DNA of 57,765 nucleotides from Clostridiaceae bacterium (lineage in GTDB: Bacteria; Bacillota; Clostridia; DSM-8532), in NCBI GenBank assembly GCA_012839205.1, contig DUNT01000072.1, positions 1-57,765 of the forward strand, written 5' to 3'. A model generated the notes under the pieces. That model ran no database searches. It saw only the letters and a list, made by a program, of their open reading frames with translations, and was not told the origin of the DNA. Position numbers and translations under genes: made by a program. This document shows, piece after piece, positions 1 to 57,765 of the stretch (positions are counted from its first letter, which is position 1; the number at the start of each line of letters is the position of its first letter).

Positions 1-771
1 GAAATGACCGGGCTTGATTCTGATGTTCGTAGTATCACCGATACCCTTGACTCTGTCGGTAACACTACCGCAGCCATCGGTAAAGGTTTTGCTATCGGTT
101 CCGGTGCTTTGGCTGCTTTGGCTCTAATGATTTCATACCTCTATTCATACAACGAAATCGGTACCGATTTAATCTTGAATATCATTGATCCTATGATACT
201 GGCAGGTGCTATTGCCGGTGGTGCATTACCATTCCTCTTTTCCGGTATGCTGATTGAAGCAGTTGCAAATGCTGCCAGAAAAATGGTTGATGAAGTTCGT
301 CGTCAGTTCAGAGAAATCCCCGGTATTATGGATGGTACTGCAAAACCTGACTACAAAACATGTATTGAAATCTCCACCAAGGGTTCCATCGGTGAAATGA
401 AAGTTCCTTCCCTCATGGCAATTGCGGTACCAGTAATTTGCGGTTTCATTTTTGGACCAGAATTTGTTGGAGGGCTGATAATCGGCTGTACTATCACCGC
501 TATTATGCTGGCTCTGTTTACCGGAAACGCTGGCGGTGCATGGGATAATGCTAAGAAATACATTGAATCAGGTGGTATAAAAGGCTCCGAAAAGGGTTCT
601 CCTGCACATGATGCTGCTGTTGTAGGTGATACAGTTGGAGATCCTCTGAAAGATACTGTAGGTCCCTGTCTGGATATCTTTATCAAGATTATGTCAACTG
701 TATCTCTTGTTGCTGTAAGCATATTCAGCAGATATAATCTATTTGATTTAATTGGTAATTTATTTAAATAA
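1..771 (+). CDS. hppA: Membrane-bound pyrophosphatase, C-terminal part (5' truncated by window)
   Basis: The enzyme hydrolyses cytoplasmic pyrophosphate and uses the energy to pump H+ or Na+ across the membrane. The frame is open to the window's first base, so the N-terminal part lies outside. Visible are the GNTTAA..GKG segment near the start, several hydrophobic helices, and the conserved GDTVGDPLKDTVGP block near the C-terminus. Alanine after GNTT, where K+-independent enzymes carry lysine (GNTTK), and glycine three residues on, mark the K+-dependent subfamily (established family rule). The ending resembles Thermotoga-type Na+-pumping enzymes as I recall them, but ion choice cannot be read from this fragment. 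A strong hairpin follows the stop codon. Confidence 0.95.
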   Translation, partial: EMTGLDSDVRSITDTLDSVGNTTAAIGKGFAIGSGALAALALMISYLYSYNEIGTDLILNIIDPMILAGAIAGGALPFLFSGMLIEAVANAARKMVDEVRRQFREIPGIMDGTAKPDYKTCIEISTKGSIGEMKVPSLMAIAVPVICGFIFGPEFVGGLIIGCTITAIMLALFTGNAGGAWDNAKKYIESGGIKGSEKGSPAHDAAVVGDTVGDPLKDTVGPCLDIFIKIMSTVSLVAVSIFSRYNLFDLIGNLFK

Positions 772-818
772 TAAATCACTATAAAAACAGGAATAAAATA
801 ATAAAGATATTTAATGTA

Positions 819-846
819 AACAAGCTCACCCAAAGGTGAGCTTGTT
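819..846. terminator. Shared terminator between hppA and the convergent aminotransferase
   Basis: A perfect 12-bp inverted repeat (AACAAGCTCACC / GGTGAGCTTGTT) with a CAAA loop lies between two convergent stop codons. T-rich sequence follows it on the plus strand, and T/A-rich sequence follows on the minus strand, so it probably ends transcription from both sides. Confidence 0.8.
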
Positions 847-863
847 GCTTATTGTTTTATAAA

Positions 864-2141
864 CTAAACAGCAAGTACTTTTTCCAATGCCGCCAATTCA
901 ACACAAACAGCCAATACTTCTATTGCTGTTCTGAGCTCAGATAATGGAGGAAATGTGGGAGCTATTCGTATATTGCTGTCCTTAGGATCTATACCATATG
1001 GGAATGTGGCTCCTGCATTTGTTAGTACTACGCCTGCCTCTTTTGCTAGACTTACAGTTCTTTTTGCACAGCCATTTAAAACATTTAAGCTGATAAAATA
1101 ACCGCCATTAGGCTTATTCCATGAGGCAATCCCCTTGTCCGAAAGACGCCTGTCCAGTATTTCATGAACGGCTTCAAACTTCGGTCTCAGGATTGCGGCA
1201 TGCTTTTTCATATGCTCACTAACGGTTGCAACATTCTTTAAGAATCGGGTATGCAAAAGCATATTTATTTTATCATAGCCAATGGTTTGTATAGAAATCT
1301 GCTTTTTAAGATAATTAATATTTTCCTTGCTTGAGGCCATAAATGCAACTCCGGCACCAGGAAACGTCACCTTGGAGGTAGAACCGAACATATAGGTTCT
1401 ATTGGAATTTCCTGCCTTATGGCACTCTTTGATTAAGCTCAATAGCTGATCCTGCGGTGTATCATAAAGGTGATGGAGAGCATATGCATTATCCCAGAAA
1501 ACTGTGAAGTCTGGTGCTTTTGTCTTCATATTTGCCAATCTTATTACTATTTCGTCCGAATAAGTTATTCCGGAAGGATTACTGTACATGGGAATTGCCC
1601 ACATGCCCTTAATAGTCTCATCCTGCGATACAAGCTCTTCTATCATGTCAATATCAGGGCCATTACTGTTCATCGGAACTATAATCATTTCCACTCCGAA
1701 TAGCTGGGTAATAGCAAAGTGACGATCATAACCCGGGCTGGGACAAAGAAATTTAATTTTTTCAAGTTTACTCCACGGCTTATCAAAGCCATTTAAACCA
1801 TGATTAAATGCTTTTGCCATTAAATCATACATGAGATTCAGGCTTGAATTACCGGCAATAAATATTTCATCTATGTTTACATCAAATAATTCAGCAAACA
1901 GTTTTTTAGCTTCTGTTATGCCATCAAGAATTCCATAATTACGGCAATCTGTACCATCTTCTGAAAACAGATTATTGACATCACCAAAAAGTTCATTGGA
2001 AAGATCTAATTGTTCGGTACAGGGTTTCCCTCTTGACATGTCCAGGTTTAAACCTTGTTTTTTAAAGTTTTCGTATTCTTTTGATAATTCATTTTTTCTA
2101 TTTATGAGTTCATTCTTGTCAAAATTCTCAAAAGCCTGCAT
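864..2141 (-). CDS. PLP-dependent class I-like aminotransferase (MocR-like/Asp_aminotransf family)
   Basis: A 425-residue fold-type I aminotransferase. The signature LDMSRGKPC near the N-terminus, the SPGYDRHF segment, the FWDNAYALHHLY block and the SGSTSK-like PLP-lysine motif (here GSTSKVTFPGAG) are typical of the clostridial family annotated as aspartate or general class I aminotransferase. The likely reaction is amino-group transfer between aspartate (or an aromatic amino acid) and 2-oxoglutarate; the substrate is not certain. The start was moved 14 codons in from the longest frame because GGAGGG sits just before this ATG. It lies 102 bases downstream of dacF on the same strand, at the end of the aromatic operon region. 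Confidence 0.85.
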   Translation of the reverse strand: MQAFENFDKNELINRKNELSKEYENFKKQGLNLDMSRGKPCTEQLDLSNELFGDVNNLFSEDGTDCRNYGILDGITEAKKLFAELFDVNIDEIFIAGNSSLNLMYDLMAKAFNHGLNGFDKPWSKLEKIKFLCPSPGYDRHFAITQLFGVEMIIVPMNSNGPDIDMIEELVSQDETIKGMWAIPMYSNPSGITYSDEIVIRLANMKTKAPDFTVFWDNAYALHHLYDTPQDQLLSLIKECHKAGNSNRTYMFGSTSKVTFPGAGVAFMASSKENINYLKKQISIQTIGYDKINMLLHTRFLKNVATVSEHMKKHAAILRPKFEAVHEILDRRLSDKGIASWNKPNGGYFISLNVLNGCAKRTVSLAKEAGVVLTNAGATFPYGIDPKDSNIRIAPTFPPLSELRTAIEVLAVCVELAALEKVLAV

Positions 2142-2243
2142 TATAACCCTCCAAGTAAATAGTAATGTTATTATAAACATCATTTTTCATATTGTATGAT
2201 ATATAATAATTTATTGCAAGTTTTAAATCTTAAAATTGCAAAA

Positions 2244-3500
2244 TTAATGTATCATAACAAGCCATTTCTTAATTACATCTTGAAAGTAATCCATAAAATC
2301 CATCTTATGAGCACTTTCTATAGTTATTAAAGAAGTTTCGGCAATAATCTTTTCTCCTTGAAATATTGAGATTGTTCCCAAAATACTCCCCTGTCTTACC
2401 GGTGCCATTACCTTCTCCGGCAATGAAACCCGTGTATAAAGGTTATCCCTTTGAGAATGTTTTAATACCGCAATTAAATCTTCCGAGACAGCAACCATAA
2501 CCTCTTGTAAAGACTTTGAACGATCTACTTTAACTGAGCCGGCAATGCGTCCCTTTTTAAGGAGAAATACTTTTCCATACTCAGTGAAGGCATAGTCAAG
2601 TATTTTTTGACTGCTGGTAGTGCGTAAATTCTTTGTGTCACAGAATAAAACAACAGAAATGAATCTCATGTCATTTCTGGTTGCACTTGTTACCAAACAT
2701 CTTCCTGCCAGGCCTGTATACCCTGTTTTTACACCATCTGCCCCTTCATAACCTGTAAGCATTTCATTTGTACTATTAAGGACTCTGCCATTAAAATAGT
2801 ATTCTTTTTTTTTCACTATCTCATTAAAAACAGGATTCTTTAGTGCATATCTCGTTATTTTCGCTAAATCATATGCAGTTGTATAATGATTTTCAGCGTC
2901 TAAGCCGTGGGGGTTGGAAAAGCTAGTTGAAAACGCACCTATTTCAACAGCTTTTTTGTTCATCATTTCACAAAAATTTTCCACGTTTCCTCCGACATGT
3001 TCAGCTATGGCTACAGCCGCATCATTTCCAGAACATATAAGCATGCCGTTAAGAAGATCATACATTTTTACAGTACTGTCCTTCTTTAGCCCCATTACAG
3101 AGCCGCCCATACCTGCCGCTTTACCGCTGATTATAACGTCATCGTCTAAATCACTGTTCTCCAATGCAATTATTGCGCTCATAATCTTGGTTGTACTGGC
3201 CATGGGCCTTTTTCTGTACGCATTTTTTTCGTATAGTATTGTCCCTGTTTCAAAGTCCATAACCACAGCCGACCGTGCATTTATAATCGGATCACTGCTA
3301 ACCTCTACCGTATCATAGTATAGATTATCTTCATTTTGTTCATTTTCATTAAACCATTCTTGTGAATATTGAGTATTGTTATCAATTAAAGGATCATGTA
3401 ATTCAAGAGGCTTTGAATCATGATTATTCCCAAATATAACAGAAATAAAATAGACAATTAGCATTAATAGCAGAAGATACAGGATATCTGTTTTTTTCAA
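2244..3500 (-). CDS. dacF: D-alanyl-D-alanine carboxypeptidase (peptidase S11, DacF/PBP5-like)
   Basis: A 418-residue penicillin-binding protein that trims the terminal D-Ala from peptidoglycan pentapeptides outside the membrane. The N-terminus has one hydrophobic segment (about residues 7-24), a signal or anchor. All three active-site motifs are present: SxxK at 102-105 (STTK), SGN at 157-159 and KTG at 258-260. A PBP5-type C-terminal beta domain follows, ending in an amphipathic tail that could bind the membrane. In Bacillus subtilis, dacF sits next to spoIIA; here it follows aroK by 57 bases, more than 35 kb away from spoIIA. The symbol is by family resemblance; a vegetative DacA/DacB role is possible. 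Confidence 0.9.
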   Translation of the reverse strand: MKKTDILYLLLLMLIVYFISVIFGNNHDSKPLELHDPLIDNNTQYSQEWFNENEQNEDNLYYDTVEVSSDPIINARSAVVMDFETGTILYEKNAYRKRPMASTTKIMSAIIALENSDLDDDVIISGKAAGMGGSVMGLKKDSTVKMYDLLNGMLICSGNDAAVAIAEHVGGNVENFCEMMNKKAVEIGAFSTSFSNPHGLDAENHYTTAYDLAKITRYALKNPVFNEIVKKKEYYFNGRVLNSTNEMLTGYEGADGVKTGYTGLAGRCLVTSATRNDMRFISVVLFCDTKNLRTTSSQKILDYAFTEYGKVFLLKKGRIAGSVKVDRSKSLQEVMVAVSEDLIAVLKHSQRDNLYTRVSLPEKVMAPVRQGSILGTISIFQGEKIIAETSLITIESAHKMDFMDYFQDVIKKWLVMIH

Positions 3501-3557
3501 AGCTAATTCACCATGAAATTAGTGCCCTGTGTCAAATATATTGTTTTACATCTCTGA

Positions 3558-4052
3558 CTATGATATTTTAGTCCAAATTGAGCAGATGGTTTTAATAGCA
3601 TCCTCTATATCTGTAGCATCTATAACATAATCACAATACATATTATATAGGTATTCTCTTTCCAAAGAAATCTTGTACAATGCATCTGGATTATCCTTTA
3701 ATAAAGGCCGGGTATCTGTCTCAACCGTTCTTAGAATATCTTCAACTGGACGTTTTATATAGAATATAACTCCCTTTTGTTTTAATACGTTAATATTCTC
3801 TGGTCTAAGGACAACTCCTCCACCGGTAGACATAATAACACCATCAAGTGTGGACATGCACAAAATCATTTTACTTTCAAGGTCGCGAAAATAATCTTCG
3901 CCTTTTCTAAAGAGCTCGGTAATACTTCCGTAGGTTTTTTCTATACTTTCATCACTATCTGTAAAGGGCATGTCCAAAAGAGCTGCAAGTGTTTTACCGA
4001 TGGTGGTCTTGCCTGCTCCCATAAGCCCGATTAAGACAATATTTGTTTTCAT
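3558..4052 (-). CDS. aroK: Shikimate kinase
   Basis: A 164-residue kinase that phosphorylates shikimate with ATP to give shikimate 3-phosphate, the fifth step of the shikimate pathway. The Walker A loop GLMGAGKT lies at residues 9-16. The shikimate-binding DSDESIE segment, the RDLE motif, the TGGG loop and the lid segment TDTRPLL are all present. Length is normal for the family. The gene is read after the aroE fusion but is separated from it by 91 bases holding a palindromic repeat, so its expression may differ from that of the upstream aro genes. Confidence 0.95.
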   Translation of the reverse strand: MKTNIVLIGLMGAGKTTIGKTLAALLDMPFTDSDESIEKTYGSITELFRKGEDYFRDLESKMILCMSTLDGVIMSTGGGVVLRPENINVLKQKGVIFYIKRPVEDILRTVETDTRPLLKDNPDALYKISLEREYLYNMYCDYVIDATDIEDAIKTICSIWTKIS

Positions 4053-4093
4053 GGCTGGCTCCTTTCCTTTTCAAATGTTGTAAGTCTAACAGA

Positions 4094-4154
4094 AGATCCT
4101 TCGACTCCGCTACGCTCCGCTCAGGATGAAAGTAGGGGTGCTGTCATCCTGAGC
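4094..4154. repeat. Dispersed palindromic repeat overlapping the 3' end of the aroE fusion
   Basis: The sequence reads AGATCCTTCG..CTCCGCTCAGGATGA, followed by an inverted copy of its end. GCTCAGGATGA (4119-4129) and TCATCCTGAGC (4144-4154) form a perfect 11-bp stem around a 14-base loop. The same family occurs as four half-units at 26526-26672. The stop codon of the aroE fusion (TGA, 4144-4146) lies inside the repeat arm. Such REP- or MITE-like AAGATCCTTCG/CAGGATGA elements are widespread in clostridial and other genomes. Confidence 0.85.
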
Positions 4155-5232
4155 CCTTAAACTTTTCATATATTTCATCTATAATGTCTTGGTCATAGGT
4201 AGTACCTTGCCATATTTCCTCTGCACATACAGCCTGTGCAACCAGCATGTAAAGTCCGTTGGCACATGGTATTGACAGTTCCTTTGCATATTTAAGAAAG
4301 AGTGTTTCGGCAGGGTTATATATAAGATCCATAACGAATGAAGCTCCCTTAAGCTGTTCTTTACTTAAAGGTGAAAAATCAACCTTTGGAAACATACCCA
4401 CTGGTGTAGCATTAATAATTGAATCATAGCCTTCAGCCGAAAAATCACTTATCTGGATACTTTCATGTTCTGGAAATCTGGAAGCCGCAGTTTGGACATC
4501 CCGGCTTACTATTGTTATTTTTGATGCACCTTTATCTTCAAGCCATGCAACTACAGCTTTTGAAGCGCCACCACTGCCTAAAACAGCGCAGACCTTGTTA
4601 TTGCTGTCAAATCCATAGTACTCAAGAGCTTTTCCGAAACCAAAATAGTCTGTATTATAACCCTGGTATATCTCGCCAATTTTGACAGTATTCACAGCAC
4701 CGGTTCTTCTGACGATATCTGATATTGTATTTAAATAGGCCATGATTTCAGTTTTATAAGGAATTGTAACATTAATACCTTTATAGCCTTCTTTCTTTAA
4801 CCGGTCTAAAAGATCCGGAATCTCCGATTTAGAAACTTCTACCGTCCCGTAGGATGCGTTAGTATTCGTCTTTTCGAATAATTCCCTATGTATTTGCGGG
4901 GATATGCTATGCGATAGTTTTTCTCCAATTACTGCATATCGTGGTTTTATAGATTTACTTTCCAAAAGCTTTTTCTGATATTCTCTGGAATTGTACATTA
5001 TACATTCAAATATTGCTTTAACATTATCTTTATACTCTTGTTTTTTGACAATTGAAAGGACATTTTGAATAACTTCTTCTTCACGGGATTTATCCAAAAC
5101 CTCTTTACCGGTTTGTGCTTTTGATTCAACTACTTTAGAAACCAAATCCATACGCTTTTGTAATAAAGACGAAAGCTCTTTATCAACTTTATCAATCTCT
5201 TTTCGCACTGTTTCAAGATTGTTTTTTCCCAT
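4144..5232 (-). CDS. aroE: Bifunctional chorismate mutase / shikimate dehydrogenase
   Basis: A 362-residue fusion. Residues 1-90 are an AroQ-type chorismate mutase (chorismate to prephenate). Every residue aligned with the E. coli active site appears to be kept: R10, R27, K38, D47, R50, E51, S82, Q86. From about residue 97 it is shikimate dehydrogenase (NADPH reduction of 3-dehydroshikimate): SHSISP at 107-112, NVTIPYK with catalytic K160, GYNTD with D195, and the NADP loop GSGGAS near 219-224. The start overlaps the aroC stop by one base (TAATG), suggesting coupled translation. The final codons Gly-Ser-Gly-stop are written by a palindromic repeat. The fused activities are not consecutive in the pathway. 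Confidence 0.95.
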   Translation of the reverse strand: MGKNNLETVRKEIDKVDKELSSLLQKRMDLVSKVVESKAQTGKEVLDKSREEEVIQNVLSIVKKQEYKDNVKAIFECIMYNSREYQKKLLESKSIKPRYAVIGEKLSHSISPQIHRELFEKTNTNASYGTVEVSKSEIPDLLDRLKKEGYKGINVTIPYKTEIMAYLNTISDIVRRTGAVNTVKIGEIYQGYNTDYFGFGKALEYYGFDSNNKVCAVLGSGGASKAVVAWLEDKGASKITIVSRDVQTAASRFPEHESIQISDFSAEGYDSIINATPVGMFPKVDFSPLSKEQLKGASFVMDLIYNPAETLFLKYAKELSIPCANGLYMLVAQAVCAEEIWQGTTYDQDIIDEIYEKFKGSG

Positions 5233-6347
5233 TATTCATACCTTCCTTTATTAAAGCCTTCTAAGCCATAATGATCAATAAGTATGTCCAGTATGGCAAT
5301 GGCAGCCGCAGCATCAATTACAGGCACAGCCCTTGGAACAATACATGCATCATGGCGTCCTTTCACTATTAATTTAGCGTCTCTTTCTTCTTTTATATCT
5401 ACTGTGTCCTGTTCTTTGGCTATAGAAGAGGTTGGCTTAATTGCTGTGCGAAATACAACGGGCATACCATTAGTTATACCGCCGTTAATTCCGCCATTAT
5501 GGTTGGTTTTCGTATAAATATTTTCATCTTTAATATAAAAACTGTCATTGGCCTGGCTTCCATATAGTTTTGTTATTCCAAAACCATCTCCGAACTCAAC
5601 ACCTTTAACTGCGGGAATTGAAAAAAGAATCGATGAAATCTTTGCCTCAACATTGTCAAAAATTGGAGAGCCAATCCCTGCTGAAATACCGATTATAGCT
5701 GTTTCAACAACCCCTCCCACTGAATCAAGATTTTTTCTTGTCTCTTCAATTATTTCAAGATACTCTTCCCTGCAGGATCTGTCATTTACAGGAATATCCA
5801 TACTTCTAAGCATAAAAAGCTGTTCTCTTGTTATTTGAGTACTGTCAAACCTTATGTCATGAAAATCATATATTGAATCAATATGTGAACCGATTGCAAT
5901 GTCATACTCATTGAGTATTTGTGTAGCAATGGCTCCGGCAAATACAATTGGTGCGGTTAATCTTCCGGAAAAATGTCCGCTGCCTCTTTTATCATTATAG
6001 CCTTTATATCTTTTTAATCCGGAAAAATCGGCGTGCCCGGGCCGTAAAAGGCTGTCCAGATTATCATAATCACGGCTTAAACAATCAGTATTCCTTATTA
6101 TTGCGCCAACAGGAGTGCCGGTAGTTTTTCCATTATAGATACCGCTAAGAATCTCCACCTTATCAGCCTCTTTTCGTTTGGTGGAATAAACTCCGGCTGA
6201 TGGTTTTCTACGTCCCATTTCCTTGGAAATAATTTCGTGATCGATATCAAAGCCTGAAGGAAGCCCGTCAATAACCACACCAATAGCAGGTCCGTGAGAC
6301 TCGCCAAATACAGAAATTTTTATGTTTTTTCCAAAAACACTACTCAT
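5232..6347 (-). CDS. aroC: Chorismate synthase
   Basis: A 371-residue FMN-dependent lyase that makes chorismate from EPSP (5-enolpyruvylshikimate 3-phosphate) by 1,4-elimination of phosphate. Family signatures are visible: GESHGPAIGVVIDG near the N-terminus, RPGHADFSGLKRY and RGSGHFSGRLTAPIV in the middle, and the GGI.GG.. and RHDAC segments towards the C-terminus. Length is typical. The start overlaps the aroA stop by eight bases (ATGAGTAG) and its stop overlaps the next start by one base, so aroA-aroC-aroE are tightly coupled. Confidence 0.96.
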   Translation of the reverse strand: MSSVFGKNIKISVFGESHGPAIGVVIDGLPSGFDIDHEIISKEMGRRKPSAGVYSTKRKEADKVEILSGIYNGKTTGTPVGAIIRNTDCLSRDYDNLDSLLRPGHADFSGLKRYKGYNDKRGSGHFSGRLTAPIVFAGAIATQILNEYDIAIGSHIDSIYDFHDIRFDSTQITREQLFMLRSMDIPVNDRSCREEYLEIIEETRKNLDSVGGVVETAIIGISAGIGSPIFDNVEAKISSILFSIPAVKGVEFGDGFGITKLYGSQANDSFYIKDENIYTKTNHNGGINGGITNGMPVVFRTAIKPTSSIAKEQDTVDIKEERDAKLIVKGRHDACIVPRAVPVIDAAAAIAILDILIDHYGLEGFNKGRYE

Positions 6348-7638
6348 AAAACTCTACCTCTCCTCCAAGCGAAATAAAATCATCCCAGAATTCCGGATAT
6401 GATTTTTTGACAGCTTCGTATCCTTCGATTCCAACAGCATCACTGCAAACAGTTGACGCAGCGGCTACAGCCATAACAATCCGATGATCACCTGAGCCAA
6501 AAGTTTTTCCACCTGTTAAACCCGGTTTGCCTTTTATTATGAGGCCGTCTACTTTCTCAGTGATATCAGCACCTAAATTATTAAGCTCTCTGCGTGTTGT
6601 CATAAGCCTGTCAGACTCCTTTATACGGAGGCGGGCAGCATTAATTATTGATGTTGTTCCTTCTGCATTAGAGGCTGCTACAGCAATTGCAGGCACTAAA
6701 TCAGGACATTGTGATACATCCACTGTTGTACCTTTTAATATGGATCTGTTGAATTTGATTCCCTGTTGGGTAATCACAGGTGAAGCACCCATTTCTTTTA
6801 AAATACTCATGATAACTTTATCGCCCTGGCAGGAATCAAGATTTAGACCAGTTAAAGTTAACTGTCCTGATATTGCTCCCATGACACAAAAAAATGCAGC
6901 CTGAGACCAGTCCCCCTCAACCACATACAAAGACAAGGCTTTATATGATTGGTTACCGGGAATAACTATTTTTCTGTAATTAGTTTCATGTTTTATACAT
7001 ATACCAAATTCTTTGAGCACTTCTATCGTCATTTGGATATACGGAAGGGATTGTATATCACCGATTATATTAATTTCTGAATCATCCTCCAGAAGCGGTA
7101 ATGCAAAGAGCAAACCTGACACAAATTGCGAGCTTACATCACCAGACAGATTGTGAGTTCCGGGAATCAGCCGGCCCGAAAGAAAAATTGGCATTTTCCC
7201 TTCATTGTCCTTATAGGTTATACCCTTTTCGGCAAATAGATTTTTATAAATATCAAAGGGTCTTTCTCTAAGTCGTCCGCAGCCGGTGAATGTAGAACCG
7301 GAAGCATCAAGCCTGGTTATCGGCATCATAAAACGTGCTGTTGAACCGGATTCTATACAGTCTATAATCTTTTCTTCTGATGAAATTTTACCACTGGAAT
7401 TAATGGTAACCAGTTTTCTTCCGTTATAATTAAGACTGTCCTCTATTTTTATTTCAGCACCTAATGCAGAAACAGCGCCTAAAGTAGCACTGATATCATC
7501 GGATAAAACCACATTATCTATTTTAGATGTGCCGTTTGCCAAAGATGCACAGATAATAGCTCTGTGAGCCATGCTCTTTGAGGGCTGAGCCACTATTCTT
7601 CCCTCCAGGGGCTTTGATTTAATCCTTAAGTATGCCAT
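6340..7638 (-). CDS. aroA: 3-phosphoshikimate 1-carboxyvinyltransferase (EPSP synthase)
   Basis: A 432-residue enzyme that transfers enolpyruvyl from PEP to shikimate 3-phosphate. Visible are PSKSMAHRA near the N-terminus (phosphoshikimate binding), the SGSTARFMMPI loop, GDVSSQFVSGLL, EGDWSQAAFF, the conserved LRIKESDRL motif and GDHRIVMA near the C-terminus. The start was placed 12 codons inside the longest frame, because GGAGG lies nine bases before this ATG and homologues begin near this point. It overlaps the end of aroB by 20 bases. The C-terminal coding end overlaps the aroC start by eight bases. Confidence 0.95.
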   Translation of the reverse strand: MAYLRIKSKPLEGRIVAQPSKSMAHRAIICASLANGTSKIDNVVLSDDISATLGAVSALGAEIKIEDSLNYNGRKLVTINSSGKISSEEKIIDCIESGSTARFMMPITRLDASGSTFTGCGRLRERPFDIYKNLFAEKGITYKDNEGKMPIFLSGRLIPGTHNLSGDVSSQFVSGLLFALPLLEDDSEINIIGDIQSLPYIQMTIEVLKEFGICIKHETNYRKIVIPGNQSYKALSLYVVEGDWSQAAFFCVMGAISGQLTLTGLNLDSCQGDKVIMSILKEMGASPVITQQGIKFNRSILKGTTVDVSQCPDLVPAIAVAASNAEGTTSIINAARLRIKESDRLMTTRRELNNLGADITEKVDGLIIKGKPGLTGGKTFGSGDHRIVMAVAAASTVCSDAVGIEGYEAVKKSYPEFWDDFISLGGEVEFYE

Positions 7639-8704
7639 GGATTTTGTCCTCCAGCTCTTTAAGATCTGTTTCAATAAGCCTGCCTTGCCCGATTCTTTCT
7701 ATATAGGATAAAGTTATCCTTCCGGAACGATTCTTTTTATCAAGTGAAATAGCTTTTATTACATCTGGAATGTTCAAATCTGGCCATTTGGTGGGAAGAC
7801 TGAACTTTTTCAAAGCCGCAGTTATCTTTTCTGCTTCTCCTTTTTCTGTAAGACCCATACCCTCTGTTAATCTTGTAATGAGAACCATTCCAATGGAAAT
7901 TGCTTCCCCATGCGACAATCCTGAATAATTCTGTACTCTTTCTATAGCGTGGCCGATTGTATGACCAAAATTTAATAATTGACGTATGCCATTATCCTTT
8001 TCATCCTCTTCAACAACAATTCTTTTTATATTACAGCTGGTAAAAATATACTCATCAAGATTTTTTGATACAGATTTTCTGTCATACACATCATCACTGA
8101 CAAGCTGTTTGTACAATTCTATATCCTTGATAAAACTATGTTTTACAAGCTCAGCCATACCATCAGAAAAACATCTGTCATCTAAGGTTTCCAGAAGCAT
8201 CGGGTCAGTATAGACTGCATCCGGCTGGTAAAAAGATCCAACCAAATTCTTACCCTGCGGCAGATCAACGGCAACTTTGCCGCCGATGCTTGAGTCCACC
8301 ATTGCTAATAACGTAGTTGGAATCTGGATATAACCCATTCCCCTTAAAAAGGTAGCAGCAGCAAGCCCCGCCATATCACCTGTTACACCGCCACCTAAAG
8401 CAACAACAATGTCGCTTCTGGTAAATGCATGTTCAGCCAGTGCATCATAGATTTCAGTCAGGGTGGTAAGATTTTTATTCTTTTCTCCTGCCTCGAAAAT
8501 TATTGGAATAACAAAAAAGCCCTTTTGTTGAAGCTTTTCAATAAATGTATTTCCGTAAATATTAAATACATTGTTATCGGTTACAACAGCCAGCTTTTTA
8601 CCAGAATATTTCTCTTGAAAAATATCCGGTAATTGATTAAAGATACCGGATTCTATATATATTGTGTAGGTTTTACCGCTGGTTTTTACAATCAATTCTT
8701 TCAC
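7619..8704 (-). CDS. aroB: 3-dehydroquinate synthase
   Basis: A 361-residue NAD- and metal-dependent cyclase converting DAHP to 3-dehydroquinate, the second step of the pathway. The nucleotide-binding GGGVTGDMAG lies at about 104-113, followed by the long conserved block PTTLLAMVDSSIGGK and GKNLVGSFYQP. Likely Zn2+ ligands are E185, H248 and H265 (MAELVKH, NFGHTIGHA, LSHGEA). The gene starts three bases after the aroF stop and runs 20 bases into aroA. The enzyme for the next step, 3-dehydroquinate dehydratase, is not encoded in this window. Confidence 0.96.
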   Translation of the reverse strand: MKELIVKTSGKTYTIYIESGIFNQLPDIFQEKYSGKKLAVVTDNNVFNIYGNTFIEKLQQKGFFVIPIIFEAGEKNKNLTTLTEIYDALAEHAFTRSDIVVALGGGVTGDMAGLAAATFLRGMGYIQIPTTLLAMVDSSIGGKVAVDLPQGKNLVGSFYQPDAVYTDPMLLETLDDRCFSDGMAELVKHSFIKDIELYKQLVSDDVYDRKSVSKNLDEYIFTSCNIKRIVVEEDEKDNGIRQLLNFGHTIGHAIERVQNYSGLSHGEAISIGMVLITRLTEGMGLTEKGEAEKITAALKKFSLPTKWPDLNIPDVIKAISLDKKNRSGRITLSYIERIGQGRLIETDLKELEDKIHGILKD

Positions 8705-8707
8705 GGA

Positions 8708-9727
8708 CTAAACCTCCAGTTGTTTCTCCTCAATCTTTGCCAGCATCTTTATTTTGGGAATAATAGATGAATATTCAGAAGGTGTTATGGATTGCTCACC
8801 GTCACTTAAGGCACATCTAGGATTGTTATGCACCTCAATAATAACACCATCTGCTCCGGAAACTAAAGCTGCTTTAGACATAGTTCCCACCATCCATGCT
8901 TTTCCGGTGGCATGGCTGGGATCAACTATAACAGGCAGATGACTCAGTTTTTTAATTGCGGGTATTGCGCTTAAATCCAGTGTATTTCGTGTGTATGTTT
9001 CAAAAGTTCTTATACCCCGCTCACAGAGTATAACTTTCTCATTGCCTTCATTTAAAATATATTCAGCTGACATCAACCATTCTTCCAGGGTAGCTGATAA
9101 TCCGCGTTTTAATAAAACAGGCTTATTTATTCTTCCCAATTCTCTCAGCATAACAAAATTTTGCATGTTTCGGGCACCTACCTGTATAATATCTACATCC
9201 TCAACGAACCTGTCCAAAACATCGGTAGACATTATCTCAGACACAATGGGTAAGCCTGTCTCATCTCTGGCTATCTTCAGGAACTCCAGCCCCTCAAGCC
9301 CCAGGCCCTGAAAGCTGTAGGGTGAAGTTCTGGGTTTATATGCACCGCCTCTTAAAAATGATGCACCAGCCTTTTTCAATTCTTTTGCAATGGTAACTAT
9401 TTGTTCTTCACTTTCCACAGAACATGGGCCAGAAATAATAACAAAATGGCCTTCACCGATTTTTCTGCCATTAACATCGATTACCGTGTCATTGGGATGA
9501 AACATCCTGTTGGCTTGTTTAAACGGTTCTGTAACTTTTAATACATTTTCTACAATGTCATAGGAAGAAAAATATAACCTGTCCAGCTTGGTGGTATCAC
9601 CCACAAGGCCTACAATGGTTGTATCAACACCAACCGAAATATGGACATCCAGCCCCATTGATTTTATACGACTTAACAGCTCATCGGTCTGTTCCCGGGA
9701 AGCGTTGGGTTTTAAAACCAGAATCAT
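8708..9727 (-). CDS. aroF: 3-deoxy-7-phosphoheptulonate (DAHP) synthase, type I-beta with N-terminal regulatory domain
   Basis: A 339-residue enzyme condensing PEP with erythrose 4-phosphate, the entry to the shikimate pathway. Residues 1-70 form a ferredoxin-like domain, which in the Thermotoga enzyme mediates feedback inhibition by aromatic amino acids. The catalytic barrel follows with GPCSVES, GGAYKPRTSPYSFQG, LLKRG, LCERGIRTFE and PVIVDPSHATG. The ATG was chosen over an upstream TTG because the GGAG box abuts that TTG, while it lies nine bases before the ATG. It follows aspartokinase by 45 bases. Confidence 0.95.
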   Translation of the reverse strand: MILVLKPNASREQTDELLSRIKSMGLDVHISVGVDTTIVGLVGDTTKLDRLYFSSYDIVENVLKVTEPFKQANRMFHPNDTVIDVNGRKIGEGHFVIISGPCSVESEEQIVTIAKELKKAGASFLRGGAYKPRTSPYSFQGLGLEGLEFLKIARDETGLPIVSEIMSTDVLDRFVEDVDIIQVGARNMQNFVMLRELGRINKPVLLKRGLSATLEEWLMSAEYILNEGNEKVILCERGIRTFETYTRNTLDLSAIPAIKKLSHLPVIVDPSHATGKAWMVGTMSKAALVSGADGVIIEVHNNPRCALSDGEQSITPSEYSSIIPKIKMLAKIEEKQLEV

Positions 9728-9772
9728 AATAAACAACTCCTACCATACTACAATTTAAAACATTTAAATACA

Positions 9773-11122
9773 TTATTTGAAGAACTCATTATATATACTT
9801 ATTATAGCCTTATCTGCATCTTCTTCGCTGACACCTAACATAATGCTTACCTCAGACGAACCCTGATTAATCATCCTGATATTAATATTATTGTTTGCCA
9901 GTGCTTTAGTAATACGGCTCATTATACCTACCGTACTTGTCATTCCCTCACCAACCACCATGACCAGTGCTAAGTCATATTCCAGAACTACACTGTCAAC
10001 ACGCAATTCTTTAGCGATTCTTTCCATAATACGGCTTTTTTTCTCGTCATTCAAATACTTCTGCCGCACGATAATTGAGATATCATCTATACCTGAAGGC
10101 ATATGCTCAAAGGGAATGCAATCCTCTTCAAGAATTTGCAGAACCTTTCGTCCAAATCCGATTTCTCTGTTCATCATATATTTATTAATATTTATTGAAC
10201 AAAAGCCCTTATCTCCTGCAATTCCTGCAACAGGACATTCATTGATTTTTCGTGTTGGGGTTATCATAGTACCGGGAGAAGCCGGATTATTGGTATTTCT
10301 TATATTAACAGGAATACCTCTTTGAAATACAGGTTCAAGGGTTTCTTCGTGGAGAACAGAGAACCCTGCATATGATAACTCACGCATTTCCCGATATGTA
10401 AGCGCTGAAATAGCTTTTGGCTTGTCAATAAGTTTTGGGCTTGCTACAAATACAGAATCTACATCGGTAAAGTTCTCATATACATCAACCTCTAATGCTG
10501 CTGCTAAAATTGACCCGGTAATATCTGAGCCTCCTCTGGGAAAAGTTACTACTTCGCCCGACAGGGAGTAACCAAAGAATCCGGGAAAAATTATAATACC
10601 CTCTATATCCTTCAGCTTCGAAAGATTTTTAAAGGATTGAGGCAAAACTCTTGCATTTCCATATTCGTCATTCAAGAATAAGCCAGCTTCCTTCGGGTTC
10701 ATATATTTTGCAGGTATCCCCTGACTATTCATGTAATATGCAATAAGACGGGCGGCATTATCCTCCCCGGCCGCCTTCATACAATCCATAAATTTCTCGG
10801 TTGAAGTATAACTCATGGATAATCTCGTTTTTAGATTGTTCTCTATATCTGTAACAATTTGTTTGTTAAGGCCTAAATCTTCGGCTATCTCAGCATATCG
10901 TGCGATAATACCATATAGAACCGATTCGTAATCATCGTTTGCAAGATATTTGTTTGCACAGTCTATAAGCATATCGGTAACCTTGATATCAGCATCAAAG
11001 CGTTTTCCCGGTGCAGATACAACAACAATGCGCCTGTCCTTGTCACTTGTAACAATAGAACAGACTTTTTTTATTTGTTGGCTGTTTGCCATAGATGTTC
11101 CGCCAAATTTACATACCTTCAT
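9773..11122 (-). CDS. lysC: Aspartate kinase (monofunctional, ACT-regulated)
   Basis: A 449-residue kinase phosphorylating aspartate, the entry to lysine, threonine and methionine synthesis. The N-terminal KFGGTSM motif, the FPRGGSDITG segment and the FTDVDSV block mark the amino-acid kinase fold. The last ~130 residues hold two ACT-like repeats (GIAGDKGFCSIN.. and VMVVGEGMTSTVGI..), the usual site of end-product feedback. The start was set at the ATG with GGAGG five bases upstream; the longer frame would begin inside that box. It is the first gene of the aromatic operon, so aspartate-family and aromatic entry enzymes share a transcript. The symbol is by function; no isozyme assignment is possible. 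Confidence 0.93.
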   Translation of the reverse strand: MKVCKFGGTSMANSQQIKKVCSIVTSDKDRRIVVVSAPGKRFDADIKVTDMLIDCANKYLANDDYESVLYGIIARYAEIAEDLGLNKQIVTDIENNLKTRLSMSYTSTEKFMDCMKAAGEDNAARLIAYYMNSQGIPAKYMNPKEAGLFLNDEYGNARVLPQSFKNLSKLKDIEGIIIFPGFFGYSLSGEVVTFPRGGSDITGSILAAALEVDVYENFTDVDSVFVASPKLIDKPKAISALTYREMRELSYAGFSVLHEETLEPVFQRGIPVNIRNTNNPASPGTMITPTRKINECPVAGIAGDKGFCSININKYMMNREIGFGRKVLQILEEDCIPFEHMPSGIDDISIIVRQKYLNDEKKSRIMERIAKELRVDSVVLEYDLALVMVVGEGMTSTVGIMSRITKALANNNINIRMINQGSSEVSIMLGVSEEDADKAIISIYNEFFK

Positions 11123-11162
11123 ATTATCCTCCAAAAGGGCATAACCCTGTCGATTATATAAA

Positions 11163-11190
11163 AAAGGTAAAGGGCAAACCCTTTACCTTT
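11163..11190 (-). terminator. Intrinsic terminator downstream of ackA
   Basis: A perfect 12-bp inverted repeat (AAAGGTAAAGGG / CCCTTTACCTTT) with a four-base loop, followed on the minus strand by a run of six T. It ends the pta-ackA transcript. It also lies only about 40 bases before the aspartokinase start codon, so it falls inside or at the 5' tip of the next operon's leader. Confidence 0.9.
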
Positions 11191-11192
11191 AA

Positions 11193-11221
11193 ATTTTATA
11201 TTGTACTGTAGACCTTGTCAA
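11193..11221 (-). promoter_or_regulatory. Sigma-A-type promoter of the lysC-aro operon
   Basis: On the minus strand, a perfect -35 TTGACA (11216-11221), a 17-base spacer and -10 TAAAAT (11193-11198) lie just after the ackA stop codon. Transcription would start near 11186, within the 5' arm of the ackA terminator hairpin. No other promoter fits in the short gap before aspartokinase. Confidence 0.7.
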
Positions 11222-11223
11222 CA

Positions 11224-12417
11224 TCAGCTGATTAATTTCATTGTTTCTTTAGCAATTGCCAGCTCCTCATTGGTAGGTATTACAAGAGTTCTTACTTTAG
11301 CATTTTCTTTACTTACATCAGCTTCAATTCCTCTGGTCTTATTCTTATCCTCATCGATTGCAACCCCTAAGAATTCAAGTCCTTTGCAAATGTCTAGACG
11401 CATTACATCATTATTCTCACCAATTCCTGCAGTAAATACTATAGCGTCCAGACCACCCATAGCACATGCATATGAACCTATAAACTTCTTAACCTGATAT
11501 GCAAAAACTTCAAGAGCAAGAGCTGCCTTGTCGTTACCTTGCTTTACAGCTTCATCTAAATCTCTGAAGTCACTGCTTACTCCAGAAATACCCATAACTC
11601 CTGATTTTTTATTCATAATCGTATCCATCTGTTCAGCAGTAAGGTCTTCCTTTTGCATAATGAATGTAACAACCGCAGGATCAATAGCACCGCATCGTGT
11701 ACCCATGGCTAAGCCATCAAGGGGAGTAAAGCCCATTGATGTATCCACAGTTTTACCGCCATCAACTGCTGCAATACTGGAGCCATTTCCCAAATGGCAT
11801 GTTACTATTTTTAACTGTTCAATTGGCTTTCCAAGCATGTGTGCAGCACGCTCTGCAACATATTTATGACTGGTTCCGTGGAAACCAAACTTACGAACTC
11901 TGTATTTCTCGTAATACTCATATGGTAGTGCGTAAATATAAGCTTTTTTAGGCATAGTCTGATGAAAAGCTGTATCAAATACGGCTATTTGAGGAACACC
12001 GGGCATAGTATGCTGGCATGCCTTAATCCCTGTAATATTGGGTGGATTATGTAGCGGAGCCAGCTCAATACATTCTTCCAGTGTTTTCATAACATTCTCG
12101 TCAATAATTACAGATTTAACGAACTTTTCCCCGCCGTGAACAACTCTGTGACCAACAGCCTTTATCTCTTCAAGAGAATCTATAACTCCCCATTGTTCAT
12201 GGGTAAGAACCTTAATAAGAGAAGCGATGGCATCCTTATGATCTTTCATTTCTATTTCTTTTGTTACTGATCTGTCGTCATAAGTTTTATGTTTTATAAG
12301 CGAACAGGGCAGCCCAATACGTTCGCATAGCCCCTTTGCCAAAACTTTCTCTTCTGTCATATTGATTAATTGGTACTTTAATGACGAACTGCCTGCATTG
12401 ACAACCAAAATTTTCAT
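11224..12417 (-). CDS. ackA: Acetate kinase
   Basis: A 397-residue enzyme that converts acetyl phosphate and ADP to acetate and ATP, the main energy-yielding step of anaerobic acetogenic fermentation. The N-terminal [13 protein letters not shown] signature, [28 protein letters not shown] and CHLGNGSSI motifs are all present, and length is typical. It follows pta by 28 bases on the same strand, so the two probably form one operon, closed by the hairpin at 11163-11190. Confidence 0.97.
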
Positions 12418-12445
12418 ATAATGTTTCCCCCTATAATGCTAATCT

Positions 12446-13438
<993 letters not shown>

Positions 13439-13548
13439 TTAGAATGCTCCTTTCAATTATGTTAATATCATTAGTGTCTCAAGATACATAAATATAATTA
13501 CAAAATAATGATTGCTTTATATACATATAGATTTATGATGCCTATAAA

Positions 13549-13577
13549 ATTATAATACAAATGTTTTTTGTATACAA
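13549..13577 (-). promoter_or_regulatory. Promoter of pta-ackA
   Basis: On the minus strand, TTGTAT (13572-13577), a 17-base spacer and a perfect TATAAT (13549-13554), about 110 bases before the pta start codon. Confidence 0.6.
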
Positions 13578-13610
13578 GTTGTAAGGCAAAAATTACGTAA
13601 ATAAAGTAGA

Positions 13611-13638
13611 AAAAAGGGTAGATTTCTCTACCCTTTTT
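13611..13638 (-). terminator. Terminator downstream of the acyl-CoA synthetase gene
   Basis: A perfect 12-bp inverted repeat (AAAAAGGGTAGA / TCTACCCTTTTT) with a TTTC loop begins nine bases after the stop codon. The minus-strand 3' arm ends in a T run, the standard intrinsic terminator form. It separates this gene from pta-ackA. Confidence 0.88.
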
Positions 13639-13646
13639 CATATAAT

Positions 13647-15500
13647 TTAGTAATTTTCTACGCTTTTTGCAAACATTTCTTGTAATTTGTCTATGTTCTT
13701 ACCTGCCGCATTCTTAATTGAAGTAGCCATATTCATAAATAATACTCTTATCTGATCAGTCTCAACATATCGCTTAATCTTCATGGTGGTTGTTTTAATC
13801 AGGTCCTCATAGCTGAAAACATAATAACGGATTTTTTTATATACAGGCATCAGCTTATTGATTTCCTTTACTGCGCTGTCAAGCAACTTTTTTATGGCGT
13901 TCTCATCGTCTGGGCATTTTACTACCTCTGTTATATTTTCTTTATCCAGAACTATCTTTGCACAAATTTCAACATTTCCTTGTTTTGTGGTTTCACCCCA
14001 TACCAGAGATTCTTTTACATATGGTACTTTGTTAATATAATTCTCCAGCTCTTCAGGAAAGACCTTCTTGCCATTATTCAGTACAATCATTGACTTTACT
14101 CTGCCGGTTACTGTTATTAAGCCTTTTCTGTCAATACGTCCCAGATCCCCTGTATGGAACCATCCGTCCACAGTCGCTTCTCTGGTAGCTTTTTCATTTT
14201 TCCAATATCCAAGCATAACATTATTTCCTTTTATCACCAGCTCACCAGAACCGTTGCTGTCAGGGTTTGCAATAGCTATCTTAACACCGGGTAAAGGATT
14301 TCCGCAGGTACCTGTTTTGCGTACATAATCATTTCCTCCTGCCACAACCGGTGATGTTTCTGTAAGGCCATAACCCTGATAAACCTTAACACCAATATTC
14401 TCATAGAATTTTGTGGTGCTGTTTTCAATTGCTGCACCACCGGTTACTATAACTTTAAGTTTTCCTCCAAACGGTTCCAGGAGCTTCTTAAATACCTTTC
14501 TGCGCAAATCAATCCCCAAATACGAAAGGAAATTTAAAACCCCCATTAAAGTGTTGATCTTTTTTTCCATACCTTTTTTCTTTATTTCGTCCAGGATCTT
14601 TCCCTTAAACTTGTCAAAAATCAATGGAACACCAATAAGACAATCAGGCTGATATTCGGTAAGGTTTTTCGACAGATATTTAAGTCCGTCACTGATAGAT
14701 ACTGTCATCCCCAGAAACAGCGGAAATAATAATCCTGTGGTATTCTCAAACGTATGATGCAAAGGAAGTATGGAAAGAACAGAGTCTCCGGGTTTAAAAT
14801 GAACAACTCCGCCTAATGACATAATGTCGGAGCATATATTTTTGTGGCTTAACATAACAGCTTTTGAATTGGCCGACGTTCCGGAGGTAAACAGTAATAC
14901 GCTTAGCACATCCGGATCCGGGTCAATATTTGTATACTCATTATAATCGTTCTTTAAAAGCTCTTTGCCTTTATTTAGCAAATATTCAAAGGAAAAGAAT
15001 CTGGAATTATCAATAAAATCTGTCTTTTCCGGATTCATACAGATTAAAGCTTTGAGATTTTTATTATTGTTCGAAATACTCTCGGCTATTTGCTGGAATG
15101 ACTGAGAATATACTAAAACGTCTGCCTCTCCCCTCTCAAGCATCAACTCAATCTCATTGGGAGGAAGCATTCTGTCAAGAGGTACAGCCACACCTACCCC
15201 ATTTGTTGTAGCCAGGTAAGAAACAATCCACTCGTAACGGTTTTCGCCAATTATTGCAATTTTTGAATTTTTAAGACCTAATTTTATGAGAGAGCTGCCG
15301 AAAGCATTAATATCTTCACTAAACTCAGAATAAGTTTTCGTTATAGTATCCAATCGCGGTTTGTGGCGAAATTTAAAAGCAATATTTTTAGAGTAGTTAT
15401 CCGCACACATTTTAAGCATCTCTTTAAGAGTATTTATTTTTGGAACATTATAATAGGATTTTCCTTCGGTAATATTTATTAAATCCAGAGTATTTCTCAT
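13647..15500 (-). CDS. AMP-dependent synthetase / long-chain fatty acid-CoA ligase family
   Basis: A 617-residue adenylate-forming enzyme that probably activates a fatty or other carboxylic acid with ATP and CoA. The P-loop LLFTSGTSANSKAVMLSHKN is a clostridial variant of the usual TSGTTGxPK. YQGYGLTETSP, GWFHTGDLGRID and GRVKSMIV follow, and a C-terminal lysine in TTTMKIKRY fits the catalytic position. The start was moved 17 codons inward, to the ATG preceded by AGGAGG. Substrate is not readable from sequence; long-chain ligase is the family's usual annotation. It is monocistronic, with its own promoter and terminator. Confidence 0.88.
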   Translation of the reverse strand: MRNTLDLINITEGKSYYNVPKINTLKEMLKMCADNYSKNIAFKFRHKPRLDTITKTYSEFSEDINAFGSSLIKLGLKNSKIAIIGENRYEWIVSYLATTNGVGVAVPLDRMLPPNEIELMLERGEADVLVYSQSFQQIAESISNNNKNLKALICMNPEKTDFIDNSRFFSFEYLLNKGKELLKNDYNEYTNIDPDPDVLSVLLFTSGTSANSKAVMLSHKNICSDIMSLGGVVHFKPGDSVLSILPLHHTFENTTGLLFPLFLGMTVSISDGLKYLSKNLTEYQPDCLIGVPLIFDKFKGKILDEIKKKGMEKKINTLMGVLNFLSYLGIDLRRKVFKKLLEPFGGKLKVIVTGGAAIENSTTKFYENIGVKVYQGYGLTETSPVVAGGNDYVRKTGTCGNPLPGVKIAIANPDSNGSGELVIKGNNVMLGYWKNEKATREATVDGWFHTGDLGRIDRKGLITVTGRVKSMIVLNNGKKVFPEELENYINKVPYVKESLVWGETTKQGNVEICAKIVLDKENITEVVKCPDDENAIKKLLDSAVKEINKLMPVYKKIRYYVFSYEDLIKTTTMKIKRYVETDQIRVLFMNMATSIKNAAGKNIDKLQEMFAKSVENY

Positions 15501-15601
15501 AAATCCAACCTCCTTTGTGTTGATATTTTTTATATACAAAATACAATGCAATAAATAGTATTATACTAAAAATCTGACATAAAAATTACATATACTTGTA
15601 C

Positions 15602-15630
15602 AGTATATTATAAAATATAAGATATATCAA
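15602..15630 (-). promoter_or_regulatory. Promoter of the acyl-CoA synthetase gene
   Basis: On the minus strand, TTGATA (15625-15630), a 17-base spacer and TATACT (15602-15607). The implied leader of about 95 bases ends at the AGGAGG box. Confidence 0.55.
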
Positions 15631-15736
15631 ACTAAAAAATATCGTATTATTCTTTATTAAATGGGTTTGCCAGGCTGCACTTATTATCTTATAGCTATAT
15701 TTCTTAAAGTTACCGGGTTTTATATTCTTCTATAAT

Positions 15737-15765
15737 TTGATAGTATTATTATAAATCACTATAAT
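15737..15765 (+). promoter_or_regulatory. Promoter of the mscS gene
   Basis: TTGATA (15737-15742), a 17-base spacer and a perfect TATAAT (15760-15765), 25 bases before the start codon. It is divergent from the acyl-CoA synthetase promoter; the rest of this 290-base intergenic stretch shows no gene. Confidence 0.65.
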
Positions 15766-15790
15766 TCTTTTTAATCAGGAGGATGTCAAA

Positions 15791-16885
15791 ATGATTCTAA
15801 ATGATTTGATCAGTACGATTGGTTTTTATGTGCATTTAGAACCAATTATTCTGCGCATAATAGTGGCTCTGCTTATAATCGTTTTAGGATTTATTCTTAG
15901 CCAGGTATTTGCAAAATATATTATTAAACTACTTATAAAAATTACCAGCAGAACAAAAAGCAATATAGACGATGTTCTGATAAATGCTTTGGGAAAGCCT
16001 GCAAAAGTTTTAATTATTGGACTTAGTTTTTGGGCTGCAATAAGAATATTCATCATTCCGGTTATGTTACAAGGCTTTCTATCACGTGTTTTACGGACAT
16101 TTATAATAGCTGTTGTCTTCTGGTTCATATATCGCGCTGCCGATGGTATAGTTGACATGCTGTCAAACTATATAAATAAGAAAGATCAAAAAATTACTCC
16201 TGTCCTCAATGGAGTATTTAGAAAGAGCCTTAAATTTATCATAATTGTACTTGAAGTATTTATGATTATCAAAGAATGGGGATATGATATCAGCGGTTTA
16301 ATTGCCGGCCTTGGTATAGGCGGCCTTGCATTTTCCCTGGCAGCGAAAGATGCAGCATCCAATCTTTTAGGCAGTATTACCATTATGACAGACAAAACTT
16401 ATAGTATCGGAGATTATATTCAAACCGGCTCTGTCGAGGGTATTGTGGAAGAAATAGGCTTCAGAAGTACTAAAGTCAGAACTTTCGAGAATTCACTGAT
16501 TAGTGTGCCAAATTCTATTATGAGCAATGAACCCGTAACAAACTGGTCAAAGAGAGGCAAAAGACGGGTAATTTTTAATCTTGATATCCCGCTGGACATC
16601 CCTGCTGATAAAATTAATTCTGTGATAGCAAGAATAAAGGATATGCTAATTAATCGTGATGATGTCAATCAAGACTTTTTTGTAGTCAGCTTGAATGGTT
16701 TTGGTGAAGCTACACTTCAAATATTGATTTACTATTTTACAAAAACCACAGATTATGTTGACTATCTTAATGTAACTTCGGAAGTGAACCTTAAAATATT
16801 AGAGTTCTTTGAGGAAGCCGGTATACCCATAATTCCTCCTCGCAGTATGGTGATACAGAATGCTCAGTTACCGGGTGTAGAATAA
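15791..16885 (+). CDS. mscS: Small-conductance mechanosensitive channel (MscS family)
   Basis: A 364-residue membrane channel that opens under membrane tension and releases solutes during osmotic downshock. Four or five hydrophobic helices occupy the first ~185 residues. The pore-lining helix GLGIGGLAFSLAAKDAASNLLGS and the following MscS beta domain (GDYIQTGSVEGIVEEIGFRSTKVRT..NS.ISVPNS) are classic. AGGAGG lies before the ATG. It stands alone between a promoter and a GC-rich terminator. The symbol is by family; YnaI/YbdG-like paralogues have the same core. Confidence 0.92.
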   Translation: MILNDLISTIGFYVHLEPIILRIIVALLIIVLGFILSQVFAKYIIKLLIKITSRTKSNIDDVLINALGKPAKVLIIGLSFWAAIRIFIIPVMLQGFLSRVLRTFIIAVVFWFIYRAADGIVDMLSNYINKKDQKITPVLNGVFRKSLKFIIIVLEVFMIIKEWGYDISGLIAGLGIGGLAFSLAAKDAASNLLGSITIMTDKTYSIGDYIQTGSVEGIVEEIGFRSTKVRTFENSLISVPNSIMSNEPVTNWSKRGKRRVIFNLDIPLDIPADKINSVIARIKDMLINRDDVNQDFFVVSLNGFGEATLQILIYYFTKTTDYVDYLNVTSEVNLKILEFFEEAGIPIIPPRSMVIQNAQLPGVE

Positions 16886-16931
16886 AGTAAAGATTAATCT
16901 GGCCTCTTGTGGGCAGACAGTATTAATCAAA

Positions 16932-16955
16932 CAGGCGGGGTGTGTACCCCGCCTG
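16932..16955 (+). terminator. Terminator after mscS
   Basis: A perfect 9-bp GC-rich stem (CAGGCGGGG / CCCCGCCTG) with a six-base loop, followed by TTCTT. It lies between the convergent mscS and ABC permease genes. The following T run is modest. Confidence 0.7.
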
Positions 16956-16990
16956 CTTCTTAAACATACCAGCGTCTGGTGAAATTTTTA

Positions 16991-18202
16991 TTATTCGTAT
17001 CTCAAAGCTTCAATGGGGTCAAGTTTTGCAGCTTTTCTTGCAGGGTAGATACCAAAGAAGATACCAACTGCAGAGGAAAATGCTATAGAAACTATAACTA
17101 TCTGGGGTGTAATAGATGGAGTTATACCTGCCAGCTGCCCTAATAAATAAGCTCCGCTTATACCAAAAATTAATCCAATAATGCCGCCTATACAAGAGAT
17201 TATTACAGATTCAGTAAGAAACTGAAACATGATATTGGAAGTTTTAGCTCCAATAGCCTTTCTTATACCGATTTCCCGGGTTCGTTCCGTTACCGATACC
17301 AGCATTATGTTCATAACCCCTACTCCGCCCACTAAAAGGGATATAGCAGCAACAGCAGCAATAAAGGCTGTAAAAATACCAACAACAGTATTTATTTGTT
17401 CTAATTGCTTCATTAAATTTTCAGCTTTATAAACATCTCTTTCACGATTTCCATGCCTGTTCATAAGCATATTTTTAGCCAGTATCCCTGCAGCCTCGGT
17501 ATTATCTTTCGAATCAGCCATTATATATAATTCGCTTATCTTGCTTTCTTTCGAATAGAGTATATCCAGATATGTAGCCGGCACATAAACAATTACCGGC
17601 ATTTCTTCATCCATCATATCCCCAAACATTTCAAACTGGCTCTTTGCAACACCTATTATTGTTGCTTTTTTTGTACCGGTATTAGGCCCAACATTAATAG
17701 TTTTGCCTACAGCATCGCTTGTGCCAAAAAAACTTTTGGCCGCTGTTTCGTCAATTACTGCTACTGCACGCCTTTCTTCAAACTCAATATTATTAAAGAA
17801 ACGTCCGTATAACAATTCTGTATTATCTATATATTGCATGTCTTCATTAGTGCCGTATACCATTGCAGTCCTGGACTTTTTTTCTGAACTGGCTATCCCC
17901 GTTTGATATGTAACAGGGGTAGCATATTTAATGTAGCTGATTTTTTCTTTTAACTGTTGAATATCCTTATATGTTATATAATCACTTGTTTCGGCCTCTG
18001 TTGTTTTGACAGTTATTCTTATAGTGGACACACCGATTTTTTCAAATTCTCCGGTAATTGTATCTTGTCCCCCCACCCCCAGTGAAACAACAGATATTAC
18101 AGAACTTATTCCTATTATAATTCCCAGCATGGTCAGGAATGAACGCATTTTATTGGATAATATGCTGTCTATAGCCATCTTAATATTTTCTAACAGATTC
18201 AT
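16991..18202 (-). CDS. ABC transporter permease, MacB/FtsX type
   Basis: A 403-residue permease of the MacB-like mechanotransmission type. One N-terminal helix (about 20-40, SFLTMLGIIIGISSVISVVSLG) is followed by a large extracytoplasmic MacB_PCD-like domain and then three C-terminal helices with the family block MNIMLVSVTERTREIGIRKAIGA. It is the third gene of an adaptor-ATPase-permease operon (13-base gap after the ATPase). The set probably exports a peptide, lipid or antimicrobial; the substrate is unknown. In Gram-positive cells the adaptor lacks an outer-membrane partner. Confidence 0.9.
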   Translation of the reverse strand: MNLLENIKMAIDSILSNKMRSFLTMLGIIIGISSVISVVSLGVGGQDTITGEFEKIGVSTIRITVKTTEAETSDYITYKDIQQLKEKISYIKYATPVTYQTGIASSEKKSRTAMVYGTNEDMQYIDNTELLYGRFFNNIEFEERRAVAVIDETAAKSFFGTSDAVGKTINVGPNTGTKKATIIGVAKSQFEMFGDMMDEEMPVIVYVPATYLDILYSKESKISELYIMADSKDNTEAAGILAKNMLMNRHGNRERDVYKAENLMKQLEQINTVVGIFTAFIAAVAAISLLVGGVGVMNIMLVSVTERTREIGIRKAIGAKTSNIMFQFLTESVIISCIGGIIGLIFGISGAYLLGQLAGITPSITPQIVIVSIAFSSAVGIFFGIYPARKAAKLDPIEALRYE

Positions 18203-18215
18203 ATACTTTTCCCTT

Positions 18216-18908
18216 TCAGAATACTACACGATCAATAACCTTATTGTCATCAATTATTTCACCATCTAGCATATGTATTATCCGCTTTGAGTATTTAGCA
18301 ACATCAGCTTCATGAGTAACCAAAAGAACGGTGGTACCATCATCGTTGAGCTTTTGAATTATCTTCATAATTTCCTTGGTTACCTTTGTATCAAGATTCC
18401 CTGTGGGTTCATCTGCCAGAATAATGGATGGATTATTCACAATTGCCCTGGCAATAGCCACTCTCTGTTTTTGTCCGCCTGATATTTCATTCGGACGATG
18501 TTTGATACGATTGCTTAAATCAACTCTTTCCAATGCCGCCAAAGCTTTCTCTCTTCTTTCCTTTTTGGGTATTCCTGCATAAATCATCGGTAGCTCGACA
18601 TTTTCAAGAATAGTCATACGTGGAAGAAGATTAAAAGACTGAAAAACAAAACCTATCTCTCTGCACCTGATTTCTGCCAGTTCATTATCAGTAAGGTCTG
18701 ATATATCTTTGCCATTTAGAATATATTTTCCCGACGTCATTTTATCAAGACAGCCCAATACATTCATAAGTGTAGATTTACCGCAGCCGGAGGGACCCAT
18801 TATGGACACAAACTCTCCGGCACCTATATTTAATGATACTCCTTTTAGTGCTGTCAGACTTATTTCTCCGGTTGTATAAACCTTTACAATATTTTCTATC
18901 TTAATCAT
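18216..18908 (-). CDS. ABC transporter ATP-binding protein (MacB/LolD family)
   Basis: A 230-residue ATPase. Walker A is GPSGCGKST (residues 39-47), the Q-loop lies in [10 protein letters not shown], the signature is ISGGQKQR and Walker B is [12 protein letters not shown], with the family's H-loop VTHEAD. It powers the neighbouring permease. The start overlaps the adaptor stop by four bases (ATGA), showing translational coupling. The DEPTGNLD form is typical of LolD/MacB ATPases. Confidence 0.95.
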
Positions 18909-20071
18909 TTTATTTCACCTGCTGGTACCACAGCTGCTCCGTCAGTAATATTGTCTGATGGTGTTGAAATTACCACATCTCCTTCTGACAGTCCATTTAT
19001 TATTTCTGCTTGAGTATCAGATTGGATTCCTAAAGTTACAGGAGTTAATACCGCAATACCGTCTTTTATGACAAATACACTCACATCACCGTCTCTACCA
19101 TACTTAAGACACTCTGTGGGCAGCGTCAACACCTGTTTGGCACTGGCTATTAAAATATCTGCATTGACATCAAAATTAATCTTCAGATGTTTGTCCGGGT
19201 TTAAAATATCGATTTCGGCCAAAATCATTGCATCAGCTGAACCCATAGTAATATCTTTTGATGCCACCGGTTCAATAAAAGAAACCCTTCCTTCATAAGT
19301 ATATGTATCGTATTTTAGAGTAACCTTTTGACCGGCCTGTATTTTTGCAGCATCATATTTCCCAAGGTTAATAACTCCTTTCAGATTATCCAGCTGCTGT
19401 ACCACAAAAGCTGGCTGCGCCATGCTTAACGGCATAGATTCGGTGGCATTGACCTGAGTAACAACTCCGTCAAATTCAGCTGCTATCCCCTGCTTTGCTT
19501 CGTTCAGAGTATCTGTGTATGTATCCAGCTGTAATTTAGCAAGGGCAATTGAATTATCCATCAGCATAACTTTTTCATCACTGATTTCTTGTATATTTTT
19601 CCTTGCTTGTATTAATGCCTGAAGGTTTGCTATATCTTCAGGATTACTGCTGCCATCCAGAATAAAAATCTGTTCATCTAGTTTTTTAATTTCATCTTCT
19701 ATTTTTTTCTTTTGCTCCAAAAGCTCAGCCTTATTCAAAAGTGCGTTCTCATACTGTATCTGGGCTTGCAGAACAGCATTTTCATAGTCTTTAATATCAT
19801 AGGATAATAATACATCTCCCGTCTTGACTTTATCTCCGACTTCTACATGCACTTTCTTAACAGTATACTGAGCCTTACCCATATAATTCTTTGTTTGTTT
19901 AGATTCTATCAGTGCATTAGTAGATAATATAGTTTCTATATCACCTTTTTTTACTTCCGATACTCTAACAGTAATAGGCCTGACCTTGCTTTGACTATTC
20001 ACAATTACAACTGTTAAAACTAATAATGCTACAATAATTATTGCAATTATAGTTCTTCTTTTCTTTTTCAT
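18905..20071 (-). CDS. Efflux adaptor (HlyD/RND periplasmic adaptor-like membrane fusion protein)
   Basis: A 388-residue membrane-anchored adaptor, first gene of the three-gene efflux operon. One N-terminal transmembrane segment (about residues 5-25) is followed by a split lipoyl/biotinyl-like domain (VEVGDKVKTGDVLLSYD and GIAAEFDGVVTQVNA), a coiled-coil hairpin (about 85-185, rich in E, K, Q and L), and beta-barrel domains towards the C-terminus. An AGGAG box precedes the ATG. It probably gathers substrate outside the membrane for the MacB-like permease. Confidence 0.9.
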   Translation of the reverse strand: MKKKRRTIIAIIIVALLVLTVVIVNSQSKVRPITVRVSEVKKGDIETILSTNALIESKQTKNYMGKAQYTVKKVHVEVGDKVKTGDVLLSYDIKDYENAVLQAQIQYENALLNKAELLEQKKKIEDEIKKLDEQIFILDGSSNPEDIANLQALIQARKNIQEISDEKVMLMDNSIALAKLQLDTYTDTLNEAKQGIAAEFDGVVTQVNATESMPLSMAQPAFVVQQLDNLKGVINLGKYDAAKIQAGQKVTLKYDTYTYEGRVSFIEPVASKDITMGSADAMILAEIDILNPDKHLKINFDVNADILIASAKQVLTLPTECLKYGRDGDVSVFVIKDGIAVLTPVTLGIQSDTQAEIINGLSEGDVVISTPSDNITDGAAVVPAGEIK

Positions 20072-20150
20072 GTCTTTGCTCCTTAAATTATATGTTCAGT
20101 ACACCAATAACAGCTATAAAATGGATATCACACAAATATATAAATTCCAC

Positions 20151-20179
20151 TTGTCATAAATGAAGTTTTAAGGTATACT
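20151..20179 (+). promoter_or_regulatory. Promoter of tRNA-Leu
   Basis: TTGTCA (20151-20156), a 17-base spacer and TATACT (20174-20179), ending 21 bases before the mature tRNA. Confidence 0.7.
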
Positions 20180-20200
20180 ATTTCTTGCTTAAAGCACTTT

Positions 20201-20287
20201 GCGAAAGTGGTGGAACTGGCAGACTCGCTAGATTCAGGTTCTAGTGTCCGCAAGGGCGTGCGGGTTCAAATCCCGCCTTTCGCACCA
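20201..20287 (+). tRNA. tRNA-Leu (anticodon CAG)
   Basis: An 87-base class II tRNA with encoded CCA. The acceptor stem GCGAAAG pairs with CTTTCGC, followed by discriminator A and CCA. The anticodon loop TTCAGGT sits between CTAGA and TCTAG, giving anticodon CAG, which reads CUG. The long variable arm (around GTCCGCAAGGGC) is typical of leucine tRNAs, and the T arm is CGGGTTCAAATCCCG. It is a single gene with its own promoter and terminator. Confidence 0.97.
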
Positions 20288-20289
20288 AG

Positions 20290-20312
20290 GCTCCCGGTAA
20301 CTATACGGGAGC
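20290..20312 (+). terminator. Terminator of tRNA-Leu
   Basis: The 7-bp stem GCTCCCG / CGGGAGC with a nine-base loop is followed by TTTATTTTT, starting three bases after the tRNA's CCA end. A weaker CAGCA/TGCTG stem with seven T at 20371-20402 could back it up. Between the tRNA and the next gene nothing else is visible. Confidence 0.85.
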
Positions 20313-20408
20313 TTTATTTTTGTCAATGCAGCCATTACTGTAACCAATTGTTTGCACCAAAGGCGCTCCTCAGCAATAACTGTTACTAAATGCTGTTTTT
20401 TTATTCTA

Positions 20409-22700
20409 TTATCTTAAAACTATAGCTACTACTTTCCCACCATAGCCTGATGGCTTATCGAGGAATAATGTTACAGAGCCCCACTCAGTACCCTTTTTCA
20501 GGTCTGATACCTTAAGAGTCTTCCAGCGGGAGGGGCCGATGTACTCATAAACAGCAATATTCTTGTGGTAAGTATAAACCTTACCGTTTATCCGTATACG
20601 GGATGAATCAACAGCTTGTATTTCCTTACCATATTCGGATGCATTGATACTATTCTGGACAGAACGAATTTTATTTCCGTCAAGTTTTACCCTGGCAACA
20701 GAGTTAACATACAGACCTGTTTCTTCCCCGGTATAAACCATGGTTTGACCATTTACCAAAAGTGTCACAGTTTCAATTGTTATTATTTCATCTACTGCCA
20801 TGATAACATCGGTCTTTTTTGAGGTTACTAGTCCATAGGCCACGTTATCTTCAAGAGCATCGTCCAGTAACATTACATCAATATCCATAAAGTCTCCGGA
20901 CCTATGAATGTACTTGACCCTTCCGCTCATCAGATATCCTGCTGGAAGATCGCTGAAGGAGATTACCTCAGCCTCGATTTCGGCAGAGGCTGTATTTATG
21001 ATATTAAACAGTACGGCTCCATTTGCTACATAACTGTCACCTATCATTCTCTCATCTTTATCAACCTTGTAGCTTCCGGTTATCTTGGTGTCTATGCTGA
21101 CAAGTTTTACCGTATCATAATCCTTGCCGGTGGCAATAATCTCATAGGTTGCCAGCCTACCCCGAAACGTGGACATTGACCGCTGAGTCCGATAAGTTTT
21201 CTTTCCTCCGTCAGAATGTAAAAGTGTTACATAATAGTAGGGAGTGCCAAAGTCCTCTGACTTAACAGAATTTTCAGTATAAGCATTCAAAACAAATACA
21301 AAACGATTAGTTCCGGGTATGGTCTCAGTTATAATATCAACAGCTGTACCATCGGCTCCGATTATCAGTTTTGCTGTTTCTCCGACTTGTGTTGCTTCAG
21401 CTCTGTTCAGCTTTTCCTTTGGAAAGTTTTCGCCTAATGTGAATGGCTTGTTGTCAATTTCTATTGAGACAGGAGATATTTTATTGGGAAGTATAGCTGT
21501 AATTTTTCCCGAAACCATATTGTCATACACAATAATATACGGGTTTTGGTTCCATATATCGGTAACTTTATAAACAACATCATTAATCTCGATTTGTGAC
21601 GCTGAAATATATTTGCCCCCCTTATCGATAAGATGCCCTTTATACTTAATTTCCAGCGGTACACCTGCCATACTTGAGGTAATTACTTCAGGGTCGGATT
21701 TTATTGGGTTAAATACTGTACCGTATACGGTTTTATCTCCATCATATGCAATAATTACCGATGAATTCATTTCTAAATGTGAACTTAATTCACTATAATT
21801 AATAGTGCTTCCTTTATAATAATACGGAATGCCTGCCGGCAGTTTTACTTTTTCTCCGTTATTTGTAGTCAGTATTCCTGAAGAAAATGATGATACTGAA
21901 TACTCTTTATACTGATAATCGGTCAATGCTACATGTTGTATATCATTATCCTTAAAGCTGAAATAATACTGTTTACCGGCATCAGGAACATCAATTCCAT
22001 CTTTAAGATAGAAGAATCCTTTATCGGTTAAAATCTGTCTGTCATCAACATTTTTGTTTATAATACTGTTTTCCAGCACAATAGCTGATTTGTATGCAGA
22101 AACTGTATCAATAAAGTTTTTACCGGTACCAAAAACCTTGGTTGAAAGCAGTCTGTCAAGCATCAGAGCAATCTGCCCTCTGGTTACAAAGGCGTTTGGA
22201 CTGTAGTCAATCGTGTCAAGTATACCCAGTCCGTCAAGCTTTCTCAAATACTTTTCATTTGTGCTTCCCGGCAGGTATGCATCATCATATTTAAGCATTT
22301 TGCCTAAAATTTCTGCAACAGTACTGAAAGTTACTTTTTCAGTAGGAGAAAAAATATTACCGGACTTTGCATTCATGTAACCAGATCTTACTGCTACATT
22401 TATGTATGGGTTTGACCATCTTGATACCGGAACATCAGTAAATAAACTGGTATTCTCATATAAATCAAGCTTATCCTTTAACCCGTTGATGTGTACTAAC
22501 ACTACAGCAAGCTGTTCACGGGTAACGGGATCGGAAAGATTCATTTTATCAGTATCGGTTTTTGCAAATATACCTAAGTCCATCAGCCTTTGCATACTTC
22601 TTACCTCTGAGGCAGAATCGGCAAAAACTTTATTAGCCGGTAAAACAAAAACAGATAGCATTATACTTATTGTTAAAATACAGCATAAAAATTTCTTCAT
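20409..22700 (-). CDS. S-layer homology (SLH) domain surface protein
   Basis: A 763-residue secreted protein. The N-terminus MKKFLCCILTISIML.. is a signal peptide ending near VFADSA. Three SLH modules span about residues 30-200 (each with a TREQLAVVL-, FSTVAEIL- or TRGQIALML-like core), which in this family bind pyruvylated cell-wall polymer. The remaining ~550 residues are beta-rich and not recognised. The start was set at the internal ATG ten bases after AGGAG; two earlier ATGs are too close to or before that box. It may be a cell-wall-anchored structural or copper-amine-oxidase-like-domain protein, but no enzymatic motif is visible. Confidence 0.88.
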   Translation of the reverse strand: MKKFLCCILTISIMLSVFVLPANKVFADSASEVRSMQRLMDLGIFAKTDTDKMNLSDPVTREQLAVVLVHINGLKDKLDLYENTSLFTDVPVSRWSNPYINVAVRSGYMNAKSGNIFSPTEKVTFSTVAEILGKMLKYDDAYLPGSTNEKYLRKLDGLGILDTIDYSPNAFVTRGQIALMLDRLLSTKVFGTGKNFIDTVSAYKSAIVLENSIINKNVDDRQILTDKGFFYLKDGIDVPDAGKQYYFSFKDNDIQHVALTDYQYKEYSVSSFSSGILTTNNGEKVKLPAGIPYYYKGSTINYSELSSHLEMNSSVIIAYDGDKTVYGTVFNPIKSDPEVITSSMAGVPLEIKYKGHLIDKGGKYISASQIEINDVVYKVTDIWNQNPYIIVYDNMVSGKITAILPNKISPVSIEIDNKPFTLGENFPKEKLNRAEATQVGETAKLIIGADGTAVDIITETIPGTNRFVFVLNAYTENSVKSEDFGTPYYYVTLLHSDGGKKTYRTQRSMSTFRGRLATYEIIATGKDYDTVKLVSIDTKITGSYKVDKDERMIGDSYVANGAVLFNIINTASAEIEAEVISFSDLPAGYLMSGRVKYIHRSGDFMDIDVMLLDDALEDNVAYGLVTSKKTDVIMAVDEIITIETVTLLVNGQTMVYTGEETGLYVNSVARVKLDGNKIRSVQNSINASEYGKEIQAVDSSRIRINGKVYTYHKNIAVYEYIGPSRWKTLKVSDLKKGTEWGSVTLFLDKPSGYGGKVVAIVLR

Positions 22701-22783
22701 TCTTTGCATACTCCTAACTGGTTTGTGATTCATTTAATAATACTGAAAACATCAGCTTTTGTCTGATTTAATAGAAAAAAGAA

Positions 22784-22799
22784 CTCACCAGAAGGTGAG
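22784..22799 (-). terminator. Terminator of the zinc-ribbon gene
   Basis: The CTCACC / GGTGAG stem with a four-base loop is followed on the minus strand by TTCTTTTTTC. It lies 43 bases after the stop codon of the zinc-ribbon gene. The stem core matches that of the terminator at 819-846. Confidence 0.75.
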
Positions 22800-22841
22800 C
22801 CTCTATATGTAATCATTACTTATCAATAAGATTTTTAGTAT

Positions 22842-23642
22842 TTACTCCCCAAATGCTGGTATAACACTTTCAACGAGATCGCTGACCATATCATGTAAAA
22901 AGTTTCCTTCCTGTAATTCTATCATACAGAATAATACAAATATAACTAACCCAAAAACAACCATCAAAATGGCAGGAATAGCTTTTAGCTTTTTAATAGC
23001 CAGTTTCAGGCTTAATGTATAAATAAGCACGGCTACAGCAGCAGTAAAAATCACATATCTCTGTGCTTCAGGAGTAAAAACAGGGTAATTATAATTTGGA
23101 TCGATTAATAAGAAATAACCCCAAATACCAACTGCTGCAAGCATGATAAGCCACAGTACTGTAAAGAACCAAGGAAACTTTTTCTTTTTAGGCTCTGGTA
23201 CCGATGCAGATGATTGGGGACCTGGTGCCTGCTGATAAATTGGGGCCTGGTATGTAATTTGGGGTTGTGGTTCACCAGGTGTTTGTTGTTGAAAATTGTC
23301 CGGAGTTGTATTTACAGGCTCATCAGCTATTGTTTTTTCAATTTTTTCACTGGAATCATCCAAAAGTTCTCCATTATTTACTATAGCAGTCTCCTTATTA
23401 TTTGACTCTGATTGAGGTTGTATACTGGAAGAATCATTATCGCCGGTTGTATCAGTTTTCGCAGTCTCTGGTTCCGGATTATCAGTTTTAGAATCAGTAA
23501 TGGGTTCCTGATTAATATTCTCATTCGTAGCTGGTGACTCGTTTTCCATTAAGACGGCTTGTATCTGCCCGCAGTTATGACAAAACTTGTCGTTTAATGA
23601 AAGACTGGTACCACATGAGTCGCAAAACTTTACATTACTCAT
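22842..23642 (-). CDS. Zinc-ribbon membrane protein of unknown function
   Basis: A 266-residue protein. An N-terminal zinc ribbon has the pairs CDSCG (near 8-12) and CHNCG (near 21-25). A long low-complexity linker, rich in N, T, E, P and Q, spans about residues 30-155, and three hydrophobic segments follow (about 157-180, 193-212, 218-242). This architecture of a cytoplasmic zinc finger, disordered linker and membrane region is common and uncharacterised in Firmicutes. It is a single gene upstream of the SLH gene, closed by its own terminator. I do not assign a function. Confidence 0.8.
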   Translation of the reverse strand: MSNVKFCDSCGTSLSLNDKFCHNCGQIQAVLMENESPATNENINQEPITDSKTDNPEPETAKTDTTGDNDSSSIQPQSESNNKETAIVNNGELLDDSSEKIEKTIADEPVNTTPDNFQQQTPGEPQPQITYQAPIYQQAPGPQSSASVPEPKKKKFPWFFTVLWLIMLAAVGIWGYFLLIDPNYNYPVFTPEAQRYVIFTAAVAVLIYTLSLKLAIKKLKAIPAILMVVFGLVIFVLFCMIELQEGNFLHDMVSDLVESVIPAFGE

Positions 23643-23746
23643 TATAATTACCTCCGACTGGATTTTCTGACTTTAAGCATTTTTATTATTATATTATTTT
23701 ACCATTTTATCAAAGCCATGTAAAACTATTATTTCCCAAAATTCAA

Positions 23747-24823
23747 TTAGTCTTTAACTTCGGTTATGTTAACATATATCAAACCAAGGTCGGTAACACC
23801 AATATCAGTTTTATTGTTGATGTTGTATGTTTTGTTTTTTACTGCCTCTACAAGAGCATTATAATCATTATTATTAAATTTGCGCCATCTCGCATTTTCC
23901 ATAGCCAGACCAACACCATCATTAGCAGCATTAAGAACCCATGTTGTTTCACCTTCCCATTTATTGTCGTAATATGCTGCAAGAGCCTGATAAACCGAGT
24001 TTGCCAACATCTTTATTGCAGAGGAGATTACTGTTTCAGATTCAGCATATTGATCAACGTCTGCACCGATAACAAACTTTCCATCAGTTTCTTCAGCGGC
24101 AGCTATTACTGAGTTACCAACAGCACCGCCACAGGCAAATATAATTTCTGTCCCTGCTTTATACCAGCTGGCTGCTCTTTCTTGACTTTCCGGAGATGCT
24201 GCAAAATCACCAGAGTAGTTATACATCATAGAAACTGATCCTTCTGCAAGACCCATTTCCTTTGCAGCAACCTCTGCACCCTGTGGAAACCCATGCCCAT
24301 AACGAATTACTTCGGGAACAGCCATACCACCTTGAAAACCTAGTTTGGTGAAACCGTCTTTTACCGCTGCATATCCTGCCATGAACCCTGCTTCTTCCTC
24401 AGCATAAAGTATGGGCTGGACATTTTTCTCGGTATAATAAGTTTTATAATCTTCTGTATGAGGCTCACCATCGAGAAGAATGAAATAAACTTCGGGGTGC
24501 TTTATCTGAGCCTCATAAATCGTAACTTCAAAAAGAGAACTGGGTGCAACTACAATTTTAGCACCATTTTTAACAGCCAGGCCGATGGCTTCTAGATACG
24601 CTGTATTTGATCCTTCATCAGGCCGATAGGACTGATACGTTTTCTTATGCTCTTCTGCATACTTTGTAAGGCCTTCCCAAGCTCCATGGTTAAATGATTT
24701 GGCATCTAATATATCAAATTCGGTTATAAGTGCTATTTCATAATTATTTTTTGAAAAGCTGCAGCCAATAAATACTTTCAGAATAAATAAAAAAACAAGT
24801 ACTAACAGCAGGAACTTTTTCAT
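23747..24823 (-). CDS. BMP family (PnrA/TmpC-like) substrate-binding lipoprotein
   Basis: A 358-residue lipoprotein. The signal peptide ends in a lipobox-like IGC (Cys21). The fold of the basic membrane protein family is visible in ITEFDILDAKSFNHGAWEG, GAKIVVAPSSLFE, EEAGFMAGYAAV, and in the central IIFACGGAVGNSVIAAAEE with VIGADVDQY. Characterised members bind nucleosides for an ABC importer. No matching permease or ATPase gene is nearby, so this is an orphan binding protein or a lipoprotein sensor. AGGAGG sits just before the ATG. Confidence 0.88.
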   Translation of the reverse strand: MKKFLLLVLVFLFILKVFIGCSFSKNNYEIALITEFDILDAKSFNHGAWEGLTKYAEEHKKTYQSYRPDEGSNTAYLEAIGLAVKNGAKIVVAPSSLFEVTIYEAQIKHPEVYFILLDGEPHTEDYKTYYTEKNVQPILYAEEEAGFMAGYAAVKDGFTKLGFQGGMAVPEVIRYGHGFPQGAEVAAKEMGLAEGSVSMMYNYSGDFAASPESQERAASWYKAGTEIIFACGGAVGNSVIAAAEETDGKFVIGADVDQYAESETVISSAIKMLANSVYQALAAYYDNKWEGETTWVLNAANDGVGLAMENARWRKFNNNDYNALVEAVKNKTYNINNKTDIGVTDLGLIYVNITEVKD

Positions 24824-24940
24824 TAGTGTCCTCCTCTATAAACGAACGAACAAACCTATAAATTATAAATTAAAATTTCTTCTATAGATTACTATATAAT
24901 GCTTCCTTAAAAATTACAAACATAACAGCAGAAAAATTTA

Positions 24941-25834
24941 TTAATTACTCTTTAATTCAATAAAACTTATTTCCGGCCTGTTAAAGAGTCTTAGATTAAC
25001 CTTTGAATATCCCAGTCCCCTGTTTACAACCATTATGGAATCTCTGCTTTCAAATAAACCGGCATCATATTCTGGGAAAAATATCTTTTCGGGAGAGAAA
25101 ACCCCTCCAAAAAAAGGGATACGAATTACTCCCCCGTGTACATGTCCTGATAATATCAAATCAGCTCCCCATGACACATATTCTTTAAAATACGCAGGGT
25201 TATGTGCCAATAATATATTAAACTGTTCCGGTGATTCACCCAATACGGTTTCTATATAGGAAACGGTCAGGGACAAATTTTCATCATAATGTTTGATATC
25301 TCTTCTGGAATAGTGATATAACTCCGGTGTTAAACCTAATAAGGTTATTGAGTCCGAATCGTTTTTCACTGTAATCCTTGAATTATCTAACAGTACTACA
25401 CCTTTCTTCCTGATACGTGCCAAAAAATTGGAGTACCTGTCGTTATCAGCAAGATATGTAAGTTGACTTGCGATTTGTTCATGATTTCCCAGGCACATAT
25501 AAATAGGGCAAGCTCTGTTAAAATGATCCAAAAAATCAAAAAAAGCACCCTCATCATTTATTGTAGAGCTCATCATATCGCCAGTTATCAAGAGAATATC
25601 CGGGTTTAGCGATTTTATTTTTTTGGCAAGACCAATATTCTCCATTCCGAATTTTTTCCCGTGCATATCGCTTATCTGTACTATCCTATACCCATCAAAA
25701 CTTTCAGGTAAGTTTTCGTAAGTAAGTTCATAACGGGTTATCTGGAGGGTATGGTTCTGCCAATAAAAGAATATTATTAAAAAAATTAAAGTAAAAGCTA
25801 CAATATAATATTTTTTTCTGTTTTTCTTGAACAT
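24941..25834 (-). CDS. Membrane-anchored metallophosphoesterase (YkuE-like)
   Basis: A 297-residue calcineurin-like phosphoesterase with one N-terminal membrane anchor (about 9-26). The metal-binding motifs appear in order: DMH at 56-58, GD at 85-86, GNHE at 116-119, then LLAHNP and GHVHGG near the C-terminus. Relatives include UDP-diacylglucosamine and cell-wall-localised phosphodiesterases. Substrate is unknown. The gene is separate from the BMP lipoprotein gene (117-base gap), with a GAGGTG box before its ATG. Confidence 0.88.
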   Translation of the reverse strand: MFKKNRKKYYIVAFTLIFLIIFFYWQNHTLQITRYELTYENLPESFDGYRIVQISDMHGKKFGMENIGLAKKIKSLNPDILLITGDMMSSTINDEGAFFDFLDHFNRACPIYMCLGNHEQIASQLTYLADNDRYSNFLARIRKKGVVLLDNSRITVKNDSDSITLLGLTPELYHYSRRDIKHYDENLSLTVSYIETVLGESPEQFNILLAHNPAYFKEYVSWGADLILSGHVHGGVIRIPFFGGVFSPEKIFFPEYDAGLFESRDSIMVVNRGLGYSKVNLRLFNRPEISFIELKSN

Positions 25835-25997
25835 AATACACCTCTGAATGATGATTATATCATTTGTTTTTTTCTTGTAAATATAATTTCTTGTTATTTC
25901 TCAAACAAAGACTTGTAAACATCTGGTTCAATTTGATATTAAGAATAATTTGGCATATGCTATACTAAATATAGTACATAAAAGGAGAGTGATTGAT

Positions 25998-26516
25998 TTG
26001 AATAACGAATATAACGAATTTAAACCAATAGAGGCCAATGAACTGACCGGTAATGTTTTTTCATTGATAAGTAAGGATTGGATGCTTATTACCTCAGGAA
26101 CAGTTGATAACTACAATACAATGACTGCCAACTGGGGCGGACTGGGCCATCTCTGGCACAAAAACGTTTGCTTCATTTTCGTAAGACCAAGCCGCTACAC
26201 CTATGAGTTCATGGAAAAAAATGATACTTTTTCTCTTAGCTTTTTCTCAGAAGAATGGCGTAAAGCATTAACCCTTTGCGGAAAAAAATCCGGCCGTGAT
26301 ATTGATAAAGCAAAGGAAACCGGATTAAGACCAATACCTGGAGATTATCAAACCACTGTCTTTGAGCAAGCCAGATTGATAATTGAATGCAAAAAATTAT
26401 ATTATCAGGATATAAATCCGGAGCATTTTCTTGATCCTGCAATTGAAAAGAATTATAACGGCACTGATTATCACCGCGTGTATGTTGGAGAAATATTGAG
26501 TGTAAAGAAGAAATAA
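25998..26516 (+). CDS. Flavin reductase-like FMN-binding protein
   Basis: A 172-residue protein with the FMN-binding split-barrel fold of flavin reductase-like domains (DWMLITSGTVDNYNTMTANWGGLGHLWHKNVCFIFVRPSRYTYEF..). The family includes NAD(P)H:flavin reductases and flavoredoxin-like proteins; the electron partner cannot be told. A TTG start was chosen: AGGAG lies ten bases upstream, whereas the longer frame would begin at a TTG with no ribosome binding site and would overlap a TATACT -10-like box at 25961-25966. It converges on hemZ across a repeat cluster. Confidence 0.82.
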   Translation: MNNEYNEFKPIEANELTGNVFSLISKDWMLITSGTVDNYNTMTANWGGLGHLWHKNVCFIFVRPSRYTYEFMEKNDTFSLSFFSEEWRKALTLCGKKSGRDIDKAKETGLRPIPGDYQTTVFEQARLIIECKKLYYQDINPEHFLDPAIEKNYNGTDYHRVYVGEILSVKKK

Positions 26517-26525
26517 ATATTCACT

Positions 26526-26672
26526 TCATTCTGAGCGTCAGTGAAGAATCTTTGTGTTAAAGCAAAAGATCCTTCACTTCGCGTTGCTCCGTTCAGGATG
26601 ACACCAAAGCATGTCATTCTGAGCAAAGCGAAGAATCTTATGCGTTGACGTTTAAGATCCTTCGGCTCCGCA
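26526..26672. repeat. Cluster of four alternating palindromic repeat half-units
   Basis: Four related half-units alternate in orientation: TCATTCTGAGC..GAAGAATCTT (26526-26552), AAGATCCTTC..TCAGGATGA (26566-26601), TCATTCTGAGC..GAAGAATCTT (26614-26639) and TAAGATCCTTCGGCTCCGCA (26653-26672). Units 1-2 and 3-4 can each fold into a hairpin. The last unit runs into hemZ and supplies its stop codon and final residues. It is the same family as the copy at 4094-4154. Confidence 0.85.
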
Positions 26673-28226
26673 CATACTTTCATACACGTTTTTTTTTCTT
26701 TTTATCATTTCATCTATACGGTTTATATATTGAGCCACCTCTTTTATATTGCAGGTTCGCTTAATTTTTTTGCCATCAGAGGAAACAAATTTGGAAATTG
26801 AACCTGGTCCCATTGCAATAATACTCTGTACTTCCTCCATAGTGTGAATATTATAAATACACTCGTGGCCAACTTTCGCATAGCCTGTGTTTTCAAGATT
26901 AGCCAGGATATTCTTCTGCCTGTATAAATAATAGGGTCTCATCCCCATATTCCTGGCTGTTTGCCTGGCATAATTTATCATGGACTCCACTATTTTGTCG
27001 GAGGAAAGATTATAATGATTATTACAGCTTCCTAAATTCTCATGCAGTATGGAGGCTCTTTTAATTGCCATTGTATGCACAGTTAAGCTCTCAGGAGCCA
27101 TCCTTTCGACACATTCCAGAGTATGCCTGAACATTACCTCATCTTCATCCGGAAGCCCTGCAATTATATCCATATTTATATTATTGAACCCCAAACCCCT
27201 CGACATATAAAACTTTTCTACAATTTCTTCGGGAGTATGATTTCTGCCAATGGCTTTAAGTGTTGAGGCATTCATAGTTTGCGGGTTAATACTGATTCTT
27301 GTTATATTATTATTCTTCAGTGTATTGAGTTTTTCGTGGGTAATTGTATCAGGTCTGCCCGCCTCAACAGTAAATTCCACATTTTTTATGTCAAATGACT
27401 CATTAACCAACTGTAATAGACGGCTTAGGTTTGAATTGTCAAGAGCGGTGGGAGTGCCTCCTCCAATATAAACCGATTTGATTTTCAGCTTATTCTCTTC
27501 CACCATGTTACTTACAAATCGGATCTCCTTTTCAAGTGCATCCATAAAACCTGGAATAAGGCTCGCGTAGCGCTCCACAGGATATGATGTGAAGGAACAA
27601 TATAAACAACGACTATTACAAAAAGGAATACATATATACAGATGTACACTTTTGGAATCAACATTAATGAACGGTCTTTCCACAATTGCAACATCATACA
27701 GCAAGGCCGCTTTTTCTTCATTCATTGACGTTATATTAACAAGCTGTTTAACAGTGGCAGATTTATCAAGTCCATCTTCTATACATTGCATTGCCAACTT
27801 AACAGGTCTTATGCCGGTTAATGAACCATATGGCAACTGTTTACCGGTTAGCCTGGACAGTACTTCCACAATGCAGGCTCCAACAATTATTTTTCGGCTA
27901 TTTAACAATCTGCCGCCAGGCTTCTTATTGTCATGGATTGAAACCTGTTTTTTGCTGGAATACTGAGGTTTTATGTCATACGATTCTAAATCCCTTATTA
28001 TTTCAAACTTTTCGATAATATGATAATAATCGACCTTGCAAAGCCAATCTCCATCGTTAATTGTTTTGATATTCAGATATGCTCCGGGTGTAAAGCCGTC
28101 ATCAGTGAATTCATCATTTATAAAGGTAAATGAATCGTCATCAAAAAAGAGGCGTATTAACCCCCACGCCTCCAAATCCATGTCTATACCAGTTATTTTA
28201 ACCCATAGTTTATTATTTTCGGACAT
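26652..28226 (-). CDS. hemZ: Coproporphyrinogen III oxidase-like radical SAM protein HemZ
   Basis: A 524-residue radical SAM enzyme; the family performs oxygen-independent coproporphyrinogen III decarboxylation or related heme chemistry. The [4Fe-4S] motif CxxxCxxC is C203, C207, C210 (FCNSRCLYC), preceded by a ~195-residue N-terminal extension typical of HemZ. SVYIGGGTPTAL is the SAM-binding glycine motif, and HemN-like C-terminal segments follow. The start is the ATG nine bases after AAGGA; it overlaps the MBL gene by 14 bases. The C-terminus (CGAEGS-stop) is written by a dispersed repeat, so the native ending may have been altered. Confidence 0.9.
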   Translation of the reverse strand: MSENNKLWVKITGIDMDLEAWGLIRLFFDDDSFTFINDEFTDDGFTPGAYLNIKTINDGDWLCKVDYYHIIEKFEIIRDLESYDIKPQYSSKKQVSIHDNKKPGGRLLNSRKIIVGACIVEVLSRLTGKQLPYGSLTGIRPVKLAMQCIEDGLDKSATVKQLVNITSMNEEKAALLYDVAIVERPFINVDSKSVHLYICIPFCNSRCLYCSFTSYPVERYASLIPGFMDALEKEIRFVSNMVEENKLKIKSVYIGGGTPTALDNSNLSRLLQLVNESFDIKNVEFTVEAGRPDTITHEKLNTLKNNNITRISINPQTMNASTLKAIGRNHTPEEIVEKFYMSRGLGFNNINMDIIAGLPDEDEVMFRHTLECVERMAPESLTVHTMAIKRASILHENLGSCNNHYNLSSDKIVESMINYARQTARNMGMRPYYLYRQKNILANLENTGYAKVGHECIYNIHTMEEVQSIIAMGPGSISKFVSSDGKKIKRTCNIKEVAQYINRIDEMIKRKKNVYESMCGAEGS

Positions 28227-28836
28227 AAGGATTATTCCTTCTCTCGTAGTCAATTGTAGTTGTCATTCCATGCCCGGGATAAACTTTTACTGCGCCGTCC
28301 AAAGTATATAACCGTGTTTTTATTGAATCAACAAGCTGTTTTTGACTTCCCCCAAACAAATCTGTTCTGCCTACACTTAACTGGAAAAGGGTATCACCGC
28401 TAAAAAGCATATCTTCACACAAAACACAAATACCGCCGGGAGAATGTCCCGGAGTGTGTATAATTTCCAGATTTACATCCCCCAGAGGCAGCTTGTCGCC
28501 ATGATCCAGAAGACAATCGGGATAAGGATTTGCAATATCACTATTAAATCCAAATAAGTTATAACCATTATTATCAGCATCCGAGTAAACAGGAAGCTCA
28601 CTTTTGTGAAGGCAAATAAGGGCACCTGTAATATCCTTAATTCTTCCTGCATAAAAAATATGGTCAGCATGCCCATGAGTAAGTATTATATATTTCGTCT
28701 CCAGACCCCTGCTGTCAATAATTCTTTTAATGTCTTGGGGCTTATTGCCGCAATCTATTATGGCACACTGATTTTTACTTTCTATAATATATGAGTTTGA
28801 TCCGAATATTCCGTTTGTTAAAATAATAGGTTCCAT
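28213..28836 (-). CDS. MBL-fold metallohydrolase (glyoxalase II-like)
   Basis: A 207-residue metallo-beta-lactamase-fold hydrolase. The metal motif HGHADH lies near 54-59, with HTPGHSPGG, SGDTLF and the C-terminal PGHG histidine. Close relatives are YqgX/YcbL-type type II glyoxalases (lactoylglutathione hydrolase); a clostridium without glutathione may use another thioester. It sits between dtd (12-base gap) and hemZ (14-base overlap), the order usual in clostridia. Confidence 0.9.
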   Translation of the reverse strand: MEPIILTNGIFGSNSYIIESKNQCAIIDCGNKPQDIKRIIDSRGLETKYIILTHGHADHIFYAGRIKDITGALICLHKSELPVYSDADNNGYNLFGFNSDIANPYPDCLLDHGDKLPLGDVNLEIIHTPGHSPGGICVLCEDMLFSGDTLFQLSVGRTDLFGGSQKQLVDSIKTRLYTLDGAVKVYPGHGMTTTIDYERRNNPYVRK

Positions 28837-28848
28837 TTTTTCTTATCC

Positions 28849-29301
28849 TTAAAATATTTTTTTGCTGTCAAGCATAAGTGTTACCGGACCGTCATTAATA
28901 AAGTCAACTTCCATACTGGCCTGAAATACACCTGTTTCAACCTGGATGTTGTATTTATTATTCAAATATTCAATAAATCTTTCGTAATAATCTTTTGCCT
29001 TTTGAGGTTTTGCTGCTTTAGAATAGCTGGGCCTGTTTCCTTTTCTGCAGTCTCCATAAAGTGTGAACTGGGAAACAACAAGGACTTTTCCTCCCACATC
29101 AAGAACCGACAGATTCATTTTATCATCATTGTCTTCAAAAATACGTAAATTCATGATTTTGTCGGCAGTGTACTCCAGGTCTTTAACCTCATCGTCTTCT
29201 CCTACTCCCAGGAATACCAGTATTCCTTTTTCAATTTTTCCTGTTATACTGCCTTCAACTCTTACCTCGGCGCGTTTTACACGTTGCACCACAGCACGCA
29301 T
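28849..29301 (-). CDS. dtd: D-aminoacyl-tRNA deacylase
   Basis: A 150-residue enzyme that removes D-amino acids (and glycine mischarged on tRNA-Ala) from tRNA. The two family motifs are [17 protein letters not shown] and the C-terminal GPVT (NDGPVTLML). The N-terminus [17 protein letters not shown] is canonical, which fixes the start; GGAG precedes this ATG. It lies ten bases after the relA stop. Confidence 0.95.
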
Positions 29302-29311
29302 ATAAATCTCC

Positions 29312-31495
29312 TCATTTGTTACGTGATATTTCAATTACATCTTTTATACGACTCATCTTGCCAATTATTCTGTCTAATTGGTCGGTATCATTTATTTCAA
29401 GAGTCATTTGCATCAAAACCGACATATCCTTTGCAGTTCTTGCATTTATAGCTCTTAAAGGAATTCTGGATTCTCCTATAGCATTTGTAACATCAACAAT
29501 AAGGCCAGTTCTGTCACGGGCCTTAAGGGTAATCTCGGCCAAATAGGAGACATTATCCGAAACTTTTTTGTACCAGTATACTTCAATTAGTCTGGCATCA
29601 CCGTCAATTATCATATTTCGTATATTCGAACAATCTTTTCTATGAACCGAAACACCGCGTCCCCTCGTAATATAACCTATTATTTTATCTCCGGGAACAG
29701 GATTGCAGCACCGGGAAAGTCTGACAAGACAGTTGTCAATACCTTTAACCACCACTCCGCTCTCCGGCAGAGATTTACTTTTTCGTTTGCTTTCCTTTTC
29801 TATTTGATCAAGGAGCATGCTGGTCTGCTCTTCACGCGGGAGACTCTTTCTGTACTCTTCTTTTAATCCGGAAACAACTTTATTGGCCGTAATGCCACCC
29901 AGTGTTATAGCAGCAAAAATATCATCAATATTATTAAAATTATACTTTCTTATTAATGATTCTATATATTCGCTCTTTATAGCCTGATTCATGGTAAGCC
30001 CATGTTTCTTTAATTCCTTTTCAAAAGCTATCTTGCCATGTTCAACATTTTCTTCTCTTTTTTCTTTCTTGAACCATTGATTAATTTTATTTCTGGCCTG
30101 TGATGTCTTGGCAATCTTCAGCCAGTCTCTGCTAGGGCCGTTACTTGCGCCGGATGTAATAATCTCAACAATATCTCCGTTTTTGAGCTCATACTCCAGG
30201 GTTACAATTCTGCCATTTATTTTGGCACCTATCATACGATTTCCGATAGCGCTGTGAATAGAATAGGCAAAGTCAATGGGTGTTGACCCGGCTCTGAGGC
30301 TTTTAACATCTCCTTTAGGGGTAAAAACGAAAACCTCATCGGTAAATAAATCAATTTTAAGATTCTCCATAAATTCATCCGGATCTCTTGCATCCTTCTG
30401 CCATTCAATCATTTGACGCAGCCATGACAGCTTTTCTGCATAGGATTTATCACCATATCCGCCCTCTTTATACTGCCAGTGAGCGGCAATACCAACTTCA
30501 GCAACCCTGTGCATTTCCCATGTCCTGATTTGTATTTCAAAGGGTATCCCCTCAGGGCCGATAACAGTTGAATGAAGTGATTGATACATATTAGGTTTAG
30601 GCATTGATACATAGTCTTTAAAACGACCCGGCATGGGTTTGAACATTTCATGCATTAAACCTAAAAGGGCATAGCAGTCCTTCACCGAATCTACAATCAA
30701 TCGTATAGCGAAAAGATCATAAATCTGATCAAGGGTTTTGTTCTGAATTTTCATTTTCTTATAAATACTATACAGATGCTTGGCTCGCCCTTCTATATAT
30801 GTCTCTATTTCTACTTCTGCAGTTTTCTGTCTGACACTTTCAATTACGCTATTAATGTATTCTTCGCGTTCTTTGCGTTTTTTGGCTATTCTTTCGACTA
30901 AATCATAATAACTTTTCTCATCAAGATACCGAAAACTTAAATCTTCCAATTCCCATTTTATCTTATGAATTCCGAGGCGATGGGCAAGCGGTGCATATAT
31001 TTCCAACGTCTCCCTTGCCTTTTGAAGCTGCTTTTCTTTTGTCATAAATTTAAGGGTTCGCATATTATGAAGGCGATCTCCGAGCTTTATAATTATCACC
31101 CGGATGTCTTTCGCCATGGCAAGAAACATTTTCCTAAAGTTTTCAGCCTGAATTTCTTGTTTAGATGTGTAAGGAATTTTTGTAAGATTGGTTACTCCCT
31201 CCACCAATTCAGCAATTTCAGCACTGAATTCTTTCTTAATCTGATCATAAGTAAAGGTGGTATCCTCAAGAGTATCATGAAGTAATCCGGCAACAATCGA
31301 ACTGTCGTCCATTTCCAGCTCGGCTAAGATGCAACCGACTTCAACCGGGTGAATTATATACGGATCTCCCGATACTCTTTCCTGTCCTTCATGAGCTTTG
31401 GTAGAAATATTATATGCCTTTTCAATCAAAGCCAGGTTTGAATCAGGATTATACTTTATTATTAAATTCTTAAGTCTCATGAAAGCATCAAGCAT
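29312..31495 (-). CDS. relA: Bifunctional (p)ppGpp synthetase/hydrolase (RelA/SpoT, Rel)
   Basis: A 727-residue stringent-response enzyme that makes and degrades (p)ppGpp. The HD hydrolase domain (about 30-160: [25 protein letters not shown]) is followed by the synthetase domain (about 220-350: [23 protein letters not shown]), a TGS domain ([22 protein letters not shown]), a helical/CC region ([15 protein letters not shown]) and a C-terminal ACT domain. The HD motif suggests an active hydrolase. The start was placed at the ATG after GGTGG rather than at a TTG four codons upstream. It starts 12 bases after recJ. Confidence 0.95.
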
Positions 31496-31507
31496 ATTTT
31501 CCACCAA

Positions 31508-33661
31508 TTATTTAAAACCTCTTACCGCGTTATTTGCCCAGTTCAGAATTTCTGAATCCTCCAGGTTTACCTTACTTACTGCATCAGGCTGTCTGATTGT
31601 ATAATTCCCTTGTTCATCCAATACTACTTCCATCAGCCCCAATTCATCAAATATCAATAATGCCAAAAGAAATTTGTATGCATTAATATTAATCTTTGTT
31701 TCTCTTTTTAGAATTCCAGAGTGTATGAACAAATCCGGGGTATTTATGTTAATTGTACCTTTCTGGCTTATATATTTGTATATGACGACCAGGATGGCTC
31801 TGTCTACTGCAATATCATCAAGTATGATTATTTTATCAATAATCCCATTATAAAGCCAATTTTCGTCGCAATCAAGACATTCGGCCTGTCGGGCTGCTTC
31901 AAGTAAAAATCTGTTCGTTTCTATGGTTTCTTCCGACAGCCTCATATCAGTAAGTTTTATTTGCAGGTTTTCTGCACCTCTGAAATCATTAATTTCTTGT
32001 GTAAACACAATATCTACCTTATCATTTTCATATATCCCCTTATCAAGATATCCTTTTCCGAAATATACACCATCGATATTCCTTCCTTCGATTTCAAGTA
32101 TAATTTTAAGATGCTGGCCGTTTCCAATTACTTTTTTCCCCTTGATTATTGCTCCTTTATAACAAAAAACCGGCACCTTATTACCACAACCAAATGGTTC
32201 CAATTGTGAAATTTGTTTAGCTGCTTTTAAACTGATATCTTTCCCCTTTAACTCAATATCAATAACTGTTTCAGGTATAAGCATTTCATCTGTTATTAAA
32301 TCGTCAGCATATATATTAATTTGCTTTCTGAATAACTCTACATTTGATGCTGATATAGTCAGACCTCCGGCCTGTTCATGTCCTCCGTATTTAATTAATA
32401 TATCGGACTGCTGCTCCATGGCTTTAAATATATTAAAGCCTTCTATACCTCTTGCAGATCCTATGGCCTTTTCATTTTCAACAGAGAAAACGAACACGGG
32501 TTTATGGTAACGATCCACAAGTTTTGAAGCAACAATGCCTATTACGCCGTGATGCCAGTATTTATGATAAACCACAAGGACCTTTTCATCTTTGTATCCG
32601 GAATCACTTTCAATTATTTTAATTGCATCTTTGAATATCTTATCCTGAATTTCCTGTCTTTTTATATTGGAGCTGTTTAAATAATAAGCATATTCATTAG
32701 CTTTAGATTCATCATCAGTAGTAAATAGTTTTACAGCAATACCGGCATCTCCCAGTCGCCCCGCTGCATTAATTCTGGGGGCAATAACAAAGGAAATTTT
32801 ATATGAATCAATCTGGGTTTTATTTGATAAAGCTACATTTAAAAGAGCTTTAATACCAACACAAGGATTTTTGAGTATTTTTTCCATCCCGAATTTTGCT
32901 ATGATTCGATTTTCACCTTTTAAGTCAACAATATCTGCTATTGTGGCAATAGCGGCAAGATCTAGGTAATCTTCAAAGGCCCGGGCATTTCCGGTGCAAA
33001 TCCCTAACGCATGAATCAGTTTTAAAGCTACACCTGCTCCACATAAATTCTTAAATGGATAATCACTGTTGGGAAGATGAGGATTAATAATTGCTAAAGC
33101 ATCTGGAATCAGCTCTTCATTACACTGATGGTGATCAGTAATAATTATATCAATAGTTTTATCTCTTTTTTTGCATTTTTCAACTATTTCCGCCACCTGG
33201 CTGCCGGCAGATATACCACAATCAACAGTAATAACCAGATCAAAATCACTATTGCTTATAAATTCAACTGCGGTTTCAGATATTCCATAACCTTCGTCTA
33301 CTCGGTCGGGTATATAATAATCAACTTGTAAATCCAATGTTTTAAAGTATCTGATCAGAATTGATGTTGCCGAAACACCATCGGCATCATAGTCGCCATA
33401 GATTAAGATTCTTTCCTTATTTCTAATTGCCAAAAGAATCCTATCCACCGCAGCTTTCATCCCGTCTAATAAAAATGGGTCATGTAAATTTCCCAGTGAT
33501 GGTTTCAAGAATAATTGAGTATCATCTGCGGTATAAAGACCTCTTTGATATAGCAGTTTATTTATTAGTTCATCTGTTGCTTTATCCGTAATCTCTCTGT
33601 TAACTGTCTTATTTATGTACGTCCATTTTCTCCCGTTACCTAAATAATAATTCTCCATCAT
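31508..33661 (-). CDS. recJ: Single-stranded-DNA-specific exonuclease RecJ
   Basis: A 717-residue 5'-3' ssDNA exonuclease of recombination and repair. The DHH phosphoesterase motifs are DYDADGVSATSIL, VDCGISA, the DHH within ITDHHQCNEE, and NPHLPNSDYPF..CGAGVA. DHHA1 (GGHEQAGGLTI) follows, and then a RecJ OB domain. A ~150-residue C-terminal extension, typical of clostridial RecJ, completes the protein. Two adjacent ATGs could serve; the first is used. It heads the recJ-relA-dtd-MBL-hemZ series, whose gaps are 12 bases or less or overlapping. Confidence 0.94.
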   Translation of the reverse strand: MMENYYLGNGRKWTYINKTVNREITDKATDELINKLLYQRGLYTADDTQLFLKPSLGNLHDPFLLDGMKAAVDRILLAIRNKERILIYGDYDADGVSATSILIRYFKTLDLQVDYYIPDRVDEGYGISETAVEFISNSDFDLVITVDCGISAGSQVAEIVEKCKKRDKTIDIIITDHHQCNEELIPDALAIINPHLPNSDYPFKNLCGAGVALKLIHALGICTGNARAFEDYLDLAAIATIADIVDLKGENRIIAKFGMEKILKNPCVGIKALLNVALSNKTQIDSYKISFVIAPRINAAGRLGDAGIAVKLFTTDDESKANEYAYYLNSSNIKRQEIQDKIFKDAIKIIESDSGYKDEKVLVVYHKYWHHGVIGIVASKLVDRYHKPVFVFSVENEKAIGSARGIEGFNIFKAMEQQSDILIKYGGHEQAGGLTISASNVELFRKQINIYADDLITDEMLIPETVIDIELKGKDISLKAAKQISQLEPFGCGNKVPVFCYKGAIIKGKKVIGNGQHLKIILEIEGRNIDGVYFGKGYLDKGIYENDKVDIVFTQEINDFRGAENLQIKLTDMRLSEETIETNRFLLEAARQAECLDCDENWLYNGIIDKIIILDDIAVDRAILVVIYKYISQKGTININTPDLFIHSGILKRETKININAYKFLLALLIFDELGLMEVVLDEQGNYTIRQPDAVSKVNLEDSEILNWANNAVRGFK

Positions 33662-33696
33662 TTCTGTCCTTAATAATTTTTACAGGTTTATGGTTT

Positions 33697-33736
33697 AAAT
33701 AACAAAGCCCGAAGTTTTCTCCGGGCTTTGTTATTT
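33697..33736 (-). terminator. Terminator of rpsU
   Basis: A perfect 15-bp inverted repeat (AAATAACAAAGCCCG / CGGGCTTTGTTATTT) with a ten-base loop lies between the rpsU stop and the recJ start. The minus-strand 3' arm ends in TTTGTTATTT. It separates rpsU from recJ. Confidence 0.88.
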
Positions 33737-33786
33737 ATTAAAATGTTGTTAAGGCTATCTTCCTTAAGGGTCATAAAACTTAACCC

Positions 33787-33963
33787 TTACTTCGTCTTCC
33801 TTTTCCTCGCAGCCTCGGATTTCTTCTTGCGCTTTACGCTGGGCTTGACATAGTGCTCTCTCTTCCTCACTTCAGCGAGAACGCCTGCCTTCGCACATTG
33901 TCTCTTAAATCTTTTTAGCGCACTGTCAAGGGATTCGTTCTCCTTAACTCTTACTTCAGACAC
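33787..33963 (-). CDS. rpsU: 30S ribosomal protein S21
   Basis: A 58-residue basic protein, too short to appear in a 60-residue ORF scan. The sequence [19 protein letters not shown], then [26 protein letters not shown], is a clear match to bacterial S21, the small-subunit protein that helps 16S rRNA pair with mRNA. It starts with GTG, six bases after GGAGGG. An ATG one base earlier in another frame hits a stop within a few codons. It has its own promoter and a strong terminator. Confidence 0.96.
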
Positions 33964-34055
33964 ATCTATCCCTCCCCTCTGTTACGTACATGCCGCCGTG
34001 CCAGAGGATTTATCCAGTCAGTGTGAATGGTAAACCATGTTACAGCACGTAATCT

Positions 34056-34085
34056 ATTATATAATAGTGGTTTTGTAAGCGTCAA
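34056..34085 (-). promoter_or_regulatory. Promoter of rpsU
   Basis: On the minus strand, TTGACG (34080-34085), an 18-base spacer and a perfect TATAAT (34056-34061), just after the HIT gene's stop codon. It implies a leader of about 85 bases before the GTG start. The leader has several short self-complementary pieces but no known class of riboregulator. Confidence 0.7.
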
Positions 34086-34107
34086 TAGATTTTTCTTATT
34101 CATATAA

Positions 34108-34452
34108 TTATATTATCTTTTCACTCATTTTTGTTCCGCCCAGAACATGGTAATGAAGGTGAAAAACAGTTTGACCGGCACCTTTTCCACAATTAACAAT
34201 TAATCTGTAGCCATCTTTATTTATTCCGGTTATCTCTGCAACTTTTTTTATTCCGCGATGAATATGAGTTACATTCTCAATATTCTCATCATTTAATCCT
34301 TCAAGACTGTCAATATGAACTTTCGGAACTACAAGAACGTGGACTGGTGTTACCGGATTAATATCCTTGAAAGCATAAACATACTCATCCTCATAAACCT
34401 TGGCAGAGGGTATTTCGCCTTTTATTATGCGGCAAAATAAACAATTATCCAT
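34108..34452 (-). CDS. HIT family nucleotide-binding protein (HinT-like)
   Basis: A 114-residue histidine-triad hydrolase, probably acting on purine nucleoside phosphoramidates or AMP-lysine-type conjugates. The triad HLHYH is at H98, H100, H102, within VFHLHYHVLGG. The N-terminal CLFCRII pair of cysteines could bind zinc, as in some HinT proteins. The start is the ATG eight bases after GGAG. It follows alaS by 40 bases and may be cotranscribed with it; rpsU downstream has its own promoter. Confidence 0.93.
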   Translation of the reverse strand: MDNCLFCRIIKGEIPSAKVYEDEYVYAFKDINPVTPVHVLVVPKVHIDSLEGLNDENIENVTHIHRGIKKVAEITGINKDGYRLIVNCGKGAGQTVFHLHYHVLGGTKMSEKII

Positions 34453-34492
34453 TAAATCATCTCCTACCTCTCGCATCTCACGTCAATAAAAC

Positions 34493-37129
34493 TTACAGCA
34501 TCTCAATGGCTTTTTTTTCTGCAATTTCAAGAGCCCTGTCCATACCTGAAGGGTCTTTGCCTCCTGCCTGGGCCATATCGGGGCGCCCCCCTCCTCCACC
34601 ACCACAGGCAGCAGCTGCCTCTTTTATTATTTTACCACTGTGAATTCCTGCTTCAACAGCATTTTTTGTAGCAGATACAATTAAATTTACTTTTCCGTCT
34701 TTATCCGAAATCAAAATTACTACACCTGAACCAATTTTATTCTTTAGAGTATCAGATGTATTTCTGAGGGCATTCATATCAAGGCCTTCAATTTTTGCAG
34801 AAACAATTTTCATACCTTTAACAGTCTTTGCATTTGCAATGATACCATCAAGGTTACTGTTAATCAACTTAGAGTTAACTTCCTCCAGCTCCTTCTTTGA
34901 AGTCTTTATTTCTTCAAAAAGATTTTCAATTTTTTTAACAAGGTCTTCAACCGAAGACTTGGCTGCATCGGATGCCTGCTTTAAGTATTCCTCTTTTTCT
35001 TTATAATAATTGATTGCATTAAAACCCGTAAGAGCTTCTATTCTTCTGACACCGGCAGAAATTCCAGTTTCGCTCACTATCTTAATCAATCCTGCCTCAC
35101 TTGTTGAGCCCAAATGTGTACCGCCGCATAATTCACTGCTGTAATCACCCGCAGATACAACACGTACCAAATCACCATATTTTTCGTCAAAAAGTGCTGT
35201 AGCCCCGGATTTTCTCGCCTCTTCAACAGTCATTTCCTTTGTATTAACACATAGATTAGCCAAGATTTTAGAATTTACTTCATTCTCCACAGCCTCAATC
35301 TGATCCTGGGTCATAGCCGAAAAATGTGTAAAGTCAAAACGCAATCTTTCAGGGTTTACCATGGATCCTGCCTGGTTTACGTGGTCACCCAATATGTTTT
35401 TTAGTGCTTTATGGAGCAAATGGGTAGCAGTATGGTTTCTGGCAGTAGCTTTACGTTTGTCTGCATCAATGGCAGCAGTTACTTTATCACCCGCATGAAC
35501 TGCGCCGCTTATTATTTTCCCTATATGAAGGAATTTACCATCAGAAGTTTTTTTACAGTCATAAACCTCCATTTTAAAGTTGTTGTTGTATATAACTCCG
35601 CTATCCCCTGTCTGTCCGCCGCTTTCTGCATAAAACGGGGTTATATCCAGAACTAATGTTACCTCGTCATCCTGTTGGGCATTTTCAGACAGTTCATTAT
35701 TCAATATAATAAACTGAACGGTACCTTCACCTGTGATTTCCTCGTAACCGATAAACTTTGTTGTTACAGTTTTGTCGGTATTGGCAAACAAGTCCTTTTC
35801 CCATGCTGAGCCCTCTTTACTCTTATGAGCTTCACGGGCTTTGTTTTTTTGAATCTTCATCTCATTTTGGAAGCCTTCTTCGTCTATAGTAAGATTATTC
35901 TCTGCTGCGATTTCTCTGGTTAAGTCCACAGGAAAACCATAAGTATCATGGAGCTTAAATACCATTTTACCAGTCAATTGATTTAAAACACTTTCCTGAA
36001 CTTGCTTCATGTAATCTTCAAGTATAATCATACCTTGATCTACTGTAGTATAGAAGCGTTCTTCCTCAAGGTTTATAACCTTTTTTATATAATCCTGTTT
36101 TTCAACAAGATTTGGATAGGCTTTACCGAAGCACTCAATTACGGTATCGGCTATTTCAGATAAAAACAGGCGGTTAATCCCGAGAAGTCTTCCATGCCGT
36201 GCAGCTCTTCTTAAAAGCCTTCTTAATACATATCCCCTTCCTTCGTTTGACGGAAGGATGCCATCAGAAACCATCATAGTTACACTACGGGCGTGGTCTG
36301 TTATGACACGAATGGAAACGTCTTTTTTATATTCCTTACCATAAGATACATCTGCTATCCTGCAAACATGGTCGAGAATGGCGCGTATTGCATCAACCTC
36401 GAATATATTGTCTACCCCCTGCATTATGCAAGCCAAGCGTTCCAGTCCCATGCCTGTATCTATGTTTTTATTCTCCAGCTCAAGATATGTGCCATCTTCC
36501 TGCTTATCAAACTGAGTAAATACATTATTCCAAACTTCAATAAAGCGGTCGCATTCACAGCCTACTTTGCAGTCAGGCTTTCCACAGCCTTTATCAGTTC
36601 CTCTGTCAAAATATATTTCTGAACAAGGCCCGCAGGGACCAGTACCATGCTCCCAGAAATTATCCTCTTTACCCATACGGAAAATCCTTTCCGGTGAGAG
36701 TCCTACATCCTTGTTCCATATGTCATATGCTTCGTCATCCTCTTCATAAACAGAAACATAAAGCCTGTCTTCCGGTATATCGAGAACCTTTGTCATAAAC
36801 TCCCATGCCCATGGTATAGCTTGTTTCTTAAAATAATCACCAAAAGAAAAATTACCCAGCATCTCAAAAAATGTTCCGTGGCGTGAAGTTTTGCCCACAT
36901 TCTCTATATCTGGTGTACGAATACACTTTTGACATGTGGTAACACGCTTTGCCGGCGGAACTTCACGACCTGTAAAGTATGGCTTTAAAGGAGTCATACC
37001 TGCATTTATCAATAAAATACTGGGATCATTCTGAGGAACCAGCGAAAAGCTGGGCAAACGCAAATGATCCTTGCTTTCAAAAAAGGCCAGATACATCTCT
37101 CTTAATTCGTTTAATCCGTAATTGTGCAT
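34493..37129 (-). CDS. alaS: Alanyl-tRNA synthetase
   Basis: An 878-residue class II synthetase charging tRNA-Ala. The N-terminal catalytic domain has the TSRHGTFFEMLGNFSFGDYFK motif 2 region and GTGPCGPCSEIYFD. The editing domain has HTATHLLHKAL (zinc-binding histidines) and CGGTHL. The glycine-rich C-terminal C-Ala domain ends with CGGGGGGRPDMAQAGG. Full length for the family. The leader of about 165 bases carries a stable hairpin, but I see no T-box. Confidence 0.97.
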   Translation of the reverse strand: MHNYGLNELREMYLAFFESKDHLRLPSFSLVPQNDPSILLINAGMTPLKPYFTGREVPPAKRVTTCQKCIRTPDIENVGKTSRHGTFFEMLGNFSFGDYFKKQAIPWAWEFMTKVLDIPEDRLYVSVYEEDDEAYDIWNKDVGLSPERIFRMGKEDNFWEHGTGPCGPCSEIYFDRGTDKGCGKPDCKVGCECDRFIEVWNNVFTQFDKQEDGTYLELENKNIDTGMGLERLACIMQGVDNIFEVDAIRAILDHVCRIADVSYGKEYKKDVSIRVITDHARSVTMMVSDGILPSNEGRGYVLRRLLRRAARHGRLLGINRLFLSEIADTVIECFGKAYPNLVEKQDYIKKVINLEEERFYTTVDQGMIILEDYMKQVQESVLNQLTGKMVFKLHDTYGFPVDLTREIAAENNLTIDEEGFQNEMKIQKNKAREAHKSKEGSAWEKDLFANTDKTVTTKFIGYEEITGEGTVQFIILNNELSENAQQDDEVTLVLDITPFYAESGGQTGDSGVIYNNNFKMEVYDCKKTSDGKFLHIGKIISGAVHAGDKVTAAIDADKRKATARNHTATHLLHKALKNILGDHVNQAGSMVNPERLRFDFTHFSAMTQDQIEAVENEVNSKILANLCVNTKEMTVEEARKSGATALFDEKYGDLVRVVSAGDYSSELCGGTHLGSTSEAGLIKIVSETGISAGVRRIEALTGFNAINYYKEKEEYLKQASDAAKSSVEDLVKKIENLFEEIKTSKKELEEVNSKLINSNLDGIIANAKTVKGMKIVSAKIEGLDMNALRNTSDTLKNKIGSGVVILISDKDGKVNLIVSATKNAVEAGIHSGKIIKEAAAACGGGGGGRPDMAQAGGKDPSGMDRALEIAEKKAIEML

Positions 37130-37235
37130 ATTATATTACGACCTCTCTCTTTAAGTAAGTTTAATTATTAGAATAAATAAGTCTATAAAGTTTAGTAAAA
37201 TATTATACAGCTTGATAAACTTATTGCTTATTGTG

Positions 37236-37276
37236 GGCGTGAAAAAGTGTTTTCAAAGTTTTTACATTTCACAGCC
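37236..37276 (-). promoter_or_regulatory. Hairpin in the alaS leader
   Basis: On the minus strand GGC-T-GTGAAA pairs with TTTCACGCC (nine pairs with one bulged T), around a loop whose AAAACTTTGAAAACAC-like sequence can pair further. It lies about 100 bases before the alaS start and about 20 bases after the predicted start of transcription. The role is unknown; no conserved T-box element is visible in the 309-base gap 37130-37438, which otherwise holds only the promoter and terminator listed. Confidence 0.45.
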
Positions 37277-37300
37277 TGCACATCTTCTATAATATAGATA

Positions 37301-37330
37301 AGTATACCCAAACCGACTAATTTACGTCAA
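37301..37330 (-). promoter_or_regulatory. Promoter of alaS
   Basis: On the minus strand, TTGACG (37325-37330), an 18-base spacer and TATACT (37301-37306). It predicts a leader of about 165 bases. Confidence 0.6.
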
Positions 37331-37402
37331 GCAGGACCGGTTAAATTATCTGGTTTGTAACGTGTCGAAGTCCTTTTTTGAAAGCATTATGAGACAAAAA
37401 AA

Positions 37403-37427
37403 GGACCGTTGTCATCAGCAACAGTCC
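37403..37427 (-). terminator. Terminator of the small basic protein gene
   Basis: A 9-bp stem (GGACTGTTG / CAACGGTCC on the minus strand, one G-T wobble) with a seven-base loop, followed by a run of eight T. It lies 12 bases after the stop codon. Confidence 0.85.
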
Positions 37428-37438
37428 AACTTTTTCAA

Positions 37439-37615
37439 TCAAATCATATGTCTCATAGCCATAAATGCTCTTCCAGCACATCTGCCAATATTTCTGCCAG
37501 TTCTTCTCATTGCTCTCCACGAGCGATCCATTCTAAAATTTTCTTCAGCAATTATTGAAAATGCTGCACCTATCATCGCTCCCATAATAATACCACTGCC
37601 AAAACCAGGTTTCAT
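37439..37615 (-). CDS. Small membrane-associated basic protein, function unknown
   Basis: A 58-residue protein starting at an ATG seven bases after AGGAGG. The first half is glycine-rich and hydrophobic (GFGSGIIMGAMIGAAFSII), reminiscent of YtxH-like or glycine-zipper membrane segments. The second half is strongly basic (RMDRSWRAMRRTGRNIGR..). A T8 terminator follows, so it is a real transcription unit. No family could be named with confidence. Confidence 0.7.
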   Translation of the reverse strand: MKPGFGSGIIMGAMIGAAFSIIAEENFRMDRSWRAMRRTGRNIGRCAGRAFMAMRHMI

Positions 37616-37689
37616 GATGCTAACCTCCTGTTCTAAAATCTTCTTTGTTTTTATTATTACAAAAAACAAGATTTGAATTCATGAAGTGT

Positions 37690-37718
37690 TTGACAGTTAT
37701 ATTATGTTGCTCTAAAAT
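37690..37718 (+). promoter_or_regulatory. Promoter of the DUF1015 gene
   Basis: A perfect TTGACA (37690-37695), a 17-base spacer and TAAAAT (37713-37718). The leader is about 140 bases and holds the dyad described separately. Confidence 0.6.
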
Positions 37719-37763
37719 TAACCATGACAAATATAAATAACATTTTTACATATTAAATATTTT

Positions 37764-37781
37764 AACTGTTCTGATACAGTT
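37764..37781 (+). promoter_or_regulatory. Dyad in the DUF1015 leader, possible operator
   Basis: AACTGT and ACAGTT form a perfect 6-bp inverted repeat with a six-base spacer, about 40 bases after the predicted transcription start. The spacing suits a dimeric DNA-binding protein, or a small RNA hairpin. There is no direct evidence of function. Confidence 0.3.
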
Positions 37782-37865
37782 GAGATTCCATAAGGGAAAA
37801 CATCGCCAATCTCTTGCTGCATTTATATGCGGTAATAATTGTAATCCCGCTATAGGAGGCTTTTT

Positions 37866-39215
37866 ATGCTAAAAAAAAGTTTGATTGAAAATATGAAAAC
37901 TAGATTGGGGCTTGATATTTCATCCATATTGTTGCCAGTTAAAGAAGTCGATATGCAACGGTGGGCAGTGGTGGCCTGCGATCAATACACATCTGAGCCA
38001 GAATACTGGAATGATGTGGAAAATTTTGTAGGCGAAAGTCCATCTACTCTCAGATTAATATTTCCTGAAGTCTATCTTGAAAATGAAACAGAAGAGGAGA
38101 AAACCTCCAGAATTAATAGGATTAATGACAGCATGACAACATATCTTGATAGCAACTTGTTGTATGAATATAAGAACTCGATGATACTCGTAGAGCGAAC
38201 ATTCAAAAGTGGTGTAAAGAGGCATGGCCTCATGCTGGCTATAGACCTGGAGAACTATGATTATAGTGAAGGTTCCCAGAGCCTTATTCGTGCAACAGAG
38301 GGAACAATAATTGACCGGCTTCCGCCTCGTATCCGGATTCGAGAAAGCGCTCCGTTAGAGATACCTCATATTATGGTTCTTATAGACGATGCCGAGAAAA
38401 CAGTGATTGAACCTCTTATTGAAAACACTGGTTCATTAAACCAGCTGTATTCATTTGAGCTTATGAAACAAAGCGGCAGTTTAAAAGGTTGGCAGATTAA
38501 TGAAGAGCATTTAATTGAAAATGTGGTTAATGCTCTGCTGAAACTTGCAGATAAGGAGAATTTTCAATCCCGCTATAATGTAAACAATGATTATGAGGTG
38601 CTTCTATTTGCTGTAGGTGATGGAAACCACAGTCTTGCAACCGCAAAAGCCTGTTGGGAGAATATTAAAAAATCTAAGAATGAAAGTGAATTAAAAGATC
38701 ATCCCGCCCGTTATGCTCTTGTTGAATTAGTAAATGTTCATGACAACGGTCTTGCATTTGAGCCCATTCATCGTGTAGTATTTGATGCAAATCCAGGACA
38801 TTTATTTGATTCCTTTATTTCTTATTATAAAAATCAAGGTTGTAACGTTAAAATTATACACGGCTCTGAAAAACCAGCCACTTCCGGTCATGCAATAAAA
38901 TTTGTTACAGAAGAAGGCTATGGTTACATAGTTGTTGAATGTCCCTTGTATAATCTTGATGTGGGGACCCTTCAGAGCTTTCTTGATGATTATTTGAAAA
39001 ACAATAATCAAGTCGGTATTGATTATGTCCATGGTAATGACGTTACCGAAAAATTAGGAAAACAACCCGGAAACATTGGGTTCTTTCTTTCAAACATGGA
39101 TAAAAAAGAACTCTTTAGGACAGTAATTCTTGAAGGAGCACTGCCAAGAAAAACATTTTCTATGGGAGAAGCTGCAGAAAAACGATTCTATCTTGAAGCA
39201 AGAAAAATTAAGTGA
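37866..39215 (+). CDS. DUF1015 family protein
   Basis: A 449-residue protein of the DUF1015 family, whose function I do not know from experiment. Family features seen are the N-terminal region with VACDQYTSEPEYWNDV, YEYKNSMILVERT, the GDGNHSLATAKACWENIK block with its GNHS motif, and the C-terminal GNIGFFLSNMDKKELF segment. Some relatives are annotated as HTH or SpoOJ-like proteins, without support visible here. AGGAGG precedes the ATG. It is a single gene, divergent from the 58-residue gene. Confidence 0.9.
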   Translation: MLKKSLIENMKTRLGLDISSILLPVKEVDMQRWAVVACDQYTSEPEYWNDVENFVGESPSTLRLIFPEVYLENETEEEKTSRINRINDSMTTYLDSNLLYEYKNSMILVERTFKSGVKRHGLMLAIDLENYDYSEGSQSLIRATEGTIIDRLPPRIRIRESAPLEIPHIMVLIDDAEKTVIEPLIENTGSLNQLYSFELMKQSGSLKGWQINEEHLIENVVNALLKLADKENFQSRYNVNNDYEVLLFAVGDGNHSLATAKACWENIKKSKNESELKDHPARYALVELVNVHDNGLAFEPIHRVVFDANPGHLFDSFISYYKNQGCNVKIIHGSEKPATSGHAIKFVTEEGYGYIVVECPLYNLDVGTLQSFLDDYLKNNNQVGIDYVHGNDVTEKLGKQPGNIGFFLSNMDKKELFRTVILEGALPRKTFSMGEAAEKRFYLEARKIK

Positions 39216-39304
39216 TTATTTATGTTTTAATCAGGGTTACAGGCTGTTGGAAAAGTTTTATGAACAAATCATCTGACGGGATAATAACATACACTATTCT
39301 TAGT

Positions 39305-40039
39305 TTATTTTAGCATTCCCCTTAAGAGCTCCAATATCTTTTTCTCCAGCCTCGAAACCTGGACTTGCGAAATACCAAGTTTTTTAGCAACGCTTTGCTG
39401 TGTCTGACCATAATAATAACGCATCCATATGAGTTTTTTTTCACGGCTGGGAAGCTGATTTAAAGCACTATATAGGGATATTCTCTCAACAGTATCGGAT
39501 TCTTTATTATTATCCTGCGCTATAATTCTGTCTATTAAACGGTTTTCGGAGCCGTCCTCATCCTCGTATTCTCTGAATAAAGAATCAGGAGTCCGGGATG
39601 CCTCCATAGCATGTACAATGTTTTCAGGCTCTTCTCCCAGTTCTTCAGCCAATTCTTTTATACTGGGGGGTCTCCCCATCTTTTGCTCCAACTTCTCACT
39701 TACATCCCTGGCTTTAATGGATAATTCCTTTAAACTCCTGCTAACCTTTATAACTCCGTCATCTCTAAAAAAACGGCGGATTTCCCCCAAAATCATAGGA
39801 ACCGCATAAGTAGAAAACTGCACATTAAAAGATAAATCAAATTTATCAACAGCCTTGATAAGACCGATACAACCTATTTGAAACAGATCGTCAATTTCAG
39901 CATTGCGGTTTCGGAACCGTCTTACTACACTCCAGACTAAACCCGTATTATTGTCTATAAGGGTATCCCGTGCATCAACATCACCGTTCTGGGCTCTCTT
40001 AATCAGCTCCAGGCACGACTCGTTATTTATATTATTCAT
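39305..40039 (-). CDS. sigF: RNA polymerase sigma-F factor (sporulation, forespore)
   Basis: A 244-residue sigma-70-family factor for early forespore genes. Region 2 contains DDLFQIGCIGLIKAVDKFD and FSTYAVPMILGEIRRFFRDDG. Region 3 follows (SLKELSIKARDVSEKLEQKMGRPPSIKELA), and region 4 ends with GQTQQSVAKKLGISQVQVSRLEKKILELL. Sigma-F and sigma-G are similar, but the two preceding genes are spoIIAB and spoIIAA, which fixes the assignment to spoIIAC. It lies eight bases after spoIIAB. Confidence 0.96.
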   Translation of the reverse strand: MNNINNESCLELIKRAQNGDVDARDTLIDNNTGLVWSVVRRFRNRNAEIDDLFQIGCIGLIKAVDKFDLSFNVQFSTYAVPMILGEIRRFFRDDGVIKVSRSLKELSIKARDVSEKLEQKMGRPPSIKELAEELGEEPENIVHAMEASRTPDSLFREYEDEDGSENRLIDRIIAQDNNKESDTVERISLYSALNQLPSREKKLIWMRYYYGQTQQSVAKKLGISQVQVSRLEKKILELLRGMLK

Positions 40040-40047
40040 ATATTAGC

Positions 40048-40476
40048 CTACCTATATTCCAACTGTTTTGTCATATGTACCTTTGTACCTTTACCAGGTA
40101 CCGACTCCACTGTTAAACTGTCCATAAATGTTTCCATAACTGTGAATCCCATCCCTGAACGCTCAAGCTCAGGCTTAGAAGTATAAAGCGGAGTTCTTGC
40201 CTTTTCTATATCATCAATTCCCTTTCCAAAATCCTCTATAGTTATTTCTACATGGTCAGTATAAAGGAGGCACTCCATTATGATAATTCCTTCTTTCTCA
40301 TCATAGCCGTGAATTATGGCATTCGTTACAGCCTCTGATACTGCAGTCCGTATATCGGCCAGTATATCAATCGGAGGATCGGCCTGAGCCACAAAACTGG
40401 CCGCAACAACCCGGGCAAATCCTTCGTTTACTGATTTACTTATAAACTCGGTTCTCATTTTATTAACTGGTTGCAT
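40048..40476 (-). CDS. spoIIAB: Anti-sigma-F factor SpoIIAB
   Basis: A 142-residue serine kinase and anti-sigma factor that holds sigma-F inactive and phosphorylates SpoIIAA. It has the GHKL ATP-binding fold: the N box is AVSEAVTNAIIHGY, and the G1 box DFGKGI and the G2 segment RSGMGFTVMETFMD follow. The N-terminal NEGFARVVAASFVAQ is nearly the B. subtilis sequence. The start is the ATG nine bases after GAGAGG. Confidence 0.96.
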   Translation of the reverse strand: MQPVNKMRTEFISKSVNEGFARVVAASFVAQADPPIDILADIRTAVSEAVTNAIIHGYDEKEGIIIMECLLYTDHVEITIEDFGKGIDDIEKARTPLYTSKPELERSGMGFTVMETFMDSLTVESVPGKGTKVHMTKQLEYR

Positions 40477-40523
40477 ACTTTTTAACCTCTCAATACTATG
40501 ACTTCTTTTTTTATCATGCCTGC

Positions 40524-40823
40524 TTAACTGATTAAATTATATATATTAGACATTTTTAGCATTTTTATTATTTCAGGCTTTGGATTTCTTATACTTATTT
40601 TTCCTCCTACACTTGAAACTCTGTCCATTCTTCCCTTAATCAACCCGATGCCGGCACTGTCCATAAATGTAACTCCAGACAAATCTATTATCATATTTTT
40701 AACAGGCTCCATAATAAACTTGCTGTCCATCTTTTCTTTCAGTAATCGTGATGTATGATGATCTATTTCTCCCTCGATTGATACAATAAGCGTCATTCCG
40801 TCTCTTTTGAATCTTACATCCAT
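40524..40823 (-). CDS. spoIIAA: Anti-sigma-F factor antagonist SpoIIAA
   Basis: A 99-residue STAS-domain protein that releases sigma-F from SpoIIAB when dephosphorylated. The phosphorylated serine is expected at S56, in FMDSAGIGLIKGR. The longest frame starts 17 codons earlier, but GAGGTG lies six bases before this ATG and the protein then matches the family's size. It is first in the spoIIA operon; the stop to the next start is 47 bases. Confidence 0.94.
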   Translation of the reverse strand: MDVRFKRDGMTLIVSIEGEIDHHTSRLLKEKMDSKFIMEPVKNMIIDLSGVTFMDSAGIGLIKGRMDRVSSVGGKISIRNPKPEIIKMLKMSNIYNLIS

Positions 40824-40854
40824 CTGCTTCACCTCTGATTCCCTGTTATTTATC

Positions 40855-40883
40855 AATTTCGCTATTTCCCGCACCTTTCCTTT
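40855..40883 (-). promoter_or_regulatory. Candidate sigma-H promoter of spoIIA
   Basis: On the minus strand, AAAGGAAAG (40875-40883) fits the sigma-H -35 consensus RnAGGAwWW. After 11 bases, AGCGAAATT (40855-40863) fits the -10 consensus RnnGAATww, except one base (GAAA for GAAT). It ends 31 bases before the spoIIAA start. B. subtilis spoIIA is also under sigma-H and Spo0A control. Confidence 0.5.
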
Positions 40884-41035
40884 ATATTGTAAAATTTAAA
40901 TAAACACAGGCATAATAAAAACCGACAATAAAAAAGCACAACGTCTTTCTTATCACCGGTTTATGAATACTAAAATGACAAAAGGAAAACATGTTTTTAT
41001 CAGCTAACTGTATTATTTTACCATATAGTAATCTA

Positions 41036-41635
41036 TCATTTCAATACTTCCAGTGCAACTTTAGAACCGTAGGTTTGGGATTGATCCTCCATAATTACGA
41101 TTGCTATATTGCGATAGCCTTCCATTTCACATATAAACATTATTGATCCATCCGTTTCTCTCTTAATTGGTTCATTTTCAAGTTTATTGAAAAAATTCTC
41201 CTGATAAAAATCCAGGGCTTCATCAAAACTCTTATCGGTGCCGAAAATTATCGCAACATTGGTTTTATTACCATTTTCATAAAAATCAATAATATTTGCA
41301 TTGGGCATAACCGGGACATCATCGGTTGGGAAAGAATCCGGCATTTCAAGGTTTGTTTCAGTCTGCCCTGCTATTTCATCTAAATCTCCATAATCGCCCA
41401 TATTGTCTGAATCAGTACCTTCTCCGGCAGAACCGCTGTTTTTACTTGCTTCTGTTCCGGCAGAACCGCTGTTTTTACTTGCTTCTGTCATGTCTTCTAT
41501 CTTGTCCATAGTCTCGTTATACGGAGGTTCATTTCCTGAGCTTGGTTTAATGTTGTCTTTTATTATACATCCTGAAAAAAAAGAAGCTAGTAAAAGAACA
41601 GCAATCTGAAGAAAAACCAAATATCTTCTTTTCAT
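41036..41635 (-). CDS. Secreted lipoprotein of unknown function with a tandem repeat
   Basis: A 199-residue lipoprotein. The signal peptide MKRRYLVFLQIAVLLLASFFSGC ends in a clear lipobox (FSGC). A low-complexity linker (about 28-95) includes two copies of the 11-residue unit TEASKNSGSAG. The C-terminal ~105 residues form a small alpha/beta domain (VAIIFGTDKSFDEALDFYQENF and IAIVIMEDQSQTYG) seen in other clostridial lipoproteins. The start is the ATG eight bases after GAGGT. No function is known to me; it lies between spoIIA and whiA. Confidence 0.78.
   Translation of the reverse strand: MKRRYLVFLQIAVLLLASFFSGCIIKDNIKPSSGNEPPYNETMDKIEDMTEASKNSGSAGTEASKNSGSAGEGTDSDNMGDYGDLDEIAGQTETNLEMPDSFPTDDVPVMPNANIIDFYENGNKTNVAIIFGTDKSFDEALDFYQENFFNKLENEPIKRETDGSIMFICEMEGYRNIAIVIMEDQSQTYGSKVALEVLK
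41424..41489. repeat. 33-bp tandem duplication inside the lipoprotein gene
   Basis: Two adjacent 33-base units starting CCGGCAGAACCGCTG (41424-41456 and 41457-41489) differ at a single position. The unit is a whole number of codons (11 residues), so it lengthens the protein's linker without a frameshift. Near identity suggests a recent duplication. Confidence 0.9.
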
Positions 41636-41757
41636 GGCAATTACCTCACTAATTTGCATTAATTAGCATTACATTATATTTATACCATGATGTTTCAACA
41701 AAATCAAGATATTTGGCTTTTTATGAAATATTTACCGTAAAAAGAAGGATATATGTA

Positions 41758-42705
41758 TTAAATACCGCTTAATCTCAAATCCTCAGCAATACTGTCGATC
41801 TTCTTCAAACGGTGATTAACACCAGATTTTGATAGTGCCGGGGTTAGCATTTGCCCCAGCTCAGACAAGCTGGCATCAGGGTTCTCAAGGCGTAAGACAG
41901 CTATTTCACGAAGATTTCCGGGAAGGCTTTCCAAGCCTCTTTTTTCAGCTATGTATTTAATACTATCTACATGACGCACAGATGCATTTACTGTTTTTTC
42001 CAGGTTTGCAGTTTCGCAGTTGACAATGCGATTAACCTGATTTCGCATATCTTTTAAAATCCTTATATTCTCAAGCTTCATTAATGCGTTGTGGGCACCT
42101 ATTACATTAAGAAAATCAACTATTTCCTGACCTTCTTTCAGATATACCAAATAATGTCCTTTTCTTCTTATATACCTTGATTCAACGTCAAATTCCTTTA
42201 AGAGCGAGATACATTCCAGGGTAAGAAGTAAATTGGGAAACGTTATTTCCAAATGATAAGAACGATCAGGATCTGAAATTGAGCCGTTAGCCAGAAAACA
42301 GCCTCTTAAATAAGCTCTTTTACAGCACCTGTTATTAATATCAATTTTTTCATAAGAAATTTTTTCACCGTCTTCTATAAGTGAGATGCCCATCTTTTTT
42401 AGAATGTTCTTCATTTCATCTCCAAGTAAATGGGTAAATTCCAGCCGATATACTGTATGAGTACGAAAACGTCGTGTTCTAAGTATGAATATATCAGGAC
42501 TGTTCTTATATAACTCCTTTACCCGCGAATATAAATGCCTCGAAAGAGAGGCATTTTCAGTAGTAAAAAACAGCCTTGATTTTCCTTTATATTTTTTGAG
42601 AACTATACCGGCTCTGATAATACCGGTAAGTTCATAATCTTTACAACAAATATCAGAAGTCTCAATCCGGGTAAGCTCCCGTTTGATTTCCATAGAAAAA
42701 GACAA
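41758..42705 (-). CDS. whiA: DNA-binding protein WhiA
   Basis: A 315-residue regulator with an N-terminal LAGLIDADG-like fold and a C-terminal helix-turn-helix (NLREIAVLRLENPDASLSELGQMLTPALSKSGVNHRLKKI). It affects cell division and growth in Bacillus and sporulation septation in Streptomyces. A TTG start was used: AGGAGG lies six bases upstream, and the product MSFSMEIKRELT matches the B. subtilis protein's MSFASETKKELT. The only nearby ATG is four codons later and too far from the box. Last of the hprK-whiA set. Confidence 0.94.
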   Translation of the reverse strand: MSFSMEIKRELTRIETSDICCKDYELTGIIRAGIVLKKYKGKSRLFFTTENASLSRHLYSRVKELYKNSPDIFILRTRRFRTHTVYRLEFTHLLGDEMKNILKKMGISLIEDGEKISYEKIDINNRCCKRAYLRGCFLANGSISDPDRSYHLEITFPNLLLTLECISLLKEFDVESRYIRRKGHYLVYLKEGQEIVDFLNVIGAHNALMKLENIRILKDMRNQVNRIVNCETANLEKTVNASVRHVDSIKYIAEKRGLESLPGNLREIAVLRLENPDASLSELGQMLTPALSKSGVNHRLKKIDSIAEDLRLSGI

Positions 42706-42732
42706 AGCAAAACCTCCTTAAGTACATATGTA

Positions 42733-43989
42733 TTAATGAAATTTTGTCAGTTCCATAATTGTTTGGGACAAAAGCTGTGAATCATGACGTATTAAATCTT
42801 TGCTTATTTTTACTAAATCCTTTTCTATCAGCCCTACACCCAATTTTTTAATAACCTGATAATCAATATAAACCGGATTAGAACCATCGTTTTTATATTT
42901 TCTTAAAATACCGGGTTTAATTTTCCCGTTATTTGCAATGCAAATGTCTATAAAAGGTTTACCCACATGAGAATAAATGGCTTCGATATGATCTCCCGCA
43001 GTATAGTTTTCGGTTTCTCCAGGCTGAGTCATGATATTACAAACGTAAACCTTAATCCCTCTGGATTCTACAATAGCCTTTGCCACACCTTCCACTAACA
43101 AGTTTGGAATTATACTGGTATAAAGACTTCCTGGCCCCAATACAATTACATCTGCTTCGTATATGGCATCAATAGCCTCTTTAACCGGAGCCACAGATTC
43201 TTTGTTCAACATAATCTTTTTTATTTTACCTGGGTGTGTTAAATTATGAGAACCAATTTTTGATTCACCTCTGATTTGGGTTCCGTCTTCCAGTTCAGCT
43301 ACCAGATAAATATTATCTTCTGTAACAGGATATATTCTTCCGGTAATAGCCAGGACCTCCCCCATGTGCTTTACAGCCTGTTTAAAACTATCAGAAATAC
43401 CACTCATAGCTGCTAAAAAAAGATTTCCAAAACACTGGCCTTTAAGCGAACCTTCAGGAAACCTGTAAGCCAGAAGTTTTTCGAGTACAGGCTCGGTTTC
43501 AGCAAGAGCCAGCATGCAGTTTCGTATATCACCAGGCGGAAGTATCCCCAGATCATTTCTCAGTATACCTGAGCCTCCCCCGTCATCTGCAACGGTAATA
43601 ATAGCCGTAATATTACTGGTATATGCCTTAAGACCTCTCAGTAATGTTGAGATTCCTGTTCCGCCGCCAATAGTTACTACCCTGGCTCCAGCAGATAAGA
43701 TTTTCCTTCTATAAATAATATCCCCTATTTCGCCTACATTTGACGGCTTTTTCATAATTGCATTTGAATAGACATTAACAAACTTAATAAAGATTTTTCT
43801 GAAACAAATCAGAATACCATATATGCCTAAAATAGCCAGCAATAAAGAAATACCCCACCTCAACGGGCTTATATCTGAATTTTTTAATAAGACAACCAAA
43901 GAAGCTATTAAAAGGAGAAGACCTAAAACACCGCCAAACAGCCATTTTTTAAACCTTAAAGCAATCTGAAACCACTTAAGTGATCTCAT
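42733..43989 (-). CDS. yvcK: Gluconeogenesis/cell-envelope factor YvcK (GlmR, CofD-like)
   Basis: A 418-residue protein. Residues 1-55 carry two membrane segments (WLFGGVLGLLLLIASLVVLL and a second one), an extension usual in clostridial members. The CofD/YvcK domain follows with RVVTIGGGTGISTLLRGLK, TVADDGGGSGILR, LPPGDIRNCMLALAE and GPGSLYTSIIPNLL. In Bacillus it binds UDP-GlcNAc and stimulates GlmS. Its start overlaps the rapZ stop by four bases (ATGA). Confidence 0.93.
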   Translation of the reverse strand: MRSLKWFQIALRFKKWLFGGVLGLLLLIASLVVLLKNSDISPLRWGISLLLAILGIYGILICFRKIFIKFVNVYSNAIMKKPSNVGEIGDIIYRRKILSAGARVVTIGGGTGISTLLRGLKAYTSNITAIITVADDGGGSGILRNDLGILPPGDIRNCMLALAETEPVLEKLLAYRFPEGSLKGQCFGNLFLAAMSGISDSFKQAVKHMGEVLAITGRIYPVTEDNIYLVAELEDGTQIRGESKIGSHNLTHPGKIKKIMLNKESVAPVKEAIDAIYEADVIVLGPGSLYTSIIPNLLVEGVAKAIVESRGIKVYVCNIMTQPGETENYTAGDHIEAIYSHVGKPFIDICIANNGKIKPGILRKYKNDGSNPVYIDYQVIKKLGVGLIEKDLVKISKDLIRHDSQLLSQTIMELTKFH

Positions 43990-44876
43990 AGTGTTCCTCC
44001 TTTGTTTTTATTCTCGTTGTCGTCATGGGTAATATCTCTGTGTTCAATTACCACATTAGCCCCTCTTCGCTTCAATCTCTTGTATAGCTTGTCTGCTATT
44101 GCAACCGACCGATGCTTACCCCCTGTACAGCCTATAGCAATAACTAATTGTCTCTTCCCTTCTTTAACATATTGCGGCAATAGAAAACTTATCATATCAA
44201 ATAACTTAGTAATAAATGTCCTCGTTTCAGAGAATCTCATTATATATTCCGAGACCTCAAGTTCAAGACCTGTCCTCAATTTAAGTTCAGGTACATAATA
44301 TGGATTAGGTATAAATCTGACATCAAAAACCAGGTCACTGTCAATGGGTATACCATATTTGAACCCAAAAGAAACAATGTTAACTATTAATCCGGTAACA
44401 TTTTTCCCTTTTACAAAATGATTGGTTATGGCTTCTCTAAGCTGGCGCGGACTAAGATTTGATGTGTCGATAGTAAAATCTGCTTTGTCTTTAATTGTCT
44501 GCAGAATTTTTCTTTCCTCTGCAATACCTTCTGAAATACGGCCATCTGGAGTAAGAGGGTGCATACGCCGACTTTCCTTGAATCTTTTGATTAAAACAGA
44601 ATCTGAAGCATCTAGGAACAGAATTTTATATTTGATATCCATATCAGTCAATGTGGCAAGAGCAGGTAAAAGGTCTAAAAACATTGCTCCGCCCCTGATG
44701 TCTATAATAAGAGCTACTTTTTCAAGGTTTGATTTTCCATGCAATATTACTTCTGCAAATTTAGGAATCAAGGATGGAGGAAGATTATCGACACAGAAAT
44801 ATCCTATATCCTCAAAATATTTTACTCCCAGGCTTTTCCCGGCACCTGACATTCCTGTAATGATAAGCAGTTCCAT
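43986..44876 (-). CDS. rapZ: RNase adapter / nucleotide-binding protein RapZ
   Basis: A 296-residue protein with an N-terminal P-loop (GMSGAGKS, residues 8-15), a DNLPPSLIPKF segment, and the C-terminal RapZ domain GCTGGKHRSVAIADKL. In enterobacteria RapZ controls GlmZ decay and glmS expression; in Firmicutes (YvcJ) its RNA-linked role is less clear. The start is the ATG nine bases after GGGAG, two bases after the murB stop. The group with yvcK and murB fits control of amino-sugar precursor supply. Confidence 0.94.
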   Translation of the reverse strand: MELLIITGMSGAGKSLGVKYFEDIGYFCVDNLPPSLIPKFAEVILHGKSNLEKVALIIDIRGGAMFLDLLPALATLTDMDIKYKILFLDASDSVLIKRFKESRRMHPLTPDGRISEGIAEERKILQTIKDKADFTIDTSNLSPRQLREAITNHFVKGKNVTGLIVNIVSFGFKYGIPIDSDLVFDVRFIPNPYYVPELKLRTGLELEVSEYIMRFSETRTFITKLFDMISFLLPQYVKEGKRQLVIAIGCTGGKHRSVAIADKLYKRLKRRGANVVIEHRDITHDDNENKNKGGTL

Positions 44877-44878
44877 CT

Positions 44879-45793
44879 TCAACAACTCCCGACAATCTTT
44901 ACCTCAAGCTCCAGCATTATGCCTGAGTTTTTATATACTGTATCTTGCACATATTTAATAAGCGAAATGATGTCTTGTGCCGTTGCATCACCTGTATTTA
45001 CAATAAATCCGCAATGTTTATCCGACACCTGGGCTCCTCCTATTTTTGTTCCCTTAAGGCCACAGTTATCAACCAACATACCCGCAAAAGTACCGGGAGG
45101 TCTCTTAAAAATACTTCCTGCACTAGGATAATTCAATGGCTGTTTTTCCCGTCTTCTGGCATTGAATTCATTCATTTTAGTTTGTATTTTGCTTTTTTCA
45201 CTCTTTATGAGCCTCATTTTTACTTGTAAACACGTCAGGTTGTCATCCTGTATTCTGCTGTGTCTGTAAGAAAAATTGTGCTCATTTCCTTTAAGGGTAA
45301 TCAGATTTCCATCTCTGTCAAGACAGAGAGTTTCAACAACAACCTGCTTCATTTCTCCGTCATATGCACCAGCATTCATATAAATGGCACCGCCTATACT
45401 GCCGGGAATACCACATGCAAATTCCAGACCGGTTAAGGAATGTTCCAGTGCAATATTTGCAACATGAGCCAGAGATGCACCTGCCATTGCCACAATTATA
45501 TCATCGTAAACCTCAATATCTGATAATGGTTTCCCAATTTTTACAACGGCTCCTTTATACCCTTCATCACGAAATATTAGATTTGAACCGTTACCAATAA
45601 TAATAAACGGTATATTTGATAAGTTTAAGAATGAAACAATCTTCTGAATGCAGGTAATTGATTCAGGTATAATCATAAGATCTGCTTTTCCGCCTACTTT
45701 CATGGTAGTGTGTTCTTTCATGGGAACATCTCTAAGAATGGTGCAGGAGCTGCATATTGTCTCAAGCTCATTGTAAGTATCAATTTTATTCAA
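44879..45793 (-). CDS. murB: UDP-N-acetylenolpyruvoylglucosamine reductase
   Basis: A 304-residue FAD enzyme that makes UDP-MurNAc for peptidoglycan, in the cytoplasm. Visible are HTTMKVGGKADLM, IPFIIIGNGSNLIFRDEG, GLEFACGIPGSIGGAIYMNAGAYDGEM (FAD region), SYRHSR, PSAGSIFKRP and the C-terminal GGAQVSDKHCGFIVN. A TTG start was placed eight bases after AGGAG; the longer frame starts with a GTG upstream of that box. It precedes rapZ. Confidence 0.94.
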   Translation of the reverse strand: MNKIDTYNELETICSSCTILRDVPMKEHTTMKVGGKADLMIIPESITCIQKIVSFLNLSNIPFIIIGNGSNLIFRDEGYKGAVVKIGKPLSDIEVYDDIIVAMAGASLAHVANIALEHSLTGLEFACGIPGSIGGAIYMNAGAYDGEMKQVVVETLCLDRDGNLITLKGNEHNFSYRHSRIQDDNLTCLQVKMRLIKSEKSKIQTKMNEFNARRREKQPLNYPSAGSIFKRPPGTFAGMLVDNCGLKGTKIGGAQVSDKHCGFIVNTGDATAQDIISLIKYVQDTVYKNSGIMLELEVKIVGSC

Positions 45794-45862
45794 AATTTCC
45801 ACTCCTTGAATTAACCTATAATATTTTTTCACCCTGAATCATTTTTCTTTAGGATTTTATGA

Positions 45863-46810
45863 TTAAAAATCATCGCTTTTCTTAAAATCTCCGGTAACCT
45901 TTTTGGTAAAGACTTGTGCAGCATTGTACCCCATTTTCTTCTGCCTGTTATTCATAGCAGCCACCTCAATGATAATAGCCAGGTTTCTGCCGGGCTTTAC
46001 CGGAATTGTTAACGAGGGGATCTTTAAACCAAGTATTTCAGTTGTTAATTCTTCAGTGCCAAGTCTTTCATAATGTTTCTGCGGATTCCACAATTCCATA
46101 TTGACTACCAGGGCAATAGACTCGGTTATCTTTACCGAACCCACTCCATATAAATATTTTACATCTAATATTCCTATGCCCCGAATTTCAATAAAATGAC
46201 GTATTATTTCGGGAGCTGAACCAACCAGCGTCTTACTTGACACTCTTCTAACCTCAACTAAATCATCGGCCACCAGCCTGTGGCCCCTCTTAACCAGTTC
46301 CAGGGCAGTCTCGCTTTTACCTACTCCGCTTTCACCAAGAATTAAAACTCCTTCTCCATATACCTCAACAAGTTCTCCATGCATTGTTACCATTGGAGCA
46401 AGCTCTACATTTAAATATGCAATTAAATTACTGCTGAAACGGGAAGTGTCCTCATGGGTGCGTAAAAACGGAACATTAAACTCTTTTGCACATTCCATCA
46501 TCTCGCTTAAGGGTTCCATTCCTCTTGCCAAAACTACACATGGTATCCCGGCAGAAAAAAAGTCCCGAATACTTTTATAACGTTTCTCATCATCTAATTG
46601 TGCAAGATAGGTCATTTCAACCTTGCCGAAAATCTGAATTCTGTCGGTTCCAAAGTATTCAAAATAGCCCACTAGCTGAAGCCCAGGACGATTTATATCT
46701 GATGTCTCAATCTTTACTTCATCATGTTCATCCAAATAGAATAGTTTCTCTAAACTTAATTCCTCAACTATCTTTGATAACTTAACATGACGGCTGGTTT
46801 CAAAAGCCAT
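45863..46810 (-). CDS. hprK: HPr kinase/phosphorylase
   Basis: A 315-residue enzyme that phosphorylates HPr on Ser46 in carbon catabolite control, and can reverse it. The Walker A motif GESGVGKS is at residues 159-166, with the catalytic histidine near H144 (MHGELVEVYG), and the family signature EIRGIGILDVKYLYG follows. It starts 12 bases after thrC with an AAGGAG box. The C-terminal lysine-rich tail is slightly longer than in Bacillus. Confidence 0.96.
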   Translation of the reverse strand: MAFETSRHVKLSKIVEELSLEKLFYLDEHDEVKIETSDINRPGLQLVGYFEYFGTDRIQIFGKVEMTYLAQLDDEKRYKSIRDFFSAGIPCVVLARGMEPLSEMMECAKEFNVPFLRTHEDTSRFSSNLIAYLNVELAPMVTMHGELVEVYGEGVLILGESGVGKSETALELVKRGHRLVADDLVEVRRVSSKTLVGSAPEIIRHFIEIRGIGILDVKYLYGVGSVKITESIALVVNMELWNPQKHYERLGTEELTTEILGLKIPSLTIPVKPGRNLAIIIEVAAMNNRQKKMGYNAAQVFTKKVTGDFKKSDDF

Positions 46811-46822
46811 ATCAATACTCCT

Positions 46823-48322
46823 TTAAAAAAGATTCTGTGTTACGACAGTTTTCATATCATATTTTTCACAAACGGTATTATGGAGGATGCTCTTTTTATC
46901 CAAATCCTTTAATCCGGCTGGTATGGGCATATTACTCTCTTTTGATAAAATCTCTAAAAGCTCAAACTCGGATTTACTTTCAATCCTTTCTTCTCCAAAA
47001 AGAGCCTTACATACACTGCCGTTAAATTTAAAAGGACTTGCGGTTGAAACTATAATTGAAGGTGTTAAATCTCCAGTGGTAATTACGTATTTATCATAAA
47101 CATCAACCGCCACAGCGGTATGCGTATCCAATACGTAATTATAATCTTTGTAAACGCATTCTATGGTCTTTAATGTTTCATCCTGATTTGACCATCCTGC
47201 CCAAAAACTCTTATGTAAACAGTCTAATAGGTTTTGTCCTATTTCATAATATCCCACCTCATTAAGTTGATTCATCCAGTCCGACACATTTTTAGAGTCA
47301 TGGTCTGTAAGCTCATACAGCAGTCTTTCCAGATTGCTGGATATCAGTATATCCATTGAGGGTGAAACGGTTCTGATAAATTTACGCCTTCTGTCATAAT
47401 TCCCGGTTCTGATAAAATCAGTCAGAACATTATTGTCATTAGATGCGCATACAAGTTTGTTAACAGGAAGCCCCATACGTTTTGCATAGAAACCTGCTAA
47501 TATATTGCCAAAATTTCCTGTCGGCACCACAAAATTTACCTTGTCTCCTGGTTTTATACGATTAATTCTAATGAGATCTGCATAGGCCGAGAAGTAATAA
47601 ATAATCTGCGGAACAAGCCTGCCCCAATTGATGGAATTAGCTGATGAAAACTTGAAGTTTCTTTTTGCCATCTCGCTTATCAGCTGTTCATCGGTAAAAA
47701 TTCTTTTTACGCCTGTTTGGGTATCATCAAAATTTCCTTTAACACCAAAAACATTTACATTATTCCCGGTTTGAGTTATCATCTGGTATTTTTGAACCTC
47801 ACTGACCCCGTTCTCGGGATAAAATACCATGATTCTCGTACCTTTAACATCAGCAAACCCTTCCAGTGCAGCCTTGCCTGTATCACCCGAGGTCGCCACA
47901 AGGATGACTATTTCACTTTTTTCTCCTGTCTTTTCTACAGCTTTTACTAAAAAGTGAGGTAATATCTGAAGAGCCATATCCTTAAAAGCGCAGGTGGGTC
48001 CATGCCATAATTCCAAGAGGCATAAATTTTCATTTACAGGCGTTAAAGGAGCAATATCAGTATTTGAAAACTTATTGGTGTTATAAGCACTATTGACACA
48101 ATTAACAAGCTCATCATCAGTATAATCATCAAGGTACTGTTTTAATATAAATACCGCCCGTTGTTGGTAAGACATATTCACCATGTCTAAAATATCTTTT
48201 TGAGTTATCTCTTTTATCTTTTGAGGAACATATAATCCCCCATTAGGAGAAATCCCTCTCTTTATTGCCTCTGCCGAGGAAATTCCCTCATTTCCGCCCC
48301 TGGTACTCTCATATAAAACCAT
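46823..48322 (-). CDS. thrC: Threonine synthase
   Basis: A 499-residue PLP enzyme converting phosphohomoserine to threonine. The PLP lysine is K114 in GPTCAFKDMALQ; SGDTGKAALEGF, FPENGVSEVQKYQM and VPTGNFGNILAGFYAKRMG follow. It is the longer class found in E. coli and clostridia, with an N-terminal STRGG..SSAEAI.RGISPNGGLYVP. It is probably the first gene of a unit running into hprK (12-base gap). Aspartokinase, the entry enzyme, is more than 35 kb away. Confidence 0.95.
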   Translation of the reverse strand: MVLYESTRGGNEGISSAEAIKRGISPNGGLYVPQKIKEITQKDILDMVNMSYQQRAVFILKQYLDDYTDDELVNCVNSAYNTNKFSNTDIAPLTPVNENLCLLELWHGPTCAFKDMALQILPHFLVKAVEKTGEKSEIVILVATSGDTGKAALEGFADVKGTRIMVFYPENGVSEVQKYQMITQTGNNVNVFGVKGNFDDTQTGVKRIFTDEQLISEMAKRNFKFSSANSINWGRLVPQIIYYFSAYADLIRINRIKPGDKVNFVVPTGNFGNILAGFYAKRMGLPVNKLVCASNDNNVLTDFIRTGNYDRRRKFIRTVSPSMDILISSNLERLLYELTDHDSKNVSDWMNQLNEVGYYEIGQNLLDCLHKSFWAGWSNQDETLKTIECVYKDYNYVLDTHTAVAVDVYDKYVITTGDLTPSIIVSTASPFKFNGSVCKALFGEERIESKSEFELLEILSKESNMPIPAGLKDLDKKSILHNTVCEKYDMKTVVTQNLF

Positions 48323-48390
48323 AAAAACACTCCAGCACTAAAAATTGTATATTATTTCGATTTAATTTTGTATATAAATTAACACTACTT

Positions 48391-48419
48391 ATGATAAACT
48401 ATACAGTATAAAAATGCAA
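48391..48419 (-). promoter_or_regulatory. Candidate promoter of thrC-hprK
   Basis: On the minus strand, TTGCAT (48414-48419), a 17-base spacer and TATCAT (48391-48396), about 60 bases of leader before thrC. The match is moderate. The 413-base gap 48323-48735 holds this, the opposite promoter and the structured leader described separately. Confidence 0.35.
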
Positions 48420-48518
48420 TCAGCCGAAAACTTTAATATACAATGAATAAAATGCTTTCGTTCATCTTTTGTTAATAATTTTATAATCTAAAAGTAATAT
48501 TCGAATCCGTGCTTTAAT

Positions 48519-48526
48519 GGTATAAT
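48519..48526 (+). promoter_or_regulatory. Extended -10 promoter of the glycosylation operon leader
   Basis: GGTATAAT preceded by T gives the extended -10 form TGGTATAAT, with TATAAT at 48521-48526. No good -35 is present at 17 bases. Transcription would start near 48533, before the structured leader. Confidence 0.5.
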
Positions 48527-48532
48527 ATAAGT

Positions 48533-48660
48533 AAGTTATTTATTCCTCCTTTTATATATGTAGAAGTTTTTATTTTATTTTAATTATCTTATGAGCACCA
48601 AATTTAGGATCGCAATTATTTAATAAGTATATCCGCCTACGGTGCTTTTTTTTTGCTCAT
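48533..48660 (+). ncRNA. Structured leader RNA with terminator, class unknown
   Basis: From the predicted start near 48533, the RNA runs to a terminator: AGCACC (48594-48599) pairs with GGTGCT (48641-48646), followed by nine T (48646-48654). Inside it, GGAT (48607-48610) pairs with ATCC (48631-48634). An alternative helix, ATGAGCA (48591-48597) with TGCTCAT (48654-48660), would use the same bases and break the terminator. It may be a riboswitch-like attenuator of the downstream operon or a small RNA; I could not match it to a known class. Confidence 0.45.
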
Positions 48661-48735
48661 TTATGTTCTACAATTATATAAGTGCCTGTTGGGGAATATT
48701 ATCTTTATGTTGCCTGAATTTATACGGAGGATACC

Positions 48736-50046
48736 ATGTCTGTTCCGAGTTGTAAAATACATCAGAAAAATCAGAGCAGGTATTACTTTCTGATACCAGC
48801 CTTATTATTAATTCTTATTTTCCGTATAACGATCTCCTCAATAAAACCCTATCCTATTGATATGAACGGGTATGTGGCATGGAGTAATTATTTAGCCATA
48901 CATGGACCCTCTCAATTCTATGGTACATCCGGATTCCATGTTGTTTACGCCCCATTTTTTCAATATTTTTTATGGTTTACCGGGGAAATTGCAAACAGAT
49001 TGTCTCTTTCAACCGCTTTACATGTTGTCCTCATAAAACTCTGGTCAGTTTTATTTGAATTTATAGGTGCATGGCTTATACTGCTAATCTCAGAAAAAGC
49101 AAATAAACCTGAAACCGGAACTATAATGGCATTTATATATTTGGTAAACCCCGGTGTATATATAAACTCTTCCATCTGGGGCCAATTCGATTCAATTCCG
49201 GCAACTATGCTCATAGGTGTAATAGCTCTTTTCGAATTCAGGAAACATAACCTGGCAGCTTTACTTTTTCTCATTGCTGTTTTGACAAAACCTCAAAGCG
49301 GGCTTTTATTGCCAGTGGTTTTATATCTTTATTTCAAAGATTTCAAAATGGACTTAAAATCATTTTTACGGTTAATAACCGGGTTAGTGTCAGGACTTTT
49401 AATCTACTATGCCATTGTTTTACCATTTTATCTTCCAACGAGTCTTGCCAACAAGCTTCCTAAATTCATAGATCCACTTTACTGGATTTTTGAGCTGTAT
49501 TATAACAGTATCAAGGATTATCCCTTCGCAACGGCTAACGCTTTCAATTTCTGGTTTCTTCTTGGAGGGCAAATTCAGCCTGACAAACTGCCTTTTCTTG
49601 GGTTAAGCTATTTTGCCTGGGGGAATATACTTACTTTAGCTGCTGTTTTATATGCTTTTATCTGCTTAATTAAAGGCGGTGCTTCAATCTATTCTATAGC
49701 TTATTTTTCATACCTTGTTCAGTTTAGTGCATTCTTTTTCATGACTAAAATGCACGAGCGGTACCTGTTGCCAGCAATAATCTTTATTACTCTTACATCT
49801 GTTTTTGATAAAAAACATCTGCTGCTACTTGGGCTTGTTAGTTTTTCGGTATTTATAAATCATTTATATTTGTATATAATCTCATTTGGGGAAGTGTATT
49901 GGCTTGAACGTTGGGATGGTCTTGCCATGCTTTTCTCGTTTTTTGTGCTTATAACCTATATGTTGTCAGTTTATCAGGGTTACAGAGCTTTTATACAGCC
50001 TGGAAATAACTCAACGGGAGTATGTGATGACTGGAATGATTACTAA
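48736..50046 (+). CDS. GT-C type integral membrane glycosyltransferase (GT87/ALG6-like)
   Basis: A 436-residue polytopic protein with about ten hydrophobic segments. An extracytoplasmic acidic site near the N-terminus (PYPIDMNGYVAWSNY), the motif SIWGQFDSIPA, LTKPQSGLLLP and a late KMHERYLLP are typical of polyprenyl-phosphate-sugar-dependent mannosyl or glucosyl transferases. It would transfer a sugar from a lipid carrier outside the membrane. ACGGAGG precedes the ATG. It is first in the glycosylation operon, and its end overlaps the PMT gene by 20 bases. Confidence 0.8.
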   Translation: MSVPSCKIHQKNQSRYYFLIPALLLILIFRITISSIKPYPIDMNGYVAWSNYLAIHGPSQFYGTSGFHVVYAPFFQYFLWFTGEIANRLSLSTALHVVLIKLWSVLFEFIGAWLILLISEKANKPETGTIMAFIYLVNPGVYINSSIWGQFDSIPATMLIGVIALFEFRKHNLAALLFLIAVLTKPQSGLLLPVVLYLYFKDFKMDLKSFLRLITGLVSGLLIYYAIVLPFYLPTSLANKLPKFIDPLYWIFELYYNSIKDYPFATANAFNFWFLLGGQIQPDKLPFLGLSYFAWGNILTLAAVLYAFICLIKGGASIYSIAYFSYLVQFSAFFFMTKMHERYLLPAIIFITLTSVFDKKHLLLLGLVSFSVFINHLYLYIISFGEVYWLERWDGLAMLFSFFVLITYMLSVYQGYRAFIQPGNNSTGVCDDWNDY

Positions 50047-51853
50047 AAAAGATATTAAAATTATGACCATAATGACCGTAATATACTTAATTATCGCACT
50101 TTTTAATCTCGGCTCTTTTAATGCTCCAAAAACAGGATGGGAACCTGAAAGACTGAATGAAAGTTTCATTGTTGACTTCGGTAGAGAAGTTGCGATAGAT
50201 AAAATAATGTTGTTTGGCGGTCTGGGCCATAGTTGGGGATGTTTTGGAAGCCTGGAAATAGAAGCTGATCACAATGGTGAATTTAAGCCTTATTCTTTTA
50301 TCGATATGAAATCAATCTACAAATGGCATTATACCACTGATATGGTGACTACAGACAAGTTAAGATTTACAAACACATATTTAAGAACTGAAATCGAGCA
50401 TGATAAAAATAAATTCTATAAAGCTGAATACTTAGAAATGGGTTTTTTTAGCGGAAACAGCTTAATATCAGACTTTACAATAATATCAGAGCCAACAACG
50501 CCGGGTATTGAGAAACTTTTTGACGAACAGGATTTGGTTCCGGATCGTCCAACTGTTTTAAACGGCACCTATTTTGACGAGATCTACTTTCCCCGTACTG
50601 CACTTGAACAACTTGAAAAGCGAGATATCCTCTATGAAAATACTCATCCGCCGCTTGGAAAAACTATAATTGCATTTGGAATAAGTATCTTTGGAATGAC
50701 TCCTTTTGGCTGGAGGATAATGGGGACAATATTTGGCGCAGCTCTGATACCATTAATGTATATTATAGCTAAGCGTTTCTTTAAAGACACCTTTTGGGCT
50801 TTTTTCTGCGCCTGGCTAATGATGTTTGACTTCATGCACTTTACTCAGACACGTTTGGCTACTATAGACAGCTATACTATATTCTTTGTGATGCTTATGT
50901 TTTACTTTATGCTGGATTATTATGATTCAAAATCCTATGAACGAGGTTTCTTAAAATCCCTCATTCCCCTGTTTTTAAGTGGTATTTTTCTTGGCTTAGG
51001 AGGCGCAACAAAATGGATTGCACTTTACGGAGCCTCAGGTCTGGCAATTCTATTTTTCTTGTCAAGAGGCTATGAGTATAATGACCTTAATAACCAGCTC
51101 AACCTTCGAATAAAAAATGAAGGAGCATCTGTAAAGCTCAAGGAAAAAGAACTGGGAAAATGGTTAGGTAAATATTTTTATTTAACATGCCTGTTCTGCG
51201 TAATCCTCTTTATTGTCATACCACTAGCTATATATGTATTGTCATTTATCCCCATAGACTATAAAGAAAATGATATGAGTCTTGTAAAATCAGTAATAGA
51301 GTCAGTAAAAAGTATGTTTAATTATCATAAGGGTGTTGATGAATTTCATCCCTATGCATCCCCCTGGTACGAATGGCCTTTAGATATTCGTCCTATTTTT
51401 TATTACCAGGGAGAACTGCTTCCTGATAATTTGGGCGCATCAATTGCCTGTTTTGGGCATCCGCTGCTGTTTTGGATCGGCCTTATCGCTTTTTTGGTAA
51501 TACTATGGTCTTTTATATCTTACATGTTTAATAAAAAGAACACTCTTGGTGAAAATAAACTGCTTTTGTTCCCGGTAATAGGCTATTTATCGCAATACCT
51601 GCCCTGGGCAGTAGCACCGAGAAAAGTTACATTTATATACCATTATTTTTCTTGCATCCCTTTTCTTATTTTAATGGTTGGTATTCTTATTAAGTACCTG
51701 GAAGAAAATAATATTATTAGTCGCAAGTTTACTAAGATTTTTCTTATAGCATTTTTAACATTATTCATTTTTTATTATCCGCTTTTATCAGGGCTGGAGG
51801 TTCCCAGATTGTACCTGAACATCTTACAGCTTCTTCCCCGCTGGGAATGGTAG
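50027..51853 (+). CDS. Protein O-mannosyltransferase-like (PMT, GT39) with N-terminal discoidin-like domain
   Basis: A 608-residue GT-C enzyme. After one membrane helix (about 10-29), residues 43-142 look like an F5/8C (discoidin) domain: FIVDFGREVAIDKIMLFGG, then GSLEIEADHNGEFKPY and YLEMGFFSG. The PMT core follows: the acidic pair D184-E185 in YFDEIYF, HPPLGK (208-213), RLATIDS, and about ten further helices with the PMT C-terminal loop (HPYASPWYEWPL.., a MIR-less form). PMTs move mannose from a polyprenyl phosphate to Ser/Thr. The ATG is six bases after GGGAG; a GTG one codon earlier is less likely. Confidence 0.85.
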   Translation: MTGMITKKDIKIMTIMTVIYLIIALFNLGSFNAPKTGWEPERLNESFIVDFGREVAIDKIMLFGGLGHSWGCFGSLEIEADHNGEFKPYSFIDMKSIYKWHYTTDMVTTDKLRFTNTYLRTEIEHDKNKFYKAEYLEMGFFSGNSLISDFTIISEPTTPGIEKLFDEQDLVPDRPTVLNGTYFDEIYFPRTALEQLEKRDILYENTHPPLGKTIIAFGISIFGMTPFGWRIMGTIFGAALIPLMYIIAKRFFKDTFWAFFCAWLMMFDFMHFTQTRLATIDSYTIFFVMLMFYFMLDYYDSKSYERGFLKSLIPLFLSGIFLGLGGATKWIALYGASGLAILFFLSRGYEYNDLNNQLNLRIKNEGASVKLKEKELGKWLGKYFYLTCLFCVILFIVIPLAIYVLSFIPIDYKENDMSLVKSVIESVKSMFNYHKGVDEFHPYASPWYEWPLDIRPIFYYQGELLPDNLGASIACFGHPLLFWIGLIAFLVILWSFISYMFNKKNTLGENKLLLFPVIGYLSQYLPWAVAPRKVTFIYHYFSCIPFLILMVGILIKYLEENNIISRKFTKIFLIAFLTLFIFYYPLLSGLEVPRLYLNILQLLPRWEW

Positions 51854-51871
51854 TTTGGAGGTAAATTACAA

Positions 51872-52330
51872 ATGCAGAAACTATTAAAATGGCTATGCAG
51901 TCTTCCTATACTGAAAAAACTGTTTACACCTGAATCTCTTGCTCAGTTTTTCAGATATATTTTTGTTGGAGTTTTTTGTTTTTCAATAGAATACACTTTG
52001 TTTATTGTTCTAAGAAATGCGCTGTCTATTAGTGAGATACTTGTTAATGTAATTGTCTATACCATAATATTCTGGCTAAATTTTTTATTAAACAAGTTCT
52101 TTTCCTTCAGGTCAACCACAAACTTCAAGAGACAGCTGTTCCTTTATGGCATTCTGTTCTTCTTTAATCTTATAGTGGGTAACATATTCATTTTTTCAGG
52201 TATACGTTATATTTTGGTTCTCTTAACCGAAGAAGGATCCTGGGCTGTTTTATATCTTCCGAAAATTTTGATAATGTTCTTTATTATTTCATGGAACTTT
52301 ATTCTGTATAAAAAGGTTATATACAAATAA
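51872..52330 (+). CDS. GtrA family membrane protein
   Basis: A 152-residue protein with four hydrophobic helices and the GtrA signature FFRYIFVGVFCFSIEYTLF near residues 26-45. GtrA-like proteins are thought to flip or help move polyprenyl-phosphate-linked sugars across the membrane. It follows PMT by 18 bases with a GGAGG box, which fits delivery of the donor to the GT-C enzymes. Confidence 0.88.
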   Translation: MQKLLKWLCSLPILKKLFTPESLAQFFRYIFVGVFCFSIEYTLFIVLRNALSISEILVNVIVYTIIFWLNFLLNKFFSFRSTTNFKRQLFLYGILFFFNLIVGNIFIFSGIRYILVLLTEEGSWAVLYLPKILIMFFIISWNFILYKKVIYK

Positions 52331-52347
52331 AAAATAAGGCGGATATT

Positions 52348-53646
52348 ATGAATATTGCAATTATAGGAGCAGGTTTAACCGGTATGACTGCAGGCCTCCG
52401 GCTTTCGCAGAAAGGAAACAAGGTTACTATATATGAGAAAGAAAATTACTTAGGCGGTTTAGCCTCCTCTGTACATGTTGGCAGTGAGGCTATAGACCGT
52501 TTTTATCATCATATTTTTCTAAGTGATTTAGAAGTTTTAACCCTTATTGATGAATTGGGTCTTAAAGACCGGTTAAATTGGTATAAACCTAAAAATGCAA
52601 TTTATATTGACAATTCCATTCATCCCTTCACCTCACCTTTTGATTTATTGTGCTTTAAACCACTCTCTTTCATTTCCAGAATTCGTATGGGAATTATGGT
52701 TTTGGCTTCTAAATTTAACAAGGACTATTTATCTTTTGAAACCATCACGGCCAAAGAATGGATTATTAAGAATTCAGGCCGGGAAGCCTGGCAAAAAGTA
52801 TGGGAACCGTTAATTAAATCAAAATTTGATATAGATAGCGAAAGAATATCGGGTACATGGATATGGAATAAGCTAAAGCTCCGGGGATCATCAAGAGGAA
52901 AGAACCTTAACAAAGAAATGCTGGGGTATTTAGATGGAGCCTTCAATAAAATTGTTGAGAAAATGGCTGAAAGAATTATCCAATCGGGTGGCAATATTCT
53001 TTTAGATAATGAGGTTACCACTATAATAAAGAATGAAAGCGGTTCATTTGATATTGTGTCAAAGAACCTTAATGCAAACTATGACCAGATTTTATTTACA
53101 TCCTCACCGAATCTTCTTTCGGATATATTTCAGGGACCTTATAATAATTATAAAGAGTCCCTCAGCAGGATTAGATATAAAGCCAATATCTGCGTTCTTC
53201 TGGAGTTATCTCAGAGTCTGTCACCATATTATTGGATAACAGTGGCTCAGGAGGGCTTACCCTTTGTTCTGATTATAGAACATACAAACCTGGTAGGTTT
53301 AAAGAATTACAATTCCCATGTTGTATACTTATCCAGGTACCTGGATATTTCAGATCCTTTGTATTCAGCATCTGATGATGATATTATCAATGAATTTGCT
53401 GATGGATTGAAAAAGGTATTTCCCGGTGTAAACCGACAAATGATAAAGAATATAACCATAAGCCGGGCACCATTTGCACAGCCTGTTATTACACTTGGAT
53501 ACAGCAAAACTATTCCGGATATTATTTCTCCGGTAAAAGGGCTCTATCTGGCTTCTATGTCACAGATTTATCCGGAGGACAGAGGCTTGAATTATGCTGT
53601 AAGATTAGGACAAAAAGTTGCAAATGAAATACTTGGAAACTTATAG
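52348..53646 (+). CDS. FAD-dependent oxidoreductase (amine-oxidase/HemY-like), unassigned
   Basis: A 432-residue flavoprotein. The dinucleotide fold GAGLTGMTAG is at residues 7-16, with the YEKENYLGGLAS motif, and a C-terminal FAD motif GLYLASMSQIYPEDRGLNYAVRLGQKVA. It belongs to the COG1232-like group of protoporphyrinogen oxidase, UDP-galactopyranose mutase and desaturase-type enzymes that often accompany GtrA and GT2 genes. The substrate could be a nucleotide sugar or the polyprenyl carrier; sequence alone does not decide. It lies 17 bases after gtrA. Confidence 0.75.
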   Translation: MNIAIIGAGLTGMTAGLRLSQKGNKVTIYEKENYLGGLASSVHVGSEAIDRFYHHIFLSDLEVLTLIDELGLKDRLNWYKPKNAIYIDNSIHPFTSPFDLLCFKPLSFISRIRMGIMVLASKFNKDYLSFETITAKEWIIKNSGREAWQKVWEPLIKSKFDIDSERISGTWIWNKLKLRGSSRGKNLNKEMLGYLDGAFNKIVEKMAERIIQSGGNILLDNEVTTIIKNESGSFDIVSKNLNANYDQILFTSSPNLLSDIFQGPYNNYKESLSRIRYKANICVLLELSQSLSPYYWITVAQEGLPFVLIIEHTNLVGLKNYNSHVVYLSRYLDISDPLYSASDDDIINEFADGLKKVFPGVNRQMIKNITISRAPFAQPVITLGYSKTIPDIISPVKGLYLASMSQIYPEDRGLNYAVRLGQKVANEILGNL

Positions 53647-53682
53647 TATACTAAATAATGATATATTGTTTAGGAGGATTTC

Positions 53683-54669
53683 ATGGAAAAAATTTTATGT
53701 TCGGTAATTGTACCTATGTATAATGAGGAAGAAGTAATTACAGAGACTTATACAAGACTGACTAAAGTTATGGATGGCATTGGAGAAAACTATGAAATTA
53801 TCTTTATAAATGACGGCAGCCGTGACAATACAGGGGCAATAATAAGAGAGTTTTGTAAAAACAATAAAAGAATAAAAATGATAGATTTTGCAAGAAATTT
53901 TGGGCATCAGATTGCCATTACCGCTGGCATGGATTATGCAGCAGGAGAATGCATGGTTATTATTGACGGTGATCTGCAGGATCCTCCGGAGCTTATTCCC
54001 GATATGATAAAAATCTGGCGTGACGGTTATGATGTGGTCTATGGCAAAAGAAAATCCCGCCAGGGTGAAACTTTCTTTAAGAAAATTACAGCAAAAGCTT
54101 ACTACAGGATTCTTCGCGGTCTAACAAACGTAGACATACCTGTTGATACTGGTGATTTCAGACTCATTGACCGTAAGGTTTCTGAGGCACTGAAGCAACT
54201 TCCCGAAAGAAGCCGTTACGTCAGGGGCCTTATGAGCTGGGTAGGCTTTAAGCAAACTGCAATAGAGTTTGAGCGCAGTGAACGTTTTGCCGGAGAAACC
54301 AAATATCCTCTTAAGAAAATGCTGAAACTTGCAATGGACGGTATTATGTCTTTTTCCTATAAGCCGCTTAAACTAGCCTCTTATATTGGCGCTATTCTCT
54401 CCGGGATCAGCTTTCTATACCTGATTATCGTGGTAATCCAAAAACTATTTTTCCCTGAAACATCACAATCCGGCTGGACTTCACTGATTGCCGTAAGCCT
54501 GTTCTTTAACGGTATAATCCTGCTTATGCTGGGTATTATCGGAGAGTATATCGGGCGTATATATGAAGAAGCAAAGGGACGTCCTCTCTATATCATAAGT
54601 GAGTTGAAAAATATGGAAGAGCGGATTGGACCACGTTATAAAACCAAACAAAACACTAGTCCTGATTAA
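53683..54669 (+). CDS. Polyprenyl-phosphate glycosyltransferase (GT2, GtrB/DPM1-like)
   Basis: A 328-residue GT2 enzyme that probably loads a sugar from a nucleotide donor onto polyprenyl phosphate on the inner face of the membrane. The N-terminal VIVPMYNEEEVI, FINDGSRDNT, the DGDLQDPPE acidic motif and ERSRYVRGLMSW are visible. Two C-terminal membrane helices (about 230-255 and 263-288) match the GtrB form. AGGAGG precedes the ATG. Its last 14 bases overlap the convergent gene. Confidence 0.9.
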   Translation: MEKILCSVIVPMYNEEEVITETYTRLTKVMDGIGENYEIIFINDGSRDNTGAIIREFCKNNKRIKMIDFARNFGHQIAITAGMDYAAGECMVIIDGDLQDPPELIPDMIKIWRDGYDVVYGKRKSRQGETFFKKITAKAYYRILRGLTNVDIPVDTGDFRLIDRKVSEALKQLPERSRYVRGLMSWVGFKQTAIEFERSERFAGETKYPLKKMLKLAMDGIMSFSYKPLKLASYIGAILSGISFLYLIIVVIQKLFFPETSQSGWTSLIAVSLFFNGIILLMLGIIGEYIGRIYEEAKGRPLYIISELKNMEERIGPRYKTKQNTSPD

Positions 54670-55729
54670 AAAGCGGTTTACTGCTAAATATTCCGCTTTT
54701 CATAACCATTCCTCTAATTGTTTTGTTATACATTCCAGGACTTTTCATTTGCTTAAATGTTATGGAGTTTAATACCGGCTTAAGGTTTTCTCTGTATCTT
54801 TTCTGAAATCCTTCCAAACCGTTATTCAGGCTCTTTGCCAATGCATAAGAACTTCTTAAAGCAAAGCTTATTCCCTCTGCAGAGCTGGGGCTTATAAATC
54901 CACCCGCTTCACCGACTAATGCAGCATGGTCATTTCCGGTAATTATGTCTTTTCTTTTGGGTCTGACTATATAGGCTCCCTCTCTTTTAATGCCATTATT
55001 AAAAACAAAGCCATATTCTCTTAATTTGCTTTTTAAAATTTCAAACTTCTTATTAGCCTCTTTATCAGGCATAAGAGCTGAACCTATAACCAGATTGCCT
55101 TCTTTAGGTATGGTCCAGGAATAAAAATCAGTAATCCGGCTGTCAAATATAGCTCCATAATACGGAACAGTCTGATCTGTCTGAAACCATTCCTGTATTG
55201 CAATATACTTTTTTAGGGTATCGTTTTCCTCGTAAACTTGTTGACGAACTTTTGATAAGGCCCCATCTGCACCAATAATCAGTCTGACTTTTTGAGTAAA
55301 AATTTTGTTTTTATATAAAAATGCAATCTCATATCCGTCTTTTGATTCAACCAATGAAGTGAATCTGCAACCCAATGCCAAATCAACATTTTCCGGTATT
55401 ACAGATAACAGCCATTTATCAAAGTCTAATCTGTTCATATTAAAATAGTAGCGTTGATAATAGCTTTCTAAATGATTGTCAAAATCAATGGTCCTTACTA
55501 AAAATATCTGTGGATCCACCAGAACTTTCTTTGGAACAGCAAGCCCCATTTTACCGATCATTTTTTGTGCATCAGGTGCTAAAAGGCCGCCACAGCACTT
55601 TTCTTTCTGGTTTTCTCCATCTATAAGGTCACGTCTGTCCAAAAGCAAAATTCTGTAATGACTGGGAATAAACCTGGCAAGGGCAGCACCTGCCGGCCCG
55701 GCTCCTATAATTGCTATATCATAATTCAT
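54656..55729 (-). CDS. Geranylgeranyl reductase-family FAD protein
   Basis: A 357-residue flavoprotein. The dinucleotide motif GAGPAGAALAR is near residues 8-18, followed by LLLDRRD and KCCGGLL. LIIGADGALSKVRQQV and LVGEAGGFISPSSAEGISFALRSS complete the family features. Known members reduce isoprenoid chains of archaeal lipids, chlorophyll, or menaquinone and polyprenol carriers. The two adjacent cysteines before GG may be redox-active. The ATG, about seven bases after GAGGT, was chosen over one two codons upstream. It lies tail to tail with the glycosylation operon. Confidence 0.82.
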   Translation of the reverse strand: MNYDIAIIGAGPAGAALARFIPSHYRILLLDRRDLIDGENQKEKCCGGLLAPDAQKMIGKMGLAVPKKVLVDPQIFLVRTIDFDNHLESYYQRYYFNMNRLDFDKWLLSVIPENVDLALGCRFTSLVESKDGYEIAFLYKNKIFTQKVRLIIGADGALSKVRQQVYEENDTLKKYIAIQEWFQTDQTVPYYGAIFDSRITDFYSWTIPKEGNLVIGSALMPDKEANKKFEILKSKLREYGFVFNNGIKREGAYIVRPKRKDIITGNDHAALVGEAGGFISPSSAEGISFALRSSYALAKSLNNGLEGFQKRYRENLKPVLNSITFKQMKSPGMYNKTIRGMVMKSGIFSSKPLFNQD

Positions 55730-55831
55730 TATCATTACCTCATAGCAGTAATTATCTGCTTTATTTTATCATATAAAATTATATTCATAGTAAACTAAGT
55801 TCTGCTTGTAATGCAATATTTTTCACTTAGA

Positions 55832-55860
55832 TTGTTAAAAAGCAATTAATTTGATAAAAT
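55832..55860 (+). promoter_or_regulatory. Promoter of rubrerythrin
   Basis: TTGTTA (55832-55837), a 17-base spacer and TAAAAT (55855-55860), 42 bases before the start codon. No PerR-type operator was recognised. Confidence 0.6.
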
Positions 55861-55902
55861 AAATAAGAATATTCTGTTAAATATAAAAAGGGAGGTACAG
55901 AA

Positions 55903-56496
55903 ATGAAGAGTTTAAAAGGAACAGAAACTGCGGTAAATCTTATGAAATCATTTGCAGGTGAATCTCAGGCAAGAATGCGTTATACCTATTATGCTTCTGT
56001 AGCAGATAAGGAAGGCTATAAGCAGATTCGGAACATTTTCCTTGAAACAGCCGATAATGAGAAAGAGCACGCAAAGAGGTTCTTTAAATTTCTCCTCGCA
56101 GGTTTTGATGGTGATTTACCTCAGAACATTGAAATCCAGGCCGGATTTCCTGTCGCTCAGGGTAATACCCTTGATAATCTAAAGTATGCCGCCCATGGTG
56201 AAAATGAGGAATGGAGCATTCTATATCCCCAATTTGCCGATGTTGCAGACAAAGAAGGATTCCCTGATATTGCAGCAGTATACAGAAGCATAGCATCTGC
56301 TGAAGAAAAGCACGAAATCCGTTTTAATAAACTTGCCAAGAATATTGAAGAAGGAAAAGTATTCAAAAAGGATGAAAAAGTACGCTGGAAATGCGGTAAC
56401 TGCGGATATATACATGAAGGTGATGCAGCACCTGATGTATGTCCGGCATGTGCTCATCCAAAGGCTCATTTTGAAGTATTTGTTGAAACATATTAA
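55903..56496 (+). CDS. rbr: Rubrerythrin
   Basis: A 197-residue non-heme iron peroxidase that removes hydrogen peroxide in anaerobes. The N-terminal ferritin-like diiron domain has FAGESQARMRY, DNEKEHAKRFF (E and H ligands) and SAEEKHEIRF. The C-terminal rubredoxin-like domain carries CGNCGYIHEGDAAPDVCPAC, whose four cysteines bind one iron. Length is typical. AGGAGG-like GGGAGG precedes the ATG. Single gene with its own promoter and terminator. Confidence 0.96.
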   Translation: MKSLKGTETAVNLMKSFAGESQARMRYTYYASVADKEGYKQIRNIFLETADNEKEHAKRFFKFLLAGFDGDLPQNIEIQAGFPVAQGNTLDNLKYAAHGENEEWSILYPQFADVADKEGFPDIAAVYRSIASAEEKHEIRFNKLAKNIEEGKVFKKDEKVRWKCGNCGYIHEGDAAPDVCPACAHPKAHFEVFVETY

Positions 56497-56595
56497 TTTG
56501 TTTTTATTAAGGGCTGTATAAAACATGTACCTGTCATTATGAGGCATAAAATAGCTGAAGCGACCTTCTAAAAAGAATTTTTGTGTGCAGGTGAC

Positions 56596-56614
56596 GGGCT
56601 GTTTAGTACAGCCC
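56596..56614 (+). terminator. Terminator after rubrerythrin
   Basis: The perfect 7-bp stem GGGCTGT / ACAGCCC with a five-base loop is followed by TTTTATTATT. It lies 100 bases after the rubrerythrin stop. A second copy of GGGCTGT at 56511-56517 could compete for the same 3' arm. Confidence 0.8.
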
Positions 56615-56649
56615 TTTTATTATTCTGATTCCAGGAATTATGTCCAATG

Positions 56650-57765
56650 TCAATATCTCTCTTTTTCCCTGTGTCTTTTTTCGCATAAAAAGCTAACCGC
56701 TATTGCTGTTATAGGAATAGTTAATATAAGGCCTATACTTCCTGCCAGGGATCTTACAACCTCTGTTGCATATCCGTCCTGATTGATGATATCAACAAAA
56801 GGAATCTCATGCGCCATAAAAAGGAGCATTAGTTGTAATGACCCGCCGGTATAGGCAAGAATCAGCGTACTTGACATAGTTGCTATCATATCCCGGCCAA
56901 TATTCATGCCGGCTTTAAGCAGATCGCTTTTTTTAATATCAGGGTTTATTTCTTTAATTTCAAACATGGCAGAAGAAAGAGACATTCCGACGTCCATTGC
57001 AGCGCCTAATGCACCGATTAGTATTCCTGCAAACAACAAGCCCTTATAGTCAAATGAAATATTTTGGGGTATAAACATCAGCATTTGAGATTCTTCATCT
57101 CCAAGGCCTGTTAACTTAGCCATTTCACCTATTACCTGTGCAATTATACCTGCAGAAATCAAGCCTCCCGAGGTTCCGATAATTGCAGCCAGCGTTTTTT
57201 TATTATATCCACTGACCAAAAGTAAGGTTATTCCGGCTATTCCAACACAAATCCATATTGAAATGAATACCGGGTCAAAACCCCTTAATATTAATGGAAG
57301 TAATATATAAATTATAGCTAATACAGTTAATATTAAAGATATAAGTGCCTTAAGGCCTTTTAATCTTCCTACTGACAAGATGATTACAGAAAATATCAGT
57401 AATAAGAGGAGCATGTGTTTGTCCCTGACTACCGAATAAATATATGCCTGAGAGATTTCTCCCGCATCATCCAGTTCTAAAACCATCAGAACTTCATTAC
57501 CCGGCTTTAATAAGACATCCTCCTGTTTTTCGCTGAAGGATATACTCAGAGCATACTCAGTTTCAATTAGCTTTCCCTTATAAGGTCCTGCAGTCGTTAT
57601 TTCTATCTCGACCATCTGAAATGAATCCTGAATACTCCCTCCCGAATACTCTATGCCTTCATCCCGTGAACCAAGAATACGTTTAACCTTCCCCCTGACA
57701 TTGACAACAGGAGTCTCGGCCAGAAGACTTTCATCACAAAAAGAAGCCGTTGCAGCTATTATGGA
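56650..57765 (-). CDS. YibE/F family membrane protein (5' truncated by window)
   Basis: A 371-residue fragment with the frame open to the window end, so the true start lies outside; the internal ATG at 57615 is not the natural start. The N-terminal part (VVNVRGKVKRILGS.., VLLKPGNEVLMVLE) forms an extracytoplasmic beta-like domain, and at least seven membrane helices follow, with the YibE/F core GALGAAMDVGMSLSSAMFEI. The family is uncharacterised; relatives are linked to membrane transport or envelope stress. It converges on the rubrerythrin gene. Confidence 0.88.
   Translation of the reverse strand, partial: SIIAATASFCDESLLAETPVVNVRGKVKRILGSRDEGIEYSGGSIQDSFQMVEIEITTAGPYKGKLIETEYALSISFSEKQEDVLLKPGNEVLMVLELDDAGEISQAYIYSVVRDKHMLLLLLIFSVIILSVGRLKGLKALISLILTVLAIIYILLPLILRGFDPVFISIWICVGIAGITLLLVSGYNKKTLAAIIGTSGGLISAGIIAQVIGEMAKLTGLGDEESQMLMFIPQNISFDYKGLLFAGILIGALGAAMDVGMSLSSAMFEIKEINPDIKKSDLLKAGMNIGRDMIATMSSTLILAYTGGSLQLMLLFMAHEIPFVDIINQDGYATEVVRSLAGSIGLILTIPITAIAVSFLCEKRHREKERY

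Follow-up and report, generated by a model that had tools for sequence, protein, structure and literature searches.

Three-component glycosylation is a widespread bacterial means of decorating proteins and surface polymers. ALG6 and ALG3, two GT-C enzymes known from yeast, use dolichyl-phosphate hexoses. In Caldicellulosiruptor bescii, deletion of Cbes_1864 abolishes protein glycosylation (PMC6151902). The pgf genes of Streptococcus mutans combine a GtrB-like protein, PgfS, with two membrane proteins proposed to act sequentially and an accessory sugar enzyme, the NAD epimerase PgfE (PMC5856776). In pentofuranose systems, as in mycobacterial DprE1/DprE2, a sugar-lipid is made inside, optionally modified, exported and used by a GT-C enzyme, and auxiliary epimerases modify lipid-phosphate sugars in three-component systems (PMC11127046).

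The locus analyzed here resembles these systems and contains, in addition, a flavoenzyme of a different kind. It lies in a window of 57,765 nucleotides, the whole stretch of DNA studied, from a Clostridiaceae bacterium. Its features are as follows.

48736-50046, plus strand: GTC1, the second GT-C transferase, 436 aa, taken from the open reading frame list
50024-51853, plus strand: PMT (GT39), 609 aa, starting at GTG 50024 or ATG 50027
50123-50518, plus strand: F5/8C-like domain in extracytoplasmic loop 1 of the PMT, residues about 34-165, limits approximate
50576-50581, plus strand: PMT DE motif D185-E186 (FDE at 184-186, after TM1), invariant in 11 homologues and aligned with Pmt4
51872-52330, plus strand: GtrA-family membrane protein, 152 aa
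52348-53646, plus strand: FAD oxidoreductase (NF005560), 432 aa
53683-54669, plus strand: GtrB-type polyprenyl-phosphate glycosyltransferase, 328 aa
54656-55735, minus strand: GGR-like FAD protein, 359 aa, the convergent neighbor

Open reading frames and profile matches place all six genes where an earlier note on this DNA had put them. The compact five-gene operon that it described has the gene content claimed, but the order on the plus strand is GT-C, PMT, GtrA, FAD, GtrB rather than the one listed. Its 14-base overlap between GtrB and the convergent GGR-like gene was confirmed, while its end for the latter, 55729, is the second ATG of a frame that reaches 55735. The PMT start overlaps the end of GTC1 by 20-23 bases, and gaps of 18, 17, and 36 bases separate PMT from GtrA, GtrA from FAD, and FAD from GtrB. 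Shine-Dalgarno-like sequences precede GTC1, GtrA, and GtrB, which fits a predicted single transcript for the five genes. In a consensus scan, promoter- and terminator-like sites were not clearly more frequent in the operon than in shuffled sequence, and no Rfam elements were found upstream.

The PMT, GtrA, and GtrB-type loader are clear members of the families first proposed for them. The PMT matches PF16192 at 83.8 bits (cut-off 32.4) and PF02366 at 64.1 bits (cut-off 22.7), and its profile matches those of yeast Pmt4 and Pmt1, the DE motifs being in register. Its assignment as a putative protein O-glycosyltransferase is thus supported by family membership. It shares family and motif with the eukaryotic PMTs but differs from them in giving no match in a search for the MIR domain. 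The bacterial PMT equivalog model NF058602 scores it at 80.9 bits against a cut-off of 800; at the sequence level, the PMT is related to the members of that model and is not an equivalog. Such enzymes are common in Clostridia, with PF16192 present in 58 of 148 sampled genomes, which corrects the earlier view of PMTs as best known from actinobacteria and eukaryotes. The F5/8C-like domain precedes the DE motif. PF00754 matches 7 of 11 PMT homologues (best E 7.3e-5) and matches the window PMT weakly (E 0.032, residues 34-116). Cbes_1864 has a carbohydrate-binding-like domain at the same position (PMC6151902).

For GTC1 no Pfam, NCBIfam, or PDB profile match was obtained. Its AF2 model (pLDDT 84.9) superimposes on yeast ALG6 over the whole chain (Z 25.4, 388 residues, rmsd 3.9) and on yeast ALG3 (Z 25.4), backing the second GT-C assignment. 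GTC1 is a probable extending transferase with an ALG6/ALG3-like fold, as judged from the model, and its homologues adjoin FAD or PMT in other families. GtrA scores 39.6 bits with PF04138 (cut-off 26.1), has four hydrophobic segments, and is a candidate flippase. GtrB scores 132.3 bits with PF00535, above the curated cut-off, and has two C-terminal hydrophobic segments; it reaches 310.7 bits with the PgfS model, under the cut-off of 500, and so differs from its pgf counterpart. A GT2 loader with C-terminal membrane segments, a GtrA protein, and a GT-C enzyme thus occur together in one operon.

The PMT, GtrA, and GtrB families, the ALG6/ALG3 match of GTC1, and the F5/8C-like domain placed as in Cbes_1864 suggest a PMT-initiated O-glycosylation cassette of a known kind. 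The C. bescii system, compared by description rather than by sequence, shares a GT39 enzyme with a loop-1 domain, a short-gap gene cluster, and a thermophilic or cellulolytic clostridial host. The two differ in that the word oxidoreductase does not occur in PMC6151902, whereas the window operon has the FAD oxidoreductase. Likewise, the accessory enzyme here is a flavoenzyme and that of S. mutans an NAD epimerase. The pentofuranose systems use UbiA as loader where the window has a GT2 enzyme, and DprE1 belongs to another flavoenzyme family. No NF005560-type flavin step is named in PMC11127046.

Glycosylation of secreted proteins by a known route is very probably the function of the operon. As a whole, we consider a three-component protein O-glycosylation operon, with the FAD oxidoreductase as an accessory step, to be the best explanation and a reasonably likely one. 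From gene content, families, predicted folds, conservation, and linkage we infer the following substrates, order, and sidedness. GtrB would load a sugar onto polyprenyl phosphate at the inner membrane face. The FAD oxidoreductase would then act at that face on the GtrB product or on the carrier before export, as an accessory that may also serve other transferases. GtrA would help the lipid-bound sugar across the membrane, and the PMT would transfer it to Ser/Thr residues of proteins that are secreted or lie at the surface, with the loop-1 domain perhaps holding protein or glycan. GTC1, as an ALG6-type enzyme, could then add another sugar, taken from a lipid-phosphate donor.

The same genome contains 11 dockerin and 27 SLH domain matches. 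Since Ser/Thr/Pro linkers occur in a few SLH proteins and are not striking in the dockerin ORFs, naming either group as candidate targets is a guess. That protein targets are candidates here, and that Gram-positive GtrA/GtrB/GT-C systems also modify LTA and wall polymers, would allow the operon to act instead on a surface glycan such as a wall polymer. We regard this as improbable, given a PMT-family enzyme with its DE motif and the loss of protein glycosylation seen with Cbes_1864 (PMC6151902).

The earlier note had made co-occurrence of the genes in related genomes a test of its proposal. The GT-C/PMT/GtrA/FAD/GtrB order recurs in relatives with proteins roughly 50-88% identical, and is therefore beyond chance. 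It is kept in two genera of the family (g1 and g7) and in part in a third (g5), where FAD and GtrA are absent between PMT and GtrB in draft genomes 75-83% complete. At the same locus, sister genera have other membrane proteins instead of PMT and GT-C and retain FAD-GtrB. GTC1, FAD, PMT, and GtrB also occur together in another family, and the operon is present in Thermoclostridium caenicola DSM 19027, a strain that is in culture. The proposed protein-glycosylation operon is thus supported by its families and kept order; its other half, tailoring of the carrier by the convergent reductase, is not.

That reductase, the GGR-like gene, matches the E. coli-type model NF008519 (PRK11445) at 412.2 bits (cut-off 303) and reaches 110.7 bits with the geranylgeranyl reductase subfamily TIGR02032, short of its cut-off of 158.8. 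Saturation of the operon's polyprenyl carrier by its product, as first suggested, has in its favor that the gene adjoins the operon in at least 18 genomes from four genera of the family and that archaeal GGRs can saturate dolichol phosphate (PMC10821996). Being convergent, however, it shares no transcript with the operon; it lies elsewhere in g7 and in one further genome (G009), both with the operon intact, and sits among unrelated neighbors in other Clostridia. Outside the family, PMT occurs in 7 of 15 genomes with the gene, which is not beyond chance (p=0.28). With adjacency confined to the family, we rejected it as an operon member and place it probably outside; a carrier-saturating role is highly improbable.

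The FAD oxidoreductase follows a different partner. In 80 FAD loci across phyla, taken as the top matches to a single alignment rather than sampled at random, the density of GtrB-like genes is about 45-fold higher within 4 kb of FAD than at greater distance (42 genes against 1). Because FAD-GtrB is kept where PMT and GT-C are swapped, the constant partner of FAD is GtrB, not PMT. The enzyme is not an obligate PMT partner: it is missing between PMT and GtrB in the g5 drafts and absent from 49 of 58 PMT-bearing Clostridia genomes, so PMT as such does not require it, and FAD-PMT co-occurrence outside the family gave p=0.14. The neighborhood comparison thus bears out an association with GtrB but not with PMT. 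Relatives of NF005560 also occur in UbiA-DprE1/DprE2-like-GtrA operons. As evidence we counted one locus (L142) and the plasmids; the apparent UbiA of three Omnitrophota loci (L123, L129, L132) was left out because it is encoded on the other strand and, in L123, FAD adjoins a LeuA-like gene. A DegV gene near FAD in another locus (L113) is not a pathway gene, and a 698-aa FAD frame (L133) was discarded as a functional clue, having no recognizable extra domain. Such linkage is evidence that the genes share a pathway and does not identify a substrate.

The family itself, NF005560 (PRK07233), is matched at 483.6 bits (cut-off 252), and its curated model is named "hypothetical protein". No hydrophobic segments were found, as for a soluble enzyme. 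Scores fall below the cut-offs for canonical UGM (TIGR00031, 31 bits against 303.75), phytoene desaturase (41.5 against 569.4), HpnE (76.6 against 283.05), and protoporphyrinogen oxidase (32.4 against 97.85). No mention of the family, or of a FAD step in GtrA systems, was found in open-access literature, and no earlier description of the reaction seems to exist. The earlier note had left this enzyme without a step; that holds, and is sharpened by its linkage across phyla to the polyprenyl-phosphate-sugar loader. It probably modifies the polyprenyl-phosphate or polyprenyl-phosphate-sugar donor.

One reading is that it acts on the sugar while this is attached to polyprenyl phosphate, by oxidation, epimerization, or ring contraction, much like DprE1/DprE2 with ribose and UGM with UDP-galactose. 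Its profile resembles UGM over the N-terminal 250 residues (hhalign 98%, E 2.4e-13), UGM is among its structural matches (Z 30.9), and many polar and aromatic residues are near-invariant (38 of 68). A sugar epimerase-like gene precedes FAD on four plasmids, canonical UGM was not found in the genome that carries the window, and epimerases acting on und-P-sugars offer a precedent (PMC11127046). We nevertheless hold sugar chemistry to be possible but rather doubtful, as the partners load different sugars (GT2 loaders, UbiA/DprE-like pentofuranose systems), two Chloroflexi members adjoin a squalene/phytoene-synthase-like gene without GtrB, and the UGM score is far under its cut-off.

Those Chloroflexi neighbors point instead to the isoprenoid carrier, which the enzyme might saturate, desaturate, hydrate, or isomerize, so that extracytoplasmic GT-C enzymes would have a lipid of their own. 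The AF2 model (pLDDT 93.0) has phytoene desaturase 5mog as its closest fold (Z 35.6 over 424 residues), with PPO at about Z 33-34. As a lead only, a Haloferax GGR mutant kept alpha-saturated dolichol phosphate (PMC10821996), and NF005560 matches occur in two control genomes, one of them that of Haloferax volcanii. Against this stand the polar conserved residues, the low phytoene desaturase and HpnE scores, other bacteria with GtrB-type systems that lack the family, and the fact that a tailored carrier is not known from these bacteria. Carrier chemistry is a fair way short of probable, yet because the partners use unrelated enzymes to load different sugars and have the lipid in common, we lean slightly toward the isoprenoid part rather than the sugar. 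If any gene here acts on lipid, the operon FAD oxidoreductase is a better candidate than the GGR-like gene.

More broadly, we tentatively suggest, with more doubt than confidence, that in many phyla NF005560 serves polyprenyl-phosphate-sugar systems as a general but unrecognized accessory, altering carrier or bound sugar to give a dedicated donor for extracytoplasmic GT-C enzymes, here the PMT and the ALG6-like transferase. That several phyla keep a flavoenzyme next to the loader suggests that the scheme as it stands lacks a step. Identifying this step would settle whether bacteria tailor lipid carriers or lipid-bound sugars before export, and would matter for glycoengineering and for the glycosylated cellulases that thermophilic Clostridia make. 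Should the reaction be saturation of the alpha-isoprene, NF005560 would offer bacteria a way to a dolichol-like carrier.

All six open reading frames that the earlier note placed here are present, with the positions, gaps and 14-base convergent overlap it described. The gene order is GT-C transferase (GTC1), PMT, GtrA, FAD oxidoreductase (FAD) and GtrB, with a GGR-like gene next on the opposite strand:

48736..50046, plus strand, second GT-C transferase (GTC1)
50024..51853, plus strand, PMT
51872..52330, plus strand, GtrA
52348..53646, plus strand, NF005560 flavoenzyme (FAD)
53683..54669, plus strand, GtrB
54656..55735, minus strand, GGR-like gene

PMT scores above the Pfam cut-offs of PF02366 and PF16192, and profile comparison pairs it with yeast Pmt4 and Pmt1, its DE motif aligning with theirs. 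An F5/8C-like domain of ~130 residues sits between TM1 and this motif (PF00754 match in 7 of 11 homologues, best E 7.3e-5). GtrA exceeds the PF04138 cut-off. GtrB is a GT2 protein with two hydrophobic segments at its C-terminal end; its closest model is PgfS, under whose cut-off it scores. GTC1 matched no sequence family, and its AF2 model (pLDDT 84.9) is matched by both Dol-P-Glc-bound yeast ALG6 and yeast ALG3 (Z 25.4). From knowledge of these families and by analogy, GtrB would load the sugar, GtrA would perform the export step, PMT would attach the sugar to Ser/Thr and GTC1 would extend it. In C. bescii, Cbes_1864, which resembles the window PMT as a GT39 protein with a carbohydrate-binding-like loop-1 domain, is required for glycosylation of secreted cellulases (PMC6151902). 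Sequential modification of surface proteins has been proposed for S. mutans PgfS, PgfM1 and PgfM2 (PMC5856776). The operon falls within an already known type of glycosylation system, and the earlier note was right to read it as a glycosylation operon. Dockerin and SLH proteins encoded in the window's genome could be its targets. Elsewhere in the window, a minus-strand 774-aa open reading frame with an SLH-domain match (20409-22733) adjoins a tRNA gene (20201-20284, Rfam).

Within the bacterial family, FAD has a match in 30 of 32 genomes and PMT in 21, one of them weak. Genera g1 and g7 (the latter including Thermoclostridium caenicola DSM 19027, L094) keep the GTC1-PMT-GtrA-FAD-GtrB order. Where the contig continues past FAD, GtrB follows immediately in 26 of 27 loci; the exception, genome G019, has three genes between them. 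Genera g2, g3, g4 and g6 use the same slot, adjoining thrC-hprK and mostly with the GGR-like gene next. Here FAD-GtrB is retained, and a ~750-aa membrane protein and a divergent DUF2298 protein stand where PMT and GTC1 would. Three such loci (L065, L066 and L070, thrC to GGR), in which the ~750-aa protein has no Pfam match, are the window operon's chromosomal slot with transferase modules exchanged around the retained pair. Since PMT and GTC1 are swapped while FAD-GtrB is kept, the locus has this pair as its more constant core, around which the transferases can be exchanged. In g5 (L019), GtrB directly follows PMT, with neither GtrA nor FAD between. Two FAD copies are irregular: that of genome G003 (L053, G003:C41) carries a ~32-residue insertion, and that of G002 (L052, G002:C28) matches over two separate reading frames, from either a disrupted gene or a misassembly.

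Among 148 sampled Clostridia genomes, PMT occurs in 58, the GGR-like gene in 21 and FAD in 10. Outside the family, FAD co-occurs with PMT in 3 of 4 FAD genomes (p=0.14) and with GGR in 2 of 4 (p=0.055). In other Clostridia, PMT frequently has GtrB or a GTC1 relative as its neighbour, with no FAD alongside; in one other family (L176), GTC1, FAD, PMT and GtrB are found together. A PMT-like stretch also lies in an 8.8-kb record labelled 'Bacteriophage sp.' (MT836770.1, 70-1200), which is probably bacterial DNA there. The GGR-like gene scores above the NF008519 (E. coli type) cut-off and fails the GGR subfamily model. The proposal that this reductase saturates the polyprenyl carrier found no support: away from the family its neighbours are unrelated, and PMT accompanies it in 7 of 15 GGR genomes (p=0.28).

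The FAD protein is a member of NF005560, scoring 483.6 bits. It was also scored as UGM, phytoene desaturase, HpnE and PPO, and fell under all four cut-offs. Its AF2 model (pLDDT 93) best matches phytoene desaturase (Z 35.6), followed by PPO (Z 33-34) and UGM (Z 30.9). No hydrophobic segment was found in the enzyme, which therefore probably works at the inner face.

A scan of named genomes with one FAD alignment gave 80 loci, its best matches and thus a non-random sample. GtrB-like genes number 42 within 4 kb of FAD versus 1 beyond, where slightly more sequence lay (0.087 versus 0.0019 per kb). Other neighbours are GtrA, PMT and GTC1 relatives, flippase-like LPG_synthase_TM proteins and DUF2298 proteins; several Proteobacteria and Nitrospira have the order GtrB, flippase-like protein, FAD. 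Four plasmids (Burkholderia, Agrobacterium, Rhizobium and a Rhodobacteraceae bacterium; L199, L200, L202, L203) carry a UbiA, DprE1-like, DprE2-like, epimerase-like, FAD, GtrA operon. NF005560 was scored on two of them (548 and 510 bits) and the remaining enzymes on the Burkholderia plasmid. This operon is possibly a pentofuranose donor pathway containing a second flavoenzyme without explanation. In the FAD tree, GtrB-linked members fall into two separate large clades, and UbiA-linked members lie on a long branch.

In two Chloroflexi loci (L116:9275-11296; L131:8834-11302), a FAD that exceeds the NF005560 cut-off comes immediately after a squalene/phytoene-synthase-like gene, a hint that some family members use an isoprenoid substrate; synthase-linked members group together among Chloroflexi. 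These neighbours and the predicted fold lean towards action on the isoprenoid (lipid) end, while the large number of invariant residues that are polar, together with the DprE/UGM precedents (PMC11127046), leans towards the sugar end. Since the sugars that FAD's partners load differ and the loading enzymes are unrelated, the substrate common to FAD across these systems is likely polyprenyl phosphate or a sugar ester of it. The flavoenzyme had been singled out as a possible site of new chemistry, and this holds; no description of its step was found in the open-access literature. It sets the operon apart as a variant of a glycosylation system known already.
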